Below are positions 1 to 64,000 of a stretch of DNA of 64,000 nt, piece after piece; the first letter of the stretch is position 1; the number at the start of each line of letters is the position of its first letter. This DNA comes from Streptomyces sp. HM190 (GTDB lineage Bacteria > Actinomycetota > Actinomycetes > Streptomycetales > Streptomycetaceae), in contig NZ_CP047318.1 in assembly GCF_009857135.1 (NCBI RefSeq), positions 1,178,001-1,242,000 of the forward strand. Direction: 5' to 3'. The position numbers and the translations under genes are program-made. The notes under the pieces are model-generated. The model ran no database searches, was not told where the DNA came from, and saw nothing but the letters and a program-made list of their open reading frames with translations.

Positions 1-30
1 CTGACAATTGGCGTCCCGTCAGCGGCCGGT

Positions 31-56
31 CCCGGCCCGACAACGGAAGGGCCGGG
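31..56. terminator. Possible hairpin left of the ROK gene
   Basis: CCCGGCCC at 31-38 pairs with GGGCCGGG at 49-56 around a 10-nt loop. It could end a gene lying left of the window. No T-tract follows. Nothing else could be supported in bases 1-243. Confidence 0.3.
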
Positions 57-243
57 GGCGGGGGACGACGGTCCTCCGACGACGACGGGGCGGCAAGCGG
101 CGCGGGGAAGGCGGTCGTCCGAAAACGGCGCTGCGGTCGGCCGACGCGGCGCTCGGGGAGGTCGGGGGCGGTGGACACTCGCCGGGGTCCCCGTCGGCGA
201 GTACGATCCGGCAGACACGCGTGCTAGCTGGGAGGACGGGACG

Positions 244-1401
244 TTGGGGCAGCTGACCGGCGGGGATCCCTCTCTGCTCCGGAGAATCAACTCGGCTGTG
301 GTGCTGCACGCGCTGCGCGCCACGGATCACGCCACGCTGACCGAGATCACCCGGGTCACCGGGCTGTCCCGGCCCACGGTCGAGGGCGTCGTCGAAGGGC
401 TGGTGGAGGCCGGGCTGGTGGTGGAGCGGGCCGCCGACGAAGGGGCCGCCCGACGCCAGGGCCGGCCGGCGCGCCGCTACCGGTTCCGCGCGGAGGCGGG
501 GCACCTGCTGGGACTGGAGGTGGGGTCGCACGGCGTCACCGCGCTGCTCGCGGACCTCGACGGGCGGGTGCTCGGCTCGCTGGCCAAGGACGTCGCCGAG
601 ACCGCGCCGGCGGGCGAGCGGCTGGAACGGCTGCGGTCGACCGTCGCAGAGCTGCTCCGCAGGTCGGGTGTCGCGCGGGACTCGCTGCGCGCGGTCGGCG
701 TGGGCACCCCCGGCATCGTCGAGGCCGACGGCACCGTACGGCTCAGTACGGCCCTGCCGCAGTGGACGGGCCTGAACCTGGGCGAACGGCTGAGCCGTTC
801 CTTCAAGTGCCCGGTCCTGGTGGAGAACGACGCCAACGCCGCCGCGGTCGCCGAGCACTGGAAGGGCGCGGCCACCGAGTCCGACGACCTGGTGTTCGTG
901 CTGGCCGGGCTGAGCCCCGGCGCGGGTGCACTGATCGGCGGGCGGCTGCACCGGGGCTACGGGGGCGCGGCCGGGGAGATCGGCGCGCTGCACCTGCTGG
1001 GCCGGGAGGCCACTCCCGAGGCCCTGCTGTCGACCACCGGCGAGCCGCTGCACCCGCTCGACGAGCAGGCCGTCGCCGAGGTGTTCCGGCACGCGCGCGA
1101 GGGCGACGAGCGATCCCGCGCCGCAGTGGAGCGCTTCCTGCAGCGGCTGGTGCACGACGTGGCCGCGCTGGTGCTGGCGCTCGATCCCGAGCTGGTCGTC
1201 GTGGGCGGCTGGGCGACCGGCCTCGACGACGTCCTCGATCCCCTGCGGCGCGAACTCGCCCGCTACTGCCTGCGTCCGCCACGGGTGGCCCTGTCACGGC
1301 TGGGCGAGACGGCCGTCGCCATGGGCGCGCTGCGGCTCGCGCTCGACCACGTCGAGGAGCAGTTGTTCGCGGTCGAGGGCACGGTCACGGCCCGGCGCTG
1401 A
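244..1401 (+). CDS. ROK-family transcriptional regulator
   Basis: A 385-aa ROK (repressor/ORF/kinase) protein, probably a sugar-responsive transcription regulator. Residues about 15-75 form a MarR-like winged helix (LTEITRVTGLSRPTVEGVVEGL), followed by the actin-like ROK fold with VGVGTPGIVEADG and VENDANAAAVAEHWKG. The family's zinc motif (CxCGxxGCxE) is absent and the phosphate-binding DxGxT is degraded to VGSHGVTA, so kinase activity is unlikely. TTG at 244 was chosen because GGAGG lies at 231-235, 8 nt upstream. It converges on a GntR regulator. The ligand cannot be told from sequence; family assignment is firm. Confidence 0.93.
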   Translation: MGQLTGGDPSLLRRINSAVVLHALRATDHATLTEITRVTGLSRPTVEGVVEGLVEAGLVVERAADEGAARRQGRPARRYRFRAEAGHLLGLEVGSHGVTALLADLDGRVLGSLAKDVAETAPAGERLERLRSTVAELLRRSGVARDSLRAVGVGTPGIVEADGTVRLSTALPQWTGLNLGERLSRSFKCPVLVENDANAAAVAEHWKGAATESDDLVFVLAGLSPGAGALIGGRLHRGYGGAAGEIGALHLLGREATPEALLSTTGEPLHPLDEQAVAEVFRHAREGDERSRAAVERFLQRLVHDVAALVLALDPELVVVGGWATGLDDVLDPLRRELARYCLRPPRVALSRLGETAVAMGALRLALDHVEEQLFAVEGTVTARR

Positions 1402-1498
1402 CCCGCGGCCGGCCGGGGCCCCGTACGCAGGGCCGTGCCCCGGAGGTGTCCGGGGCACGGCGGGCGCGGCTCGTCCGGGCCGGCGTCCGCGGGGACGC

Positions 1499-1627
1499 AC
1501 GGCTCAGACCGCGCGACTCGGACCACGCGGCCTGAGGAGGCGTGGCTCGGATCGCCCGGCTCGGACCACGCCGCTCAAGGACGCGTGGCTCGGACCGCCC
1601 GGCCCAGAGCGCTCGGCTCAGGACGCC
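1499..1627. repeat. Degenerate ~43-bp tandem repeat
   Basis: About three imperfect copies of a ~43-bp unit fill the gap between the convergent ROK and GntR genes. The phrase GTGGCTCGGAYCGCCCGG starts at 1542 and again at 1585, and a more diverged copy precedes it from about 1499. Confidence 0.6.
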
Positions 1628-2379
1628 CGGCGTTCCGCGCCGTGGTGGATCTCGACGTCGCCCGAGGCGTCGAAGGTCAGGCGGCAGGTGTCGGCGCGGT
1701 AGGTGGCCAGGGAGACGGCGGCGGCACGTCCCCGGGCGAAGAATCGGGTCGTGACGACGAGGACGGGCGCGCCCGGCAGCCGGTCCAGTTCCTTCGCGTC
1801 CTCCGCGCGCGCGGAGCCCAGCTCCACCGAGCGGTCCTGCCCCTCCAGGTCGAGCCGCTGCAGCTCGCGCAGCACCGCACGCGCGCGGGCCGCGCCGGAG
1901 GGCGCGTCTATGGCGGAGAGGGCGGGCACCGAGGCGGCCGGGATGTAGAGCAGCTCGGCGGCCACGGGCTGGCCGTGGGACACGCGGGAGCGGCGTACGA
2001 CATGGACCTGCTCGCCGTGGAGGGTGTCCAGGATCTCGGCCACCGCGGTGGGCGGCACCGCCTCCGCGCAGTCCACGGCCTGCCAGGCGTCCGCGGCCGT
2101 GCCCGGCCAGGCGTGCTGCTCGCCGCCGACGGAGACGCCCACGCGCGGCGGGGCCACCGTGGTGCCGACGCCGCGCCGGCGCTGGAGCCGGCCTTCCAGT
2201 TCGAGCTGTTCCAGTGCCTGGCGGAGCGTGGCGCGGGCGACGCCGAAGCGGGCCGCCAGGTCACGCTCGTTGGGCAGGATCTCGCCCACCGAGAACTCGG
2301 AGTCCAATGCCTCACTGAGCACGGTCTTGAGGTGCCAGTACTTCGGTTCCGGCACCGTTTCGAGCTGCTGGGTCCCCAC
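1618..2379 (-). CDS. GntR/HutC-family regulator with UTRA domain
   Basis: A 253-aa regulator: N-terminal GntR winged helix at about residues 10-80 (ERDLAARFGVARATLRQALEQL), then a UTRA effector domain to the C-terminus (VHVVRRSRVSHGQPVAAELLY). This is the HutC subfamily, which includes DasR and senses phosphosugars or related small molecules. The GTG start at 2379 has GGAGG 5 nt upstream. A promoter and a DasR-like palindrome lie 80-115 bp upstream, so autoregulation or DasR control is plausible. It is transcribed in the same direction as sigJ but separated from it by a strong hairpin. It differs from DasR in sequence, so it is not the canonical DasR. Confidence 0.92.
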   Translation of the reverse strand: MGTQQLETVPEPKYWHLKTVLSEALDSEFSVGEILPNERDLAARFGVARATLRQALEQLELEGRLQRRRGVGTTVAPPRVGVSVGGEQHAWPGTAADAWQAVDCAEAVPPTAVAEILDTLHGEQVHVVRRSRVSHGQPVAAELLYIPAASVPALSAIDAPSGAARARAVLRELQRLDLEGQDRSVELGSARAEDAKELDRLPGAPVLVVTTRFFARGRAAAVSLATYRADTCRLTFDASGDVEIHHGAERRAS

Positions 2380-2458
2380 CCTGTCCTCCGCTGCTTCGCC
2401 GTGTCCCGGCGGCGTTTTCGGCGCCCTTGTTTATGAAAGGTTGTTGCACTTTCTTGCG

Positions 2459-2487
2459 ACCATAGGCCCGCCCCCACCCTTGGTCAA
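2459..2487 (-). promoter_or_regulatory. Promoter of the GntR gene
   Basis: On the minus strand TTGACC (2482-2487) is followed after exactly 17 nt by TATGGT (2459-2464), a good match to HrdB-type promoters. It lies about 80 bp upstream of the GTG start, and its -35 sits inside the inverted repeat at 2480-2493. Confidence 0.6.
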
Positions 2488-2493
2488 GACCAA
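2480..2493. promoter_or_regulatory. dre-like operator (HutC/DasR type)
   Basis: TTGGTCAAGACCAA is an inverted repeat with 6-bp arms and a 2-bp centre. It differs by one central base from the TGGTCTAGACCA core of the DasR-responsive element. It overlaps the -35 of the GntR promoter, a repressing position. Confidence 0.55.
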
Positions 2494-2566
2494 TCCTCGA
2501 AGCCCCGGGCATCCTCCGCGCGGGGCGTGGCGCAGCGTTCACGGAGCCTTGGCGAGGGCATGCCGA

Positions 2567-2606
2567 ACCGCCGTACGACCGATCACCTGACGGGTCGTAC
2601 GGCGGT
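2567..2606 (-). terminator. Hairpin terminator of sigJ
   Basis: A perfect 14-bp stem (ACCGCCGTACGACC at 2567-2580 with its complement at 2593-2606) and a 12-nt loop lies 30 bp after the sigJ stop. No U-tract, as is usual in Streptomyces. Confidence 0.7.
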
Positions 2607-2635
2607 CGGCGGGCAGGTGCCAGGCGGCCCACCGG

Positions 2636-3526
2636 CTACCGGTCGAGCGCGAGACCGAACAGCTTCTCCGGGTTGCGGACGACGTGGATGCGCTGGACCC
2701 GGCCGTCGGCGACGTCGAGCTGGAACACGGCGTCGGGCTTGCCCGCGGCGAGGACGACCAGCGCGGAGCCGCCGTTGATCTCCATGAAGCGGAACGAGGC
2801 GTCCGCGACGCCGCCCTTGGCGGACACGCCGTGCAGGAAGCGCCCCACCTTGTCGGCGGACTCGATGACCCGCAACGGGGCCTTGGCGAGGCCACCGCTG
2901 TCGGCGACGAGCCGGACGTCGGGGGCGAGCAGCGCCATGAGCCCGTCGAGGTCGCCGCCGGCCGCCGCGGCGAGGAACCGCTCGGTCAGCTCGCGGCGTT
3001 CGGCCGGGTCGACCACGTAGCGCGGGCGCCGCTCGCCGACGTGCCGGCGGGCCCGTCCGGCGAGTTGGCGTACGGCGGGCTCGGTGCGGTCGAGCACGCC
3101 GGCGATCTCGGCATAGGGGTAGCCGAAGGCCTCCCGGAGCACGAACACCGCGCGTTCCAGGGGCGAGAGGGACTCCAGGACGACGAGGACGGCGAGGGAG
3201 ACGGTGTCGGTGAGCACGGCGCGTTCCGCGGTGTCCGGGACGGTGGCCTCGTAGTCGGTGGCGTACGGCTCGGGCAGCCAGGGGCCGGGGTAGGCCTCGT
3301 TGCGCGACTGCACCTGGCGGAGCCGGTCGATGGCGAGGCGGGTCGTCACGCGGACCAGGTAGCCGCGGGGTTCGCGTACGTCGGACCGGTCGGCGCCGGT
3401 CCAGCGCAGCCAGGCCTCCTGGACCACGTCCTCGGCGTCGGCGACCCTGCCGAGCATGCGGTAGGCGACTCCCATGAGGACGGGACGGTGCTCTTCGAAG
3501 ACGTCGGTCGCGGTGTCAGCGGTCAC
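2636..3526 (-). CDS. sigJ: SigJ-type ECF41 sigma factor
   Basis: A 296-aa ECF sigma factor. Sigma-2 spans about residues 8-72 (AYRMLGRVADAEDVVQEAWL) and sigma-4 about 108-165, followed by a SnoaL-like C-terminal domain typical of ECF41. The linker motif WLPEP is present at 83-87 and the C-terminal NPEKL signature near 288. The DGGGK-type motif that tunes activity reads D209-SGGLAK. In ECF41 factors the fused domain replaces an anti-sigma factor. The GTG start lies in a 142-bp gap divergent from an alpha/beta hydrolase, which may be a target. The usual ECF41 partner (carboxymuconolactone decarboxylase or oxidoreductase) is not adjacent. Confidence 0.93.
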   Translation of the reverse strand: MTADTATDVFEEHRPVLMGVAYRMLGRVADAEDVVQEAWLRWTGADRSDVREPRGYLVRVTTRLAIDRLRQVQSRNEAYPGPWLPEPYATDYEATVPDTAERAVLTDTVSLAVLVVLESLSPLERAVFVLREAFGYPYAEIAGVLDRTEPAVRQLAGRARRHVGERRPRYVVDPAERRELTERFLAAAAGGDLDGLMALLAPDVRLVADSGGLAKAPLRVIESADKVGRFLHGVSAKGGVADASFRFMEINGGSALVVLAAGKPDAVFQLDVADGRVQRIHVVRNPEKLFGLALDR

Positions 3527-3668
3527 CGTCCCATCCCATCCGACGCGCGGACCGCTGTCCAGGCCGCTTGTTACCCACGGGGACTACCCGCCGGTAGCGG
3601 TTGCTGACAAGCTGTCCAGGAATGCCGTACGACGGCGCGCCCCACCCTCACAGACGAGGAGCTGCACC

Positions 3669-4499
3669 ATGTCCGCCACGGTCTCCTTCCAGGTCCCCTC
3701 CCCGCTCGGTCCGCGGCCCGTGACGGTCTCCTACGCGCGCGAGGGCACCGGCGAACCGCTGCTCCTGCTGCACGGCATCGGCCACCACCGGCAGGCCTGG
3801 GACCCGGTGGTGCACCTGCTGGCGGCCGAGCGCGAGGTGATCAGCGTGGACCTGCCCGGATTCGGCGCGTCCCCCGGCCTCCCGGACGGCCTGGCCTACG
3901 ACCTGCCCACGACCACCGCCGTGTTCCGCGCCTTCTGCGAGACGCTCGGCCTCGACCGCCCGCATGTCGCGGGCAACTCGCTCGGCGGTCTGCTCGCCCT
4001 GGAACTGGGCCGGGAGAAGCTCGTACGGTCGGTCACGGCACTGTCGCCCGCCGGGTTCTGGAACGAGGCCGAGCGGCGCTACGCCTTCGGCGTCCTGCTC
4101 ACCATGCGGGCCCTCTCCCGGCGGATGCCGGTGCCGCTGGTCCGGCGTCTGTCGCGTTCGGCGGCCGGCCGGGCCGCCCTGACGAGCACCATCTACGCCC
4201 GTCCGAGCCGCCGTTCACCGGAGGCGGTGGTCGCCGAGACGCTCGCGCTGGCCGGGGCCACCGGGTTCGACGCGACCCTGCGGGCCGGTGGCAGCGTCCT
4301 GTTCACCGACGACGTCCCGGAGCTGCCGGTCACCGTGGCCTGGGGTACGCGGGACTGGCTGCTCGTCCCCCGGCAGGGCGTCCGCGCCAAGCGGGTCATC
4401 CCCGGGGCCCGGCTGGTGCGGCTGCCCGGCTGCGGCCACTGCCCGATGAACGACGACCCGGCGCTGGTGGCCCGCGTCATCCTCGACGGCAGCCGCTGA
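3669..4499 (+). CDS. Alpha/beta-fold hydrolase
   Basis: A 276-aa hydrolase of the esterase/C-C hydrolase type. HG motif LLLLHGIGHH (32-41) forms the oxyanion region, nucleophile elbow GNSLGG holds Ser104, the acid is in GTRDWLL and the histidine in GCGHCPMNDDP near the C-terminus. The ATG at 3669 follows GAGGAG (3656-3661); the longer reading frame upstream has no ribosome binding site. It is divergent from sigJ, so it may belong to that regulon, although no ECF41-type promoter was found with confidence. Substrate unknown. Confidence 0.9.
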   Translation: MSATVSFQVPSPLGPRPVTVSYAREGTGEPLLLLHGIGHHRQAWDPVVHLLAAEREVISVDLPGFGASPGLPDGLAYDLPTTTAVFRAFCETLGLDRPHVAGNSLGGLLALELGREKLVRSVTALSPAGFWNEAERRYAFGVLLTMRALSRRMPVPLVRRLSRSAAGRAALTSTIYARPSRRSPEAVVAETLALAGATGFDATLRAGGSVLFTDDVPELPVTVAWGTRDWLLVPRQGVRAKRVIPGARLVRLPGCGHCPMNDDPALVARVILDGSR

Positions 4500-5076
4500 C
4501 ACGCGGCGCGCGGCCGGCCTGGAGCCCAGGGCGACCCCGGCGCCCACCAGGACGCTGCCCGCCGCCTGGGCGGCACCGTAGGAGCCGGTACCGACGAGGG
4601 GCGCGGTGCAGGCGGCGGCCACGGGACGAGGCCGGGCCTTGCGGCCGCCTCGTGGAGCGGGTCACGGCGGGGCCGGGTTCGCGGTGCGGGAGCGGGGACG
4701 GCACGGGCGCGCGTGGGACGACCTGCCACGGCTGGTCCTCGGTACGCGCACCTCGCGCCGGCGCGGATCGGAAAGGGGTGCCGCTGATGGCGGAGGCGGC
4801 CCGACCGGAAGGCCGCCCGTGACCCGGGCTGCCTGACCGGGCTCGGCGCGGCGCCTCCGGGAGGGCGCGACACGCCCGTCCCTGGCGCGCACGACGCACC
4901 GCCCGACCCGCGCGACGCACTCCCTCCCGGCCCGCGCGACACACCCCGCTCGGGCGTCGCGGCATGCTTCCACCGCAACCCCGGTCAGTTGTTCACTTGT
5001 CGTTTCCGCGTGCGCCTCGGCGCACCAGTACTTGTGGCACTGCGCACTGGCCGAATCCGTCCCAGGAGGCTCATTC
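4500..5076. other. Long gap with possible decayed transporter end
   Basis: No intact gene was recognised in these 577 bp. On the minus strand from about 4645 to 4497 an open stretch encodes an Ala/Gly-rich hydrophobic helix-like segment (GAAQAAGSVLVGAGVALGSR) ending in basic residues, like the last helix of an MFS exporter, but it has no start or body. From 4860 to 4960 there are diverged repeats around GCGCGACGCAC. A possible PHO box lies at 4991-5012. Confidence 0.4.
4991..5012 (+). promoter_or_regulatory. Possible PHO box upstream of phoD
   Basis: GTTCACTTGTC followed directly by GTTTCCGCGTG fits the 11-nt direct-repeat plan of the Streptomyces PhoP box. The first unit matches the first nine positions of GTTCAYYYR and the second is degenerate. 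It lies 65 bp upstream of phoD. Confidence 0.35.
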
Positions 5077-6666
5077 ATGTCACACCGTCCGCCGATCTCC
5101 CCGCCCGGCCGCCGCAGTGTGCTGCGCGGTTCCCTGGCCGCGTCGGCGGCCCTGGCCCTGCCCGGCTCGCTCGCGGCGGCTCCGGCGTTCGCCCTGTCGG
5201 GGCGGCCGCGGGCCGGATGGGGTGTGCAGGCCGGGGACGTGAGCGCGCACTCCGGTCTCGTGTGGGTGCGCTCGGACCGGCCGGCGCGCATGATCGTGGA
5301 GACGTCCGCGACCGAGTCGTTCCGCAACCCGCGCAGGTGGCACGGACCGCTGCTCGGCGCCGACACCGACTTCACCGGGACGACCCGGCTGCGCGGCCTG
5401 CCGGCCGGTGAGCAGATCCACTACCGGGTGCTCCTCGCCGACCCGGACGACCCGCGCCGCACCGGCGAGCCGGTGACCGGCACGTTCCGTACGACTCCGG
5501 TGAAGCGGCGCTCCGGCGTACGGTTCCTGTGGTCGGGCGACCTGGCCGGGCAGGGCTGGGGCATCAACCCGGACCGCGGCGGGTACCGCATCTTCGACGC
5601 CATGGGGCGGCTGGACCCGGACTTCTTCCTGTTCAGCGGGGACACGATCTACGCCGACGGCCCCATCGCCGCGACGGCGACGCTGCCCGGCGGCGGGACC
5701 TGGCGGAACATCACCACCGAGGAGAAGTCCAAGGTGGCGGAGACGCTGGCGGAGTTCCGCGGCAACTTCCGCTACAACCTGCTGGACGAGAACCTGAGGC
5801 GGTTCAATGCGCAGGTGCCGTCGCTCGTTCAGTGGGACGACCACGAGGTCACCAACAACTGGTACCCGGGAGAGATCCTCACCGACGCCCGCTACACGGA
5901 GAAGAGCGTGGACGTGCTCGCGTCCCGGGCTCGGCGTGCCTTCAGCGAGTACTTCCCCCTCTCCACGCTGCGGCCGGGCTCCCGCGAGGGCCGGGTGCAC
6001 CGGGTGATGCGCCACGGCCCGCTCCTCGACGTGTTCGTCCTGGACATGCGCACGTACCGCGACGCCAACTCGCCCGGCACGCAGACCACCGACCCGGTGG
6101 GCATCCTCGGCGCCGAGCAGTTGCGGTGGCTGAAGCGGGAACTGTCGCACTCCCGCGCCGTGTGGAAGGTGATCGCCTCCGACATGCCGCTCGGCCTGGT
6201 CGTGCCGGACACCGGCGACGGGAAGCCGAACATCGAGGCGGTGGCCCAGGGCGACCCGGGCGCGCCGCTCGGGCGTGAGCTGCAGATCGCCGAACTGCTG
6301 CGGTTCATCAAGCACCAAAGAATCACCGGGACGGTGTGGCTGACGGCCGACGTGCACTACACCTCGGCGCAGCACTACCAGCCGTCGCGGGCCGCGTTCA
6401 CCGACTTCGAGCCGTTCTGGGAGTTCGTCTCCGGGCCGCTCAACGCCGGTGCCTTCCCGGCGAACGCCCTCGACAACACGTTCGGCCCCGAGCGGGTCTT
6501 CATCAAGGCGCCGACCACGGCGAACGTGTCGCCCGCGGGCGGTTACCAGTTCTTCGGCGAGGTCGACATCGACGGCCACAGCGGGGAGTTGACGGTGCGG
6601 CTGCGCGAGCAGGACGGCACGGTGCTCTACACCAAGACGCTTCAGCCGGGGCTGGTGGGGCAGTGA
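5077..6666 (+). CDS. phoD: PhoD-type alkaline phosphatase, Tat-exported
   Basis: A 529-aa secreted phosphodiesterase/alkaline phosphatase of the PhoD (metallophosphatase) family, releasing phosphate from organic esters outside the cell. The N-terminus has a twin-arginine signal (GRRSVLRG, then a hydrophobic stretch ending in APAFA). An N-terminal beta-sandwich domain leads into the catalytic domain with WSGDLAGQ, LFSGDTIYADGP, QWDDHEVTNNW and LTADVHYTSA, which supply the metal ligands. The ATG at 5077 was chosen because AGGAGG lies at 5064-5069; an in-frame start at 5032 lacks one. A possible PHO box upstream suggests PhoRP control. Monocistronic, ended by the hairpin at 6715. Confidence 0.94.
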   Translation: MSHRPPISPPGRRSVLRGSLAASAALALPGSLAAAPAFALSGRPRAGWGVQAGDVSAHSGLVWVRSDRPARMIVETSATESFRNPRRWHGPLLGADTDFTGTTRLRGLPAGEQIHYRVLLADPDDPRRTGEPVTGTFRTTPVKRRSGVRFLWSGDLAGQGWGINPDRGGYRIFDAMGRLDPDFFLFSGDTIYADGPIAATATLPGGGTWRNITTEEKSKVAETLAEFRGNFRYNLLDENLRRFNAQVPSLVQWDDHEVTNNWYPGEILTDARYTEKSVDVLASRARRAFSEYFPLSTLRPGSREGRVHRVMRHGPLLDVFVLDMRTYRDANSPGTQTTDPVGILGAEQLRWLKRELSHSRAVWKVIASDMPLGLVVPDTGDGKPNIEAVAQGDPGAPLGRELQIAELLRFIKHQRITGTVWLTADVHYTSAQHYQPSRAAFTDFEPFWEFVSGPLNAGAFPANALDNTFGPERVFIKAPTTANVSPAGGYQFFGEVDIDGHSGELTVRLREQDGTVLYTKTLQPGLVGQ

Positions 6667-6714
6667 CCCGCACGGCCTGAAACGGGAGGTCGGCGAACCC
6701 GGCCCCCGACATGG

Positions 6715-6754
6715 GGCGGACGGCTCGGCAACACCGGGCCGTCCGCCGCGTTTT
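6715..6754 (+). terminator. Terminator after phoD
   Basis: GGCGGACGGC at 6715-6724 pairs with GCCGTCCGCC at 6738-6747, with partial pairing continuing inward around CAACA. GCGTTTT follows, giving an unusually clear U-tract. Confidence 0.75.
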
Positions 6755-6799
6755 CGCAGGTCACCGCCCGTTGTCAGTGGTCGCTCCTACGGTTCTCCC

Positions 6800-8257
6800 A
6801 TGACGCGATCTGTGCAGGCCGTGGCCTATACCCGACCCTCCGTGCTGGAGTCCGCGGCGGGCGGACAGCGGCTGGGGCTGGAGACCTCCCGGGGTGCGAC
6901 CCCGACGGGGTACCAGGACCATCCGCGGTTCTTCACCGGCTTCCTGACCTCTCCTCAGGTGGCCGCGGCCGGCCTGTTGGCGGTCGCGGACGTGGCGGCG
7001 GCCCGCTACTACCAGCAGCAGCTGCGGGCCTCCCTGGACCCGGTGGTGACGGGCAACGGGGACCGGCTGCGCTTCGAGTCGTTCTCCGGCTGCGGCGGGG
7101 TGTACGCCCGGCTCGACGTCCTGGAGCCGGGACTCGACGGGAGCGAGGTCGGCCACGGCACGACCAACGTGGACGTCAACAACCCGCTGCGCGAGGCGCT
7201 GTCCCGCGTCGGCTCCGACGATCCGCTGCATCTGCGGGTCGGCCCGGACGAGCTGGCGGTGACCACGCTGGACGGCCCCGTGGTGGAGAAGAAGGTGCCG
7301 TTGCCCGACCGCTGGCTGCGCGGTTTCGCCGAGGCGCAGGTGGTCGCCGCCGGGTTCGATCTGCGGGCCGAGCTGCCCGCCGCGGAGGCCGTTCGGTTCC
7401 TGCGGTCGCTGCCGCGCGGCGGGGCCCGTGGCGCGTCTCGGGGCGCCCAGTGGGTCGTGCCCTCGGGCCGGGTCCTGCGCCCGACGACGCGGCCGGTGCC
7501 CGGCGCGGTCTGCCTGCCCGGCCCGGAGCGGCTGGTGGCCCTCCAGCGGGTCCTGCGCCACGCGACCGCGTTGCGCGTCTACGGCCCGCCGGCCGCCGGG
7601 GCGGCGGGCCTGGCGAGTGCGTGGGAGGTCGAGCTGCCCGGCATGCGGCTCACCCTCACGCTGTCCCCGGAGGCCGCGCGCGGTTTCTCGGGGGAGGGCG
7701 GCGTGCTGGACGCGCTCGCCACCGACGAGGCCGCCGAGGACGCGGAGCTGATCTCGGTGCTCCTCGCCTGGGAGCCCCGCATCGACGTCGGCGACCTGGC
7801 CGCGTCCTCCGGCCTCACCGCCGAGCGGGTACGGGCGGCGCTGACCCGGCTGGGGACCTCGGGCCGCGTCGGCTACGACACCGCAGAGGCCGCCTACTTC
7901 CACCGGGAACTGCCCTACGACGCCGACCGCGTCGAGCGGCACAATCCGCGGCTCCGCTCGGCCCGCGGCCTGGTGGCCGCCGGGGCCGTCACCCTGGACG
8001 GCGCGCTCGGCACGGTGACCGCCGAGGACGGCCATGTCCACCGGGTCCGCGACGACGGGGGCACACTGAGCTGTTCCTGCCTGTGGTGGGCGAAGTACCG
8101 CGGCGGCAGAGGCCCTTGCAAACACGCGCTGGCGGTGCGGATGGTCCGCCGGGGCACGGACGCCGGGACCGGCGGGACACCGTCCCCCGGGGAGCAGGGC
8201 AGCACGACGACCGACAGGGAACCGAGCGGGACGAGCATCGACGGGGGTGCGCGATGA
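6800..8257 (+). CDS. SWIM zinc-finger protein
   Basis: A 485-aa protein with a SWIM finger near residues 424-441 (CSC, then CKH, giving CxCx(n)CxH). SWIM fingers bind DNA or proteins. The rest is a long domain without a recognised catalytic motif, similar in plan to E. coli YehQ-type proteins. No Shine-Dalgarno precedes the ATG at 6800, but TACGGT at 6788-6793 lies 6 nt upstream, so the mRNA is probably leaderless. The stop overlaps the next start (ATGA at 8254), so the two proteins are translationally coupled and probably act together. Function unknown. Confidence 0.88.
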   Translation: MTRSVQAVAYTRPSVLESAAGGQRLGLETSRGATPTGYQDHPRFFTGFLTSPQVAAAGLLAVADVAAARYYQQQLRASLDPVVTGNGDRLRFESFSGCGGVYARLDVLEPGLDGSEVGHGTTNVDVNNPLREALSRVGSDDPLHLRVGPDELAVTTLDGPVVEKKVPLPDRWLRGFAEAQVVAAGFDLRAELPAAEAVRFLRSLPRGGARGASRGAQWVVPSGRVLRPTTRPVPGAVCLPGPERLVALQRVLRHATALRVYGPPAAGAAGLASAWEVELPGMRLTLTLSPEAARGFSGEGGVLDALATDEAAEDAELISVLLAWEPRIDVGDLAASSGLTAERVRAALTRLGTSGRVGYDTAEAAYFHRELPYDADRVERHNPRLRSARGLVAAGAVTLDGALGTVTAEDGHVHRVRDDGGTLSCSCLWWAKYRGGRGPCKHALAVRMVRRGTDAGTGGTPSPGEQGSTTTDREPSGTSIDGGAR

Positions 8258-10971
8258 CGGCGACGACGCTGGTCAACGCGGTACGGGCGGGTAACACGGG
8301 TGACGTCGTCACCCTGGCGGACGGCATGACGGACGCCGAACGACGGGCGTGCATGCCCGAGTTGAAGGAGCTGCGCAAGAAGCTGCGGTCCGAGCCGTGG
8401 GGCTCGCCCCTCCAGCGCGCGTACCCGGCACTGCACGCGGCGGGTGCCGCCTGCCAGACGGGCGCTGCGGCGGTGGCCGACTGGATCGCGGGGTCCGACA
8501 TGCGCTGGCGGCAGGCGTCGGCGTCGGTCCTGATCGACGTGCTCGGTGACCGTGAGCCGCACTGGCTCTGCGACCTGGTGCACCGGCTGGCGGAGCGCCC
8601 GCTGACCGCGCAGGTGCCGTACGAGCTGATGTCCGGCCTGGTGAGGCTCGCGGGCTGTGCCGTGCCGACGTCCGAGACCTATGTGCGGGGCTGGATGGAG
8701 CACATCGGCCGGGCGCGCTGGAAGGCGGGCACCGTCATCGGCAACCTGCGCAAGGACCCGCACCTGACGGAGCTGGTCACCGCGCTGTTCGACATCGCGG
8801 AGATCGGCGCGCGCAGCGACTGGCGGTACGGCGAGGGGCTGGACAACTGGACCTACGCCCTCACCCAGCTCGCCGGGGAGGGGATCCTCGACCGCAAGAT
8901 CCTCGTCGACGGCTGTGTGTCCCGGTTGCTGCGCGGCGGCGGCTCCACGGCCGACAACAAGGTGTTCCTCGGCCTGCTGACCTCCCTCGACCTGACCCGC
9001 GGCGAGCGGTGCGAGCGGATCGCGGACTGGATGTCCCTGTGCGCGGACGCCCCCTCCGCGGTGGCCGGACACGCCCAGTCCGTGCTCGCCGACTTCGCCC
9101 TGGACGGCGAACTGGGGTCGCGCCGGCTGATCGAGATGTCCGGCGCCGTGTTCTTCCGCCCCGAGCGGCGGCTGGTCCGTTCCCAGCTGATCCTGCTCGG
9201 CAAGGTGCTCAGGCAGGACCCGTCCACCGCGGGCGCGCTGCTCCCCGTGGTCGCCCAGGCGTTCGGACACGAGGACACGGAGGTGCAGGAGCGGGCGCTG
9301 AAGCTCGTCGAGCGGCACATCGGCGACATCGCGGACGGCGACGCCGCGGACGGGGACGCCGCGCGTGAGGAGATCACCGGCGCTGCCGCCGATCTGAGCC
9401 CCGGCCTGCGGACCCGCGCCCTGGCCGTCCTCGGTGCCTCCCCCGCCGAGGCGTCCCCGGAGGTGTACGAGGAGCTGCTGCCTCCCGTCCCCCGACCGAC
9501 GCGGCTCCTGCCGGCGCCGGAGACGGCCGCCGAACTCGCCGAGGAGGTCAACGCGCTGCTGGCCTCGGACGGCGACACCAGCGCCTTCGAGCGGACGCTG
9601 GACGGGCTCGTACGCCATGCGCACCGGGACCGTGCGGCACTCGTGGAGGCGCTGCGTCCGGTGGTGGCGCGGCGATGGTGGGTGCAGACGCAGCCGACGT
9701 ACGTCGACCGGTACTTCCAGGAGTCGCCGCACGGCCTGGAGATCGTCCTGGCGTCGCTGTTCGAGCGGGTGCGTCTGTCGGTCCTGCACGAGGCGCGCTC
9801 GGACACGTCCGCGTCCGGAGGATGTGTGCACAGCGGCCTCGCCGGGGTCCGCGACGCCCGGCTGTGGGAGGTCGCCCACCGTGTCCGCACCGAGCCGCCG
9901 CCGTTCCTGCTGGCCACGCCGACCTGGAGCACCGGCTCGCTGGAGCCCGGGGACCTGGTGGCAAGACTCGACGCCTGTCGGCGGCTCGGGGTCCGGCCCG
10001 GTCGGGCGGACTTCGCGCAGGCCCTGCTGCGGGTGCGTCGCACCGACGCGGCCGCCTCGGAGTCCGCCGCCGTGGCCGCGCGCGAGCTGGGCACTCCGGA
10101 GGGCGACCGGCTGGCGGAGTGGCTGGCGACCGACGTGCCCGCCCAGCCCGTGCGGCGCGGCCGCACCGAGGGGCCGAGGGTCCTGGTGGAGTTCGGAGCG
10201 CTCCCGGAGCTGCAGAACGCGTCCTTCCCGCCTGAGGTCCACCGACTGGGACGCCCGTTGTCCGCGTCCGAGCACCAGGGCCGCTGGTACTGCTCCCACT
10301 GGGACGACTCCGAGTGGCGGCACTGGCTGGCGGTCGTGCCGGGGCGCCCGGAACTGGTGGCGGGACGGGTGCTGCGGGACATCTCGCAGGGAGTCGTCGA
10401 GGACACCGGGACCGGGTTCTCGTTCCTGCCGACGCTCGCCGAGGCGGAGGGCGAGACGGGCGAGGCCGTACGGCTGTGCGTGGTGTACGGACTGGGCGCC
10501 AAGCGTCCGGAGGACCGTCTCGCGGCCGTGGACGCCCTGCTGGTGCTGGCGGCCCGGGGGCAGCTCGACGTCGAGCAGGCCGGCGCCGACCTCGGGCAGC
10601 TGGCCGTGACCGGCTGTGTGAAGCCGCTGCGGATCGCCGAGGCGATACGCACGGCGGCGTCCACCGGCGCGTACGGCACGGCGTGGGCGGTCCTGCGAGC
10701 GGCCCTGCCGCACCTGCTCGCCGAACTCTGCGACGGGCAAAGCGGCAAGGAAGGCGAGACCAAGAGCCAGGTCGAGGGCGGTGGCAAGGGCCGTTCCCAG
10801 GCGACCACGCCGGTTCGGGGACTCGGGGAGCTGCTGGCCGTCGCCGCCGAATGCGTGGAGCGTTCCGGGGCGCGCGGAGAGCTGCCCCACCTCGATCTGG
10901 CGGCGGACCGGAAGGGCTCGTCCCGGCTGGTCACCGAGGCGCGGCGGCTGCGCGCGGCGCTTGCGGTCTGA
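8254..10971 (+). CDS. DUF6493-like large helical protein
   Basis: A 905-aa protein of unknown function that I assign from memory to the DUF6493 family, which often follows SWIM-finger genes in Streptomyces. It is rich in Leu/Ala helices arranged like HEAT repeats in the first ~450 residues (for example RSQLILLGKVLRQDPSTAGA). A central Trp/Tyr-rich segment follows (WYCSHWDDSEWRHW), then a helical C-terminus with a charged Lys/Gly-rich linker near residue 835. No signal peptide, membrane helix or enzyme motif is visible. The ATG at 8254 overlaps the SWIM stop. Frames opening further upstream are shadows of the SWIM gene. Confidence 0.8.
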   Translation: MTATTLVNAVRAGNTGDVVTLADGMTDAERRACMPELKELRKKLRSEPWGSPLQRAYPALHAAGAACQTGAAAVADWIAGSDMRWRQASASVLIDVLGDREPHWLCDLVHRLAERPLTAQVPYELMSGLVRLAGCAVPTSETYVRGWMEHIGRARWKAGTVIGNLRKDPHLTELVTALFDIAEIGARSDWRYGEGLDNWTYALTQLAGEGILDRKILVDGCVSRLLRGGGSTADNKVFLGLLTSLDLTRGERCERIADWMSLCADAPSAVAGHAQSVLADFALDGELGSRRLIEMSGAVFFRPERRLVRSQLILLGKVLRQDPSTAGALLPVVAQAFGHEDTEVQERALKLVERHIGDIADGDAADGDAAREEITGAAADLSPGLRTRALAVLGASPAEASPEVYEELLPPVPRPTRLLPAPETAAELAEEVNALLASDGDTSAFERTLDGLVRHAHRDRAALVEALRPVVARRWWVQTQPTYVDRYFQESPHGLEIVLASLFERVRLSVLHEARSDTSASGGCVHSGLAGVRDARLWEVAHRVRTEPPPFLLATPTWSTGSLEPGDLVARLDACRRLGVRPGRADFAQALLRVRRTDAAASESAAVAARELGTPEGDRLAEWLATDVPAQPVRRGRTEGPRVLVEFGALPELQNASFPPEVHRLGRPLSASEHQGRWYCSHWDDSEWRHWLAVVPGRPELVAGRVLRDISQGVVEDTGTGFSFLPTLAEAEGETGEAVRLCVVYGLGAKRPEDRLAAVDALLVLAARGQLDVEQAGADLGQLAVTGCVKPLRIAEAIRTAASTGAYGTAWAVLRAALPHLLAELCDGQSGKEGETKSQVEGGGKGRSQATTPVRGLGELLAVAAECVERSGARGELPHLDLAADRKGSSRLVTEARRLRAALAV

Positions 10972-11071
10972 TCCGGCCCACCGGCTGTCCGACCTGCCAC
11001 CACCCCACCGGTCTTCCAAACTGCAACAAAAGGGACGGAAGGATGCTTTTACCGGCCGGTCACAATGCGTT

Positions 11072-11081
11072 CGTGATCACG
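11072..11081. promoter_or_regulatory. Palindrome CGTGATCACG before the ACT-GNAT gene
   Basis: A perfect 10-bp palindrome with partly symmetric flanks lies 27 bp upstream of the ATG at 11108. It resembles a CRP-like half-site arrangement, but no regulator is linked. Confidence 0.3.
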
Positions 11082-11107
11082 CAACACCCCTCCTTCACAG
11101 TGACCAC

Positions 11108-12544
11108 ATGACTGCAGACATGTCTGATGTGACGCGGGCGAGGAACGGTCGCCCGGTGCGCCACTGGCGGCGGGCCGTGGTCGGTCTCGCCGCGCTCCTC
11201 GCGGCGGCGGCCGTGGCCGACGCGGTGGCGGGCCCCGCCGTGCGGGGCCGGGCCGGTGCGGCGTCGGCGGCGGTCGCGGCGGCCGTCGTGCTCGCCGCTG
11301 TCGGGTTCCACGCCCGGTGGACACGGCGCCACGGTCACGCGCCGCCCACGAGCGATACCGGCGCCCGGCCGTCGCTCCCCGCGGAGCGGGAGGCCGGGCC
11401 GGCCGGTGCGGGCGAGGAGACGGGCGGGGCGGAGGCCGTGGCGGGGGCGACCGTGCTGTGGCGGATGCGGACGACCGTGAGGGACGAACCGGGGTCGCTC
11501 GCGGCGCTGTGCACGGCGCTGGCGGCGCACCGGGTCGACATCCTGAGCCTGCAGACGCACCCGCTGGCCGAGGGCACCGTGGACGAGTTCCTGCTGCGGG
11601 CGCCCGAGGAGTTGTCCGCCGCGGAGATCAGCCGGTCGGTGTCCGGCGCGGGCGGCAGCGCGACCTGGATCGAGCGCGGCGACGCCCATGACCTGGTGGA
11701 CGCGCCGACACGGGTGCTCGGCCTGGCGACGCGTACGGCGTTGGACGCCGCGGAACTCCCCCTGGCACTGCGGCAGTTGCTCGGCCGCTGCACCATCCGC
11801 TCGCTGCCCGCCACCGCTCCCGGCTCGGGCCGGGACCAGGAGGGCGCCCCGGTCGAGGGGGCCCTGGAGGGCACGGTGATGCGGCTGCGGGCGCCCGAGG
11901 GCGGGACGGTCACGGTGGAGCGGCCGTATCTGCCGTTCACGCCCACGGAGTTCGCGCGGGCGCGGGCGCTGGTGGAACTGGACGCGCGGCTCGGGCCGCG
12001 GATCCCGCGCAGCCTGGACGTGCTGACACTGCCCGAGGGCAACGACATCACGGTGCGCCGGGCGGACGCCGGCGATCTGCGTGCGGCGAGGGCAATGCAC
12101 GAGCGGTGCTCGGCGCGGACGTTGAGCATGCGGTACCACGGGCCGGTGGGCGACGCGGACCGGTACCTCAAGCATCTGCTGAGCCCTCGCTTCGGGCGGA
12201 CGCTCGCCGCGCAGACCACGTCGGGGCGCCTGGTCGGACTGGGTCATCTGCTCTGGGACGGCGACGAGACGGAGATCGCGCTGCTCGTCGAGGACGCCTG
12301 GCAGCGGCGCGGTATCGGCAGCGAGTTGCTCCGCAGGCTGGTGGCCATGGCGGGCGACGCCGGCTGCGCGAACGTATACGTCGTGACGCAGTCGTCCAAC
12401 ACGGGGATGGTCGCGGCGATGCGGGCCCTGGGCCTGCCGCTCGACTACCAGGTCGAGGAGGGGACGCTGGTGATCACGGCCCGTCTGGAGGCCGTGCCGG
12501 CACACCGGGCCGAGGGTGCGGAGGGGCTCCGCAAGGGGCGGTGA
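11108..12544 (+). CDS. Membrane-anchored ACT-GNAT fusion protein
   Basis: A 478-aa protein of three parts. Residues about 20-65 contain two hydrophobic segments forming a membrane hairpin. Residues about 115-170 form an ACT-like ligand domain (VRDEPGSLAALCTALAAHRVDILSLQ). The C-terminal half carries a GNAT acetyltransferase with the acetyl-CoA loop VEDAWQRRGIGSELLRRLV and an RRADAGDLRAARAM opening. The ACT domain suggests amino-acid control of the acetyltransferase at the membrane; the acetylated target is unknown. The ribosome binding site is weak at both ATG 11108 and ATG 11120. A hairpin ends the unit. Confidence 0.85.
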   Translation: MTADMSDVTRARNGRPVRHWRRAVVGLAALLAAAAVADAVAGPAVRGRAGAASAAVAAAVVLAAVGFHARWTRRHGHAPPTSDTGARPSLPAEREAGPAGAGEETGGAEAVAGATVLWRMRTTVRDEPGSLAALCTALAAHRVDILSLQTHPLAEGTVDEFLLRAPEELSAAEISRSVSGAGGSATWIERGDAHDLVDAPTRVLGLATRTALDAAELPLALRQLLGRCTIRSLPATAPGSGRDQEGAPVEGALEGTVMRLRAPEGGTVTVERPYLPFTPTEFARARALVELDARLGPRIPRSLDVLTLPEGNDITVRRADAGDLRAARAMHERCSARTLSMRYHGPVGDADRYLKHLLSPRFGRTLAAQTTSGRLVGLGHLLWDGDETEIALLVEDAWQRRGIGSELLRRLVAMAGDAGCANVYVVTQSSNTGMVAAMRALGLPLDYQVEEGTLVITARLEAVPAHRAEGAEGLRKGR

Positions 12545-12594
12545 CTCCGCGCGAACGCCAGGGGACACGGAAGGCCGCCGAGGGAGGCGGAAAG

Positions 12595-12627
12595 CAGCGC
12601 GGGAGCCGTTGACGGGCTCCCGCGCTG
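12595..12627 (+). terminator. Terminator after the ACT-GNAT gene
   Basis: CAGCGCGGGAGCC at 12595-12607 pairs perfectly over 13 bp with 12615-12627 around a 7-nt loop, 50 bp after the stop. Confidence 0.75.
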
Positions 12628-12636
12628 TTCGCTGCC

Positions 12637-12775
12637 ACCACCGCGCTCCTGCTTGTCACCACCGCGCTCTCGCCGTCGGCGCTGCCACCGCCGCGCTCTC
12701 GCCGTCATCGCTGTCGGCAGCGCGCTCTCGCCGTCATCGCTGTTGTCACCGTCGTCGTGGCCGTCACCGCCGCAT
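12637..12775. repeat. 29-bp minisatellite-like repeat
   Basis: The core CGCGCTCTCG recurs at 12663, 12692 and 12721, an exact 29-bp period, with a diverged copy starting at 12642. It lies between the terminator and the end of the tetR gene. Confidence 0.7.
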
Positions 12776-12783
12776 CGGCGCCT

Positions 12784-13458
12784 TCACGGGCTCAGGCCCG
12801 CCGCCCGCTGGAGGCCGTCGAGGATCAGATCCAGCCCGAAGTCGAACTCGTCGCCGTAGTCGTAGCCGGGCCGCATGACGTGCTCGGTCGCGATCTCGGC
12901 CAGGTACGGGTACTCGCCGTCGCCGAAGCCGCTCATGATGGCCTCCGCCACCTCGGCGGTCCGCTCCGGGGTGTCGAAGGGCAGGGCCTTCTCCTGGAGG
13001 GCGAAGCCGTAGATGTAGCCGTCGAGGACCGACACGGCGTGCGCGGTGAGGGTGAGGGAGAAACCGGCCCGGCGCAGACAGCCGAGAACGGCGTCGTGGT
13101 GCCGCAGGGTTGCGGGTCCCGGCGTGGCCCGTGACGCCATCAGCCCGATCGACCAGCGGTGACGGGACAGCACACGGCGCATCGACGCCGCCCGCAGCCG
13201 CATCGCCTCCCTCCAGTCGTCGTCCGGGGAGGGCAGGTCGACCTCGTCGAAGACCAGGTCGACCATGCCGTCGAGCAGGTCCTCCTTGTTGGCGACGTGG
13301 TTGTACAGGGACATCGCCTCGACACCGACGGCCTCGCCGAGCTTGCGCATGCTGAGCGTCTCCAGGCCGCCGCTGTCGGCGAGCGCGACGGCGGCGCTCA
13401 GTACCCGCTGTCGGGTCAGCGTCTCGCGGGGCGGCTGCGGGGCGGTACGTCGCGTCAC
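12784..13458 (-). CDS. TetR-family repressor
   Basis: A 224-aa TetR regulator. The helix-turn-helix lies at about residues 25-60 ([32 protein letters not shown]). The C-terminal part resembles the tetracycline-repressor-like ligand domain (TetR_C_1 type: [20 protein letters not shown]). The start is GTG at 13458, 127 bp from the divergent quinone reductase gene. Three identical palindromes in that gap are the obvious operators, so it likely represses both itself and the reductase, with an electrophile or aromatic ligand as inducer (inference). Confidence 0.93.
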
Positions 13459-13501
13459 GGGGGACGGTCACTTCCTCTCGCGGTCTCCGGGCGTTGACGA
13501 G

Positions 13502-13554
13502 CTTACGGCGTAAGTGCTCTACTTACGCCGTAAGTGCTGCACTTACGGCGTAAG
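13502..13554. promoter_or_regulatory. Three tandem TetR operators on a 20-bp register
   Basis: CTTACGGCGTAAG occurs at 13502-13514 and 13542-13554, and its reverse complement CTTACGCCGTAAG at 13522-13534. Each is a 13-bp palindrome with a single central base. Their starts are exactly 20 bp apart, so all three face nearly the same side of the helix. Confidence 0.85.
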
Positions 13555-13585
13555 TCCAGCGGGACACCCGACGCGGGAGAAGACC

Positions 13586-14614
13586 ATGCGGAGCACCAGC
13601 CAGGCAGCGCGAGCCGAGGAGACCGGGACGATGGCGGCCGTCGTGCAGGAGCGCTACGGCACCGAGCCGGAAGCCGTCCTGCGGATGGCGCGGCTCGCCC
13701 GGCCGGCGCTCGGGCCGGGGCAGGTACGGGTGCGGGTGCGCGCCTCCAGCGTGGACCGCGGCACCTGGCACCTGATGGCCGGCCTGCCCTACGCCGTCCG
13801 GCCCGTGAGCGGGCTGCGCGCGCCCAAGCTGCCCAACCCGGGCCGCAACCTCGCCGGCGTCGTCGAGGCGGTCGCCCCGGACGTGACCGGGTTCGCGCCC
13901 GGCGACGAGGTCTACGGCACGGCGGCGGCCGCGTTCGCCGAGCACGCCGTCGCCCGGCACGACAGGATCGCCCCCAAGCCGGCCGGCCTGACCTTCGAGG
14001 AGGCGGCGACGGTCCCCGTCAGCGCGCTCACCGCGCTCCAGGCGGTTCGTGACCGGGCCCGGGTCCAGCGGGGCCAGGAGGTCCTGATCACCGGGGCGTC
14101 CGGTGGTGTCGGCACCTTCGCCGTGCAGATCGCCCACGCCCTCGGGGCGCGGATCACGGCCGTCGCGAGCACGGCCAAGCTCGACGCCGTACGGGCACTG
14201 GGCGCCGACGAGGTCGTCGACCACACCCGCGAGGACTTCCTCGCCGGCGCGCGGCGGTACGACGCCGTCGTCGACATCGCGGGCAACCGCACCCTGCGGG
14301 ATCTGCGCCGCGTCCTCACCCCACGCGGCCGACTGGTCATCACCGGCGGCGAGACGGCCGGCCGGTGGCTCGGCGGCACCGACCGGCAGCTCCGCGCACA
14401 GGCGCTGTCGCCGTTCACCGGACAGCACCTGGGGACGTTCATCTCCTCCGAACACGCCGACGGTCTGCGGGACCTGACCGTGCTCATCGGGGCGGGCACC
14501 CTGCGCCCCGTCGTGGACCGCGTGTACCCCCTCACGGAAGCCGCCGCAGCCGTCCGCCGCCTGCTCGACGGCGGCGTCACGGGCAAGCTGGCGCTCACCG
14601 TAGCCGGGGAGTAG
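13586..14614 (+). CDS. NAD(P)H quinone reductase-like MDR protein
   Basis: A 342-aa zinc-independent medium-chain dehydrogenase/reductase of the quinone oxidoreductase type. It has an N-terminal GroES-like fold (about 30-150) and a Rossmann domain with the cofactor loop ITGASGGVGTFAVQIA near residue 172. The zinc ligands of alcohol dehydrogenases are missing. ATG 13586 follows GGGAGAAG at 13575; an in-frame ATG at 13631 fits the usual N-terminus of the family (MAAVVQERYG) and cannot be excluded. Control by the divergent TetR through three operators suggests inducible detoxification of quinones or enones. Confidence 0.9.
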   Translation: MRSTSQAARAEETGTMAAVVQERYGTEPEAVLRMARLARPALGPGQVRVRVRASSVDRGTWHLMAGLPYAVRPVSGLRAPKLPNPGRNLAGVVEAVAPDVTGFAPGDEVYGTAAAAFAEHAVARHDRIAPKPAGLTFEEAATVPVSALTALQAVRDRARVQRGQEVLITGASGGVGTFAVQIAHALGARITAVASTAKLDAVRALGADEVVDHTREDFLAGARRYDAVVDIAGNRTLRDLRRVLTPRGRLVITGGETAGRWLGGTDRQLRAQALSPFTGQHLGTFISSEHADGLRDLTVLIGAGTLRPVVDRVYPLTEAAAAVRRLLDGGVTGKLALTVAGE

Positions 14615-14745
14615 CCGGACCCGGAGCCCTCGGGGCCCACGGGGCACCCGGAGCCTCCTGCGAGCCCTCCGCGCAGCCGGAGCCTCAAGCCCAGGGCCCG
14701 GTGGCCGGGGGAGCCACCCCGGCCACCGGGCCCTCGATCACCGCC

Positions 14746-15984
14746 TCAGCGGCCGGAGGCAGCCCCCAGGTCCGCCACAGGCCGTTCGGCGGCGACGCCC
14801 CTACCCGTGGTGGCGGTGTCGGCCGTTGCACCCAGCGCCCCGTCCAGGTCCGCCCACAGGTCGTCCACGTCCTCCAGGCCCACCGACATCCGCAGCAGCC
14901 GGTCGCTCACCCCGGCGCCCCGGCGGTCGGTCTCGTCCACGATGCGGTGGCTGATGGAAGCCGGGTGCTGGATCAGGCTGTCCACACTGCCGAGGCTGAC
15001 GGCGGGGGTGATCAGCCGGACGCCCGCGATGACGTCGTGCGGGTCGCCATGAACCTCGAAGGCGATCATCGCGCCGCCGACACGGGGGTAGTGGACCCGC
15101 GCCACCCGCGGGTCGGCGTCGAGGCGCCGGACCAGTTCCGCGGCGGTCGCGGAAGCCGCCCGGACCCGGACGGGGAGGGTCGCGAGGCCACGCAGGAGGA
15201 GGTAGCCGGCGAGCGGGTGGAGGACACCGCCGGTCGCGAAGCGTATCTGCCGCAGCCGTCCGGCGAACTCCTCGTCGCAGGCCACGACCCCGGCCATGAC
15301 GTCCCCGTGGCCGCCGAGGTACTTGGTGGCGCTGTGCAGGACGAGCCGGGCCCCCTGCTCGACGGGACGCTGGAGGACCGGTGTCGCGAAGGTGTTGTCC
15401 GCGAGGAGCGGGACCGAGCCACAGGAGTGGGCGAGGGCCCGCAGATCGAGTTCGGCGAGGGTCGGGTTGGCCGGGGACTCGACGAGCACCAGACCGGTGT
15501 CGGGCCGCAGCGCGTCCGCGACGCCGGCCGGGTCGACCCAGGTGACCTCGGAGCCGAGCAGCCCGGCGGTCAGGAGATGGTCGCTGCAGCCGTACAGGGG
15601 GCGTACGGCGACCACGTGGCGCAGGCCCAGGGAGGCGCGGGCGAGGAGCACCGCGCTCAGGGCGGCCATGCCGCTGGCGAAGGCGACGGCGCTCTCGGTG
15701 CCCTCCAGGCGGGCGAGGGCGGTCTCGAAACGGGCGACGGTCGGGTTGCCGAGCCGTCCGTAGATCGGAGTGCCCTCGGGTTCGGCGCCCTCGGTGGCGA
15801 AGGCGTCGATGCGGGCGGCCTCACCGCGGCTGTCGTACGAGGGGTAGGTCGTGGACAGGTCGATGGGCGCGGCGTGCAGGCCCTGGCGCGCGAGGTCGTC
15901 GCGGCCGGCGTGCACGGCCTCGGTGTCCAGCGCCCTCGGCGCGGTGCGTGCGGGGTCGTACGCGTGCGTGCTCGCTGAGTTCAT
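14746..15984 (-). CDS. Cys/Met-metabolism PLP enzyme (gamma-lyase type)
   Basis: A 412-aa fold-type I PLP enzyme of the trans-sulfuration family (cystathionine gamma-lyase, methionine gamma-lyase or cystathionine gamma-synthase). Key motifs are PIYGRLGNPTVARFE, AFASGMAALSAV for cofactor phosphate, and HSATKYLGGHGDVMAG with the Schiff-base lysine. The start was set at ATG 15984, where the family N-terminus begins; ATG 16002 is also possible and longer frames run into the lrp gene. It is divergent from an Lrp/AsnC regulator with 60 bp between starts, so that protein probably senses an amino acid and controls this enzyme. Confidence 0.9.
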   Translation of the reverse strand: MNSASTHAYDPARTAPRALDTEAVHAGRDDLARQGLHAAPIDLSTTYPSYDSRGEAARIDAFATEGAEPEGTPIYGRLGNPTVARFETALARLEGTESAVAFASGMAALSAVLLARASLGLRHVVAVRPLYGCSDHLLTAGLLGSEVTWVDPAGVADALRPDTGLVLVESPANPTLAELDLRALAHSCGSVPLLADNTFATPVLQRPVEQGARLVLHSATKYLGGHGDVMAGVVACDEEFAGRLRQIRFATGGVLHPLAGYLLLRGLATLPVRVRAASATAAELVRRLDADPRVARVHYPRVGGAMIAFEVHGDPHDVIAGVRLITPAVSLGSVDSLIQHPASISHRIVDETDRRGAGVSDRLLRMSVGLEDVDDLWADLDGALGATADTATTGRGVAAERPVADLGAASGR

Positions 15985-16044
15985 GGGCGTCAGGGTGAAC
16001 ATCGGCCGGGCCGCGTGGGCCGGTGTCCGTGCTACGTTCGGGCA

Positions 16045-16533
16045 ATGGCCGAGTCTGTCGTACTGGATCCGGTGGACCTCCACCTTCTGCGCCTGTTGCA
16101 GAACGACGCACGGGCGACCTACCGCGATCTCGCCGCCCAGGTGGGGGTCGCGCCGTCGACGTGTCTGGACCGGGTGACCCGGCTGCGCCGCTCCGGAGTG
16201 ATCCTCGGTCATCAGCTGCGACTCGATCCGGCCAAGCTCGGGCGAGGGCTGGAGGCGCTGCTGTCCGTCCAGGTCAGGCCGCACCGACGGGAGCTGGTGG
16301 GGCCGTTCGTGGAGCGGATCCGGGCGCTGCCCGAGTCGCGGACCGTGTACCACCTCACCGGCCCGGACGACTATCTCGTGCATGTCGCCGTCGCGGACAT
16401 GGCGGACCTGCAGCGGCTGGTGCTCGACGAGTTCACGTCCCAGCGCGAAGTGGCGCGCGTGGAGACCAGGTTGATCTTCCAGCAGTGGGAGTGCGGGCCG
16501 CTGCTCCCGCCGGACGCCGAACGGCCCGCCTGA
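16045..16533 (+). CDS. Lrp/AsnC-family regulator
   Basis: A 162-aa leucine-responsive-type regulator. N-terminal helix-turn-helix at about 10-60 (RDLAAQVGVAPSTCLDRVTRL) and C-terminal RAM/AsnC ligand domain (TVYHLTGPDDYLVHVAVADM). It faces the gamma-lyase gene divergently. No Shine-Dalgarno is seen before ATG 16045, but TACGTT at 16033-16038 lies 6 nt upstream, so it is probably leaderless. The context suggests a sulfur amino acid effector, by analogy with Lrp-type regulators of cysteine desulfidation; this is inference. Confidence 0.92.
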   Translation: MAESVVLDPVDLHLLRLLQNDARATYRDLAAQVGVAPSTCLDRVTRLRRSGVILGHQLRLDPAKLGRGLEALLSVQVRPHRRELVGPFVERIRALPESRTVYHLTGPDDYLVHVAVADMADLQRLVLDEFTSQREVARVETRLIFQQWECGPLLPPDAERPA

Positions 16534-16727
16534 ACGGTACGGGCGCCGCGCGCTGAGAGTCGCAGGCCGCCGCGGGCCCGGGAGCAACGGCGCGGCGCAG
16601 TGCGGGTCGACGGCACCGCACGCCGACGGGCAGGGGCGCTGCGCCCTCAGCGGAATCCGGCCGCCGTCAGACTCAACAGCCGGTCAAGCAGCTGACGGCG
16701 ACGGGGGGCCGTACCAAGATTGTCCGC

Positions 16728-18419
16728 ATGTCTGACACCAAGAGTCCCCTGCCCCGCGAGGTCGCCGACGCGTATGTCGACGACCTGATCGCCCTCGACC
16801 CCGTGACAGGTACCTACCTCGGTGTGAAGGAGAGCTCGAGCAGGCTGCCGGACACCTCGCCCGCCGGTATGGAGGCCCGTGCGGAGCTGATCCGGACGAC
16901 GCTGGCCCGGCTCGACGAGGCGGAGCGGCGACCGGGCGCGGACAGCGACATCGAACGCCGGTGCGCGCGCCTGCTGCGCGAACGCCTCACCGCCGAACTC
17001 GCCGTGCACGAGGCGGACGAACATCTGCGCGCGGTCGGGAACATGGTGACGCCGCCGCACGAGGTGCGTGAGGTCTTCACCATCACCCCGGCGGAAACCG
17101 AGGAGGACTGGGCGGCGATCGCGGAGCGGCTGCGCGCGGTGCCGGCGGCCTACGCCGGGTACCGCGAGTCGCTCGCGCTCGGGCTGGAGCGCAAGCTGTA
17201 CGGGGCTCCGCGGCCGACCGCCACCTTCATCGGTCAGCTCACCGAGTGGGCGGACACGGACGGCGCGGGGCGCGGCTGGTTCGAGGAGTTCGTGTCGGAG
17301 GGCCCAAAGTCCCTGCGCGCCGAGCTGGACGAGGCGGCCCGCGGGGCGACGCGGGCCGTGGTGGAGCTGCGCGACTGGATGCGCGACGTGTACGCCCCGG
17401 CCGTCGAGGGCGCCCCGGACACGGTGGGCCGTGAGCGGTACGCCCGGCTGGCCCGCTACTTCACGGGGGCGGACCTGGACCTCGACGAGGCGTACGCGTA
17501 CGGCTGGTCGGAGTTCCACCGGCTGCTCGGCGAGATGAAGCAGGAGGCGGAGAAGATCCTGCCGGGCGCCGCGACGCCGTGGGTGGCGCTGGCGCACCTG
17601 GACGAGCACGGCCGGCACATCGAGGGCGTCGACGAGGTCCGCGCGTGGCTCCAGTCCCTGATGGACGGGGCGATCGAGGCGCTCGACGGCACCCACTTCG
17701 ACCTGGCGGAACCGGTGCGGAAGGTCGAGTCGTGCATCGCTCCGCCCGGTGGTGCGGCGGCCCCGTACTACTCGGCGCCGAGCGAGGACTTCTCCCGTCC
17801 GGGCCGTACCTGGCTGCCGACGATGGGGGCGACCCGCTTCCCGGTGTACGACCTGGTGTCCACCTGGTACCACGAGGGTGTCCCCGGCCATCACCTCCAG
17901 CTCGCGCAGTGGGTGTACGTCAAGGACGACCTCTCCCGCTACCAGGCCACCATCGGCGGGGTCAGCGCCAACGCCGAGGGCTGGGCGCTGTACGCGGAGC
18001 GGCTCATGGACGAGCTGGGCTTCCTCAAGGACGCGGAGGAGCGGCTCGGTTATCTGGACGCGCAGATGATGCGCGCGACCCGTGTCATCGTCGACATCGG
18101 CATGCATCTGGAGCTGGAGATCCCGGCGGACTCCCCCTTCCGCCCGGGAGAGCGCTGGACCCCCGAGCTGGCCCAGGAGTTCTTCGGCGCCCACAGCAGC
18201 CGCCCGGCGGACTTCGTGGAGAGCGAGCTGACGCGCTATCTGACCATCCCCGGGCAGGCCATCGGCTACAAGCTCGGCGAGCGGGCCTGGCTGCTCGGCC
18301 GTGAGAAGGCCCGGCAGCGCCACGGCGACGCCTTCGACGCCAAGGCCTGGCACATGGCCGCCCTCTCCCAGGGCTCCCTGGGCCTGGACGACCTGGTGGA
18401 CGAGCTCTCCCAGCTGTGA
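16728..18419 (+). CDS. DUF885-family putative metallopeptidase
   Basis: A 563-aa protein of the DUF885 family. The signature is HEGVPGHHLQLAQ (about residues 383-395), an HExxxxHH-like zinc-binding motif, followed by SANAEGWALYAERLM carrying a downstream glutamate ligand. The length matches the family (~550-600 aa). No signal peptide is present, so it is cytoplasmic and probably a peptidase or carboxypeptidase. No ribosome binding site is obvious; AAGATT ends 6 nt before the ATG. Nearest partners do not indicate a pathway. Confidence 0.9.
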   Translation: MSDTKSPLPREVADAYVDDLIALDPVTGTYLGVKESSSRLPDTSPAGMEARAELIRTTLARLDEAERRPGADSDIERRCARLLRERLTAELAVHEADEHLRAVGNMVTPPHEVREVFTITPAETEEDWAAIAERLRAVPAAYAGYRESLALGLERKLYGAPRPTATFIGQLTEWADTDGAGRGWFEEFVSEGPKSLRAELDEAARGATRAVVELRDWMRDVYAPAVEGAPDTVGRERYARLARYFTGADLDLDEAYAYGWSEFHRLLGEMKQEAEKILPGAATPWVALAHLDEHGRHIEGVDEVRAWLQSLMDGAIEALDGTHFDLAEPVRKVESCIAPPGGAAAPYYSAPSEDFSRPGRTWLPTMGATRFPVYDLVSTWYHEGVPGHHLQLAQWVYVKDDLSRYQATIGGVSANAEGWALYAERLMDELGFLKDAEERLGYLDAQMMRATRVIVDIGMHLELEIPADSPFRPGERWTPELAQEFFGAHSSRPADFVESELTRYLTIPGQAIGYKLGERAWLLGREKARQRHGDAFDAKAWHMAALSQGSLGLDDLVDELSQL

Positions 18420-18506
18420 CACGAGCGCGCCGGGCCCACCCGACCGCACCACCGGGCCCGGCCGCCGAACCCATGGCTGCCCCGGCTGCCGAACCCGTTC
18501 GCCGCC

Positions 18507-18569
18507 CTCGACGCCCGCCCCTCGGCGCTCGACCCCCGCCCCTCGGCCCTCGACGCCCGACCGCCGACC
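18507..18569. repeat. 21-bp tandem repeat after the DUF885 gene
   Basis: Units at 18507-18527 and 18528-18548 differ by two bases (each starts CTCGAC and contains CCCGCCCCTCGGC), and a partial third unit follows from 18549. It fills the gap between convergent genes. Confidence 0.65.
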
Positions 18570-18577
18570 GGCCCGGA

Positions 18578-19120
18578 TCAGGCCGCAGGTGCTCCGACCC
18601 GCACCAGGCGGAGCCCCGCCCACGGCCCCGTCGGCACGTACGCGGCGCTGACCCCGTACCGTCCGGGCGTCAGCTCCACCCGCACATGGCCGGTCGCGGT
18701 GGCGGCGTGCCCGGGGCGGGCCGCGTCGAACAGGACCAGCGGTCCCGGTACGCGCCACTCCAGCGCGGGCGCCCACACGGCGTCGTCGAGGACGGCGGGC
18801 ACCTCGGCGAGGAGCCGGCCGTCGGGGTCGGACGGGTCCTCGGGGCCGGCCGGGTGCCGGCGGACGAAGAGGCCGTGCTCGGGGAGGTACGCGGTGGCGG
18901 CGGGTTCGTCGCCCAGGACCAGGGCGCGGGTGTCGCCGACGGGCAGCAGCCCGGCGTGGCCGGCGACGTCGCAGGCACGGTCGTAGTCGGAGGAGGTCTC
19001 GTCGCCGTCGGCGCCCGCCCAGAACGACAGGACCGCCTCCGGCACGGCTATGAGCGGTCCGCCGGCCGACTCCACCCACCGCACCACACCTGGAACCACC
19101 GGATCCGCACAACGAGCCAT
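18578..19120 (-). CDS. Imm21-family immunity-like protein
   Basis: A 180-aa cytoplasmic protein matching the Imm21 family as I recall it (WVESAGGPLIAVPEAVLSFWAGADG, YDRACDV, ALVLGDEPAATAYLPE). Imm21 proteins are predicted immunity factors of polymorphic toxin systems, but no toxin gene lies next to it; solitary copies are common in Streptomyces. The ATG at 19120 is preceded at 6 nt by TAGTTT (19127-19132), consistent with a leaderless mRNA, with TTGACG 15 nt further upstream. Confidence 0.75.
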   Translation of the reverse strand: MARCADPVVPGVVRWVESAGGPLIAVPEAVLSFWAGADGDETSSDYDRACDVAGHAGLLPVGDTRALVLGDEPAATAYLPEHGLFVRRHPAGPEDPSDPDGRLLAEVPAVLDDAVWAPALEWRVPGPLVLFDAARPGHAATATGHVRVELTPGRYGVSAAYVPTGPWAGLRLVRVGAPAA

Positions 19121-19175
19121 GCCCAGAAACTACACGGCCACGATTCCCGTCAACTCACCGGTTCCACAAGGTTCT

Positions 19176-19188
19176 TGACAGTATGTCA
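19176..19188. promoter_or_regulatory. Short inverted repeat TGACA-GTA-TGTCA
   Basis: Perfect 5-bp arms with a 3-bp centre lie between the Imm21 start and the rhodanese stop. It could be an operator for the Imm21 gene or part of a weak terminator. Confidence 0.3.
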
Positions 19189-19200
19189 GCAATGGTGTGG

Positions 19201-19680
19201 TCAGCAGCCGCAGTCCTCCGCGTCCACCGGCACGGTCAGCGGGTCAGCCGCACGCCGCCCGGTGCCCTCCCAGGTCTCGTACGCGAAGCCCTCGCGGGCC
19301 CAGTACTCGAAGCCACCGAGCATCTCCTTCACCTGGAAGCCGAGTTCGGCGAGGGCGAGGGCGGCACGGGTGGCGCCGTTGCAGCCGGGGCCCCAGCAGT
19401 ACGTGACGACCGGGACGGACGTGTCGAGGAGCTGCTCGGCCTGCTCGGGAATGAGGGCGGTGGGCAGGTGGACCGCGCCGGGGATGTGGCCCTGGTCCCA
19501 GGAGGCGGTGGAACGGGAGTCGAGGACGACGAAGCCGGGGTCGCCGTCGGCGGCGAGGGCGGCGGCCACGTCCGAGACGTCGGCGTGGAAGGCGAGGGCC
19601 GCCCGGAAGTAGGCGGAGGCCTCGGCCGGGGCGGCGGGGGCGACCCGCAGGACGGGGTTCACGGCGGTCGTGGTGGTCAT
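19201..19680 (-). CDS. Rhodanese-like sulfurtransferase
   Basis: A 159-aa single-domain rhodanese. The catalytic loop is YCWGPGCNGATRAA, where the second cysteine is in the usual nucleophile place, and the substrate-site region VLDSRSTASWDQGHIPGAVHLP is typical. The protein ends in DCGC, a second thiol pair that may accept or relay sulfane sulfur. It is divergent from an Lrp/AsnC regulator, which probably controls it. Role: sulfur transfer or sulfide/cyanide detoxification in the cytoplasm. Confidence 0.9.
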   Translation of the reverse strand: MTTTTAVNPVLRVAPAAPAEASAYFRAALAFHADVSDVAAALAADGDPGFVVLDSRSTASWDQGHIPGAVHLPTALIPEQAEQLLDTSVPVVTYCWGPGCNGATRAALALAELGFQVKEMLGGFEYWAREGFAYETWEGTGRRAADPLTVPVDAEDCGC

Positions 19681-19839
19681 CTCGGGGCCTCTCTCTGCCC
19701 GGCGCCGGGGCCGGCTCCTCGACGGGGCCGGCGTCCGGCCCCACTGCCGGGAAATCTACGGCCGATGCCCCCCACCCTGAAGGGGCGTTCCACGGCCCAG
19801 ACCTTGCCCGGCCGGGGATTCCCCTGCTATTCCTCGCTC

Positions 19840-20295
19840 ATGACCGTGAATTCCCCGTACGTGCCGGACGCCACCGACTGGCGCATCCTCGAAGTCCTCC
19901 AGCGGGACGGGCGGGCCAGCTTCGCCGATCTGGCGCGCGCCGTGTCGATGTCGGCGAGCGCCGTCACCGAACGGGTGCGGCGGCTGGAGGAGGCGGGCGT
20001 CATCCAGGGGTACGCGGCCGTGGTCGAACCGGAGCGGCTGGGCCTGCCGATCCTGGCGTTCGTCCGCCTCCGCTACCCCCACGGCAACTACAAACCGTTC
20101 CACGACCTGGTGGCCGTCACCCCCGAGATCCTGGAGGCGCACCACGTCACGGGCGACGACTGCTTCGTGATCAAGGTCGCCGCCCGCTCGATGCGTCATC
20201 TGGAGGAGGTGTCGGGCAGACTCGGTTCGCTGGGCTCCGTCACGACCAGCGTCGTGTACTCCTCCCCCCTCCCCCGGCGCCCGCTCGGCCGCTGA
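19840..20295 (+). CDS. Lrp/AsnC-family regulator
   Basis: A 151-aa Lrp-type regulator: helix-turn-helix at about 12-60 (FADLARAVSMSASAVTERVRRL), then the AsnC ligand domain (HHVTGDDCFVIKVAARSM). It is divergent from the rhodanese gene with 159 bp between starts, and it is the second such sulfur-enzyme pairing within 4 kb. The two Lrp proteins are only distantly similar, so they are not a recent duplication. Confidence 0.92.
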   Translation: MTVNSPYVPDATDWRILEVLQRDGRASFADLARAVSMSASAVTERVRRLEEAGVIQGYAAVVEPERLGLPILAFVRLRYPHGNYKPFHDLVAVTPEILEAHHVTGDDCFVIKVAARSMRHLEEVSGRLGSLGSVTTSVVYSSPLPRRPLGR

Positions 20296-20365
20296 CGCCA
20301 CCACGCCACCGGGACGCGTCACCGGGCCCCCGGCGGGCGGCCCGCCACCCGGCCAGACCGTGCCG

Positions 20366-23359
20366 TCAGGCCGTCGTGCGCTGCCGTACGACCGACCCCG
20401 ACCGTTCCTTCACGACCTCCAGCTGTGCGTGGATCCGCCGTCTCAGGTCCCCGACGTGGCTGACGATGCCGACGCTGCGGTCCCGCTCGCGGAGCGCGTC
20501 GAGGACGTCGAGGACCTCGTCGAGGGTCTGGTCGTCGAGGCTGCCGAACCCCTCGTCGACGAAGAGGGTGTCGAGGCGTACGCCGCCGGCCTCGTCGGTG
20601 ACGACGTCGGCGAGGCCCAGCGCGAGCGCGAGGGACGCGAAGAACGTCTCGCCGCCGGAGAGCGTGGCCGTGTCCCGTTCCCGGCCGGTCCACGCGTCGA
20701 CGACGTGCAGTCCGAGTCCGCTGCGCCCGCGCCCGGACCGGTCGTCGGAGTGGACGAGGGTGTAGCGGCCGGAGGACATCCGCTGGAGCCGTACGGTCGC
20801 GGCGGCGGCGACCTGTTCGAGACGGGCGGCCAGGACGTACGCCTCCAGGCGCATCTTGCGCTCGTTGTCCGCGGCGGTTCCGGCGGCGAGTCCCGCCATG
20901 CGGGCGACGCGGTCGTACTCCTCCCGCAGCGGTGCCAGCCGCCGCACGGAGGCGGCGGCCCGCGCGGACAGCCGGTCGAGTGCGGCGCTGCGCCGCTCGG
21001 CCTCGTCCCACGCGGACACGGCCCGCTGGAGGCGCAGGGCGGCGGCCTCGGCGGCCCGCTCGGCGGCGGCGACATCGGCGGACGGCCGCTGGGCCGCTGC
21101 GGCCGTCCCGGGCTCGGCGAGCACGGCGCGCACCGCCGCCTCCTCCGTCTGCCAGGCGTCGAGGCGCCGTTGCAGGTCCCGGTGGGCCGCGGCGTCGAGG
21201 AGCGCCGCGGCGGCCTGTCGCGGTGTGTCGAACCCGGCGCGGAAGGCGGCGTCGGCGAGGCGTGCGTCGGCGTCCTTGAGCCGCTGCGCGGTGTCGTCGG
21301 CGGCGCGCACGGCCTCGGCGGCCTCGGCGAGCCGGGCGGCCCGCAGCTCCAGTTGCCCGGCCCGCTCGGCCACGCTCCGGGCCTCGCCCCTGGCCTGCGT
21401 CAACTCCTCCTCCAGGGCGGCCCGTTCCCGTTCCAGGGCGTCCCGTCGGGTGTTGCGGGTGGCGGCCCGGACCGCCGCCTCCTGCCGTGCGGCGGCCCGC
21501 CGGTCGCGCTCCCGTTCGGCGTGCAGCAGCGCCTCCTGCGCGGGATGCAGGTCCGAGGCGCCGCGCCGGGCCCGGGCGTAGTCCCGCTCGACCTCCTCGG
21601 CGAGCGCGGCGAGTCGGTCGGTCGGTGTGTCCCCGGCCTCCGCGCTCGCGGCGGCCAGCGCCCGCCGCAGGTCCTGAAGGCGCCGTTCGGCGTCGGCGCG
21701 TTCCTCGTCGGCCCGCTGGAACGCGGCGAGCGCCGCCTCCTCCGTCTCGCGGTCGACGTGCCCGGCGTCCTTGCGGGCGGGCGCGGGGTGTTCGGTGCCG
21801 CCGCAGACGGCGCACGGCCGGCCGTCGACCAGCTCGGCGGCCAGCTCGGCGGCGATGCCGTCCAGGCGCTGTTCCTTGAGGTCCAGCCAGTGGGTGCGCG
21901 CCTCACCGGCACGCTCGGCGAGCCGGAGCGCGTCGGTCCGGGCCTCGTCGGCGTCCCGTTCGAGCCGGTCACGCTCGCGGGCGGCGCGCAACCGCCTCTC
22001 GGCGGGCTCGCGCTGGACGGCGAGCTGCTCGGCCCGGGTGGCGGCCTCCTGAGCGGCCTCGACGCGGGCCTGCAGCCCGGCCCGCGTGGTGTCCCAGTCG
22101 GCCAGCCAGCCCTCGGCGTCCTGGAGGACGTCGTCGTCGGCGCGTTCCTCGCCGTCGAGTTCGGCGCGCTCGGCGAGGAGGTCGGCCAGCTTCCGTTCGG
22201 CGCGGCGGGCAGCCGCCAGGCCGCCCAGTTCCTCCGAGGCATTCCGGGCGGCGGCCGCGAGCCCGGCCGCGCCGGCGTCGGCGTGCTCCGCGGGCAGGGC
22301 GGCACGCGTGCGGGCCTCGTCCTCGGCGGCCCGCCGGTGCGCGGCCTCGGCCTCGTCCCGCAGGGCGAGCGCCGGTTCCACGGCCTCGGCCTTGCGGCCG
22401 CGTTCCATGCGGTCGCGGTCCGCCCGGTGGGCGTCGGCCCGTTCCTCCAGCTTCCGGGCCCGCTCCCGCGCCTCGGCGAACCGCCGCTGCAGCCGCGCCA
22501 CTTCCCGTACGTCGTCGAGGTCGCGCTCGGCGGCGGCGTGCGCGGACTCCGCGGCGGCCCGCGCGCAGTGGGCGACGGTGAGCTGTTCCCGTGCGGTGCT
22601 GCGGGCGATCGCGGCCCAGCCGAGGACGGCTTCGGCGAGTCCCGGATCGCCCGGCGCGAGCTGGGGCGGGGCGAGGTCGCCGCCGGCGGCCTGCTGCATG
22701 CGGTGCGCGTCGGCGAGCAGGTCGGCGTCGCCGTCGCGGACCTGTGCCTCGGTGGCGCGGCGCCGGTCGGCGAGGCGCTTCTCGACGGCGGCGAACCGCT
22801 GGGTGTCGAACAGCCGGCCGAGCAGTCGGCCGCGGGCCTCGGCGTCGGCCCGCAGGAACCGGGCGAAGTCGCCCTGCGGCAACAGCACCACCTGGCAGAA
22901 CTGCTCCCGGCTCATCCCGAGGACCTGGGTGATCTCCTCGCCGATCTCCTGGTGCGACCGGCTGAGGTCCTTCCAGGCACCCGCGACGGCGTCGTACTCC
23001 CGCAGCAGGCTCTGTGCCTTGTCGAGCGTCGTACCGGTGCCGCGCTTCTTGGGCCGCTCCCAGGGCGGCTGGCGGGTGAGTTCCAGGCGGCGGCCGGCGA
23101 CGGTCAGTTCGAGGCGGACCTCGGTGCGCGTCGCGGGGTCCGCGTGGTCGCTGCGCAGGGTCATGCCCTGGCCGCTCTGGCGGGCGCCGGGCACGGAACC
23201 GTACAGGGCATAGCAGACGGCGTCGAGGACGGACGTCTTGCCGGCGCCGGTCGGGCCGTGCAGCAGGAAGAGGCCGGCGGCCGACAGGTCGTCGAAGTCG
23301 ACGGACTGGGTGCCGCCGAAAGGGCCGAAGGCCGTGATGTCGAGCCGGTGCAGTCTCAT
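20366..23359 (-). CDS. sbcC: Exonuclease SbcC, SMC-like ATPase subunit
   Basis: A 997-aa ATPase subunit of the SbcCD nuclease, which opens and trims DNA hairpins and protein-blocked ends. Walker A GPTGAGKTS lies near residue 35. Long Ala/Arg/Glu-rich coiled coils flank a zinc hook with CAVC (GRPCAVCGGTEHP) near the middle. The ABC signature LSGGETFFASLALALG and Walker B LFVDEGFGSLD sit near the C-terminus. The start at 23359 (MRLHRLDITAFGPF) overlaps the sbcD stop as ATGA; longer upstream frames are shadows of sbcD. Confidence 0.96.
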   Translation of the reverse strand: MRLHRLDITAFGPFGGTQSVDFDDLSAAGLFLLHGPTGAGKTSVLDAVCYALYGSVPGARQSGQGMTLRSDHADPATRTEVRLELTVAGRRLELTRQPPWERPKKRGTGTTLDKAQSLLREYDAVAGAWKDLSRSHQEIGEEITQVLGMSREQFCQVVLLPQGDFARFLRADAEARGRLLGRLFDTQRFAAVEKRLADRRRATEAQVRDGDADLLADAHRMQQAAGGDLAPPQLAPGDPGLAEAVLGWAAIARSTAREQLTVAHCARAAAESAHAAAERDLDDVREVARLQRRFAEARERARKLEERADAHRADRDRMERGRKAEAVEPALALRDEAEAAHRRAAEDEARTRAALPAEHADAGAAGLAAAARNASEELGGLAAARRAERKLADLLAERAELDGEERADDDVLQDAEGWLADWDTTRAGLQARVEAAQEAATRAEQLAVQREPAERRLRAARERDRLERDADEARTDALRLAERAGEARTHWLDLKEQRLDGIAAELAAELVDGRPCAVCGGTEHPAPARKDAGHVDRETEEAALAAFQRADEERADAERRLQDLRRALAAASAEAGDTPTDRLAALAEEVERDYARARRGASDLHPAQEALLHAERERDRRAAARQEAAVRAATRNTRRDALERERAALEEELTQARGEARSVAERAGQLELRAARLAEAAEAVRAADDTAQRLKDADARLADAAFRAGFDTPRQAAAALLDAAAHRDLQRRLDAWQTEEAAVRAVLAEPGTAAAAQRPSADVAAAERAAEAAALRLQRAVSAWDEAERRSAALDRLSARAAASVRRLAPLREEYDRVARMAGLAAGTAADNERKMRLEAYVLAARLEQVAAAATVRLQRMSSGRYTLVHSDDRSGRGRSGLGLHVVDAWTGRERDTATLSGGETFFASLALALGLADVVTDEAGGVRLDTLFVDEGFGSLDDQTLDEVLDVLDALRERDRSVGIVSHVGDLRRRIHAQLEVVKERSGSVVRQRTTA

Positions 23360-24519
23360 CGGGCGGTCTCCCGGAGGGTCTCGTCGGCCCGTACGGCGTC
23401 GAAGGCGTCGCGGAGCACGGCCTGTTCGTGGGGGTCGGGGCCGGTGCCGCGCACATGGGCCACGAAGTCCTCCGCGATCTGCTGGTCGTCGCGGCCCGCG
23501 AGGCGCCGGGCGTAGGAGACGTCCGGGTCGTCGGGGGCGCGTTCCGGGTCGAAGACGAGGCTGAGGGTGTGCGGGAAGCGCGCGCAGAGCCGGGCCATGG
23601 GCTCGGCCGGCCGCACCGGGTCGGTGAGGGTGGCCTCGACCCAGGCGTCCTCGTGCCGGGCGAGGCCGGGGTCGTCGAGGAGTTCGTCCAACCGGCCGCG
23701 GACGCGGGCGAGTCGGCGCGGCACGGGGCAGTCGACGCGCTCGGCGGCGATCGAGCCGTCGGCGCCGAGGTCGACCAGCCACATGGTCTTGCGGTGGTCG
23801 GCCTCCGAGAAGGAGTACGGCAGCGGGGAGCCCGAGTAGCGAACGCGTTCGGTGAGGGTCTGGCTGCCGTGCAGATGCCCCAGGGCGACGTAGTCGACGC
23901 CGTCGAACACCCCGGCGGGCACGGACGAGACGCCGCCGACGGAGATGTCCCGCTCGCTGTCGCTGGGCGCGCCGCCGGTGACGAAGGCGTGGGCGAGGAC
24001 GACGGACCGGGTGCCCGGCGCGCGGGTCGCCAGGTCGGAGCGGACGCGGTCCATGGCGGCGGCCAGGACCGCCTCGTGGCCCGGCCTGTCCACCGCGAAC
24101 TCGTCCTTGACCAGGGCGGGTTCGAGATACGGCAGCCCGTAGAAGGCGACGTCGCCGTGGGCGTCGGCCAGCACCACGGGGACTCCGGCCGCGGAGGCGT
24201 CGGTGCGCAGGTGGATGCCCGCGCGGTCCAGGAGCCCGGCGCCGACGCCGAGCCGGCGTGCCGAGTCGTGGTTACCGGAGATCATCACCGTCGGCACGCC
24301 CAGCTCGGCGAGGCGGTGCAATGCGTCGTCGTACAGCTCGACGGCGGCCAGGGGCGGCACCGCCCGGTCGTACACGTCCCCGGACACGAGCACCACGTCC
24401 ACGTCGCGCTCCCGCACGGTCGTGACGAGGTGGTCGATGAACCCGGCCTGCGCCCCGAGCATGCTCACCCGGTGGAACGCCCGACCGAGATGCCAGTCGG
24501 AGGTGTGCAGAATCCTCAA
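23356..24519 (-). CDS. sbcD: Exonuclease SbcD, nuclease subunit
   Basis: A 387-aa Mre11-type metallophosphoesterase. Metal-binding motifs occur in order: DWHLGR, GDVYDR, GNHDS, LAHAF and GHLHG. A capping domain follows. The TTG at 24519 was chosen because the protein then begins MRILHTSDWHLG like other SbcD proteins and GGAG lies 8 nt upstream; reading further upstream adds unsupported residues. It overlaps sbcC by 4 nt, so the two subunits are translated together. Confidence 0.95.
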   Translation of the reverse strand: MRILHTSDWHLGRAFHRVSMLGAQAGFIDHLVTTVRERDVDVVLVSGDVYDRAVPPLAAVELYDDALHRLAELGVPTVMISGNHDSARRLGVGAGLLDRAGIHLRTDASAAGVPVVLADAHGDVAFYGLPYLEPALVKDEFAVDRPGHEAVLAAAMDRVRSDLATRAPGTRSVVLAHAFVTGGAPSDSERDISVGGVSSVPAGVFDGVDYVALGHLHGSQTLTERVRYSGSPLPYSFSEADHRKTMWLVDLGADGSIAAERVDCPVPRRLARVRGRLDELLDDPGLARHEDAWVEATLTDPVRPAEPMARLCARFPHTLSLVFDPERAPDDPDVSYARRLAGRDDQQIAEDFVAHVRGTGPDPHEQAVLRDAFDAVRADETLRETAR

Positions 24520-24849
24520 GACGCCACTCCGACCCGCATGTTTCCCCTCATCCCTCCCCGGACCCGCCCGGCCCCTCGGCAGCCGGCCGTGCCGCGCCGA
24601 CGCACCGACCACGCTAATGCCTGCCGGCACCTGGTCTCGCACGGTCCGGCACAGTCACCGGTCCACGGAGACGCGCGGCGTCCGCGAAGAAAACTGTCGA
24701 ACCGACGGAAAAAGGAGCAATTCGCAGCAATTCTCTCTGCGGCCACCGGTGACTGGTGACCGGTCACCGGTCGGCCGGCCGCCGCCCCGGACGTCAGTCA
24801 GGCGAGGGGTCAGGTCCACCAGCGGCGTCACCACGTCACATCCTCACTG
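24520..24849. other. sbcDC upstream region
   Basis: These 330 bp hold no recognised gene. They include an unusually A-rich stretch at about 24686-24745 and a perfect 14-bp palindrome GGTGACCGGTCACC at 24755-24768, set in further ACCGGT-rich sequence. It must contain the sbcDC promoter and the end of the YigZ unit. No LexA-type box was seen. Confidence 0.5.
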
Positions 24850-25476
24850 TCAGGCGTCGCCGTACGCCTCCCCGCCGAGTGCGAAGCCGGCCGTGCCCGC
24901 CGTGGTGTCGGCGAGCCACGCGCGGAACGCGGGCACCTCGGCGTCGGGGAGCCCGATCTCGATGGTGACGGCCTCCCCGTAGCGGACGTCGCGGACCTCG
25001 CGGCCGGTGGCCCGCAGGTCGTTCTGCACCTTGCCCGCGCGCTGGTGGTCGACGGTGACCGTCGCGAGGCGGAAACGACGGCGGGTGAGGGTGCCGAGCG
25101 CGTCCAGTGCCTCCCCCACGGCGCCGCCGTACGCCCTGATGAGGCCGCCCGCGCCCAGTTTGACGCCGCCGTAGTACCGGGTGACGACGGCGACGACGTA
25201 GCGCATGTCACGCCGCATCAGCATCTGCAGCATGGGCACGCCCGCGGTGCCGCCCGGTTCGCCGTCGTCACTCGCCTTCTGCACGGCGGCGTCGGCGCCG
25301 ATGACGTACGCGTAGCAGTTGTGCGTGGCGTCGGCGTGCTCCTTGCGGACGGCCGCGACGAACTCCTGGGCCTCCCGCTCGGTGGCGGCCGGGGCGATCG
25401 CGCACAGGAAGCGTGAGCGGTTGACCTCGGTCTCGTGCACGCCGGCGCGGGCGACGGTGCGGTACTCGTCCTGCAT
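24850..25476 (-). CDS. YigZ/IMPACT-family protein
   Basis: A 208-aa YigZ-like protein. The conserved core is DDGEPGGTAGVPMLQ followed by VVTRYYGGVKLGAGGLIRAYGGAV, then a ferredoxin-like C-terminal domain. Family members are linked to translation control (eukaryotic IMPACT binds the GCN1/GCN2 axis), but the bacterial role is unproven. The ATG at 25476 has no Shine-Dalgarno; TAGGCT (25483-25488) lies 6 nt upstream, so it is probably leaderless. Confidence 0.93.
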   Translation of the reverse strand: MQDEYRTVARAGVHETEVNRSRFLCAIAPAATEREAQEFVAAVRKEHADATHNCYAYVIGADAAVQKASDDGEPGGTAGVPMLQMLMRRDMRYVVAVVTRYYGGVKLGAGGLIRAYGGAVGEALDALGTLTRRRFRLATVTVDHQRAGKVQNDLRATGREVRDVRYGEAVTIEIGLPDAEVPAFRAWLADTTAGTAGFALGGEAYGDA

Positions 25477-25555
25477 CGGGCCAGCCTATGCGCAGCCCGG
25501 TACGGGTCCGCGCCGGGCGTGCGCGCCGGCGGTCGCGGCCGGGCCGGGGCCGCCG

Positions 25556-26101
25556 TCAGTGCTTCTTCTCGCCGCGCGCCACGATCAGGTCCGTCAGGAG
25601 CGCCGTGCCCGGGGTCAGGGCGGACCAGGTGTCGCCGTGCCAGGCGAGGACGGCGACGGCGGAGGTCGGGAACTTGGCGCGGACGGTGTCGAGGGCGTCG
25701 TCCAGGGCGTCGCCGGCCAGGTCCAGCACCAGTTCCTCCAGGCCCGGGTTGTGCCCCACCAGCAGCAGGGTCCGGACCCCCTCGGGGACCTCGTGCACGA
25801 CGTCCAGCAGCTCCGCCGCGTCGGCGGCGTACACACGCGGATCGAGTCGTACGGGCGGCGGTGTCCCCCACTGGGCGGCGATCGCCTCCCAGGTCTGGGT
25901 GGCCCGGACGGCCGTGGAGCACAGGGCGAGGTCGGGCAGGCAGTCCGCCTCGGCGAGGGCCCGCCCGGCGGCGGGGGCGTCACGGCGGCCGCGGGCGGCC
26001 AGGGGGCGCTCGTGGTCGGGCACACCCACCGGCCAGGCCGACTTGGCGTGCCGCAGGACGACGAGTCGGCGCAGAGGGCCCGCTCCCCGCCGCCCGTTCA
26101 C
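25556..26101 (-). CDS. SixA-type histidine phosphatase
   Basis: A 181-aa phosphohistidine phosphatase of the SixA branch of the histidine phosphatase superfamily. The N-terminal RHG-type motif is LVVLRHAKSAW, and the second catalytic histidine is in LLVGHNPGLEEL. The GTG start at 26101 overlaps the stop of the upstream CysRS-like gene as GTGA, so the two are translationally coupled. Substrate unknown; SixA of E. coli acts on phosphotransfer proteins. Confidence 0.9.
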   Translation of the reverse strand: MNGRRGAGPLRRLVVLRHAKSAWPVGVPDHERPLAARGRRDAPAAGRALAEADCLPDLALCSTAVRATQTWEAIAAQWGTPPPVRLDPRVYAADAAELLDVVHEVPEGVRTLLLVGHNPGLEELVLDLAGDALDDALDTVRAKFPTSAVAVLAWHGDTWSALTPGTALLTDLIVARGEKKH

Positions 26102-26796
26102 GCCGGTGCTCCGATCTGGCGGGTCAGCTCCAGCCCGAGGAGCCGGTCCGCGTAGGCGAACGTCTCGAACCGTGCCCCGTCCGGCAGGTCGTCGGCCCCT
26201 TCCACGGCCCGCAGGACCGCGAGCACGGCGGGCACGTCCAGGTCGTCCTCCCAGGCGGTGCGCAGGGCCTGCCGGGCGTCCTCCGGGATCGGCCTGGAGG
26301 GGCGGGTGGCCCAGCCGGCCACCGCCGCGCGCCACGCGCCGAGGGTCTCGTCCGCCTCGGCCAGGGCGGGAGCGTCGAGGGCGACGGGGGTGCGGCGGGG
26401 CAGGCGGAGCAGGGCGAGCCGCAGGGTGGTGCCGGACGCGGCCGGCGCCTCGGGCCCGGTGACCGGGGCGACCTCGACGCCGACGCCGTCGCCGGCCGGC
26501 TCTCCGGTGCCGGCCACCCGCAGCACCTGCCGTCCGGCGCCCGCCGCGCCGCCCGCCCCGGCGGCCTCCGTCGGCCGGATGCCCAGATCGTCGGCGCGAG
26601 CGCGCAGCGCGGTGGGCGGGTCGGCGACCAGCAGCGCGGGGACACCGTCCAGGTCCAGGGCGCGCGCGAGGACATCGGCGACCAGCAGCACACGCAGCGC
26701 CGACGCGTCGTCGCCCGGCACGTGGACGTGGACCCTGGTGAGCGCTCTGCGGACGTCGACGGGCTCGCCGGTCCGGGCGTCGGTGATACGCAGCAC
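26098..26796 (-). CDS. Degenerate CysRS-like protein of unknown role
   Basis: A 232-aa protein conserved in actinobacteria but without an assigned function. Its end (TAWEDDLDVPAVLAVLRAVE, then YADRLLGLEL) resembles the C-terminal helical part of cysteinyl-tRNA synthetase, and the N-terminal segment resembles the CysRS/MshC nucleotide fold without the HIGH or KMSKS signatures. Aminoacylation is therefore unlikely. The GTG at 26796 fits the family start (MLRITDARTGEPV) and has TACGCT 6 nt upstream (26803-26808), indicating a leaderless mRNA. It overlaps sixA by 4 nt. Homology to CysRS is inference. Confidence 0.65.
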   Translation of the reverse strand: MLRITDARTGEPVDVRRALTRVHVHVPGDDASALRVLLVADVLARALDLDGVPALLVADPPTALRARADDLGIRPTEAAGAGGAAGAGRQVLRVAGTGEPAGDGVGVEVAPVTGPEAPAASGTTLRLALLRLPRRTPVALDAPALAEADETLGAWRAAVAGWATRPSRPIPEDARQALRTAWEDDLDVPAVLAVLRAVEGADDLPDGARFETFAYADRLLGLELTRQIGAPA

Positions 26797-27020
26797 GAGG
26801 TGAGCGTAGGCGCGTGTGCGGCGGAACGCAGTACGCACCACGACATTCCGTGCGGCGGACCGGCGCGACCACGCGGCCCGCCGCCCGGCCCCACCGGGTG
26901 GCCCGACCGGGTGGCCCGGCGGAACCGCTGTGGAGGGCGCGGGAATCAGCGGGCCCACCGCGCTGTTGGCGCAGGCAGCCCGCACCGGGCGCTCCCGTAC
27001 GGACGAAGAGGAGACAGGAC

Positions 27021-27428
27021 ATGGACGGCGACGCCGCCACGATCCGCAAGATCCTGACGGAACTCGGCGACACCTGGGCCGTCGTGGGCCTGTCCACCAA
27101 CCGCGGCCGCGCCGCGTACGGTGTCGCCGAGGTCCTCCGGCGCTACGGCAAGCGGGTCGTCCCGGTCCACCCGAAGGCCGAGACGGTCCACGGCGAGCAG
27201 GGGTACGCCTCGCTCGCGGACATCCCTTTCCCGGTGGACGTCGTCGATGTCTTCGTCAACAGCGACCTCGCCGGTCCGGTGGCTGACGAGGCCGTACGGA
27301 TCGGCGCCCGCGCCGTCTGGTTCCAGCTGGGCGTCGTCGACGAGGCCGCCTACGACCGCACCCGTGCCGCCGGGCTCGACATGGTCATGGACCGGTGCCC
27401 GGCGATCGAGATTCCCCGGCTGGGCTGA
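27021..27428 (+). CDS. CoA-binding domain protein (YccU type)
   Basis: A 135-aa single-domain protein with a Rossmann-like CoA-binding fold: WAVVGLSTNRGRAAYGVAEVL near the N-terminus, VVPVHPKAETVHGEQGY, and VWFQLGVVDEAAYDRTRAAG. This matches the CoA_binding_2 family also found in the first domain of ADP-forming acyl-CoA synthetases. The ATG at 27021 follows GAGGAGACAGGAC. Function unknown beyond probable CoA binding. Confidence 0.92.
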   Translation: MDGDAATIRKILTELGDTWAVVGLSTNRGRAAYGVAEVLRRYGKRVVPVHPKAETVHGEQGYASLADIPFPVDVVDVFVNSDLAGPVADEAVRIGARAVWFQLGVVDEAAYDRTRAAGLDMVMDRCPAIEIPRLG

Positions 27429-27450
27429 CCGTCGACGCGGCGGCGCGGGT

Positions 27451-27507
27451 GCCGGTCGGCGGTTCCGGAGCCGGTCGGCGGCTCTGGAGCCGGTCGGCGC
27501 TCAGCGG
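27451..27507. repeat. 19-bp tandem repeat, three copies
   Basis: Units start GCCGGTCGGCGG at 27451 and 27470, and a diverged copy starts at 27489. It lies between the convergent CoA-binding and universal-stress genes and slightly overlaps the stop of the latter. Confidence 0.7.
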
Positions 27508-28451
27508 TGGGCGACGACCGCCACCGGGGCTGCCGCGTGGTGCAGCACCGTGTGGGTGACGGGCCCGAGATGGGCGCCGAACGGGGAGTGACGCACCCGG
27601 CGGCCGACGACGACCAGCGACGCCTCCCGCGACGCCTCGACGAGGTGGTCCGCCGCCTTGCCCGGAGATGACTCCTCGACGACCTCGACGGCCGGGAACT
27701 CCCGCCGCAAGGGGTGCGGTGTGCCGGGCGGACCGAGGACGTCCCCGAGGTCGGGCGCCGTGTCCGGCGGACCGCCCGTATGGGGACCACCCGCGTGCGG
27801 GCCGTGCCCCGGCGGCGGGGGGCCCGGGTCGTGGACGACCCGCAGCGTGGTGTCCCGCAGGGCGGCGGCCTCGAAGGCGAACCGGAGGAGCGTCTCGTCC
27901 GGGTGCGCGGCGTCCAGACCGACGACGACAGGCCGGAACGGCGCCTCGGCGGACACGGCACCGGACGGATCCGGCACGTGCTCGTCGGCGGCCGACTCGC
28001 CGGCCCGGACGAGGACGACGGGACGCTCGGCGTGCGCGGCGACGTGCAGTCCGACGGAGCCGACGAGGAAGCCGGCGACACCGCTCCGCCCGTGCCAGCC
28101 GAGGACCAGCAGTTCGGCGTCCACGGCCGCCTTCAGCAGTTCCTCCGTCGCCCGGCCCGTCAGCTGTTCCAGGGACACGTCGACGGCCTGATGGCGCCGC
28201 CGGACGTCGTCGGCGGCGTCACGCAGGATCCGCCGCGCCCCGGGCCCCACGGACGTCTCCCCATGCTGGGCCCAGCCCGGCTGGGTCGACGAGCCCAGCA
28301 TGGGGGACCGTCCCATCGGCGCGGGCACCGGTTCCCACACGTTGACCAGGAGCAGGGGCAGGGCACGGAGGCGGGCCTCACGGGCCGCCCACTCGACGGC
28401 GGCACGGCTCTCGGGGGAGCCTTCGAAGCCCACGGTGACGGTGCGGGGCAT
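27501..28451 (-). CDS. Tandem universal stress protein
   Basis: A 316-aa protein with two UspA domains. The first opens TVGFEGSPESRAAVEWA and carries the ATP-loop-like LGWHGRSGVAGFLVGSVG; the second starts near residue 165 (VVVGLDAAHPDETLLRFAFE) and ends VGRRVRHSPFGAHLGPVTHTVL. A strong AGGAGGTG precedes the ATG. The first domain has an extra segment near residues 48-65 (MGRSPMLGSSTQPGWAQHG) encoded by a large palindrome at 28259-28305. Role: stress-related nucleotide binding. Confidence 0.93.
   Translation of the reverse strand: MPRTVTVGFEGSPESRAAVEWAAREARLRALPLLLVNVWEPVPAPMGRSPMLGSSTQPGWAQHGETSVGPGARRILRDAADDVRRRHQAVDVSLEQLTGRATEELLKAAVDAELLVLGWHGRSGVAGFLVGSVGLHVAAHAERPVVLVRAGESAADEHVPDPSGAVSAEAPFRPVVVGLDAAHPDETLLRFAFEAAALRDTTLRVVHDPGPPPPGHGPHAGGPHTGGPPDTAPDLGDVLGPPGTPHPLRREFPAVEVVEESSPGKAADHLVEASREASLVVVGRRVRHSPFGAHLGPVTHTVLHHAAAPVAVVAHR
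28259..28305. repeat. Nested palindrome inside the Usp gene
   Basis: CCCCATGCTGGGC at 28259-28271 is perfectly complementary to 28293-28305. The 21-nt interior adds a second 6-bp stem (CCCAGC/GCTGGG), partly overlapping the first arm. It is read in frame as part of the protein. Confidence 0.8.
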
Positions 28452-28648
28452 GGGCGCACCTCCTGACGTCGAGAGTCTGTCTCAAGGATCGCGGCTGGGC
28501 GGCGCACACGCAGCGGCGGGGCGGTCCGGGCGCGCGGGGAACGGCGCATGCCGGGTGGTGCCGGGGCACCTGAGGAACCCGGCCCCGGCTGTCGCTCGGG
28601 CAGGGCGAGACGCCGGCGCAGGCGCGGCCCCGGGGCATCCGCGCCGCG

Positions 28649-30195
28649 TCACACCGGCAGCAACCGGGTCACCAGTTCCGCGAGGCGCCGCGCGTTGCGG
28701 CAGGAGTGCATCTCGACGACCTCGGCGTAGACGAGCGCGGCGGAGTCGCCCGTGGACCACAGCTCGGGTGACTCGGGGTTGAGCCAGTGGACGCGGCGGG
28801 CGCGGGCGGCGACGCGGCGCAGGGCGGCCGCGTTGGGGTCGAACCCGTTGGTGCGGGCGTCACCGAGGACGATCACCGAGGTGCGCGGCCCCACGGCGTC
28901 GATGTGGTGCTCGGCGAACTCCCCGAGCGCGGTCCCGTAGTCGCTGCTGCCGTGCCAGCCGCTGATGGTCGCCTCCTCGGCGATCCGGCGGCCGAGTTCC
29001 GCCGGGTCGGCCTCACCGGTGGTGACGAGGTGCGTGACCTCGTCGACCTTGTTGACGAAGGCGAAGACCCGCACCTTGCTGAACTGGTCCCGCATCGCCT
29101 GCACCAACAGCATCGTGAAGTTCGCGAACCCCGCGACGGAACCGGACACGTCGCACAGCAGCACGATCTCCGGGCGGGCGGGCCGGTGGCGCCGGTAGGC
29201 CGGGCGCAGCGGTACTCCCCCGGTGGACAGCGAGCGGCGCAGAGTGCGCCGGATGTCGATCCGACCCCGCGCCGCCCGGCGCCGCCGGGCGGCGAGGCGG
29301 GTCGCCAGTCTGCGGGCCAACGGCTGGACCGTGCGGCGGAGTTCGACGAGCTGTTCGCGGTTCGCGACGAGGAAGTCGACCTGTTCGGCGCTGCGGGCGA
29401 TGCCCCGCTGGGCGATCAACGCCGCGCCCCGCCGTTCGGCGACCCGTCGCCGGGCCTCGGTACGCACCCGTTCGCGGAAGTCCTCGATACGGCGCCGGAT
29501 CTCGTCCGCGTCCAGCCGGTCGGTGAACCCGCCGGATCCGGAACCGCCCGAGCCCGCTCCCGCCGCGCCCGTACCGGCGCCGTTCCCCGGCCCGAAGCCG
29601 GAACCACCGCCGCCTCCGCCGCCTCCGCCGGCCCGCTGCGCCGCGAGGATGCCCGCGAGCAGCGTCTGGGGCCGCAGCCGGTCCAGCGTCTGGTGGGCCG
29701 ACCAGCCGTCCGACTCGGACGACGTGCCGTACCGGCCGAGCAGTTCGACCGCCTCACCGGCGAGCCGGTTGAGGGCGGCGACGTCACCGGCGGCGAGCGC
29801 GGCGGCGATCCGCGCGCGCAACTCGTCCCGGTCCGCGGCCGGTGCCTCCCACGCTCCCGTCAACTCGCCCACACCGAGCGGGAAGTACAGCTCGAAGGCC
29901 GCGTCGAACACGGCCCGCTGGCGGTCGGCGCGCAGCAGTGCCGCCGCCAGGCCCGCGCGGATCCGCTCCCGGTCGGCGAGGCCGAGCACCTCCAGCACGG
30001 CCGCCGCGTCCACGGTCTCGCCGGGCCCGATCCGGATACCGTGACCGCGCAACGTCCGCACGAACCCCGTGAGCCGCTCGGTGAGCGGCGCCCCGGAGGA
30101 GACGGCGCCCGAGGAGGCCGTACCGGCGGAGGCCGCGGAGGGCACCGTGCCCGGTGAGGCCGCTCCCGTGGATGCCGCGGCGCCGTCCGCGGCGG

Positions 30196-30199
<4 letters not shown>
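28649..30199 (-). CDS. VWA (CoxE-like) domain protein
   Basis: A 516-aa partner of the adjacent MoxR ATPase. The N-terminal ~190 residues are helical, a Gly-rich linker (about 195-230, including a run of nine glycines) follows, and the C-terminal von Willebrand A domain has the MIDAS motif DVSGSV in VLLCDVSGSVAGFANF. CoxE-like VWA proteins act with MoxR ATPases in assembling or activating metalloenzymes or other complexes. ATG 30199 overlaps the moxR stop by 4 nt (ATGA). No target enzyme is encoded next to the pair. Confidence 0.92.
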
Positions 30200-31092
<893 letters not shown>

Positions 31093-31248
31093 CTGCCACT
31101 CCCCCTCACCCGTACGCGGTGCCGCCGACCGGCACCGCCCTCAAGCTACCAAGCGGTCGCTTTGCCTGCACAGGGGTGGGGGAACCCTGCCGACGGAGGG
31201 ACGTGCGAGGCCACGTCGGCGACCGGCAGCCGGAGCACACGCGCCCCC

Positions 31249-31283
31249 GCCACCCGCCACCCGCCACCCGCCACCCGCCACCC
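31249..31283. repeat. Heptamer repeat GCCACCC x5
   Basis: Five uninterrupted, identical 7-bp units. Such pure heptamers are prone to slippage, so copy number may vary between isolates. Confidence 0.85.
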
Positions 31284-31435
31284 GCCGTCAGGCTGCCGGG
31301 ACGAACCGCCCCACGAGGTCCCCCCACCCGCGGAACGAAGTCGATCGGATCGTCGAGGGGGTCGGCTCCCGGGGGTCCGACCAGGGGCGGCAGCGGCTCG
31401 TTCACGAAAGGAACGTAACGCTGGTCACAGAGAAG

Positions 31436-31464
31436 TGGACCGCGGTCCGCAGATGTGCTACAAA
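31436..31464 (+). promoter_or_regulatory. Promoter of the FMN reductase gene
   Basis: TGGACC (31436-31441), 17-nt spacer, TACAAA (31459-31464). The -35 is embedded in palindrome GGACCGCGGTCC. Confidence 0.55.
31437..31448. promoter_or_regulatory. Operator 1, GGACCGCGGTCC
   Basis: A perfect 12-bp palindrome overlapping the -35. It shares the GGACC/GGTCC half-sites with the palindrome 35 bp downstream. Confidence 0.6.
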
Positions 31465-31468
31465 GTTC

Positions 31469-31486
31469 AACGGACCCCGGTCCGTT
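31469..31486. promoter_or_regulatory. Operator 2, AACGGACC-CC-GGTCCGTT
   Basis: Eight-bp arms with a 2-bp centre, just downstream of the -10. With operator 1 it brackets the promoter, a typical repressor arrangement (TetR or MarR type); the regulator is not encoded nearby. Confidence 0.6.
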
Positions 31487-31538
31487 TAAACCGCGGATCC
31501 ACCCGCCTTCAGCCTCCCCCCTTGCTAGGAGTCACCCC

Positions 31539-32099
31539 ATGTCCGTACGCATCCTCGCGCTCGTCGGCAGCCTTCGCGCCGGTTCGCACAACCGTCAGCT
31601 CGCCGAGGCGGCCGTGAAGCACGCCCCCTCGGGCGTCGAGATCGAGCTGTACGAGGGCCTGGCCGACATCCCGTTCTACAACGAGGACATCGACACCGAG
31701 GAGGCCCTCCCGGCCACCGCCGCGCGGCTGCGCGGGGCGGCGGGCCGGGCGGACGGCTTCCTGCTCTTCTCGCCCGAGTACAACGGCACCATCCCTGCCG
31801 TCCTGAAGAACGCCATCGACTGGCTGTCCCGCCCGTACGGCGCCGGCTCCTTCACGGGCAAGCCGGTCGCCGTGGTCGGCACCGCCTTCGGCCAGTACGG
31901 CGGGGTGTGGGCGCAGGACGAGGCCCGCAAGGCCGTCGGCATCGCCGGTGCCACGGTCCTGGAGGACGCCAAGCTCTCCATCCCCGACTCGGTCGTCCGC
32001 TTCGCCGAGACCCACCCGGCCGACGACGCCGAGGTCGTCACCGGCCTCACCGCCGTCATCGAGCAGCTGACCGCCGGCACGGGCGCCGCGGCCGCCTGA
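31539..32099 (+). CDS. NAD(P)H-dependent FMN reductase
   Basis: A 186-aa flavodoxin-fold reductase. The FMN phosphate loop is VGSLRAGSHNRQLAEA, and the isoalloxazine site motif SPEYNGTIPAVLKNAIDWLSRP is fully conserved. Such enzymes reduce FMN, quinones, azo dyes or chromate. AGGAGT lies before the ATG at 31539. Two palindromes flanking its promoter suggest substrate-induced derepression. Confidence 0.93.
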   Translation: MSVRILALVGSLRAGSHNRQLAEAAVKHAPSGVEIELYEGLADIPFYNEDIDTEEALPATAARLRGAAGRADGFLLFSPEYNGTIPAVLKNAIDWLSRPYGAGSFTGKPVAVVGTAFGQYGGVWAQDEARKAVGIAGATVLEDAKLSIPDSVVRFAETHPADDAEVVTGLTAVIEQLTAGTGAAAA

Positions 32100-32245
32100 G
32101 CCGCACTCCACCGCACCCCGCCACACACAGCGGCACACCGCCGGGTTCCGGGCCGTCAGGTCCGGGGCCCGGCGCCGCCGTCCCCGCCGCTCTCGCCCGT
32201 TGCCGCCATCCCCGCCGCTTTCGCCTGTTCCCGCCGTCGCGCCGG

Positions 32246-32803
32246 TCAGGCGATGCCCAGCCCCTCCAGGACGACCGCGCCGGGGAGTTCGGCGAACGCC
32301 TTGCCCGGCACCAGCAGCTTGCCGCGCCGCCGGCCGCTGCCGACCAGGACGTACGGCAGGTCGACGACGGCGGAGTCCACCAGGACCGGCCAGCCCTCCG
32401 GCAGCCCGACGGGCGTGATGCCGCCGTACTCCATGCCCGTCTCCCCGGTGGCCGTGTCCATCGGCGCGAACGACGCCTTGCGGGCGCCCAGTTGCCGCCG
32501 GACCACACCGTTGACGTCGACGCGGGTGGTGGACAGCACCACGCAGGCCGCGAGGCTCGTGCCACCGCCCCGCCTGCCCGCGACGACCACGCAGTTCGCG
32601 GACCGCTCCAGCAGGTCCCGCCCGTAGTGCTCGACGAACACGGCGGTGTCGGCCCACGCCGGGTCCGTCTCCACGTACAGGATCTGCTCGGCGGGCACGG
32701 CCCCTCCCCAGTGGCGTACGGCGTCGGCGACCGGCCCGACCAACTGGTCGAGGCATGCGGGGGCAGGGGTGGCGTGGTCGAAGTCTCCGATGGGTGCGCG
32801 CAT
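32246..32803 (-). CDS. YbaK-type aminoacyl-tRNA deacylase-like protein
   Basis: A 185-aa protein of the YbaK/EbsC/ProX family that hydrolyses mischarged tRNA in trans. Conserved marks include the catalytic-lysine region QLGARKASFAP and the GGITPVGLP loop (EYGGITPVGLPEGWPVLVD). The start was put at ATG 32803 rather than GTG 32812: TAGCGT (32811-32816) then lies 7 nt upstream, fitting a leaderless mRNA, and the family begins MRAPIG. Which amino acid it edits cannot be told. Confidence 0.88.
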   Translation of the reverse strand: MRAPIGDFDHATPAPACLDQLVGPVADAVRHWGGAVPAEQILYVETDPAWADTAVFVEHYGRDLLERSANCVVVAGRRGGGTSLAACVVLSTTRVDVNGVVRRQLGARKASFAPMDTATGETGMEYGGITPVGLPEGWPVLVDSAVVDLPYVLVGSGRRRGKLLVPGKAFAELPGAVVLEGLGIA

Positions 32804-32846
32804 GACCGGCACGCTAACAAAGTGCCGGTGGGGCCAGGCCCGCGTC

Positions 32847-33419
32847 TCAGTGGACGGGCGGCACCGAGACCGTCAGCACCATCTCGGTCGGGACGTCGCC
32901 GTCGTTGGCGTACCGGTGCGCGGCGTTGGCCTCGAAGGTGACGCTGGCGCCGGCCGGGACGCGGTACTCGGCGCCCTCGACGGTGAGCGTCAGCTCGCCC
33001 GCGGTGACATGGGCGATCTCGACGGTGCCGGCCGGATGCGGATCCGAACCGCTGCCCTCGCCCGGCATCAGCCGCCAGTCCCACATCTCCAGCGGACCGG
33101 GGGCCTCCGTACCGGCGAGGAGCCGGCTGTAGCTGCCCGCGTCGGTGTGCCACAGGCGGACCACCTGCTCGGCCGGGACGATCCGGACCCGGGGGCCCTG
33201 CTCGTAGTCGAGCAGGGTGGTGATGCTGACGCCGAGGGCGTCGCCGATCTTGACGACGGTGCCGATGCTGGGGTTGGTGCGGGCCTGCTCGATCTGGATG
33301 AGCATGCCGCGGCTGACTCCGGCACGGGCGGCGAGGGCGTCCAGGGTGAAGCCGCGTTCCGTGCGCCAGCGTTTGACGTTCCGCGCCAGGGACTGGGTCA
33401 GCAGGTCGAGGTCCGACAC
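32847..33419 (-). CDS. XRE-cupin transcriptional regulator
   Basis: A 190-aa regulator with an N-terminal Cro/C1-type helix-turn-helix (about 8-65, GFTLDALAARAGVSRGMLIQIE) and a C-terminal cupin domain (about 105-185, HVTAGELTLTVEGAEYRVPAG). It is divergent from an EamA exporter with 93 bp between starts, so it most likely controls that transporter in response to a small ligand bound by the cupin. Confidence 0.93.
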   Translation of the reverse strand: MSDLDLLTQSLARNVKRWRTERGFTLDALAARAGVSRGMLIQIEQARTNPSIGTVVKIGDALGVSITTLLDYEQGPRVRIVPAEQVVRLWHTDAGSYSRLLAGTEAPGPLEMWDWRLMPGEGSGSDPHPAGTVEIAHVTAGELTLTVEGAEYRVPAGASVTFEANAAHRYANDGDVPTEMVLTVSVPPVH

Positions 33420-33445
33420 ATTCCGTCCAATATTTTGAATGACAG

Positions 33446-33463
33446 AGTTCAGTGCGATGAACT
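33446..33463. promoter_or_regulatory. Candidate operator, AGTTCA-N6-TGAACT
   Basis: A perfect inverted repeat with 6-bp arms lies between the XRE-cupin regulator and the EamA gene. An A/T-rich imperfect palindrome (TCCAATATTTTGAA) sits just to its left, unusual in this GC-rich sequence. Confidence 0.5.
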
Positions 33464-33512
33464 ACGGTGGAGTGCACCCTTCGTTCACCGAACTGTACTG
33501 CGAGGCCGCCCG

Positions 33513-34370
33513 ATGACCGCACTCTTCGCCCTGGCCACCAGCCTGCTGTGGGGCCTGGCAGACTTCGGCGGCGGGCTGCTGAGCAGGCGCGTCCCGGCGC
33601 TGACCGTGGTCGTCGTCTCCCAGACGATCGCGGCCACCGTGCTCGGCGCGATCGTCGTCGCGACCGGCGGCTGGAGCGAGGCAGGCCCCCGGCTGTGGTT
33701 CGCCGTGGCCGCCGGCCTGGTGGGCCCGGTCGCCATGCTCGCCTTCTACAAGGCGCTCGCCCTCGGCCCCATGGGCGTCGTCTCCCCGCTCGGCTCGCTC
33801 AGCGTGGCCGTCCCGGTGGGGGTCGGGCTGTTCCTCGGCGAACGTCCCGCGCTGCTCCAGGTCGCCGGCATCGTGGTGGCCGTCGTCGGGGTCGTCCTGG
33901 CGGGCGGCCCGCAGCTCAAGGGCGCCCCGGTCCAGCGGCAGGCCATCGTGCTGACCCTCGTCGCGGCCTTCGGCTTCGGCGCGGTGATGGCCCTGATCGC
34001 CGAGGCGTCGACGACGCTCACCGGTCTGTTCCTCGCCCTGTTCGTCCAGCGCGTGACGAACGCCGTGGCGGGCGGCGCGGCCCTCTGCGTCTCGGTGCGA
34101 CGCGGCTCCCCCGCCCTGCCGCCGGAGGGCTTCCCCTACGCCTCGCTCCCGGCCTTCGCCTTCGTCGGCCTCGCGGACGTGGCAGCCAACGGCACGTACT
34201 CCGTGGCCGCCCAGCACGGCCCGGTGACCGTCGCCGCCGTCCTGGCCTCGCTGTACCCCGTGATCACGGCGCTGGCCGCCCGCTTCGTGCTCTCCGAACG
34301 CCTGCGCGCCGTCCAGGCGGCCGGCGCGGGCCTGGCCCTGGCAGGCACCCTCCTCCTGGCAACGGGCTGA
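33513..34370 (+). CDS. EamA/DMT-family transporter
   Basis: A 285-aa inner-membrane protein of the drug/metabolite transporter superfamily with about ten hydrophobic helices in two EamA halves (first half ends near residue 135; second repeats the ALxxxPxxV pattern, ASLYPVITALAARFVLSERL). It probably exports an amino acid or metabolite. Divergent from an XRE-cupin regulator, a pairing seen for DMT exporters. ATG 33513 follows GCGAGGCCGC. Confidence 0.93.
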   Translation: MTALFALATSLLWGLADFGGGLLSRRVPALTVVVVSQTIAATVLGAIVVATGGWSEAGPRLWFAVAAGLVGPVAMLAFYKALALGPMGVVSPLGSLSVAVPVGVGLFLGERPALLQVAGIVVAVVGVVLAGGPQLKGAPVQRQAIVLTLVAAFGFGAVMALIAEASTTLTGLFLALFVQRVTNAVAGGAALCVSVRRGSPALPPEGFPYASLPAFAFVGLADVAANGTYSVAAQHGPVTVAAVLASLYPVITALAARFVLSERLRAVQAAGAGLALAGTLLLATG

Positions 34371-34397
34371 GCACCCCACCGCCAAGCCCATGAGCCC

Positions 34398-35144
34398 TCA
34401 GGCGGACTCCCCGGCACCGTCCGCCTCCCACTCGGCCAACGCCAGCAACTGCTCCGGCGTGACCCCGTCGGGGATCGGCACGGGCGCGGGCGTGCGGATC
34501 GGGGGCTGCCAGCCCTCCACCGGGTCCCAGCGCCGCACGACCTTCGCGGGCGCCCCCGCCACCACCGAGCGGTCCGGGACCTCGCCCCGGACGACCGCTC
34601 CCGCGGCCACCACCACGTTCCGCCCGACCCGCGCGCCCGGCAGGATCACCGCGCCGGTGCCGATCCAGCAGCCGGGCCCGATCGACACCGGGTCCATCCG
34701 CGGCCACTGCTTGCCGATCGGCTCGTGGGGGTCGTCGTACGAGTGGTTCGTGGACGTCACGTACACGTACGGCCCGAAGTAGCAGTCGCTGCCGATGGTC
34801 ACGCTGGTGTCGGCGATCACATGGCTGCCCCGGCCGAGCACGACTCCGTCGCCAATGCGCAGGATCGGCTCCGCGCCGAGGTCGAGGTCGGGCATCAGTC
34901 CGGCGGTCAGCGTGACCTGCTCGCCGATGATGCAGTGGGAGCCCAGGTGGATCCACGGCTCACCGAAGACCGTGCCGAGCGGGAAGGCCAGTCTGGTACC
35001 GGTTCCCATCGCGCCGAACCGGAAGCGGCCGGGGCGCTCGGCCGTCACCGCGCCCGTGCGCCGCACCCACTCCCAGCCCGCGTGGACGGCGCGCTGCACC
35101 GCGCGACGCCGCCATGACGAGAACGTGTTCCTGCTTCTGGACAC
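34398..35144 (-). CDS. Left-handed beta-helix acyltransferase
   Basis: A 248-aa acyltransferase of the LacA/CysE hexapeptide class. Hexapeptide repeats fill about residues 60-190 (IGDGVVLGRGSHVIADTSVTIGSD, PVSIGPGCWIGTGAVILPGARVG), with the catalytic histidine likely in STNHSYDDP. GTG 35144 was chosen over 35171 because TACGGT (35151-35156) lies 6 nt upstream of it. The acceptor (sugar, lipid or antibiotic) is unknown. It is divergent from a second beta-helix protein, but they are not recent duplicates. Confidence 0.88.
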   Translation of the reverse strand: MSRSRNTFSSWRRRAVQRAVHAGWEWVRRTGAVTAERPGRFRFGAMGTGTRLAFPLGTVFGEPWIHLGSHCIIGEQVTLTAGLMPDLDLGAEPILRIGDGVVLGRGSHVIADTSVTIGSDCYFGPYVYVTSTNHSYDDPHEPIGKQWPRMDPVSIGPGCWIGTGAVILPGARVGRNVVVAAGAVVRGEVPDRSVVAGAPAKVVRRWDPVEGWQPPIRTPAPVPIPDGVTPEQLLALAEWEADGAGESA

Positions 35145-35269
35145 CCGCTCACCGTACTCACCGGTCGCCATCCGGACCGGGTCGTTCGGCTGTGATCTTC
35201 ACCCCACGCGACGCCGTGCCCATGGCTTACGGTGCGGAGGGAGACTGATCCACCACCAGGAGGCGGCAC

Positions 35270-35812
35270 ATGAATCGGCAGCGGGCCCTGATCACGGTGT
35301 TCGGCGGGAAGAAGCCGGACGTGGAGGACGCCGCGTTCGTCTCCCCCACGTCGGCGGTGATCGGCGACGTGACGCTGCGCGCCGGGGCGAGCGTCTGGTA
35401 CGGCGCGGTGCTGCGGGCCGAGTTCGAGCCGATCGTGGTGGGAGCCGGGAGCAATGTGCAGGACAACTGCACGCTCCATGTGGACCCCGGCTTCCCGATC
35501 TCGATCGGCGAGCGCGTCTCGATCGGGCACAACGCCGTCGTGCACGGCGCGACCATCGAGGACGACTGCCTGATCGGGATGGGCGCCACCGTGCTGAACG
35601 GCGCGGTGATCGGGGCGGGCTCCCTCGTCGCGGCGCAGGCGCTGGTGCCGCAGGGGATGCGGGTGCCGCCGGGTTCGCTGGTCGCGGGGGTGCCCGCGAA
35701 GGTCAAGCGCCCCCTCACCGAGGAGGAGCGCGAGGGCGTCACCCTGAACGGCGCGCACTACACCGAACTGGCCACGGCGCACCGGGCGGCGCAGGAGGAG
35801 TACGGCGCCTGA
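35270..35812 (+). CDS. Gamma-carbonic anhydrase-like protein
   Basis: A 180-aa left-handed beta-helix protein of the gamma-CA/PaaY/YrdA group. The three metal-ligand histidines are kept in QDNCTLHVD and IGHNAVVHG, so zinc binding is likely. The helix runs from about residue 15 to 150 and the C-terminus is helical. AGGAGG precedes the ATG at 35270. Carbonic anhydrase activity is not guaranteed, because many family members are inactive or have other roles. Confidence 0.93.
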   Translation: MNRQRALITVFGGKKPDVEDAAFVSPTSAVIGDVTLRAGASVWYGAVLRAEFEPIVVGAGSNVQDNCTLHVDPGFPISIGERVSIGHNAVVHGATIEDDCLIGMGATVLNGAVIGAGSLVAAQALVPQGMRVPPGSLVAGVPAKVKRPLTEEEREGVTLNGAHYTELATAHRAAQEEYGA

Positions 35813-35963
35813 GACGACCGAGGGGCCGCGCCACCCGTCGGCGGCACGGCCCCTGTCCGTCGTCACAGCCTGCCGTCCATCGGCACAGCCCGCGCAGTCG
35901 GCCCGGCATACTCGGGCCGGATGTCCCAGTCGACGGCGGGAGTCCCAGTCGGTGGCGGGGGTC

Positions 35964-36614
35964 TCAGTCGGTGGCGGGGACCAGTTCCGCCTCGCCGGCC
36001 TCGGCCTTCTCCGCCGCCTTCTTCGCCTTGCGCCTGACCACCAGCATCGACGTCACGCCGATCAGCACGGCCAGCACCAGGCCCAGCCACGAGAAGCGCT
36101 TGAGCCACGCCTCGGCCACCACACCGACGTAGAAGATGACGGCGGTGGTGCCGCCGGCCCAGAGGATGCCGCCGAGGACGTTGGCGGTGAGGAAGCGCCA
36201 GTACGGCATCTGCAGGACGCCGGCGAGGGGACCGGCGAAGATCCGCAGCAGGGCGATGAAGCGTCCGAAGAAGACCGCCCACATGCCCCAGCGGTCGAAG
36301 GACCGCTCGGCGACCGCGATGTTGCTCTCGCTGAAGTGCTTGGGGAATCTCCGGCCGAGCCTGGCCAGCAGGGGACGTCCGCCCCTGCGGCCGATGGCGT
36401 AGCCGATCGAGTCGCCGATGATCGCGCCGGCCGTGGCGCAGGCGCCGAGGACGACCGGGTTGATCTCGCCGTGCTGGGACGCGAGCAGCGCGGAGGAGAC
36501 CAGGATGATCTCGCCCGGCAGGGGGATGCCCAGGCTCTCCAGACCGATGACCAGCCCCACCAGCAGATAGATGCTGAGCGGTGGCACCGTTTCGAGCCAC
36601 TCCTGGACGTGCAA
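35964..36614 (-). CDS. DedA-family membrane protein
   Basis: A 216-aa DedA/VTT-domain integral membrane protein with about five hydrophobic segments. Family motifs include LESLGIPLPGEIILVSSALLA and FGRFIALLRIFAGPLAG, the latter containing the conserved arginines. DedA proteins act in lipid scrambling and envelope homeostasis. The start is TTG 36614, with GGAGG 8 nt upstream. The Lys/Ala/Glu-rich tail is cytoplasmic. Confidence 0.94.
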   Translation of the reverse strand: MHVQEWLETVPPLSIYLLVGLVIGLESLGIPLPGEIILVSSALLASQHGEINPVVLGACATAGAIIGDSIGYAIGRRGGRPLLARLGRRFPKHFSESNIAVAERSFDRWGMWAVFFGRFIALLRIFAGPLAGVLQMPYWRFLTANVLGGILWAGGTTAVIFYVGVVAEAWLKRFSWLGLVLAVLIGVTSMLVVRRKAKKAAEKAEAGEAELVPATD

Positions 36615-36687
36615 AGCCGCTTCCTCCCATGCGTCCGGTTCTCGGGCTCCCGGCGCCCGCTCACGCTGGACCGCGCGCCGGGGCAGC

Positions 36688-38307
36688 CTACCCGCTCACT
36701 GAGACGGCGGGAGAGCCCGCCAGGTTGTCCCACAGGTCGCACGCGTGCTCCTGGTGCACGGTCCGGCTGAGCCCGTTCCCGCCCTGCGCGGCGACCCTGA
36801 GAGTGAGCACCTGGTCGCCCCCGGCGGGGACGGCGGGCTGACCGGCGGACCTCGGCACCCCGTCGCGGATGAAGGAGCCCCAGTAGTCGGTCATCCGGCG
36901 CGCCAGTGCCCGCTGCCCGGCGTCCAGCGGGCTGTCGAGGCCGAAGTGCCGGAAGAGGTACTGCACCTCGTTGACGTGGGTCGCCCCGAAGTCGAAGTCG
37001 GTGCCCAGGTTACGCAGCGAGGCGAAGGGCGGGGAGGTCCGGTCGGCGAACTCGTACGCGTACACCGGTCCGCGCCCGGCGAGGACCTCGTTCAGCCGCA
37101 GCGCGGGGCAGGCGAAGCTCTGGTCGCCCTGGGCGGTGCCGTACGCGATGGTCGGCGAGGGGTGGTCCGTGAGCGGGTAGCGGGCGAGGACCCGGTCGCC
37201 GTAGGCGGTCCGCATGACGGTCGGGTACTGCTCCGCGGTGAGCGGGGTGCCGGCCGCGTCGAAGCGGCCGAACGCGAAGAGGCGGCCCTCGTCCTGGTTG
37301 GCGCCGTTGAGGACGGGCACCCGGGCGGCCGCCCCCTTCTCGAACGCCTCGAAGGGCTGGACGGGCAGGAAGGCGCCGCCGGCGACGGGCCCCCAGTCCA
37401 GGCCCGCCTGGGCGGCGAGGATCTCGGCGGCGCTCTTGCCCCGCAAGCACGCCGTGTCCGCGCAGCCGAGCCGCGTCATGAAGGTCCGGCCCTGGGCGAC
37501 CGCCGACGCGTGCGTGCGGGCCGCGCAGTCGCCGTACGCGCCGCTCTGTACGATCCCGGCGCGGAACAGGCCCCGGGAGGTGGGTGAGGCCAGCTGGGTA
37601 CAGACGGAGCGGCCCCCCGCGGACTCGCCCGCGACGGTGACGCGGCCCGGATCGCCGCCGAAGCGGCCGATGTTGGCCCGTACCCAGCGCAGCGCGGCCT
37701 GCTGGTCGAGCATGCCGAAGTTGCCCGAGACGCCGTCGCGCGCCTCCTTGTCGAGGTCGTCGGTGGCGAGGAAGCCGAGGGCGCCGAGGCGGTAGTTGAC
37801 GGTCACGACGACCGTGCCGGTACGCCGTGCGAAGGCGTCCGGTACGACGTCCTCGCCGGCGCCCGCGGTGAGGCCGCCGCCGTGCAGCCAGACCATGACC
37901 GGACGGCGGGCGGTGCCCTGCGGCGTGTACACGTTGAGGGCCAGGCAGTCCTCGGTGTGGCTGGGCCGCTCGTAGCCGGGGTCCCAACTGGCCGTCTGGG
38001 CGCATCTGCTGCCGAACGCGTCGGCCGCGCGCACCCCCTGCCAGGGGGTCACCGGCCGGGGCTCGGTCCAGCGGAGGTCCCCGACGGGCTGCCGGGCGTA
38101 GGGGATGCCGAGGAACTGCCGTCCCTCCGCCGTGGTCTGGCCGCGTACCCAGCCGGCGTCGGTGCGCACGACTGCCGCCTGTCCGGTGCCGGCGGCGGCC
38201 TGGGCCGGGGCGGGTGACAGGAGGGCGGCGGCGAAGGCGGCGACGGCGGTCGCTGCCGCCGACGGCCACCGTAAGCGGACGGAACCCCGGGACACGGTGT
38301 CTTTCAT
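36688..38307 (-). CDS. Secreted type-B carboxylesterase
   Basis: A 539-aa extracellular carboxylesterase. A Sec signal peptide (basic start, hydrophobic core AAATAVAAFAAALLS, cut after AQA) precedes the alpha/beta hydrolase domain. Landmarks are the oxyanion segment VMVWLHGGGLTAG, nucleophile GESAGG, an acidic residue in GANQDEGRL and histidine in FGATHVNEVQYLF. The length fits the family. ATG 38307 was chosen because AAGGAG stands 8 nt upstream, while the GTG at 38316 would overlap that site. Confidence 0.93.
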   Translation of the reverse strand: MKDTVSRGSVRLRWPSAAATAVAAFAAALLSPAPAQAAAGTGQAAVVRTDAGWVRGQTTAEGRQFLGIPYARQPVGDLRWTEPRPVTPWQGVRAADAFGSRCAQTASWDPGYERPSHTEDCLALNVYTPQGTARRPVMVWLHGGGLTAGAGEDVVPDAFARRTGTVVVTVNYRLGALGFLATDDLDKEARDGVSGNFGMLDQQAALRWVRANIGRFGGDPGRVTVAGESAGGRSVCTQLASPTSRGLFRAGIVQSGAYGDCAARTHASAVAQGRTFMTRLGCADTACLRGKSAAEILAAQAGLDWGPVAGGAFLPVQPFEAFEKGAAARVPVLNGANQDEGRLFAFGRFDAAGTPLTAEQYPTVMRTAYGDRVLARYPLTDHPSPTIAYGTAQGDQSFACPALRLNEVLAGRGPVYAYEFADRTSPPFASLRNLGTDFDFGATHVNEVQYLFRHFGLDSPLDAGQRALARRMTDYWGSFIRDGVPRSAGQPAVPAGGDQVLTLRVAAQGGNGLSRTVHQEHACDLWDNLAGSPAVSVSG

Positions 38308-38477
38308 GAGCCTCACTCCTTCGTGCAGGCGTCGTCGTGGACCACACGTGCGTGTCGGCGGGGAACCTAGGGCCGTCAGTGACTCGTGTCAATGATCTGC
38401 CCGAAGGAGCCCTCGCCGGTCGGCCGGGACGGCGGACGGCGAGGGCGGAGGCCGGGAGCCGGAGGGAGCGGGCCCGG

Positions 38478-38930
38478 TCAGCCGTTGGGGCGCAGGGTCC
38501 AGACGACGGTCATCTCGCCGGTGACGGCGCCGTCCGCGCGCCGGATGGCGACGGAGACGGGGAACTCGGGGCGCTCACCGGCGTCGAGTTCGGCGACGAC
38601 CTCGGCGGCGGGACGGCCGAGGACGGCAGTGGCCGTGACCTCGCCCATGGCGAGCTTCCGGTACGCGATCTCGGCGCTGACCGCGAGGGGCACGGCACGC
38701 GAGAGCTGGTCGCCGAAGGCGGCGAGGACGATCGCCCCGCTCGCCGACTCGCCCAGCGTGAACATCGCGCCGGCGTGCGGCCCGCCGACATGGTTGTGGA
38801 AGTCGCTCCGGTCCGGCAGCGCCACCACGGCCTTCTCCGGCGTGGTCTCCAGGAACGTGAGGTTCAGCGTCCTGGCCATCGGCACCGTGGCGGCGAGCAT
38901 CTCGCCGATCGACATCTGGTCTGCGCTCAT
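38478..38930 (-). CDS. Hotdog-fold thioesterase (PaaI/DUF4442 type)
   Basis: A 150-aa single hotdog-fold protein. The active-site helix is DFHNHVGGPHAGAMFTLGES, followed by YRKLAMGEVTATAVLG. Family members hydrolyse acyl-CoA thioesters; the substrate is unknown. TAACAT (38937-38942) lies 6 nt before the ATG, so it is probably leaderless. No operon partner. Confidence 0.88.
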   Translation of the reverse strand: MSADQMSIGEMLAATVPMARTLNLTFLETTPEKAVVALPDRSDFHNHVGGPHAGAMFTLGESASGAIVLAAFGDQLSRAVPLAVSAEIAYRKLAMGEVTATAVLGRPAAEVVAELDAGERPEFPVSVAIRRADGAVTGEMTVVWTLRPNG

Positions 38931-39204
38931 GCCGCGATGTTACCCACGAGTAGGGCAGCCTGACCAGGGGTGTCGCCGTGTGGTCGGCGCTACACGCAGA
39001 GCCCCGGGGCGAGGCCGCCGGGCCGTGCGGCGGAACGACGGCCCCGGGCGCCGCGGTCAGGAGAACGCCGGAAGACGCCGGAGGTCACACGCCTCCCCGC
39101 CGACCGGGGGCGCCCCCTCCCTCACGCACTCTCCATCTGACCAGTACATGCCTGAGGGCGCACGGTGACGGAACCGTGGCACGGGCTCATTACTGTTGCC
39201 GGGC

Positions 39205-40212
39205 ATGTGGCCAGGACAGCAGCAGCCGCCCGGGGGCGAGCAGAACCCGCAGCAGCCGAACCCGTACCAGCAGCCGGGGTACCAGCAGCCGAATCCCTAC
39301 CGGCAACCCGGCTACCGGCAGCCGACCGCGCAGGGACCGTACGGGCAGCAGTGGGGCACGCCGGGGTCCTCGGGCGCGCCGGCGCCGCCCGGCAGGGGCG
39401 GCGGCGACCGGACCAGGCTCGTCGCCGTCGTGACGGCGGCGGCCGTGGTCGTGGCCGCAGGGGTGACCGGCTTCCTCGTCCTCGGCGGCGACAAGGACGA
39501 GGAGGCGAAGGGCGGCGGCAAGGGCGGGAAGTCCTCGGCGAGCGCCTCCCAGGACCCGAGCGCCTCCGCCTCGGCCGACGACGGCCGCGGTGCGGACGGC
39601 CCGGAGCCGACCGTCGAGGGCTGGAAGGTCGTCGTCAACCCCAAGTGGGGCACGGCCTTCGACGTCCCGGCCGACTGGGAGGTCGCGTCGCCGACCACCA
39701 TCACCGGCTTCGAGGACGCCAAGGGCGAGGCCGGCGACCCGCCCCTGATCACCATGTCGGCGCCGGCGTTCCTCAAGTCCGAGTGGTGCACGTCGGACGA
39801 CGACAAGGACGGCCGCGAGGACCACACCGAACTCGCCGCCGCGGGCACCAAGGGCGCGAACGGCGCCAAGGACACCGACGAGGTCGCCCTCAACCAGGTG
39901 CCCTGGTACGTGTACGGCGGCTACACGCAGCCCGACCGCAAGAGCCTCACCGTCGACAAGAAGGCGCAGCCGTACACGACGGCCTCCGGTGTGGAGGGCA
40001 GTGTCGCCTGGGCCCGCTCCAAGAACACGCCGCAGAAGGGCAAGTGCGCCAGCGACGGCAAGGCCGTCACCTTCGGGTTCAAGAACTCCGCGGGCGACTT
40101 CGTGGCGTGGAGCCTGTTCGGCGCCACCGGTGTCGACGACGAACTCCCCGACACGACCGTCGAGAAGATCCTGAGCACGGTTCGGCTGTACGGCGAACCG
40201 ACGGGCGGCTGA
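39205..40212 (+). CDS. Pro/Gln-rich single-pass membrane protein, copy 1
   Basis: A 335-aa protein with a cytoplasmic Pro/Gln/Tyr-rich N-terminus (repeats like NPYQQPGY, residues 1-65), one membrane helix (about 73-95) and an extracellular domain of about 210 residues joined by a Ser/Ala/Lys linker. The outer domain opens TVEGWKVVVNPKWGTAFDVPADW and ends in an invariant LYGEPTGG. Two cysteines may form a disulfide. It lacks a Shine-Dalgarno; TACTGT (39191-39196) lies 8 nt upstream of the ATG, so it is probably leaderless. It is a tandem paralog of the next gene. Function unknown. Confidence 0.88.
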   Translation: MWPGQQQPPGGEQNPQQPNPYQQPGYQQPNPYRQPGYRQPTAQGPYGQQWGTPGSSGAPAPPGRGGGDRTRLVAVVTAAAVVVAAGVTGFLVLGGDKDEEAKGGGKGGKSSASASQDPSASASADDGRGADGPEPTVEGWKVVVNPKWGTAFDVPADWEVASPTTITGFEDAKGEAGDPPLITMSAPAFLKSEWCTSDDDKDGREDHTELAAAGTKGANGAKDTDEVALNQVPWYVYGGYTQPDRKSLTVDKKAQPYTTASGVEGSVAWARSKNTPQKGKCASDGKAVTFGFKNSAGDFVAWSLFGATGVDDELPDTTVEKILSTVRLYGEPTGG

Positions 40213-40272
40213 CCACCGTACGGCAGGGCCTCCGTGGCACCCCGGCCTCCGGCACATCTATGGTTACGAGCC

Positions 40273-41334
40273 ATGTGGCCAGGACAGCAGCAGCCGCCCG
40301 GGGGCGAGCAGAACCCGCAGCAGCCGAACCCGTACCAGCAACCCGGGTACGGGCAGCCGGGGCAGACGGGGCACCAACAGTCGGGGTACCAGCAGCCCGG
40401 GTACCAGCAGCCGAACCCCTACCAGCAGCCCGGTTACCAGTCGACGGGACAGCAACCGCACTACGGGCAGCCCCCGTGGGGTGCCCCTGCCCCGATGGGT
40501 GCGCCGGAACCGCCGGGCGGAGGCGGCGGCAACCGGACCAAGCTCATCGCGATCGTGGCGGCCACGGCCGTCGTCGTCGCCGCGGGGGTGACCGGCTTCC
40601 TGGTCCTCGGCGGCGACGAGGACGGCGGGACCGCGGCGAAGGGCGACCCCAAGGCGTCGGCCTCGCCGACACCGACCGCCTCGGAGAGCCAGGACAACCC
40701 GCGCGGCGAGGACGCGGGAGCGCAGCCGACCGTCGAGGGCTGGAAGGTCGTCGTCAACCCCAAGTGGGGTACGGCCTTCGACGTCCCGGCCGACTGGGAC
40801 GTCAAGTCGCCGGGCACCTTCATCGGCTTCGACGACAACTCCAAGGACGACACCTCCGTCATCATCGGCATGTCGGCGCCCGCCATCCTCAAGGAGAAGT
40901 GGTGCGTAGCCGACGCCGACAAGGACGGTTACAAGGAGGAGACGTCCCTCGCCGCCGCCGGCACCAAGGGGCAGCAGGGCGCGAAGAGCACCGACGAGAT
41001 CGCCCGCAACGACTCGGCGTGGTGGGTCTTCGGCGGGTACACCGACCAGAAGGACTCCTCCAAGAAGCTGATGAAGGTCGGCAAGCCGGCGGCGTACACG
41101 ACGGCGTCGGGCGTCGAGGGCAGTGTGGTGACCACCTCCTCGACCGGCGTCCCCAAGAAGGGCAAGTGCGACACCGACGGGAAGGCGACCACGTTCGCCT
41201 TCAAGAACTCCAAGGGCGACTTCGTCTCCTGGACGTTCCACGGCGCCAAGGGCGTCGACGACGAGGTGCCGGACACGACGGTGCAGAAGATCCTCAGCAC
41301 GGTACGGCTGTACGGCGAGCCCACGGGCGGCTGA
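40273..41334 (+). CDS. Pro/Gln-rich single-pass membrane protein, copy 2
   Basis: A 353-aa paralog of the preceding protein with the same plan: Gln/Pro/Tyr-rich tail with more repeat units (QQPGYQQPNPYQQPGY), one membrane helix near 98-118, a spacer, and an outer domain sharing TVEGWKVVVNPKWGTAFDVP and the terminal LYGEPTGG. The first 68 nt of the two genes are identical, showing recent duplication or gene conversion. TATGGT (40259-40264) ends 8 nt before the ATG, the same leaderless layout as copy 1, so each copy has its own promoter. Function unknown. Confidence 0.88.
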   Translation: MWPGQQQPPGGEQNPQQPNPYQQPGYGQPGQTGHQQSGYQQPGYQQPNPYQQPGYQSTGQQPHYGQPPWGAPAPMGAPEPPGGGGGNRTKLIAIVAATAVVVAAGVTGFLVLGGDEDGGTAAKGDPKASASPTPTASESQDNPRGEDAGAQPTVEGWKVVVNPKWGTAFDVPADWDVKSPGTFIGFDDNSKDDTSVIIGMSAPAILKEKWCVADADKDGYKEETSLAAAGTKGQQGAKSTDEIARNDSAWWVFGGYTDQKDSSKKLMKVGKPAAYTTASGVEGSVVTTSSTGVPKKGKCDTDGKATTFAFKNSKGDFVSWTFHGAKGVDDEVPDTTVQKILSTVRLYGEPTGG

Positions 41335-41513
41335 GCGCGCCAGCGGCACGGGGGTCGGCGGGCGCCGGCCCCCGAGGCGGCCGGGCCGTCCCGCCCCGTC
41401 CCGGTGACCCGATCCGCCCGTACGCCGTGCAGAAACGGTCGCCAGGCAGCGCCCGGGGCGGCGGCGGGCGACTGGTGCCCGCCGGCGCCTGCCGACCGGG
41501 CTCCGCGCCCGGC

Positions 41514-42359
41514 TCAGCCGATGCCGAAGGCACCGTCGGGCGGCTCGGGTGACGGCACCGCGTCCTCCTCGCGGACGGGCGCGGCAGCACCGACGAAGTC
41601 GCGCAGCGCCGCCCCGTGCTCGACCCGCGCGGGGAAGGTGTCGCCGGCGGCGCGCCGGGTGAGTGCGGCGACGTCGAGCGGCCGGTGCGAGGCGAGCACG
41701 ACCGCGTTGCCGAACCTCCGGCCGCGCAGCACGCCGGGTTCCGCGATCAGCACCAGCTGCTCGAACACGGTGCCCAGCGTCGCCAGTTGGGACCGCAGGA
41801 AGGCGAAGGGCGCGGCGTCGGCGAGGTTCGCGAGGTAGACGCCGTCGGCCCGCAGGACCCGTGCCGCGGCCCACGCGTACCCCTCGGTCGTCAGATGCGC
41901 CGGCACCCGCGAGCCGCCGAACACGTCCGCGACGACTACGTCGGCGGAGCCGGCGGGAGCGCCTTCGAGCCATGTCCTCGCGTCGGCGCCGTGCAGCGCG
42001 ATCCGGGCGTCCGCCGGCAGCGGCAGGTGCTCCACGACGAGGTCCAGCAGACCCCGGTCGTACTCGACGACGTCCTGCCGGGACCCCGGGCGGGTGGCGG
42101 CCACGTAGCGGGGCAGGGTGAGCGCGCCGCCGCCGAGGTGCAGCACGTCGAGCGGTCGCCCCGGCTCGGCGACCGTGTCCAGCGCGTGCCCGAGGCGCCG
42201 TGCGTACTCGAACTCCAGGTGCGTGGGCTCGTCCAGGTCGACGTACGACTGCGGGGCACCGTCCACCGTCAGCAGCCAGGCCCGCTCCCGGTCGACGTCG
42301 GGCATGAGCTTGGCGGTGCCGCGGTCGACGGCACGGGAGACGGGTATCGCTTCGTTCAC
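41514..42359 (-). CDS. Spermidine-synthase-like methyltransferase-fold protein
   Basis: A 281-aa protein with a class I SAM-type Rossmann fold: VLHLGGGALTLPRYVAATRPGS is the nucleotide loop, DVVEYDRGLLDLVVEHL the acidic strand, and DVVVADVFGGSRVPAHLTTEGY the region equivalent to the spermidine synthase active site. It resembles the soluble domain of SpeE-like proteins, but no polyamine pathway gene is nearby, so the product is uncertain. The start is GTG 42359; CAGAAT lies 6 nt upstream. Confidence 0.85.
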   Translation of the reverse strand: MNEAIPVSRAVDRGTAKLMPDVDRERAWLLTVDGAPQSYVDLDEPTHLEFEYARRLGHALDTVAEPGRPLDVLHLGGGALTLPRYVAATRPGSRQDVVEYDRGLLDLVVEHLPLPADARIALHGADARTWLEGAPAGSADVVVADVFGGSRVPAHLTTEGYAWAAARVLRADGVYLANLADAAPFAFLRSQLATLGTVFEQLVLIAEPGVLRGRRFGNAVVLASHRPLDVAALTRRAAGDTFPARVEHGAALRDFVGAAAPVREEDAVPSPEPPDGAFGIG

Positions 42360-42521
42360 GGGGCCATTCTGCCGGGGCGGACCGGGCCGGGAGACCGCCG
42401 AGGCGGCGTGGTGGTACGGCACGGTGAAATGGCGCGGTGAAACGTGTGATGCGGCGTGGGAGGCCGCTCGACCGGCCACGACGGTTCCCGGTCCCCGGTC
42501 CCCCACGCCGTGCTCCCCGCC

Positions 42522-43703
42522 CTAGCGGACGGCCGTGACGGTCCCCGCCCCCACGGTGCGGCCGCCCTCACGGATCGCGAACCCGAGACCCGGCTCCAAC
42601 GGAACCTCACGTCCGAGCTCCACGGTCATCGTGACCCGGTCGCCCGGCCGGGCGACGGCCGCCTCCCCGAGGTCGACGTCACCGACCACGTCCGCGGTAC
42701 GGATGTAGAACTGCGGCCGGTACCCGCTGGACACCGGCGTCGTACGGCCCCCTTCCTTCGCCGACAGCACGTACACCTGAGCGGTGAAGCGCCGGCTGGG
42801 CACGACGCTCCCCGGGGCGGCCACCACGTGTCCGCGCCGGACGGTGTCCCGCGCCACCCCGCGCAGCAGCAGCGCCACGTTGTCCCCGGCCTGCGCCTCC
42901 GCCATGGGCTTGCCGAAGGTCTCCAGACCGGTGACGACCGTGTCGACGTCCGCGCCGAGCACCTCGACCCGGTCACCGACCCGGATGACGCCCCGCTCGA
43001 CGGCACCGGTGACGACGGTCCCCCGTCCGGTGATCGTCAGGACGTTCTCCACGGAGAGCAGGAACGGCGCGTCCAGATACCGCTCGGGCATCGGCACGTA
43101 GGTGTCCACCGCGTCCAGCAGCGCCTCGATCGACGCCGTCCAGCGCGGGTCCCCTACGAGGGCCCGGAGTCCGGAGACCCGTACGACGGGGACGGAGTCG
43201 CCGCCGTAGCCGTGCGCGGTGAGCAACTCGCGCACCTCCAGCTCGACGAGGTCCGTCAGCACGGTGTCCTCGCCGTCGTCGGCGGCGTCGGCCTTGTTGG
43301 GCGCGACCACGATGTGGTCGACGCCCACCTGCCGGGCCAGCAGGACGTGCTCGGCGGTCTGGGGCATGATCCCGTCGAGCGCGGAGACGACGAGGATCGC
43401 CCCGTCGAGCTGCGCGGCGCCGGTGACCATGTTCTTGACGTAGTCGGCGTGACCGGGCATGTCGACGTGCGCGTAGTGCCGGGTGTCGGTCTCGTACTCG
43501 ACGTGCGCGATGTTGATGGTGATGCCGCGCGCCGCCTCCTCGGGGGCGCGGTCGATGCGGTCGAACGGCACGAACGTGCCGGCCCCCCGCTCGGCGAGGA
43601 CCTTGGTGATGGCGGCGGTCAGGGTGGTCTTGCCGTGGTCGACGTGGCCCATCGTGCCGATGTTGAGGTGGGGTTTCGTGCGGACGTAAGCGGTCTTGGA
43701 CAT
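42522..43703 (-). CDS. tuf3: Divergent elongation factor EF-Tu (Tuf3-like)
   Basis: A 393-aa EF-Tu. The GTPase signatures are [23 protein letters not shown] (standard EF-Tu has DCPGHADY), NKAD (usually NKCD or NKVD) and SGLRAL. The switch-I effector RGITIN is intact, as are domains 2 and 3 ([18 protein letters not shown]). Charged insertions and unusual substitutions mark it as the divergent third EF-Tu of streptomycetes rather than the main tuf1, which normally lies in the str operon with fusA; no such genes are here. A GAGG ribosome binding site precedes the ATG. Confidence 0.92.
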
Positions 43704-44214
43704 GGCGGTACCTCGAAGCCTCTTCAGTGGTACTGAGTGATGGCCCCGGCGCCGTGCGGACGCGGCCGGGACGGGGACCCCGAGCGGACGCCGACCCTCC
43801 CCCTGCGGGGTCCGCCGGAATCTCCGGGAAGGGTCAGCTTCGGGCGCCGTCTGCGGCGGCCACGACGATCAGAAGGGCAGCCTTCGGCGCATCCGCGTCG
43901 ACCGCGGACGCTGCGAGAACGAAGGCGTACCGGAACATGGGGTCGATCCTCGCCGACCCGCGGGCCCGCGTCGAACGGTTTTCCGCGCGGGTGCGTCCGG
44001 ATGCCGGACCGAAGAGAGATGCTTCACAGGTCGGTGGGCGGCTGAACGCGGGCCGGGCGGTGCGCGTGCACCCGAAGGCGCAGGCCGCACGGTGTACGGT
44101 CCCCGGCCGGGCGGCCGGTGGCGGACGCCCGAGGGGTCTGTCGTTCCGGTTCCCGTGACGGCGGTGAGACGTTCCGTAGGGCATACACGCACATCGGTCG
44201 GTTACCGTCGACGA
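43704..44214. other. tuf3 leader region
   Basis: This 511-bp gap between tuf3 and the divergent VTT gene has one candidate small ORF (43834-43938, minus strand). It also has a 5-bp-arm inverted repeat (TCAGT-ACC-ACTGA, about 43725-43737) directly upstream of tuf3. The tuf3 promoter must lie here but was not located with confidence. Confidence 0.4.
43834..43938 (-). CDS. Possible 34-aa leader peptide upstream of tuf3
   Basis: An ATG-started ORF of 34 codons with GAGG about 9 nt upstream, on the tuf3 strand and ending 130 bp before the tuf3 start. The peptide is hydrophobic ([18 protein letters not shown], then [12 protein letters not shown]). It could be a leader peptide or a small membrane protein, or chance. 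No codon-run typical of attenuation is present. Confidence 0.4.
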
Positions 44215-44997
44215 ATGCTCGATGCCACCACCCGCTCTGGGGGCACCGCCTCGGTCCTTCCCCGGACCGCCGCCACGGAGCTCGCCGTCGCCGCACCCGC
44301 AGCCGTCCCCGCCGTTTCCCCGAACGGCGCCACCCGCTGGGGCAGAGCGCTGCTCTCTCCGTGGGCGCGGTTCTCCCTGCTGGTGGCGCTGCTCGCCGGC
44401 GCCGTGGTGACCGTGCTGCTGTTCGAACCACAGCGGCTGCTGGCCGACGGCTGGCCGCCCCAGCTGAGCGGCGGCGCCGCGGCCGGGGTGTTCGCGGTGG
44501 CGTACGGGCTGTGCACGGTGGCGTTCGTGCCCCGGCCGATCCTCAACATCGCGGCGGGCGCCCTCTTCGGCTGGCAGCTGGGGCTGGCCTCCGCGCTCGC
44601 GGGAACGGTCCTCGGGGCGGGGATCGCGTTCGGGCTGGGCCGGGTACTCGGGCAGGACGCGCTGCGGACGCTGCTGCGGCACCGCTGGCTGAAGTCGGCG
44701 GACGGGCAGCTCAGCCGTCACGGGTTCCGCTCGATGCTGGCGGCCCGCCTCTTCCCCGGGGTGCCGTTCTGGGCGGCGAACTACTGCGCCTCCGTCTCCC
44801 GCATGGGCTGTCTGCCGTTCCTGCTGGCCACCGCCCTCGGCTCCATCCCCAACACCGCCGCCTACGCCGTCGCCGGCGCCCGCGCCTCGGCCCCGACGTC
44901 CCCGGCCTTCCTGATGGCGATGGCGTGCATCGCGCTGCCCGCCCTGCTGGGCGCGGCGGTGGCCTGGCGCAAGCGCCACCGCCTGCGGGCCCGCTGA
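44215..44997 (+). CDS. VTT-domain (TVP38/DedA-like) membrane protein
   Basis: A 260-aa polytopic membrane protein of the SNARE-associated/VTT family. It has a cytoplasmic Ala/Pro-rich N-terminus, then helices including AFVPRPILNIAAGALFGWQLG and the conserved AARLFPGVPFWAANYCASVSRM, and a basic C-terminus. A role in lipid or small-molecule movement is inferred from the family. No Shine-Dalgarno; TACCGT (44203-44208) lies 6 nt before the ATG. Confidence 0.88.
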   Translation: MLDATTRSGGTASVLPRTAATELAVAAPAAVPAVSPNGATRWGRALLSPWARFSLLVALLAGAVVTVLLFEPQRLLADGWPPQLSGGAAAGVFAVAYGLCTVAFVPRPILNIAAGALFGWQLGLASALAGTVLGAGIAFGLGRVLGQDALRTLLRHRWLKSADGQLSRHGFRSMLAARLFPGVPFWAANYCASVSRMGCLPFLLATALGSIPNTAAYAVAGARASAPTSPAFLMAMACIALPALLGAAVAWRKRHRLRAR

Positions 44998-45087
44998 CAC
45001 CACCGGACGGGACGGGGCGGCAGCCCCGTGACATCGCGGCGCGCCACCGTGGGGGGCGCGCGGGCGTGGGCCGCCACGCGGGCCGCG

Positions 45088-45229
45088 TCAGATCACGGCG
45101 GGCCGGTCCACCAGCAGGTGCAGCCTCTGCTCGGCGTACTCCGTCGGCAGTCGTCCGGCCCGGGTCAGGGTCGCCCTCGGTCCACAGGGGCCCCACCACC
45201 CCGGCCTGAAGGCGCCCGTCGCCCCCGGC
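45088..45229 (-). pseudogene. Possible remnant of a gene 3' end
   Basis: After the cupin stop another minus-strand frame stays open to 45088, ending with a natural-looking tail (EYAEQRLHLLVDRPAVI). It has no start of its own and upstream continues only as a shadow of the cupin gene, so it may be the 3' end of a lost gene. Family not identified. Confidence 0.25.
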
Positions 45230-45940
45230 TCAGTCGCCCTGGTAGACGTCCAGCCGCCCGCACATCCCGAACTTCCCGTACGACGAGGGCTCCTGGGCCC
45301 GGACCACGGCGTCGGCCAGGTGGGACACGTCCCCGCGCTCCAGCCGGTCCAACTGCTCACCCGTCGCCTCGGCGGCGGCCCGCGCGCCCCGCGCCCAGCG
45401 CGCCCGCCACTCGGCGAGCCGGGGCCGGACCAGCGCGGCGGCGGCCCGGTGGAAGGCGGCGAGCGGCTCCGGGCCGTCCGCCTCACGCAGCGCCCGGTAG
45501 CCCTCCAGGGCCAGGTCGCGGCGGGCCCGTGCGGCCCGCTCCTGCTCCTCCTGCGGAGCGCCGACCGGGATACGGGTCGCCGCGGCGTACGTCTCCGGAT
45601 CGGTCAGGTACTCCGGCGGCAGCGTGAGCACGGCGTCGCCCGCCTCCGGCAGCCCGCTGTTCTGCATCAGGACGGTGATGCGCAGGCCGTCCTCGTTGAC
45701 CAGCCGGTGGATGGTGCCGGGCGTGAACCATGCGACCGTCCCCGGCGTCAGGGGCGTGACCTCGTACCCGGAGGCCGTCAGGGTCTGCACGGCGCCGCGT
45801 CCGCCGGTGACGACGTACCCCTCCGAACAGGTCAGGTGCATATGGGGCGTTCCGCCGCACACCCCGTCGGTCGCGGGCCAGTCGTAGACGGACAGGTGCG
45901 ACAGGGCGACCCCGCCGGGCAGTCCCGCGTAGGCGTTCAC
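45230..45940 (-). CDS. Cupin-domain protein
   Basis: A 236-aa protein with a cupin core in the N-terminal half (GTPHMHLTCSEGYVVTGGRGAVQTL, then PGTVAWFTPGTIHRLVNEDG), giving two metal-binding motifs. The helical C-terminal half is rich in Arg/Ala. It is the third gene of a Gfo/Idh-DUF6807-cupin operon, and GTG 45940 overlaps the previous stop as GTGA. Likely a sugar-related isomerase or ligand-binding protein; no specific reaction can be assigned. Confidence 0.85.
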   Translation of the reverse strand: MNAYAGLPGGVALSHLSVYDWPATDGVCGGTPHMHLTCSEGYVVTGGRGAVQTLTASGYEVTPLTPGTVAWFTPGTIHRLVNEDGLRITVLMQNSGLPEAGDAVLTLPPEYLTDPETYAAATRIPVGAPQEEQERAARARRDLALEGYRALREADGPEPLAAFHRAAAALVRPRLAEWRARWARGARAAAEATGEQLDRLERGDVSHLADAVVRAQEPSSYGKFGMCGRLDVYQGD

Positions 45941-46872
45941 CACGGGTGCGCCTCCAGGTACTTGGCGATCTCCTCCCGTTCCCAGGCCCCGTCCGCCACG
46001 ACGACCCGGTAGCGCCGGGTGAGCGTGTCGCCGGGGGCGAGCGCCAGTTCGTCGAAGAACGCCCAGGAGGGGGCGACGGCCGCGAACGGCTCGTTGCGGA
46101 CGAACCAGTGGGCCGGGTGGGCGCCCTCGGCGCCCGTGTGGTCGTTCTCGGGGGCGTGGGCGAAGACGAGCGTGGCGTGCCCGTCGGTGCCGTCGTGCTC
46201 GCCGGAGTACGCCAGCCACGGCGCCTGCCCGCCCATCAGCTCCGGCCCCTCGGCGTCGGGGCCGATGATCCGTCCGTCCCGGAAGGCGCGCGGTCCGCGC
46301 CAGAACAGGCCGGTGTAGCCGGCCATCTCGCGCCCGGCGGTGGTCGGGCTGCCGAACAGCAGCGGCTCGTCCCGGCGGTTGGTGATCGCGCTGGTCCAGG
46401 TGAGCGCCCACGACCCCGCCTCGGGGTCGACGTCGTGCACCTCGATCCGGCGCTCCTCGTCGGCCCACAGCTCGCCGCCGTACGGGTGCCAGGTCAGCCG
46501 TTCGGCGATCACCACCCGGTCGCCGTCGGAGACGACCTCGTCGAAGCCGGTGTGGGTCATCGAGCCGACCCGCTCGGGGATCGGCAGGTATCCCTCGCCG
46601 TGGACGTAGGAGTTGCCGCCCCACAGGTTCTGGCCCGACAGGTGCGAGGCCGTCAGCTGCAGGCCCTTGTGCCAGCGGTGGTCGTTGGGGCGGTAGTCGG
46701 TGACGATGTCGCCCGCGAGGGTCCGGACCGGGTGCAGATACGGCTTGGGGGCCTCCCAGGCCGCCTCCGGCCGGTACACATAGCTGAACAGCTCGACGCC
46801 CGTGGCCGGCTCGGTGACCGTGATCCGGTCGCCGTGGGCGTGGACGACGCGCAGCCCGTCGTGGAAGGTCAT
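45937..46872 (-). CDS. DUF6807 (PmoA-like) family protein
   Basis: A 311-aa protein of the DUF6807 family, often mislabelled methane oxygenase PmoA. It is a beta-rich cytoplasmic protein with conserved YLHPVRTLAGDIVTDYRPNDHRWHKGLQLT and AYTGLFWRGPRAF-like segments. In actinobacteria it usually accompanies Gfo/Idh/MocA dehydrogenases, as here. It overlaps both neighbours by 4 nt, so the three products are probably made in equal amounts. The role is likely in sugar or cyclitol catabolism. Exact function unknown. Confidence 0.88.
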   Translation of the reverse strand: MTFHDGLRVVHAHGDRITVTEPATGVELFSYVYRPEAAWEAPKPYLHPVRTLAGDIVTDYRPNDHRWHKGLQLTASHLSGQNLWGGNSYVHGEGYLPIPERVGSMTHTGFDEVVSDGDRVVIAERLTWHPYGGELWADEERRIEVHDVDPEAGSWALTWTSAITNRRDEPLLFGSPTTAGREMAGYTGLFWRGPRAFRDGRIIGPDAEGPELMGGQAPWLAYSGEHDGTDGHATLVFAHAPENDHTGAEGAHPAHWFVRNEPFAAVAPSWAFFDELALAPGDTLTRRYRVVVADGAWEREEIAKYLEAHPW

Positions 46873-48071
46873 GCGGGGATCTCCTCACTCGTGGCGGGCT
46901 CCTGGGCGGGTGCGGGCGCCCAGCCGGGGGCTCCGCCGTGCATGGCCGTGTAGTACGGGTCCCCCGGACCGATCTCGCCGCGCCGTACGGTCGTGTCCGT
47001 GAACGCCGACTTGTAGAGCGCGGCGATCAGTTCCAGGCTCGTCCGGCCGTCGGCGCCGCTGCTGCGGGGCCGTTCACCGGCGCGCATGCTCGCGACGAGT
47101 TCGCGCAGCTGGGCCAGGTGGGAGCTGGGCACGTCCGGGCCGAAGTCGCGCCAGGCCGCCGCGTCCGCCTCCGGGGTGCCCGGGGCGGGGGTGATGGACC
47201 AGTCGGCGTTGGAGTGGCCGTACAGGTGGGTGAGTTCGATCGTGGCGCGCTCGCAGTCGATGCGGATGCGGCTGACCTCGTCGGGGCTGAGGACGCTGTT
47301 GACGACGGTGGCCAGGGCGCCGCTCTCGAAGCGCACCAGGGCGGTGGAGACGTCCTCGGTCTCCACGTCGTGGACCAGGCGCCCGGCCATGGCGCGGACC
47401 TCGCTCCACGGGCCGAGCAGGTCGAGCAGGAGGTCCATCTGGTGGATGCCGTGGCCCATGGCCGGGCCGCCGCCCTCGGTGGCCCAGCGGCCGCGCCAGG
47501 GCACGGCGTAGTAGGCGGTGTTCCGGTACCAGGTGGTCTGGCAGTGCGCGACGAGGGGACGGCCGACCGCCTGCTCGGCGATGAGCTTCCGCACGTGTGT
47601 GGCGCCCGAGCCGAAGCGGTGCTGGAAGACGATCGAGGCGAAGGGCCCGCCGGTGTCCGCGCCTTCCTCCGCCTGCACGGCGTCGAAGTCGGCGAGCGTC
47701 GGCACCGGCGGCTTCTCGCACCACACCCAGGCACCCGCCCGCAGCGCGGCCACGGTCTGGTCGCGGTGCAGGGTGGGCGGGGTGCACACGCAGACCAGGT
47801 CGGGGCGCTGCTCGGCCAGCATGCGGTCCAGGTCGGTGTAGCCGTGCGGGATGCCGTGCTCGGCGCAGAACGCGCGCACCGCCTCGGCATCGATGTCGAC
47901 CGCCGCGACGACCTCGGTCTCGCCCTCCTCGGCGAGGCGCGCGAGCGCGGGCAGATGGGAGCCGCCGCCGATGGCGCCGATACCGATGATGGCGGCGCGG
48001 ACCCGGCGGCCACGCAGCGGGGCCGGCGGCCGGTCCGCAGTCGGGTTCGGATCGTTGCTGGGTGTGGGCAT
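46869..48071 (-). CDS. Gfo/Idh/MocA-family oxidoreductase
   Basis: A 400-aa NAD(P)-dependent sugar/inositol dehydrogenase-type enzyme. The Rossmann domain has AAIIGIGAIGGGSHLPALARL (about 30-50), CEKPPVPTLADFDAV carries the catalytic-lysine motif EKP, and the C-terminal substrate domain has GGGPAMGHGIHQMDLLLDLLG. ATG 48071 heads a three-gene overlapping operon with DUF6807 and cupin proteins. A promoter and a LacI/GalR-type operator upstream indicate sugar-responsive control. Confidence 0.93.
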   Translation of the reverse strand: MPTPSNDPNPTADRPPAPLRGRRVRAAIIGIGAIGGGSHLPALARLAEEGETEVVAAVDIDAEAVRAFCAEHGIPHGYTDLDRMLAEQRPDLVCVCTPPTLHRDQTVAALRAGAWVWCEKPPVPTLADFDAVQAEEGADTGGPFASIVFQHRFGSGATHVRKLIAEQAVGRPLVAHCQTTWYRNTAYYAVPWRGRWATEGGGPAMGHGIHQMDLLLDLLGPWSEVRAMAGRLVHDVETEDVSTALVRFESGALATVVNSVLSPDEVSRIRIDCERATIELTHLYGHSNADWSITPAPGTPEADAAAWRDFGPDVPSSHLAQLRELVASMRAGERPRSSGADGRTSLELIAALYKSAFTDTTVRRGEIGPGDPYYTAMHGGAPGWAPAPAQEPATSEEIPA

Positions 48072-48163
48072 GGACGTGATCAGCACTCCATCGAACGGGA
48101 CGTCGGACAGTGGCCAACGCCTGGTGGCCAGGGCTCCGGCGGTACGGCGGCCCTCGCAACGGC

Positions 48164-48171
48164 AAGCGCTT
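48164..48171. promoter_or_regulatory. LacI/GalR-type operator core
   Basis: The core AAGCGCTT within GAAAGCGCTTGCC (minus strand) has the central CG and symmetric half-sites of LacI-family operators. It lies about 13 bp downstream of the -10, between promoter and gene. Confidence 0.55.
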
Positions 48172-48183
48172 TCTCCAGCCAGC

Positions 48184-48213
48184 AACGTATGTGCGGACAT
48201 AGTCACTGGTCAA
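48184..48213 (-). promoter_or_regulatory. Promoter of the Gfo/Idh operon
   Basis: Minus-strand TTGACC (48208-48213), 18-nt spacer, TACGTT (48184-48189), about 115 bp upstream of the ATG. Confidence 0.55.
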
Positions 48214-48431
48214 CACCATGGATCCGGCCGTTCCACGCCTCGGGACGCCGGCCCGCTCCGCTGCCCCGGACGGCCCTGCCAAACCCCTGTGGCGGGCCCG
48301 TCATCTCGGGGCGCTAGGCTGCCCCCCGTACCTGTGATCACCCGCCCCGCACGGCCGCCCGGCGGCCGGGTCGGCGGTGTGTCACCTCTCCCGCCGGCCC
48401 CTCACGATCAGCGCTTGGACCACGTAACTTC

Positions 48432-49307
48432 ATGTCTTGGTTTGAATCCCTCATCCTCGGACTCGTCCAGGGGCTGACCGAGTTCCTCCCCATCTCCTCC
48501 AGCGCGCACCTGCGCCTGACGGCGGCCTTCTCCGGCTGGGAGGACCCCGGAGCGGCCTTCACGGCGATCACCCAGATCGGCACGGAGGCCGCGGTGCTGA
48601 TCTACTTCCGCAAGGACATCGTCAACATCATCTCGGCGTGGTCGCGGTCCCTGTTCGACAAGGAGATGCGTGGCGACCACGACGCCCAGATGGGCTGGCT
48701 GGTGATCGTCGGTTCGATCCCGATCGGTGTCCTCGGCGTGACCCTCAAGGACCAGATCGAGGGACCGTTCCGTGATCTGCGCATCACCGCGACCATGCTG
48801 ATCGTCATGGGCATCGTCCTGGGCGTAGCGGATCGCCTGGCCGCGCGGGACGAGACGGGCGGCAAGCACCGTGCCATCAAGGAACGCAAGACCCTGGAGC
48901 AGCTGAGCGTCAAGGACGGCCTGATCTTCGGCCTCTGCCAGGCCATGGCCCTCATCCCGGGCGTCTCCCGCTCCGGCGCGACGATCAGCGGCGGCCTCCT
49001 CATGGGCTACAAGCGCGAGGCCGCGGCCCGCTACTCCTTCCTCCTCGCCATCCCCGCCGTGCTGGCCTCCGGCGGGTACGAGCTGAAGGACGCCATGGAG
49101 GGCGGTCATGTCTCCTGGGGTCCCACCATCTTCGCCACGGTCATCGCGTTCGTGGTCGGGTACGCCGTGATCGCGTGGTTCATGAAGTTCATCTCCACCA
49201 AGAGCTTCATGCCTTTCGTCTGGTACCGCATCGTCCTCGGCATCCTCATCGTCGTCCTCGTCTCGATGGGCGTACTGAGCCCGCACGCCGGGGAGTCGGC
49301 GGGCTGA
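48432..49307 (+). CDS. uppP: Undecaprenyl-diphosphatase UppP (BacA)
   Basis: A 291-aa polytopic membrane enzyme that dephosphorylates undecaprenyl diphosphate to recycle the peptidoglycan lipid carrier. Both signature regions are present: LTEFLPISSSAHLRL near the N-terminus and ALIPGVSRSGATISGGLLMG near the middle, including the catalytic Glu and Ser/Arg residues. The ATG is at 48432. A 9-bp-stem hairpin ends the transcript at 49390. Raised dosage of BacA gives bacitracin tolerance in other bacteria. Confidence 0.96.
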   Translation: MSWFESLILGLVQGLTEFLPISSSAHLRLTAAFSGWEDPGAAFTAITQIGTEAAVLIYFRKDIVNIISAWSRSLFDKEMRGDHDAQMGWLVIVGSIPIGVLGVTLKDQIEGPFRDLRITATMLIVMGIVLGVADRLAARDETGGKHRAIKERKTLEQLSVKDGLIFGLCQAMALIPGVSRSGATISGGLLMGYKREAAARYSFLLAIPAVLASGGYELKDAMEGGHVSWGPTIFATVIAFVVGYAVIAWFMKFISTKSFMPFVWYRIVLGILIVVLVSMGVLSPHAGESAG

Positions 49308-49362
49308 CCGGGGGCGTCCCCGCGGGCGGCCGGTCACCGGGTCCGCGCCGAACAGGTGAGTC

Positions 49363-49390
49363 GGGGCGTCCACGGTCGAGCGGACGCCCC
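49363..49390 (+). terminator. Terminator after uppP
   Basis: GGGGCGTCC at 49363-49371 pairs with GGACGCCCC at 49382-49390 around a 10-nt loop; CTCCCTTC follows. Confidence 0.65.
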
Positions 49391-49473
49391 AACTCCCTTC
49401 AGTGACCAAGCACATACGTGATCCGTAGCCGGGTTGTAGCGCACCGTCAGCCCTTGCGCCTACGCTTGTCCGC

Positions 49474-49653
49474 ATGTCCCCCGATTCCCTTGCCTGTGGT
49501 TCCGTGCGGTCCGCTGCCGATGTGAACGACCAGATCCGCGCCCTGTGGCGGCGCGCGGGCGGTTCGCTGTCGGCCCAGGAGCGCGCGGAGTACGAGCTGT
49601 TGGTGGTGGAGTGGGCCGCGGCGATCCGCGAAGAGGTCATCGAGGCAGCGTGA
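49474..49653 (+). CDS. 59-aa small protein coupled to a CPT-like kinase
   Basis: A short ORF (60 codons) with natural composition: SAADVNDQIRALWRRAGGSL, then SAQERAEYELLVVEWAAAIREE and a helical acidic C-terminus. No Shine-Dalgarno, but TACGCT (49461-49466) lies 7 nt before the ATG, pointing to a leaderless mRNA. Its stop overlaps the start of the next gene (GTGA), so the two are coupled. Predicted to be a soluble helical protein; function unknown. Confidence 0.75.
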   Translation: MSPDSLACGSVRSAADVNDQIRALWRRAGGSLSAQERAEYELLVVEWAAAIREEVIEAA

Positions 49654-50243
49654 GCGCCCCGGAGCAGGGCGCGGCCGCGACGGACGGCACCCCCGGAGGG
49701 CTGATCGTCTTCCTGAACGGCACGTCCAGCTCGGGCAAGTCGAGCATCGCCGCGGAGTTGCTGCGGATTCTGGACGAGCCGTTCTTCCATCTGCCGGTCG
49801 ACGCGTTCCACGCCATGCGGACCCGGCGGGAGATGGAGCCCGAGCGGCTGGCCACCGTGCTCCACCGCACCTGGCGGGGCTACCACCGCGCGATCGCGGG
49901 CATGGCCGCCGCGGGCAACAACGTCGTGGTGGACCACGTCCTCAGCGAGGAGTGGCGACTGCGGGACTGCCTCGACCTGTTCGTACCGCAGGACGTCGTG
50001 TTCGTCGGCGTCCACTGCCCCCGCGCCGAGCTGGAACGCCGGGAGCGCGAGCGGGGCGACCGGCCGCCGGGGCTCGCGGCAGGACAGCTGGCGCAGGTGC
50101 ACGCCCACGGGATCTACGACATCGAGTGCGACACGTCTGTCGCGGACCCGCTGCTGTGCGCCCGGCGGGTGAAGGAGTTCCTGCCGCGCCGCCCCGCCCC
50201 GACCGCCTTCCAGCGCCTGCGCGAGAAGCGGGGCGGTCGGTAG
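49650..50243 (+). CDS. Chloramphenicol phosphotransferase-like kinase
   Basis: A 197-aa P-loop kinase of the CPT family. Walker A is FLNGTSSSGKSSIAAEL; then FHLPVDAFHAMR (with the aspartate used as base in CPT), NNVVVDHVLSEE and FVGVHCPRAELERRERERGDR. CPT of S. venezuelae phosphorylates chloramphenicol, but most Streptomyces carry such proteins without making the drug, so the true substrate is open. The GTG start at 49650 overlaps the small upstream ORF. Confidence 0.88.
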   Translation: MSAPEQGAAATDGTPGGLIVFLNGTSSSGKSSIAAELLRILDEPFFHLPVDAFHAMRTRREMEPERLATVLHRTWRGYHRAIAGMAAAGNNVVVDHVLSEEWRLRDCLDLFVPQDVVFVGVHCPRAELERRERERGDRPPGLAAGQLAQVHAHGIYDIECDTSVADPLLCARRVKEFLPRRPAPTAFQRLREKRGGR

Positions 50244-50269
50244 CACGGGGCGCAGCAGCCGGGCGCTGT

Positions 50270-50311
50270 CCAGGGGCGCGGGGAACTACGCGACCGGCCC
50301 CACCCGCCCGC
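50270..50311. repeat. Dispersed Streptomyces intergenic motif
   Basis: The phrase CAGGGGCGCGGGGAACTACG followed by CGACCGGCCCCACC matches a short sequence I recall seeing repeatedly in Streptomyces intergenic DNA, usually downstream of genes. It lies between convergent genes. Recognition is from memory. Confidence 0.5.
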
Positions 50312-50384
50312 GCCCGGCACCGCATCCGATGCCGGCCCGCACACCCCACGCACGCCACGCAGACCCCCCGCGTCCGCCGGACCC

Positions 50385-51125
50385 TCACCGCCCGCCGGCC
50401 ACCCGCAGTACCGCGCCCGTCGTGTACGACGCCTCCGGTGACATGAGCCAGGCGATGGCCGACGCGATCTCGTCCGCACGCCCCGGCCGCCGCAGCGGAA
50501 TGGACGCGGCGATCCGCTCGGGACGCTCCGGATCACCGTTCCTGGCGTGGATCTCGGTGTCGATGACGCCCGGCGCGACGGCGTTGACCCGGATGTTGTC
50601 GGGGCCGAGTTCCTTGGCCAGCCCCGTCGTGAGGGTGTCGACCGCGGCCTTGGTCGCCGCGTAGTGGACGTACTCGCCGGGGCTGCCGAGCGTGGCCGCA
50701 GCCGAGGACACGTTCACGATGGCTCCGCCGCCCCCGGCGGCCATGACGCGCGCCGCGCGGCGGGAGCAGAGCAGCACACCCAGGAGGTTGACCTCCACGA
50801 CCTCGCGCAGCACGGCCGGATCGGTGTCGGCCAGCCTGCCGAACGGGCCGGTCACCCCGGCGTTGTTGACCAGCCCGGTGACCGGGCCGAGCCGATCCGC
50901 CGCCGTCTCGAAGAGCCGGTCGACATCGGCCTCGACGGACGTGTCGGCCTTCACCGTGACGCACCGGGCGCCGTTCGCCCGGACCCCCGTGGCGATCCAT
51001 TCGGCGGCGGCTCCGTCGCTGACGTATCCGACGACCACGTCGTGGCCGTCCACCGCGAGACGCAGACAGGTCGCGGCGCCGATGCCCCGGCTTCCCCCCG
51101 TGACCACCGTGACCGGACGTGACAT
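50385..51125 (-). CDS. SDR-family oxidoreductase (FabG-like)
   Basis: A 246-aa classical short-chain dehydrogenase. Cofactor motif TGGSRGIG near the N-terminus, NNAG at about 86, catalytic S in VNVSSAAATLGSP, and YxxxK in YVHYAATKAAVD. The DGHDVVVGYVSD region lacks the acidic residue needed for NAD preference, suggesting NADPH. GGGAGG precedes the ATG. Substrate unknown. Confidence 0.93.
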   Translation of the reverse strand: MSRPVTVVTGGSRGIGAATCLRLAVDGHDVVVGYVSDGAAAEWIATGVRANGARCVTVKADTSVEADVDRLFETAADRLGPVTGLVNNAGVTGPFGRLADTDPAVLREVVEVNLLGVLLCSRRAARVMAAGGGGAIVNVSSAAATLGSPGEYVHYAATKAAVDTLTTGLAKELGPDNIRVNAVAPGVIDTEIHARNGDPERPERIAASIPLRRPGRADEIASAIAWLMSPEASYTTGAVLRVAGGR

Positions 51126-51371
51126 GGCGACCTCCCTGTAGGCGGCGGCTCCGCATCTCCACTGTCCCCGCCCGATGATCGATCATCCTACGAACCTGGG
51201 CGGGCCACCAGGCATACGCCGATTTCCCTCGTGCCCGCCCTCGCTCCCCCGGCGTGAAGCGAAAGCGACGGCAACCTTTCCGCACCCGGCGGCCACTGAT
51301 GAGGTGTGCGCTCCCCCCACAGGAGCCCCACCCGCACCATCCGTTGGCCCGAGCCAGGCAAGGACTCATCC

Positions 51372-52349
51372 GTGGCATCCCGTTCACACCGCTCACCGCG
51401 CCGTTCCTCCCGGCCCGGCCGGCGCACCGCCCTCGTCTCCGCCGTCGCCGTGGCGGCCGTCGCGCTCGTCGCGTCCCTCGTCATGGCGTTCGGCTCCGGC
51501 CGCGGGAGCGGGGGTGAGGAGGCCGGCAAGGTCACCGGCACGGCCGCCGCCGACGCCCCGGTGCGCGAGCGCCCGACACCGTCCGGGCGCACGTCCTCAC
51601 CCTCGCCGTCCCCGTCGGCCTCCACGAGCGTCTCCCCCAGCCCGTCGCCGACCCCGACCGCGAAGTCCCCGAAGCCGAAGGCCACGAAGCCGAAGGCCAC
51701 GACCGCCCGCCGACCGGGGTCCGGCACGGCGACCCTCGCGGGACGCGTCCGCCCCGGAACCACGTACCAGGGGATCGCCACCCTCTACGACGCCGGGAAC
51801 GGCGACGGCGCCTGCTCGTTCGGCCCGAGCGACGACATGATGATCGCCGCGATGAACACCACCGACTACGAGACGTCCAAGGCGTGCGGGGCGTACGTAC
51901 TGGTCCGGTCGGGCAGCGCCTCCGTCACGGTCCGGATCACCAACGAGTGCCCCGCCCCCTGCAAGCCCGGCCAGCTCGACCTCTCCACCCAGGCCTTCGC
52001 CAAGCTCGCCGATCCGTCACGCGGGCAGATACCGATCACCTGGAGCCTGGTGAGCCCCGGCTCGTCCGACACGCTCGCCCTCCGGTACAAGACCGGCTCC
52101 AGCCGCTACTGGTGCGGCATCCAGGCCCTCGGCCACCGCAACCCGCTGGCCCGGCTGGAGGTGCGCACCGGCAGCGGCTGGACCGCGCTGACCCGCACCG
52201 AGTACAACTACTTCCTCTCCGAGCAGGGCGCCGGCTGCGGCGGCGCGATCAGGATCACCGACATCTACGGGGAACAGCTGACCCTCGACGGGATCGCGCT
52301 GCGGCCCAACGCGGTGCAGCCGACCGGGGTCCAGTTCGCCCGGCACTGA
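51372..52349 (+). CDS. Expansin-like cell-surface protein
   Basis: A 325-aa secreted or membrane-anchored protein. A basic N-terminus and one hydrophobic segment (about 20-38) are followed by a Ser/Pro/Lys-rich linker (about 60-110), a double-psi beta-barrel domain (GIATLYDAGNGDGACSFGPS, with VRITNECPAPCKPGQLDLS) and an expansin-type C-terminal CBM. Expansin-like proteins loosen cellulose or cell walls without hydrolysis. GTG 51372 was chosen because AAGGA lies 9 nt upstream; an in-frame start at 51306 has no support. Confidence 0.9.
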   Translation: MASRSHRSPRRSSRPGRRTALVSAVAVAAVALVASLVMAFGSGRGSGGEEAGKVTGTAAADAPVRERPTPSGRTSSPSPSPSASTSVSPSPSPTPTAKSPKPKATKPKATTARRPGSGTATLAGRVRPGTTYQGIATLYDAGNGDGACSFGPSDDMMIAAMNTTDYETSKACGAYVLVRSGSASVTVRITNECPAPCKPGQLDLSTQAFAKLADPSRGQIPITWSLVSPGSSDTLALRYKTGSSRYWCGIQALGHRNPLARLEVRTGSGWTALTRTEYNYFLSEQGAGCGGAIRITDIYGEQLTLDGIALRPNAVQPTGVQFARH

Positions 52350-52483
52350 CGCACCCCGGCGGGGCCCAGGACCGGGGGACCGGGGCCCCGCCGATCCGCC
52401 GGACAGAGCAAGCTCACGCGCGCACGGCAGCCGCTCCTGCCCATGCTGAGGGGGCCCGCCCCCCTACGCTCCCCGGGACCACC

Positions 52484-53674
52484 ATGCCGCTCACCCCCCG
52501 CCCCCGCTTCCGTGTCCGTGTCCGTCTGGCCCTCGTCGCCCTGCTCGGCTCCTCCTGTCTCGGCGGCCTCCTCGCCGCTCCGGCGGTGGGTGCCGCGCCC
52601 GGCGGTGGGGACGAGCGCGCCCTACGCGGCCAGCTCGAACAACTGGTCCACGCGCCGGGGGGACCACCCGGTGTCATCGTCGTCCTCCAGCACGAGCACA
52701 GGACGCGGGTACTGCGGGCCGGTGTCGCCGAGCTGGCGACCGACCGCCCGATCCAGCCCCCCGACCACATGCGGATCGCCAGCACCGCCAAGGCGTTCAG
52801 CGGTGCCGTCGCCCTCCGTCTGGTGCAGCAGGGCGCCCTCGGCCTCGACGACACGATCGGCCGCCGGCTCCCCCGACTCCCGCGCGCCTGGCGCGAGGTG
52901 ACCCTCCGGCAGCTGCTGAACCACACCAGCGGGCTGCCCGACTACACCGAGGACCCGGAGTTCCTGGAGTTGCTCCTCGCGGACCCGCACCGCACCTTCG
53001 ACCCGCGGCGGCTGCTGGACTTCGTCGCCGACGAACCGCTGCTCTTCCGGCCGGGCTCCCGGTACCGGTACTCCAACTCGGACAACATCGCCGTGGCCCT
53101 CATGGCGGAGTCGGCCACCGGGCGGACGTACGAGGATCTGCTGCACCGCCTCGTCAACCGGCCGCTCGGCCTGCGCGACACCAGCCTCCCGCTGGGCTAC
53201 GAGCTGCCGGAGCCTTACATGCACGGGTACGACGTGCGCCCGCCCGGGCCGCCGGAGGACGTCAGCGAACTGCTCAGCGCCTCCGGGGTGTGGGCGTCGG
53301 GCGGCATCGTCTCCACCCCGCGCGACCTCACGCGGTTCATCCGCGCCTACGCCGCCGGTGAACTGACGTCCCCGGCCGTACGCGCGGAGCAGCGCCGCTG
53401 GATCGAGGGCGCCTCCGAACCGGCCGGCCCCGGCCGCAACTCGGCGGGCCTGGCCGTCTTCCGCTACGGCACCCGCTGCGGGGTCGTGCTGGGGCACACC
53501 GGGAACTTCCCCGGCTACACGCAGCTGATGGCCGCGACGCCCGACGGACGGAAGTCGATCACCTTCTCGATCACGACACAGGTGAACCGGACCTCGGACC
53601 CCGCCCTGCTGGCCCGGCTGCGCGCGATCCAGGAGAACGCGGTCTGCGTCCTCCTCGGCCGCCACCACCGCTGA
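52484..53674 (+). CDS. Secreted serine hydrolase (class C/DD-peptidase type)
   Basis: A 396-aa secreted penicillin-binding-protein-like hydrolase. Signal peptide ends near APAVGAAP. Active-site motifs occur in order: STAK (IASTAKAF), YSN (RYRYSNSD) and HTG (LGHTGNFPG). Belongs to the beta-lactamase/D-alanyl-D-alanine carboxypeptidase family (S12). Likely acts on peptides, esters or cell-wall material outside the cell; not necessarily a beta-lactamase. TACGCT lies 15 nt before ATG 52484. Confidence 0.92.
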   Translation: MPLTPRPRFRVRVRLALVALLGSSCLGGLLAAPAVGAAPGGGDERALRGQLEQLVHAPGGPPGVIVVLQHEHRTRVLRAGVAELATDRPIQPPDHMRIASTAKAFSGAVALRLVQQGALGLDDTIGRRLPRLPRAWREVTLRQLLNHTSGLPDYTEDPEFLELLLADPHRTFDPRRLLDFVADEPLLFRPGSRYRYSNSDNIAVALMAESATGRTYEDLLHRLVNRPLGLRDTSLPLGYELPEPYMHGYDVRPPGPPEDVSELLSASGVWASGGIVSTPRDLTRFIRAYAAGELTSPAVRAEQRRWIEGASEPAGPGRNSAGLAVFRYGTRCGVVLGHTGNFPGYTQLMAATPDGRKSITFSITTQVNRTSDPALLARLRAIQENAVCVLLGRHHR

Positions 53675-53773
53675 ACCCTACGGCCCACCAGGGCCGGACG
53701 AGCCACCCGGGCCGGACGGCAGGTACGGCCCACCCGGACCGCTCGACCGGTCCGGTCCCCCGGCCACGCCGGC

Positions 53774-54367
53774 TCATCCGCGCAGATGGGCCGGCATGGT
53801 GTCGTCGAGCGGGTACGGCCGCTCCTCGGGCAGCAGCTCCGCCGCCCGTGCCGGCTCGCCCGCCCGGACGAGGCCGTGCACCTCGCGGGCGAGCGGGGTC
53901 ACGTCCTCGATGCCGACGATCCACTCGTCGGCGTACCGGACCGCCGCCTCCCCCGACAGCCCCAGCTGCAACGAGCGGTACGGCAACGGGTTCAGCCGCA
54001 GATCACGCTCGGGGTCCCACTGCACCCGGGCGGGCGACCGGCGCAGCTCCCGCTGCCAGGCGGCCCGGTCCGCGTGCAGCTCCGGGACGTGGTGCGACAG
54101 GCAGGAGCGGCGCAGCGCCCACTCGAAGCCGTCGCGGCGGATCTCGACGGCGAGCACCGTCTCCTGGCCCTCCTTCAGGCCCCAGCCGCAGCGGTACATC
54201 ATCCAGAGGAACGAGGGCTTGATCCAGGTCATCCGGTCCCGCTTCCACGCGGCCGGGAAACGGCCGTCGCGGGCGGCCGGGCCGCCGATCCCGGGCCGGT
54301 ACGCCTGGTACACGGTGATCGTGTCCGCCGTGTGGCGGGCCCGGACCCGGAATCGGGGCTCGGTCAT
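53774..54367 (-). CDS. DUF4291-family protein
   Basis: A 197-aa cytoplasmic protein matching DUF4291 (VYQAYRPGIG, then DRMTWIKPSFLWMMYRCGWG and GFEWAL). The family is widespread and uncharacterised. ATG 54367 was chosen to fit family starts; GTG 54400 upstream is also open and neither has a convincing ribosome binding site. Divergent from a SnoaL-like gene. Confidence 0.88.
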   Translation of the reverse strand: MTEPRFRVRARHTADTITVYQAYRPGIGGPAARDGRFPAAWKRDRMTWIKPSFLWMMYRCGWGLKEGQETVLAVEIRRDGFEWALRRSCLSHHVPELHADRAAWQRELRRSPARVQWDPERDLRLNPLPYRSLQLGLSGEAAVRYADEWIVGIEDVTPLAREVHGLVRAGEPARAAELLPEERPYPLDDTMPAHLRG

Positions 54368-54511
54368 GTCCTGTGTTCGTTCTTGCTCGCTTTCCTTCAC
54401 GGGGGCAAGACTCGATCACCCCGGCCCGGACGGCCACCGAATATCGGCCCGTCGTACGTCGGCACCGCACAGCCCTTGGCGTGTCGTGCCCCCTGCCCCA
54501 AGACTGAACCG

Positions 54512-55006
54512 ATGACGCAGCGTGTGGAGCTCGCGACCGTGATGGACCGGCTCGCCGTCGACGGCCTGATCACCGAGTACGCGGTGGCGGTGGACGACGG
54601 CGACTGGACGGCGTACCGGGGACTGTTCGCCCCGGGTGGCCGCGCCGACTACCGCTCGGCGGGCGGCATCGAGGGCGACGCCGCGCAGGTCGCCGACTGG
54701 CTGGCCCGCAGCATGGAGCTGTTCCCCGTGCGCCAGCACCTGATCGTCAACCGGCGGGTGCGGTTCGGGTACCTGGAGCACGACACCGGCGACACCGCCG
54801 AGGTCCAGGCGGACTACGTCAACCCCATGCGTCTCGCCGGCCCCGACGGCGGATCCACGGCGCCCGACTTCGTCTGCGGCGGCCGCTACGCGTTCGGCCT
54901 GGTCCGCACGGACGACGGCTGGCGGCTCAGCGAGGTCGTGGTCCGGGAGAAATGGCGCCGCGCTCCCGACGGTCTCCCCACCGGCCGCCAACCCCACTCG
55001 GCCTGA
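54512..55006 (+). CDS. SnoaL-like NTF2-fold protein
   Basis: A 164-aa protein of the NTF2/SnoaL_4 class: an N-terminal helix-rich segment (VMDRLAVDGLITEYAVAVDDGDW), a conical beta-sheet with RRVRFGYLEHDTGDTAEVQADY, and a WRLSEVVVREKWRR strand near the end. Such proteins include isomerases and dehydratases, but no pathway gene is adjacent. No strong ribosome binding site. Confidence 0.88.
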   Translation: MTQRVELATVMDRLAVDGLITEYAVAVDDGDWTAYRGLFAPGGRADYRSAGGIEGDAAQVADWLARSMELFPVRQHLIVNRRVRFGYLEHDTGDTAEVQADYVNPMRLAGPDGGSTAPDFVCGGRYAFGLVRTDDGWRLSEVVVREKWRRAPDGLPTGRQPHSA

Positions 55007-55175
55007 CCCCACCCGCCCGGCCGGGCCTGATTCCACCCGCCCTGCTGGATTTCGCCGCGCCGCGCGCCCCGGCGTCCCCTCCCGTCACGCCCGCCCCTCC
55101 CCACGCCCTCTGTCGGAGATCGTCTCGGGGGCGCACACTGGAAGACACCCACCATCCCGGGGAGGGAGGCGCTGG

Positions 55176-56690
55176 ATGACGACGCCCGAAGGGAAGACCT
55201 CCCCATGGCGGCGTGGTCTCGGTGCCGCCGCGGCCGGCGCGCTGCCCGTGCTGGCCTTCCCCGAACCGGCCCTGTGGTGGTTCGCGTACGTGGCCCTGGT
55301 GCCCTGGGTCCTGCTGGTCCGCACGGCCCCAACCCCGCGGCGCGCGGCGTACGACGGCTGGCTGGGCGGCTTCGGGTACATGCTGGCGCTGCACCACTGG
55401 CTGCTGCCGAACCTGCATGTCTTCACGTTCGTCATAGCCGCCCTGCTCGGGGCGCTCTGGGCGCCCTGGGGCTGGCTGGTGCGCCGTCTGCTGGCCGGCG
55501 CTCCCCCGCCCCGGCGGGTCGCCGCCGCCCTGCTGCTCGTGCCGTCGGGCTGGCTGGCGATCGAACTCGTGCGGTCCTGGCAGGGGCTCGGCGGGCCCTG
55601 GGGGCTGCTGGGGTCCAGCCAGTGGCAGGTCGAGGCCGCGCTGCGGCTGGCCTCGGTCGGCGGGGTCTGGCTGGTCAGCTTCCTGGTGGTCGCCGTGAAC
55701 GTCGCGGTCGCGGTCCTCGTCGCGGTGCGGCGGGCCCGGGTGCCCGCCGTCGCGGCGCTGGTCGCGACGGCCACCGCGACGACCGCCGTGTGGATGTGGT
55801 CTCCGCGCCCCGACGTGGACGGCAGGGTGCGGATCGCCGTCGTCCAGCCCGGTGTCACCGACGGCCCCGGCAACCGGTTCGCGAGGGAGGAGGCGCTGAC
55901 CCGGGGTCTCGCGGGTCAGGACCTCGATCTCGTCGTGTGGGGCGAGAGCAGTGTCGGCTACGACCTGGGGGAGCGTCCCGACCTGGCCGACCGCATCGCC
56001 GCGCTGTCCCGCGCGACGGGCGCGGACATCCTGGTCAACGTGGACGCCCGCCGTTCGGACCGTCCCGGCATCTACAAGAGCTCGGTGCTGATCGGCCCCG
56101 ACGGCCCGACCGGCGACCGCTACGACAAGATGCGTCTGGTGCCCTTCGGGGAGTACGTACCGGCGCGCTCCCTGCTCGGCTGGGCGACCTCCGTCGGGGA
56201 CGCGGCCGGGGAGGACCGCAGGCGCGGCACGAAGCAGGTGGTGATGGACGTCGGCGACGGGCTGCGCGTCGGACCGATGGTCTGCTTCGAGAGCGCGTTC
56301 CCCGACATGAGCCGCCACCTCGTCGGCCAGGGCGCGGAGGTGCTGCTCGCGCAGTCGGCCACCTCCACGTTCCAGCACAGCTGGGCTCCGGAGCAGCACG
56401 CCTCCCTGGCCGCGCTGCGGGCCGCGGAGACGGGCCGCCCGATGGTGCACGCGACCCTCACCGGTGTCTCCGCCGTCTACGGCCCGAGCGGCGAACGCGT
56501 CGGCTCCTGGCTCGGCACCGACGAGAGCACCGCGGCGGTGTACGACGTGCCGACGGCGAGCGGTACGACTCTCTACGTCCGCTTCGGCGACTGGCCGGTC
56601 CACGCGGCGCTGCTGGTCCTGGCGGCGTGGGGCGCCTTCGAGGGCCTGCGGGCCTGGCGGGCTAGGGTGTGTGTCGAAAGTGGATCTTGA
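55176..56690 (+). CDS. lnt: Apolipoprotein N-acyltransferase Lnt
   Basis: A 504-aa membrane enzyme that adds the third acyl chain to lipoproteins. About six helices precede a nitrilase-type domain with the full triad: Glu in [12 protein letters not shown], Lys in [14 protein letters not shown], and Cys in [19 protein letters not shown] precedes the ATG at 55176. The last ~8 residues and the TGA are supplied by an IS element inserted at 56663; before insertion the frame would have run about 28 codons from the insertion site, into the convergent gene. The catalytic part is untouched, so activity is probably kept. Streptomycetes often carry two Lnt paralogs. Confidence 0.94.
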
Positions 56691-56710
56691 ACGTGAGATG
56701 ATCTTGCTTC

Positions 56711-57136
56711 GTGGCACGTGGAGATCTGACGGACGCGCAATGGGCGGTGCTGGAACCGCTGTTGCCGAAGGGCAAGAAGCCCGGACGGCCGCCGACGTGG
56801 GCCAGGCGGCAGCTGATCGACGGCATACGGTTCCGGGTCCGTACTGGCGTTCCGTGGCGGGACCTGCCCGCCGAGTACGGGCCGTGGGGCCGGGCGTACG
56901 ACTTGTTCCGGCGGTGGCAGCGGGACGGCACCTGGCATCGGATCTTCACCGCGCTCCAGGCCCGGGCCGACGCGAAAGAGCTGATCACCTGGGACATCAA
57001 CGTCGACTCCACGGTGTGTCGGGCCCACCAGCACGCCGCCGGGGCAAGGAAAAAGGGGAGCTGCAGAAGGAGCCGCCCGGCGGCGTCGGCGTCGAGCCCG
57101 ACGACCACGGCCTCGGCCGCTCGCGCGGTGGCCTGA
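56711..57136 (+). CDS. IS5-family transposase, upstream frame (orfA)
   Basis: The 141-codon first frame encodes the N-terminal part of the transposase ([40 protein letters not shown]) and the first catalytic aspartate in [17 protein letters not shown]. Meaningful sequence ends near ARKKG (about 57055), where a slippery AAAAAGGGG at 57049-57058 allows a -1 shift into orfB. The rest of the frame is out of phase. Confidence 0.85.
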
Positions 57137-57585
57137 CCACCAAGCTGCACCTGGCCGTCGAACAAGGCCAGAAGCCCATGTCCATCGTGATCACGGCCGG
57201 CCAGCGGGGCGACTCCCCGCAGTTCGAGCCTGTCCTGAACAAGATCCGCGTCCCGCGTCTTGGCCCAGGCAGGCCGCGCACCCGGCCCGATCGTGTGCGC
57301 GCCGACAAGGCGTACGCCTCCCGGAAGAACCGCGCTTACCTGCGGCAGCGCAGGATCCGCTGCACCATCCCGGACAAGGCCGACCAGGCCCGCAACCGCA
57401 AGAAACGCGGCTCGCGCGGCGGCCGACCGCCGAAGTTCGACCCGCAGGACTACAAGGCTCGGCACGCGGTCGAGTGCGGCATCAACCGCCTCAAAAGGCA
57501 CCGGGCCGTGGCCACGAGGTACGACAAGCTCGCGGTCCGCTACGAGGCGACCGTCCTCGTAGCGGCCATCAATGAATGGCTGTGA
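57049..57585 (+). CDS. IS5-family transposase, downstream frame (orfB)
   Basis: The -1 frame continues the transposase from the slippery run with [19 protein letters not shown], carries the second Asp in [16 protein letters not shown] and the catalytic Glu in [22 protein letters not shown], completing the DDE triad. Together with orfA it gives a ~290-aa enzyme of normal length. There is no independent start, so it is probably expressed only by frameshift. No internal stops, so the element looks intact. Confidence 0.85.
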
Positions 57586-57606
57586 CCAGCACATTCGATA
57601 CACGCC

Positions 57607-58524
57607 CTAGCGGCGGCCGGGACGGGAGCGGTCCTCCACCTCACGTACGACGCGCTCGCACATCTCATGGGTCGACAGCGCGTCCCGGGCGCTGAGCACC
57701 TGGCCCCCGCGCACGGCGTCGAGGAAGGCGAGCACCGCTTGTTCGATGCCGCGCTGCCGGGCCACGGGCACCCAGTCCCCGCGCCGCCGCAGGGACGGCT
57801 GCCCCTTGTGGTCGATGACCTCGGCGAGGTTCACGACCTGACGCTTGGTGTCCTGCCCGGAGACCTCCAGGATCTCCTCCGCGGAGCCGCTGAGGCGGTT
57901 CATGACGCCGAGCGCGGTGAAGCCGTCCCCGGAGAGCTGGAGGACGACGTGGTGCAGCAGCCCGTTCTCGGTCCGGGCGCGCACGGTGATGTCCTGGACG
58001 GTGCCCGGGACCAGGAAGCGCAGGGTGTCGACGACGTGGATGAAGTCGTCGAGGATCATCGTGCGGGGCTCCTCGGGCAGGCCGATGCGGTTCTTCTGCA
58101 TCAGGATCAGCTCGCGCGGATGGTCGGCGCACTGGGTGTATCCGGGCGCGTACCTCCGGTTGAAGCCGACGGCGAGACCCACGTTCCGCTCCTCGGCGAG
58201 CCGTACCAGGCGCTCGGAGTCGGCGAGTTCGTAGGCGAGGGGCTTGTCGACGTAGGTGGGGACGCCCGCCTCCAGCAGCCGGGTCACGATCTCGGGGTGG
58301 GCGCCGGTCGGCGCGTGCACGAAGGCGGCGTCGAGGTCCTGGGCGAGCAGCGCGTCGAGGTCGGCGTGGCGTCGTCCCGGCGGAAGGTGCAGGCTGTCGG
58401 CGACGCGGGTGAGCGTGGCGGGTGTCCGCGTCTGCAGGTGCAGTTCGACGCCCGGCTGGGTGCCGAGGACCGGCAGGTACGCCTTCCGCGCGATGTCGCC
58501 GAGCCCGATGCAGCCGACCTTCAC
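57607..58524 (-). CDS. Gfo/Idh/MocA-family oxidoreductase
   Basis: A 305-aa NAD(P)-dependent dehydrogenase with Rossmann start VGCIGLGDIARKAYLPVLG, catalytic EKP-like motif as DKPLAYELADSERLV, and GFNRRYAPGYTQ. It is shorter than the 400-aa member at 47 kb and not in an operon. The start is GTG 58524, preceded by GGGAG. Its TAG stop lies in the CTAG target of the IS and is unchanged by the insertion. Confidence 0.91.
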   Translation of the reverse strand: MKVGCIGLGDIARKAYLPVLGTQPGVELHLQTRTPATLTRVADSLHLPPGRRHADLDALLAQDLDAAFVHAPTGAHPEIVTRLLEAGVPTYVDKPLAYELADSERLVRLAEERNVGLAVGFNRRYAPGYTQCADHPRELILMQKNRIGLPEEPRTMILDDFIHVVDTLRFLVPGTVQDITVRARTENGLLHHVVLQLSGDGFTALGVMNRLSGSAEEILEVSGQDTKRQVVNLAEVIDHKGQPSLRRRGDWVPVARQRGIEQAVLAFLDAVRGGQVLSARDALSTHEMCERVVREVEDRSRPGRR

Positions 58525-58603
58525 AGGGGTCTCCCGTCCACGGTGTGCCGAGGACCCAGCATAGGCGTGGCCGTGCGGGGGCCGAGTGGGTGAGGATTCG
58601 TGC

Positions 58604-59113
58604 ATGACATCGCAGCGCACCGAACCCTCCGTGACCGCCGGTGAGCGGGACATGCTGGAGGGATGGCTCGACCACCACCGGGAGACTCTCGCGCTGAAGT
58701 GCCGGGGGCTGGACGACGCCCGGTTGCGACTCGCCTCGGTGCCGCCCTCGGAACTGTCCCTCATGGGGCTCGTGCGGCACATGGCGGAGGTGGAGCGCAT
58801 CTGGTTCCGCAAGGTGCTCGCCGGTGACGACCGGGGGCCGATCTACTTCAGCGACGAGGACCCGGACGGCGAGTTCCACCTCACCGAACGGGACACCTGG
58901 GAGGAGGCGTATCGCGTCTGGCAGGACGAGATCGCGGTCGCTCGCCGCGCCGCGGGGCGCGCCGCCCTGGACGACATCGCCGTGGCGGCGCACGGAGCGG
59001 GGGAGGCGCCGAGCCTCCGGTGGATCTACACCCACATGATCGAGGAGTACGCCCGCCACAACGGTCACGCCGACCTCCTGCGCGAACGGATCGACGGGAC
59101 GACGGGTCACTGA
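58604..59113 (+). CDS. DinB-family protein
   Basis: A 169-aa four-helix-bundle protein of the DinB/DUF664 family. Predicted metal-ligand histidines lie in GLVRHMAEVERIWFR and THMIEEYARHNGHADLL. In actinobacteria related proteins are bacillithiol- or mycothiol-dependent transferases; mycothiol dependence here is inference. GAGGAT lies 6 nt before ATG 58604 and could be a -10 or a ribosome binding site. Confidence 0.9.
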   Translation: MTSQRTEPSVTAGERDMLEGWLDHHRETLALKCRGLDDARLRLASVPPSELSLMGLVRHMAEVERIWFRKVLAGDDRGPIYFSDEDPDGEFHLTERDTWEEAYRVWQDEIAVARRAAGRAALDDIAVAAHGAGEAPSLRWIYTHMIEEYARHNGHADLLRERIDGTTGH

Positions 59114-59250
59114 GGCGACGGGGGCGCGGGGCTCGTCGTGCCCGGCGTACGGGTCACCGGCGTCGCCCGTGGGCCCGGGGGTCACCCGTGTGGGGGCATC
59201 CTCTGCCTGCCCTCTCCCCAAAGCGGCCCGGACCCAGCAGAGTTGCGCGC

Positions 59251-59745
59251 GTGCATCGACCGACCACCACCGCAACGCTCCTGGTCACCGTGGCCGTCTC
59301 GGCTCTGACCGGCTGTGTGACCACGCACCGCCCGCCGCCGCCCGGGACACCGCCCGCTCCGTCCCAGTCGTCGCAGCCCCGGCCCGACGGCACCACCGAG
59401 ACCCAGGTCGTACAGGCCCCGGCGCGGGAGGCGCTGGAACTCATCGGCCCGTCGCGGCGCCCCACGCCGGGCGCGTCCTCGCCGCCTCCCGGGCCCGCCG
59501 CCACGTCGGCGCCCGACGCGTCGACGCCCACGGCACCGGCTGCCCGCCGGGAACGGCCCGCCCCACCACGGCGGCCCGGCCCGCCGCCCGCGTCCCGGCC
59601 GCGCGTCGAGATCCCCCCGATCCCGGAGGCGGTCCCGACCGGGCCCCGGCGGAAGGGGGACGTGTGCGCCCTCGGCCACAAGTACGGCGGTTGGGGCAAG
59701 GACACACCTCAGGCGGTCATCTGCAGGGACGTCTACGGCCATTGA
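59251..59745 (+). CDS. Small Pro-rich lipoprotein
   Basis: A 164-aa predicted lipoprotein: signal sequence with lipobox LTGC at about residues 19-22, then a long Pro/Ala/Ser-rich unstructured region, and a conserved C-terminal motif (GDVCALGHKYGGWGKDTPQA, then CRDVYG) with two cysteines that may pair. The motif recurs in Streptomyces lipoproteins of unknown function. GTG 59251 is the start. It lies near lnt, whose product would acylate it. Confidence 0.8.
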   Translation: MHRPTTTATLLVTVAVSALTGCVTTHRPPPPGTPPAPSQSSQPRPDGTTETQVVQAPAREALELIGPSRRPTPGASSPPPGPAATSAPDASTPTAPAARRERPAPPRRPGPPPASRPRVEIPPIPEAVPTGPRRKGDVCALGHKYGGWGKDTPQAVICRDVYGH

Positions 59746-59786
59746 GCCGCCGGGCGGAAGGGCGCGCGGCGCCGGGCCGCAGGACC

Positions 59787-60308
59787 CTAGGGCCGCTGTC
59801 TGGGCGGGCCCGGCCACTGACCCCCGGTGGACGGGCTCTCCTCGTCGAGGCGGGCCTCCAGCCGGGCGAGGGCGGCCCGGATGCCGTCGCCGTAGCCGTC
59901 GTCCGCGAGGGCGCCCAGGGTGCCCCTGGCGAGGGCAAGATGGCTGCGGGCGGCCTCGGGGCGGCCGAGCTTGGCGTAGTCGGCGGCGAGGTTCAGGTGC
60001 AGCGAGGGGTAGAAACCGCGCACCGCGAGGCCCTCGTGGTGCCGCGCCACCCGCTCGTCGGTCAGCTCGTCCGCCGCCGACAGGGCCCTGAGGTCCCACG
60101 CCAGTTCGTCGACCGGGTCGTCCTGGGTGTCCGCCATGTAGTGCGCCAGGGTGCAGCGGTGGAACGGGTCGCCGTCCTCGCCGATCTCGTCCCACAGCTT
60201 CAGGAAGCGGTCCCGGGCCTCCTCGCGGTCCCCGCCGTGGTGCAGCATGACCGTCTGCCCGATGCGGGTCATCGTGGCGTCCGGCGCCGCCTGCTCCTGT
60301 CGCTCCAC
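59787..60308 (-). CDS. Small TPR-like helical protein
   Basis: A 173-aa cytoplasmic protein of unknown function conserved in Streptomyces (TRIGQTVMLHHGGDREEARDRF, then FYPSLHLNLAADYAKLGRPEAARSHL). The repeated helices look like tetratricopeptide units. GTG 60308 was chosen for the GGAGG 5 nt upstream; ATG 60272 is a common alternative in the family. Longer frames reaching 60386 have no start signal. Confidence 0.8.
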   Translation of the reverse strand: MERQEQAAPDATMTRIGQTVMLHHGGDREEARDRFLKLWDEIGEDGDPFHRCTLAHYMADTQDDPVDELAWDLRALSAADELTDERVARHHEGLAVRGFYPSLHLNLAADYAKLGRPEAARSHLALARGTLGALADDGYGDGIRAALARLEARLDEESPSTGGQWPGPPRQRP

Positions 60309-60401
60309 CGTGTCCTCCACGCTCGTCGCCCCCGGTCCCGGCCTGTCCCCACCGACGCCAAGGACCCTAGCCGCAGGCACCGACAATCCCGGTCAGGCGG
60401 C

Positions 60402-60440
60402 CCCGTGCGGCCGCCGGGGGCGCCCCGGCGGCCGCACGGG
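60402..60440 (-). terminator. Strong 18-bp hairpin after ung
   Basis: A perfect 18-bp stem with a 3-nt GCG loop (60402-60419 with 60423-60440) lies 33 bp after the ung stop, between ung and the TPR-like gene. Confidence 0.8.
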
Positions 60441-60473
60441 AACGGCCGGGTGGCCGCCGGGGCGCCGTCGGTG

Positions 60474-61157
60474 TCAGCCGAGGTTCGGGATGGTCCAGTC
60501 GATCGGCTCGTGGCCCTGCCGGGCGACGGCGTCGTTGATCTGGGTGAACGGGCGGGAGCCGAAGAACTTCTTGGCCGACAGCGGCGAGGGGTGCGCGCCC
60601 TTGACCACGATGTGGCGCTCCTCGTCGATGAGCGGGAGCTTCTTCTGCGCGTAGTTGCCCCAGAGCACGAAGACGGCCGGGTCGGGCCGGTCGGCGACGG
60701 CGCGGATCACGGCGTCGGTGAACTTCTCCCAGCCCTTGCCCTTGTGGGAGTTCGCCTCACCGGCGCGGACCGTGAGCACCGCGTTCAGCAGGAGCACGCC
60801 CTGCTCGGCCCACGGCATCAGATAGCCGTTGTCCGGGATCGGGGTGCCCAGTTCGGCCTGCATCTCCTTGTAGATGTTCCGCAGGGAGGGCGGGGTCTTC
60901 ACACCGGGCCGCACCGAGAAGCACAGGCCGTGGCCCTGGCCCTCGCCGTGGTAGGGGTCCTGGCCGAGGACGAGCACCTTCACCTGCTCGTACGGCGTGG
61001 CGTCAAGGGCGGCGAAGACCTCCTCGCGCGGGGGGTAGACGGGACCCTTGGCTCGCTCCTCCTCGACGAACTCGGTGAGTTCCTTGAAGTAGGGCTGCTG
61101 CAGCTCGTCCCCCAGGACCCCGCGCCAGGACTCGGGCAGCATGGCGATGTCGGTCAC
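60474..61157 (-). CDS. ung: Uracil-DNA glycosylase
   Basis: A 227-aa family-1 UDG that removes uracil from DNA. The water-activating loop is LVLGQDPYHGEGQGHGLCFSV, and the minor-groove/Leu loop HPSPLSAKKFFGSRPFT carries the catalytic histidine. GTG 61157 is preceded by GGAGG at 8 nt. Cytoplasmic base-excision repair. A strong hairpin ends the transcript. Confidence 0.96.
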   Translation of the reverse strand: MTDIAMLPESWRGVLGDELQQPYFKELTEFVEEERAKGPVYPPREEVFAALDATPYEQVKVLVLGQDPYHGEGQGHGLCFSVRPGVKTPPSLRNIYKEMQAELGTPIPDNGYLMPWAEQGVLLLNAVLTVRAGEANSHKGKGWEKFTDAVIRAVADRPDPAVFVLWGNYAQKKLPLIDEERHIVVKGAHPSPLSAKKFFGSRPFTQINDAVARQGHEPIDWTIPNLG

Positions 61158-61331
61158 GTCAACTTCCTCCGGTGTGCGCTCACTTCACGACCGCGATGCG
61201 CGCGGCCATGGACGGCCGCGCGAGGCGCGGCCGCCGTCAGAGCACAGAACCTACAGGCGTCCACTGACAATCGGGTCCGCCCGCCGGGGACACCGGCCGG
61301 ACCGGCGGACGGTCGGGCCCGTGGCCGGGTC

Positions 61332-62912
61332 CTACCAGCTGGTCTTCCGGGAGAGTTCCCACATCGTCATCATCGTCGCCGGGTCGATGAGCTTGTCCAG
61401 GCCGGCGATCTCCTCGTCCGCGGCCACGTACAGCTTGCCCTGCCACAGCGGGATCAGCCGGGCGTCGTCCAGGAGGATCTGCTGGGCCTCCTCGAACTCC
61501 TCGCCGACGGCTCCGCGGTCGCTCTCCGCGCGGGACTCCGGCAGCAGCTCGTCGGTGATCTCCGGCGACTCGTACGGGGTGCCGAGGGCGTTCTGCTTGC
61601 CGACGAAGGGGGCGATGAAGTTGTCGGCGTCGTTGAAGTCGGGGTTCCAGCCACGGCCGAAGACCGGGTACTCGCCCTTCTGGTAGCCCTCGGAGTAGGT
61701 CTTCCAGGGGCGGCTCTTCAGCGTGACCGTGAACAGGCCCGACTCCTCCAGCTGGCGCTTCAGCTCCTCGAAGGCGGGCTTGGTCTGGGAGCCGTAGCGG
61801 TCGCTGGTGTACCACAGGGTCAGCGGGACGGGCTCGGTGATGCCCGCGTTCTCCAGGATCTTCCTGGCCTTGGACGCGCTGGGGCTGCCGTAGTCGTCGA
61901 AGAAGCCCGTGGTGTGGCCGACCAGCCCCCTCGGGATCATGGAGTACAGCGGCTCGACGGTGTCCTTGTAGACGTTGTGGGCGAGCGCCGGCCGGTCGAG
62001 GACCTGGGCGACCGCCTTGCGGACGGCGGGGTTCTTGGACCACTCGTACTTCGGGTTGAACACCAGGTAGCTGATCTCGGTGGTGGCGTTCTCGACGATC
62101 TGGAGGCCCTCCTCGTCGCGGTGGGCCTTGATGTCCACCACGTCCTTGGCCCCGAGACCGCGGTAGACGACGCTGATCTCCTTGTCCTTGAGGGCCTTCA
62201 CCAGCTCGTCCGACTGCTGGAAGTAGCGGATGGTGATGGCGGAGTTCTTGCGGTCGGCGATGCCCTCGTAGTTGTCGTTGCCGACCAGCTCCGCGGTCTT
62301 GCCCTCTTCGTAGGACTTCAGGTTGTACGGCCCGGAGCCGGTGATCCCGCCGTCCTCGCGGAGCTTGTCCGCGGGGTACTCCGCGGGGTCCACGATGGAC
62401 ATCGCGGGTGTCGTGAGCACGAGCGGGAAGGTCGCGTCCGGCTGGCTGAGGTGGAAGACCACCTCGCGGTCGCCCTTGGCCTGCACCCGCGACAGGGTGG
62501 TCAGCAGACCGGCGGGGCCGCCGTTGACGTTGATCTTCTTGATCCGGTCGAACGAGTACTTGACGGCCTTGGCGTCCAGCTTGTTGCCGTTGGAGAACCG
62601 CAGGCCCTCGCGCAGCGTGCAGGCGTAGGTCGTGCTGGCGTTGTCGGTGAACTCGCAGCTCTCGGCGGCGTCCGGCTCGGGGTCGGACCCGCCGGGGGTG
62701 TAGTTCAGCAGCGGCTGGAAGACGTTGCGCATCAGCTCCCAGGAGCTGTCCCAGGCGGCCGCGGGGTCCAGCGTGCTCGGCGCGCTGGTGGTGCCCACGA
62801 TGATGGGGGCCTTCTCCTCCGAGGCGTCCGAGGAGAACACACCACATCCGGCCACCATGGATATGGACGCGACCGCCGCGAGGGGCGGCAAGTATCGGTT
62901 CCGGTTGAACAC
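61332..62912 (-). CDS. Oligopeptide/nickel-type ABC binding lipoprotein
   Basis: A 526-aa substrate-binding lipoprotein of the SBP_bac_5 family. Lipobox VAGC follows the signal helix. Family signatures include LREGLRFSNGNKLDAKAVKYSFDRI and GSGPYNLKSYEEGKTAELVGN. GTG 62912 was chosen because GAGGAG is then 7 nt upstream; the ATG at 62918 would leave only 1 nt. No permease or ATPase genes are nearby, so it either shares a transporter encoded elsewhere or acts as a sensor. Confidence 0.92.
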   Translation of the reverse strand: MFNRNRYLPPLAAVASISMVAGCGVFSSDASEEKAPIIVGTTSAPSTLDPAAAWDSSWELMRNVFQPLLNYTPGGSDPEPDAAESCEFTDNASTTYACTLREGLRFSNGNKLDAKAVKYSFDRIKKINVNGGPAGLLTTLSRVQAKGDREVVFHLSQPDATFPLVLTTPAMSIVDPAEYPADKLREDGGITGSGPYNLKSYEEGKTAELVGNDNYEGIADRKNSAITIRYFQQSDELVKALKDKEISVVYRGLGAKDVVDIKAHRDEEGLQIVENATTEISYLVFNPKYEWSKNPAVRKAVAQVLDRPALAHNVYKDTVEPLYSMIPRGLVGHTTGFFDDYGSPSASKARKILENAGITEPVPLTLWYTSDRYGSQTKPAFEELKRQLEESGLFTVTLKSRPWKTYSEGYQKGEYPVFGRGWNPDFNDADNFIAPFVGKQNALGTPYESPEITDELLPESRAESDRGAVGEEFEEAQQILLDDARLIPLWQGKLYVAADEEIAGLDKLIDPATMMTMWELSRKTSW

Positions 62913-63137
62913 GTGCATGCTCCTCGAAATGCCGTACCAAGAGTGGCCGAACGATACCGCAGGCCCCGCCGGGCGCCACCGTCCGGCTGGCAGAACCCTC
63001 GACCGGCTCCCGGTGACGGCGTGGTCGAGCCCTCGGTGAGGACTCGCGGCGGGCACCGGGGAGATATGGCGAAGACTCGGCGGAAGCCCTCGCGAACGCC
63101 CTCGGCGCCCCGCCGCGGTACGGGGCCCGCTCGCCGG

Positions 63138-63905
63138 TCAGCCGACCCCGGCGTTGAGGAAGATCCCCCCGTCGACCACGAGCGTCTGGCCGGTGATCCA
63201 GTCGGACTGCTCGGAGGTGAGGAACGCGGCGGCGCCGCCGATGTCCGAGGGCACGCCGAGTCGGCCGAGCGGGTAGGCGGAGGCAGCCTCGGCCTCCCGG
63301 CCCTCGTACAGGGCCTGGGCGAACCTGGTCTTCACCACGGCGGGCGCGATCGCGTTGGCCCGGACCTTCGGCGAGAACTCGTGCGCCAGTTGGAGGGTCA
63401 GGTTGATCATGGCGGCCTTGCTGATGCCGTAAGCGCCGATGAACGGCGAGGCGGAGACACCGGCGACGGAGGCGATGTTGACGATCGCGCCGCCGTTGTC
63501 CTTCTGCCAGGCGTGCCAGGTCCGCTGGGCGAAGCCGAGCGCCGAGACGACGTTGGTCTCGAACACCTTGCGCGCCACGTTCAGGTCGAGGTCGGCGATC
63601 GGTCCGAACACCGGGTTCGTACCGGCGTTGTTGACCAGGAAGTCGACGCGTCCGAACGCCTCCATCGTGCGCTCGACGGCCTGGGCCTGGTGGGCCTCGT
63701 CGTGGGCCTTGCCCGCGACGCCGATGACGCGGTCGGCGCCGAGCTTGTCGACGGCCTCCTTGAGGGCGTCCTCGCCCCGGCCCGTGATGCACACCCGGTC
63801 GCCGCGTGCCACGAGCGCCTCGGCGATGCCGTAGCCGATGCCGCGGCTGGCGCCGGTGATGAGGGCGACCTTGCCCGAAAGCTCGGGGAGTTCCACCGAA
63901 GTCAT
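63138..63905 (-). CDS. SDR-family oxidoreductase (FabG-like)
   Basis: A 255-aa classical SDR: TGASRGIGYGIAEAL cofactor loop, NNAGTN, catalytic Ser in VNIASVAGVSASP and YGISKAAMINL, and the C-terminal DWITGQTLVVDGG. It probably reduces a 3-oxoacyl or similar substrate with NADPH. AGAGGA precedes the ATG. A second SDR ends 12 bp upstream of it on the same strand, suggesting a two-gene operon. Confidence 0.93.
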   Translation of the reverse strand: MTSVELPELSGKVALITGASRGIGYGIAEALVARGDRVCITGRGEDALKEAVDKLGADRVIGVAGKAHDEAHQAQAVERTMEAFGRVDFLVNNAGTNPVFGPIADLDLNVARKVFETNVVSALGFAQRTWHAWQKDNGGAIVNIASVAGVSASPFIGAYGISKAAMINLTLQLAHEFSPKVRANAIAPAVVKTRFAQALYEGREAEAASAYPLGRLGVPSDIGGAAAFLTSEQSDWITGQTLVVDGGIFLNAGVG

Positions 63906-63917
63906 GTTCTGGGTCCT

Positions 63918-64000
63918 CTAGTTGAGCGGTCCGCCGGCGACGTACAGCACCTGGCCGGAGACGAATCCGGCGTCCTCGCCCGTGAAGTAGGCGATGGCGC
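63918..64000 (-). CDS. SDR-family oxidoreductase, 3' end only
   Basis: The last 27 codons of a second SDR, cut by the window edge. The tail reads AIAYFTGEDAGFVSGQVLYV and then AGGPLN before the stop, the typical SDR C-terminus. It lies 12 bp upstream of the complete SDR gene and was probably cotranscribed with it. Confidence 0.85.
   Translation of the reverse strand, partial: AIAYFTGEDAGFVSGQVLYVAGGPLN

Follow-up and report, generated by a model that had tools for sequence, protein, structure and literature searches.

A SWIM-finger protein with a predicted PCNA-type fold and an alpha-solenoid partner: a candidate DNA-damage-response pair in Streptomyces

Bacteria normally use the three-domain DnaN protein as their sliding clamp, PCNA has this role in archaea and eukaryotes, and the PCNA and 9-1-1 clamps are rings. 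Retron type XIII contains a SWIM protein paired with a large protein that matches WGR_XIII and HEAT-ARM_XIII, and our literature searches found no paper on this retron type with SWIM, nor any on WHSWIM. SWIM proteins are also part of yeh-like clusters, which combine SWIM and DUF5691 with MoxR, DUF5682 and VWA. For the PafBC regulon of mycobacteria the promoter consensus tTGTCRgtg-N8-TAnnnT was given in PMC5656591, and PMC11804915 reports that PafBC is activated there by single-stranded DNA. As to Streptomyces venezuelae, a passage of PMC9380542 (2022) mentions that, judging from a first search, the PafBC motif seemed not to be conserved, and the same paper describes a RecA/LexA-independent response as still to be shown.

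The window, by which we mean the whole stretch of 64,000 nucleotides that was analysed, carries a gene pair that resembles each of these systems in part. Its features, together with a MoxR-VWA pair considered below, are:

6771..6793, plus strand: TTGTCAGTG-N8-TACGGT, a promoter motif of PafBC type (LexA- and RecA-independent response to DNA damage), an exact match to the consensus
6800..8257, plus strand: SWIM protein gene, ATG start, 485 aa, with PCNA-fold region, winged helix and SWIM finger
6926..7678, plus strand: PCNA-fold region, residues 43-293, predicted from the AlphaFold model and VIA
7721..7915, plus strand: winged-helix region, about residues 308-372, where DprA_WH and HTH_PafC match weakly and stay under the cutoff
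8018..8137, plus strand: SWIM zinc finger, residues 407-446, Pfam PF04434
8254..8257, plus strand: ATGA stop-start overlap of the SWIM and solenoid genes, from the ORF coordinates
8254..10971, plus strand: gene of a DUF6493/DUF7824/DUF7825-type predicted alpha-solenoid, ATG start, 905 aa
30199-31092 and 28652-30199, minus strand: MoxR-VWA pair

Our preferred reading, in which we place about as much belief as doubt, is that the pair is a DNA-damage-response operon, made up of a clamp-like SWIM protein and a solenoid, the latter working as an adaptor or effector where DNA is damaged or foreign. The gene structure, the conserved promoter motif, the conserved pairing and a rate asymmetry between the two proteins are legible in the sequence, and we infer PafBC control, damage induction, DNA binding, complex formation and an outcome for the cell. 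On DNA damage, PafBC would activate transcription of the two genes as one leaderless mRNA; the SWIM protein would contact DNA via its PCNA-type fold, winged helix and SWIM finger; and the alpha-solenoid made from the overlapping second gene would bind the SWIM protein and either aid repair or hold growth. An unannotated pair, the SWIM protein of which has hundreds of relatives, would thereby gain a position in the response to DNA damage that can be tested.

A first-pass annotation of this DNA had proposed a coupled and undescribed two-gene unit of 1,390 residues, with a 4-nt overlap and no enzyme motif, and this proposal was borne out. Both ORFs are present and have the ATGA in common, neither protein matched an enzyme family when Pfam and NCBIfam were searched at E<=1, and literature searches returned no paper for DUF6493 and none for PafBC together with SWIM. 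In 117 of the 125 related loci read (four of which are duplicates of others), the SWIM gene is followed directly on its own strand by the second gene of the pair, and the exact 4-nt overlap was seen in 56 of 121 loci with the start codon chosen mechanically. Since a relative of the SWIM protein is encoded in 472 of 531 pattern-matching stretches of the genome_contigs collection and the pairing holds in nearly all loci read, a chance origin of the gene pair is excluded. The distance matrices of the SWIM protein and its partner are also correlated (Mantel r 0.93, 110 rows, 0/999 permutations). As a separate observation, split or missing genes were noted at five loci (L043, L044, L049, L050 and L052), where assembly errors are possible; these came from 20 loci chosen to include broken copies, so no rate is derivable.

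The promoter motif is an exact match whose 3' end lies 6 nt upstream of the SWIM gene ATG. Allowing up to two mismatches, it was found upstream of 94 of 113 actinobacterial SWIM homologues, compared with 4 of 5650 shuffled controls, and in front of the second gene in 0 of 111. In 93 of the 94 motif-bearing loci the end of the motif and the start codon are 6-8 nt apart, a spacing that agrees with the earlier suggestion of a probably leaderless first gene. The 64-kb window holds five matches at up to two mismatches, three of them exact, where 1.03 were expected, and the whole genome has 28 exact sites and 94 at up to one mismatch, as against 9 for the reversed pattern. Sites located 6-7 nt upstream of recA, uvrB, dnaX, ogt and a radA-like gene were found in this genome, in which the motif appears to mark a repair regulon, and a PafC-type regulator gene is present as well (98.7 bits, cutoff 32). 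The motif, and its presence before recA, uvrB and others, are shared with the PafBC regulon of mycobacteria, whereas the regulation that was shown there is deduced from sequence in Streptomyces. All 61 sampled Streptomyces genomes had 11-44 exact motif sites (1503 in total; controls gave 0-1 matches per strand), and an exact motif stands 7 nt upstream of recA in 29 of 30 Streptomyces loci. These exact motifs bear on the conservation question in the cited passage of PMC9380542, with S. venezuelae itself possibly outside the sample. Against the damage-operon reading, the motif was found within two mismatches in 0 of 7 SWIM-gene copies outside Actinomycetota, no LexA box of the tested types preceded 20 copies that were chosen because most had no clear motif, and several of the 28 exact sites are without a plausible gene start nearby.

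In the 485-aa protein the Pfam SWIM family scored above cutoff (26.5 versus 19.6 bits), with C425 and C440 invariant and C427 and H442 nearly invariant among 54 sequences. The AlphaFold model has a mean pLDDT of 84.3 over the whole protein. Residues 43-293 were aligned by VIA with 2hik_B (Z 18.3, 3.2 A, 213 residues), with Z of 16.3-18.3 across the best 50 rows, and Foldseek gave 458 matches at E<=0.001 (E 2.2e-8), the best 50 of which were all sliding clamps, nearly all PCNA. In the viral structure library PCNA and DnaN clamps were likewise the top matches. The protein is thus predicted to share with PCNA and the 9-1-1 clamps a two-domain clamp fold, which is unexpected in a bacterial SWIM protein. 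Unlike those rings, it is known here as a predicted fold, is fused to a winged helix and a SWIM finger, and has no detectable PCNA sequence similarity: a 54-member SWIM-family profile found no PCNA chain at E<=10, and the 21 Pfam families to which at least one of the 54 members matched did not include PCNA. This dissimilarity argues against the damage-operon reading, as do the helices taken to line the hole, which are weakly basic (mean net charge +0.4, +1.1, +0.8 and +2.4). A more far-reaching form of that reading, according to which the SWIM protein would be a damage-specific bacterial sliding clamp analogous to eukaryotic 9-1-1, placed under PafBC with a solenoid partner and also recruited into retron XIII, is speculative and in our judgement rather unlikely.

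The same structural evidence could be read as that of a DNA-binding regulator whose winged helix and SWIM finger read sites and whose clamp-like region, rather than working as a clamp, serves for dimerisation or as a ligand module. PCNA-like folds serve non-ring proteins too, such as herpes UL42, and the viral structure matches include a poxvirus late transcription factor as well as a processivity factor from a herpesvirus. Winged-helix matches occur in the window protein and in its homologues, 46 of 54 of which match DprA_WH at E<=1. However, the clamp-like region accounts for 47 of the 86 near-invariant residues and the winged-helix region for 10, and the stretch 308-372 has a mean net charge of -5.1, an acidity that is odd for a DNA reader, making this an improbable account of the pair.

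The 905-aa partner scores below the Pfam cutoffs for DUF6493 (15.3 bits, cutoff 25), DUF7824 (22.3, cutoff 27.5) and DUF7825 (14.8, cutoff 27.4). Because its Asticcacaulis counterpart clears all three (90.7, 85.3 and 65.4 bits), the DUF6493 identity first given to the protein stands by homology. The structure model (mean pLDDT 91.5) is nearly all helix and predicts an alpha-solenoid; no particular solenoid relative was accepted, the matches being generic helical repeats (Foldseek TM below 0.2; best VIA Z 13.6, rmsd 15). Over 101 loci the divergence of the partner was 2.39 times that of the SWIM protein. Four comparisons gave a dN/dS of 0.15-0.17 for the SWIM gene, against 0.26-0.34 for the partner gene, hence there is no gene-wide positive selection on either, and the stand-alone pair is under purifying selection.

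A link with retron type XIII is seen in the SWIM protein, which matches PADLOC SWIM_XIII distantly (E 3.5e-51, 172 bits), while the true retron SWIM protein at locus L067 scores 706. It is 30% identical to a Methylobacterium retron protein (25-30% among 11 proteins aligned), and the homology takes in all three parts, the clamp-like region, the winged helix and the finger, the retron protein having an extra insert. In both systems the SWIM protein is paired with a large protein, although the gene order is reversed in the window and the partner is of DUF6493 type rather than WGR_XIII. The pair could be a type XIII remnant that kept its effectors after losing the reverse transcriptase, and the genome has no RVT_1 match at E<=1, in a search that was positive in 4 of 14 control genomes. 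On the other hand, the 905-aa protein has no PADLOC match at E<=1, and so no WGR_XIII or HEAT-ARM_XIII identity, and its homology to the WGR protein of L067 was undetected (hhalign probability 1%). Furthermore, the stand-alone pair recurs in several phyla and is under purifying selection, and among the 125 loci a nearby match to the L067 reverse transcriptase or WGR protein was found at L067 itself only, using one retron reverse transcriptase query that a very distant enzyme could escape. We consider a remnant very improbable, in a comparison that rests on one retron sequence, and membership of retron type XIII was rejected in the absence of an RT_XIII reverse transcriptase and a WGR partner. 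No Rfam match for an msr-msd non-coding RNA was obtained in the window, and Rfam may have no model for type XIII. The homology to a predicted PCNA-fold protein suggests a possible role for the retron SWIM protein, and if the shared protein is truly clamp-like, retron type XIII would be clamp-based too.

The retron match, together with the distribution of the pair, also bears on a further proposal, namely an anti-phage or anti-mobile-element system set off by DNA damage. Here the SWIM protein would be the sensor of abnormal DNA, with the fast-evolving solenoid serving as recogniser or effector. The SWIM gene is present in 56 of 150 Streptomyces genomes, a distribution that is patchy for a repair gene and that, like the copies that are broken or partnerless, speaks against the damage-operon reading; a defence system could account for such patchiness, and for the faster divergence of the partner. 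A Diaphorobacter plasmid copy adjoins a site-specific integrase, and some non-syntenic copies have known defence-type genes close by, namely a DpdE-like helicase (L104), a Septu PtuA-like protein (L115) and mads3-like proteins (L135). A wider neighbour scan gave scattered PADLOC matches to 94 families (106 of 137 listed neighbour proteins, 24 chosen loci), and of 20 neighbour proteins scanned singly 4 had matches, these being raw counts from chosen loci; a second PtuA-like member was not located. Yet in Streptomyces the pair often occupies one syntenic site, unlike a shifting defence island, with a phoD-like gene upstream in 55 of 125 loci, every one from Streptomyces; downstream, TetR and ADH queries matched nothing in related loci. 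The dN/dS values are also at odds with a defence role, as is the lack of SWIM-protein copies in phage records and in viral contigs, where the scan was sensitive to close relatives only; the retron protein was not found in viral contigs either. A defence function thus seems possible but unlikely.

Finally, the first-pass annotation had suggested that the SWIM-DUF6493 pair and the MoxR-VWA pair of the window may be one yeh-like SWIM/WGR-HEAT/MoxR/VWA machine in two pieces. Similar types of parts do lie within one window, but the two loci do not co-occur: across 149 other Streptomyces genomes, 24 had both, 31 the SWIM gene only, 32 the MoxR orthologue only and 62 neither (odds ratio 1.5, P=0.29), where an orthologue was defined by a best E below 1e-140 (57 of 67 genomes) and the 10 genomes with only distant MoxR matches were dropped. 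In addition, the genome has a complete yeh-like cluster (SWIM, DUF5691 / AAA_5, DUF5682, VWA_CoxE) at 5.38 Mb. The partnership was rejected on these two grounds, and we find the two-piece machine scarcely credible. The yeh-like cluster differs from the pair in its separate locus, its other partners and its own different SWIM protein, the finger of which is at residues 67-91 rather than C-terminal. What it has in common with the pair is a SWIM protein and, among Streptomyces, the promoter motif. The cluster at 5.38 Mb carries this motif, which was found with at most one mismatch in 29 of 30 Streptomyces loci of the cluster read, suggesting that the two kinds of SWIM module are linked by a common mode of regulation and not by common parts.

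The two coupled genes described by the first-pass annotation were borne out in their coordinates, their sizes and their overlap, as an ATGA is common to the end of the SWIM gene and the start of its partner. They lie in a genome assembled as one contig of 7.76 Mb (window at 1,178,001-1,242,000), together with the following features:

5032-6666, phoD-like gene (named by reading), upstream of the pair
6771-6793, damage-type promoter motif, exact match to TTGTCRGTG-N8-TAnnnT
6800-8257, SWIM gene, 485 aa, SWIM finger above the Pfam cutoff
8254-10971, partner gene, 905 aa, matches to DUF6493, DUF7824 and DUF7825, all below the Pfam cutoff

The composition, pairing and promoter motif of the pair can be regarded as solid. 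The SWIM finger was upheld, and the DUF6493 label holds indirectly, the partner's own match being below the cutoff and that of its Asticcacaulis counterpart above it, as it was for all three families. No NCBIfam family was found for either protein at E<=1.

The window holds five motif matches at <=2 mismatches (1.03 expected), three of them exact. Promoters were compared in 113 actinobacterial loci, that is, 125 related loci less four duplicates, seven non-actinobacterial copies and a retron. Judged by the best site within the 45 nt 5' of the SWIM gene, 67 loci had an exact motif, 86 had it within one mismatch and 94 within two, and the gap from site to start was 6-8 nt in 93 of these 94. At <=2 mismatches the motif was found 5' of the partner gene in 0/111 loci and in 4/5650 shuffled upstream regions; in the seven non-actinobacterial copies the best match had 5-7 mismatches. 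We infer PafBC control of the SWIM-gene promoter, and such a damage-type promoter favors the view that the pair may act in repair or at a checkpoint. The two further exact motifs of the window are at 61248-61270 (-) and 60364-60386 (-); one lies 90 nt 5' of a uracil-DNA glycosylase-like ORF (60474-61157, named by reading) and the other precedes an ORF without name.

In its own genome the motif defines a putative regulon, with 28 exact sites and 94 at <=1 mismatch (reversed pattern, 9), although several of the exact sites have no plausible gene start nearby. Genes with the motif include recA, uvrB, dnaX and ogt. Ten downstream proteins were checked against Pfam, which gave RecA, UvrB, a DnaX-type clamp-loader ATPase, O6-methylguanine-DNA methyltransferase, a RadA-like architecture and two DEAD-box helicases, the remaining three being HAD, DUF4253 and YjbR. 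In 61 Streptomyces genomes 1503 exact sites were counted (median 22, range 11-44; control 0-1 matches per strand), and recA had the motif 7 nt 5' of its start in 29/30 Streptomyces loci; the remaining locus was mis-registered at a contig end, and its recA also has an exact site 7 nt upstream. A PafBC-type regulon thus appears to be present across Streptomyces. PMC9380542 (2022) suggested from an initial search that this motif is not conserved in S. venezuelae, and left open the existence of such a regulon in Streptomyces; the genome counts and recA sites bear on that statement.

The SWIM protein was present in 56/150 Streptomyces genomes, its own included, and a relative was found in 8/296 genomes of a phylum-wide sample (more distant PADLOC model, E<=1e-10). 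Such patchy presence favors an anti-phage role, which the pair may also have. In a one-genome-per-species scan 472/531 pattern matches were relatives, the best 80 being mostly actinobacterial, with two Sphingomonas, Hellea, Candidatus Obscuribacter and a planctomycete. Nine plasmid records had a match, among them the Diaphorobacter and Asticcacaulis copies; no copy was found in phage records, nor in viral contigs by a scan suited to close relatives. The 125 loci comprised 40 drawn from about 54 genomes of the Streptomyces survey together with three other genomes, 5 plasmid records and the best 80 of the species scan. A DUF6493-type gene was detectable in 121 and lay directly downstream on the same strand in 117; it was not detected in L043, L052 (a remnant), L132 (a contig end) and L067 (the retron), it overlaps oddly in L072, and in L127, L135 and L136 the mechanical search took the second of tandem genes. 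Such tandems behind a single SWIM gene were seen in L065 (10380-15319), L127 (9035-14307), L135 and L136. Distances of the two proteins correlate (Mantel r 0.93, 110 rows, 0/999 permutations).

The SWIM protein is strongly predicted to have the PCNA fold. Its AlphaFold model (54 sequences, mean pLDDT 84.3, pTM 0.82) comprises a PCNA-like region followed by a winged helix and the SWIM finger, and Foldseek matched it to PCNA (best E 2.2e-8; 458 matches at E<=0.001). In VIA, a re-alignment of Foldseek's own matches and not a separate search, the 50 matches listed were all PCNA with Z of at least 16.3, Sulfolobus PCNA (2hik_B) giving Z 18.3 and an rmsd of 3.2 A over 213/244 of its residues; PCNA and DnaN clamps were the top matches in a viral structure library. 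Since searches at the sequence level revealed no similarity to PCNA, this is a likeness of predicted fold and no claim of common descent, and a shared fold is by itself no proof of function. The partner was modeled as a confident alpha-solenoid (pLDDT 91.5), with generic structural matches only.

The SWIM protein matched SWIM_XIII of PADLOC at 172 bits, a retron relative that likewise favors an anti-phage role. Judged from its proteins, L067 of Methylobacterium bullatum is a type XIII retron, ordered WGR_XIII/HEAT-ARM_XIII, SWIM_XIII (706 bits), RT_XIII (584 bits). The pair itself is ruled out as a retron, since no reverse transcriptase was found in its genome at E<=1, homology of the partner to the retron WGR protein was not detected, and the gene order differs. 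It follows that the pair and the retron share, by detectable homology, a single protein, the SWIM protein.

The first-pass annotation had also suggested a link of the pair to a MoxR-VWA locus, as possibly one yeh-like system in two pieces. The genes concerned do exist, as does a separate cluster:

28652-30199, VWA_CoxE gene of the window
30199-31092, MoxR gene of the window
genome 5380637-5388985 (locus L170, ~6637-14985), SWIM-DUF5691 / AAA_5-DUF5682-VWA_CoxE cluster

The link itself failed, as the MoxR orthologue and the SWIM gene showed no significant association in Streptomyces (both 24, SWIM only 31, MoxR only 32, neither 62; P=0.29) and the cluster at 5.38 Mb is complete. Unexpectedly, the cluster's SWIM gene also has the motif, exact in its own genome and at <=1 mismatch in 29/30 Streptomyces loci, with a second motif facing the divergent MoxR arm in 23/30 (best 30 of 37 in both cases). 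The cluster thus appears to be damage-regulated, and in Streptomyces SWIM modules of two distinct kinds appear to share this damage-type promoter.

Measured as amino-acid distance to the window, the partner was 2.39 times as divergent as the SWIM protein (median of 101 loci, IQR 2.08-2.73); where a phoD-like neighbor was present (51 of these loci), median distances were 16.1% for SWIM, 43.8% for the partner and 21.3% for PhoD. The dN/dS values of four comparisons (SWIM gene 0.15-0.17, partner 0.26-0.34) point to purifying selection on both genes, weaker on the partner. The fast divergence of the partner favors the anti-phage role, and the synteny of the pair, which adjoins the phoD-like gene in 55/125 loci, every one Streptomyces, favors repair or checkpoint. 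The evidence may therefore be read both ways, and any mechanism is a proposal.

Near non-syntenic copies we observed defense-type genes similar to DpdE (L104, 3510-6176) and Septu PtuA (L115, 5144-7444), as well as mads3-like genes (L135, 1525-4814).
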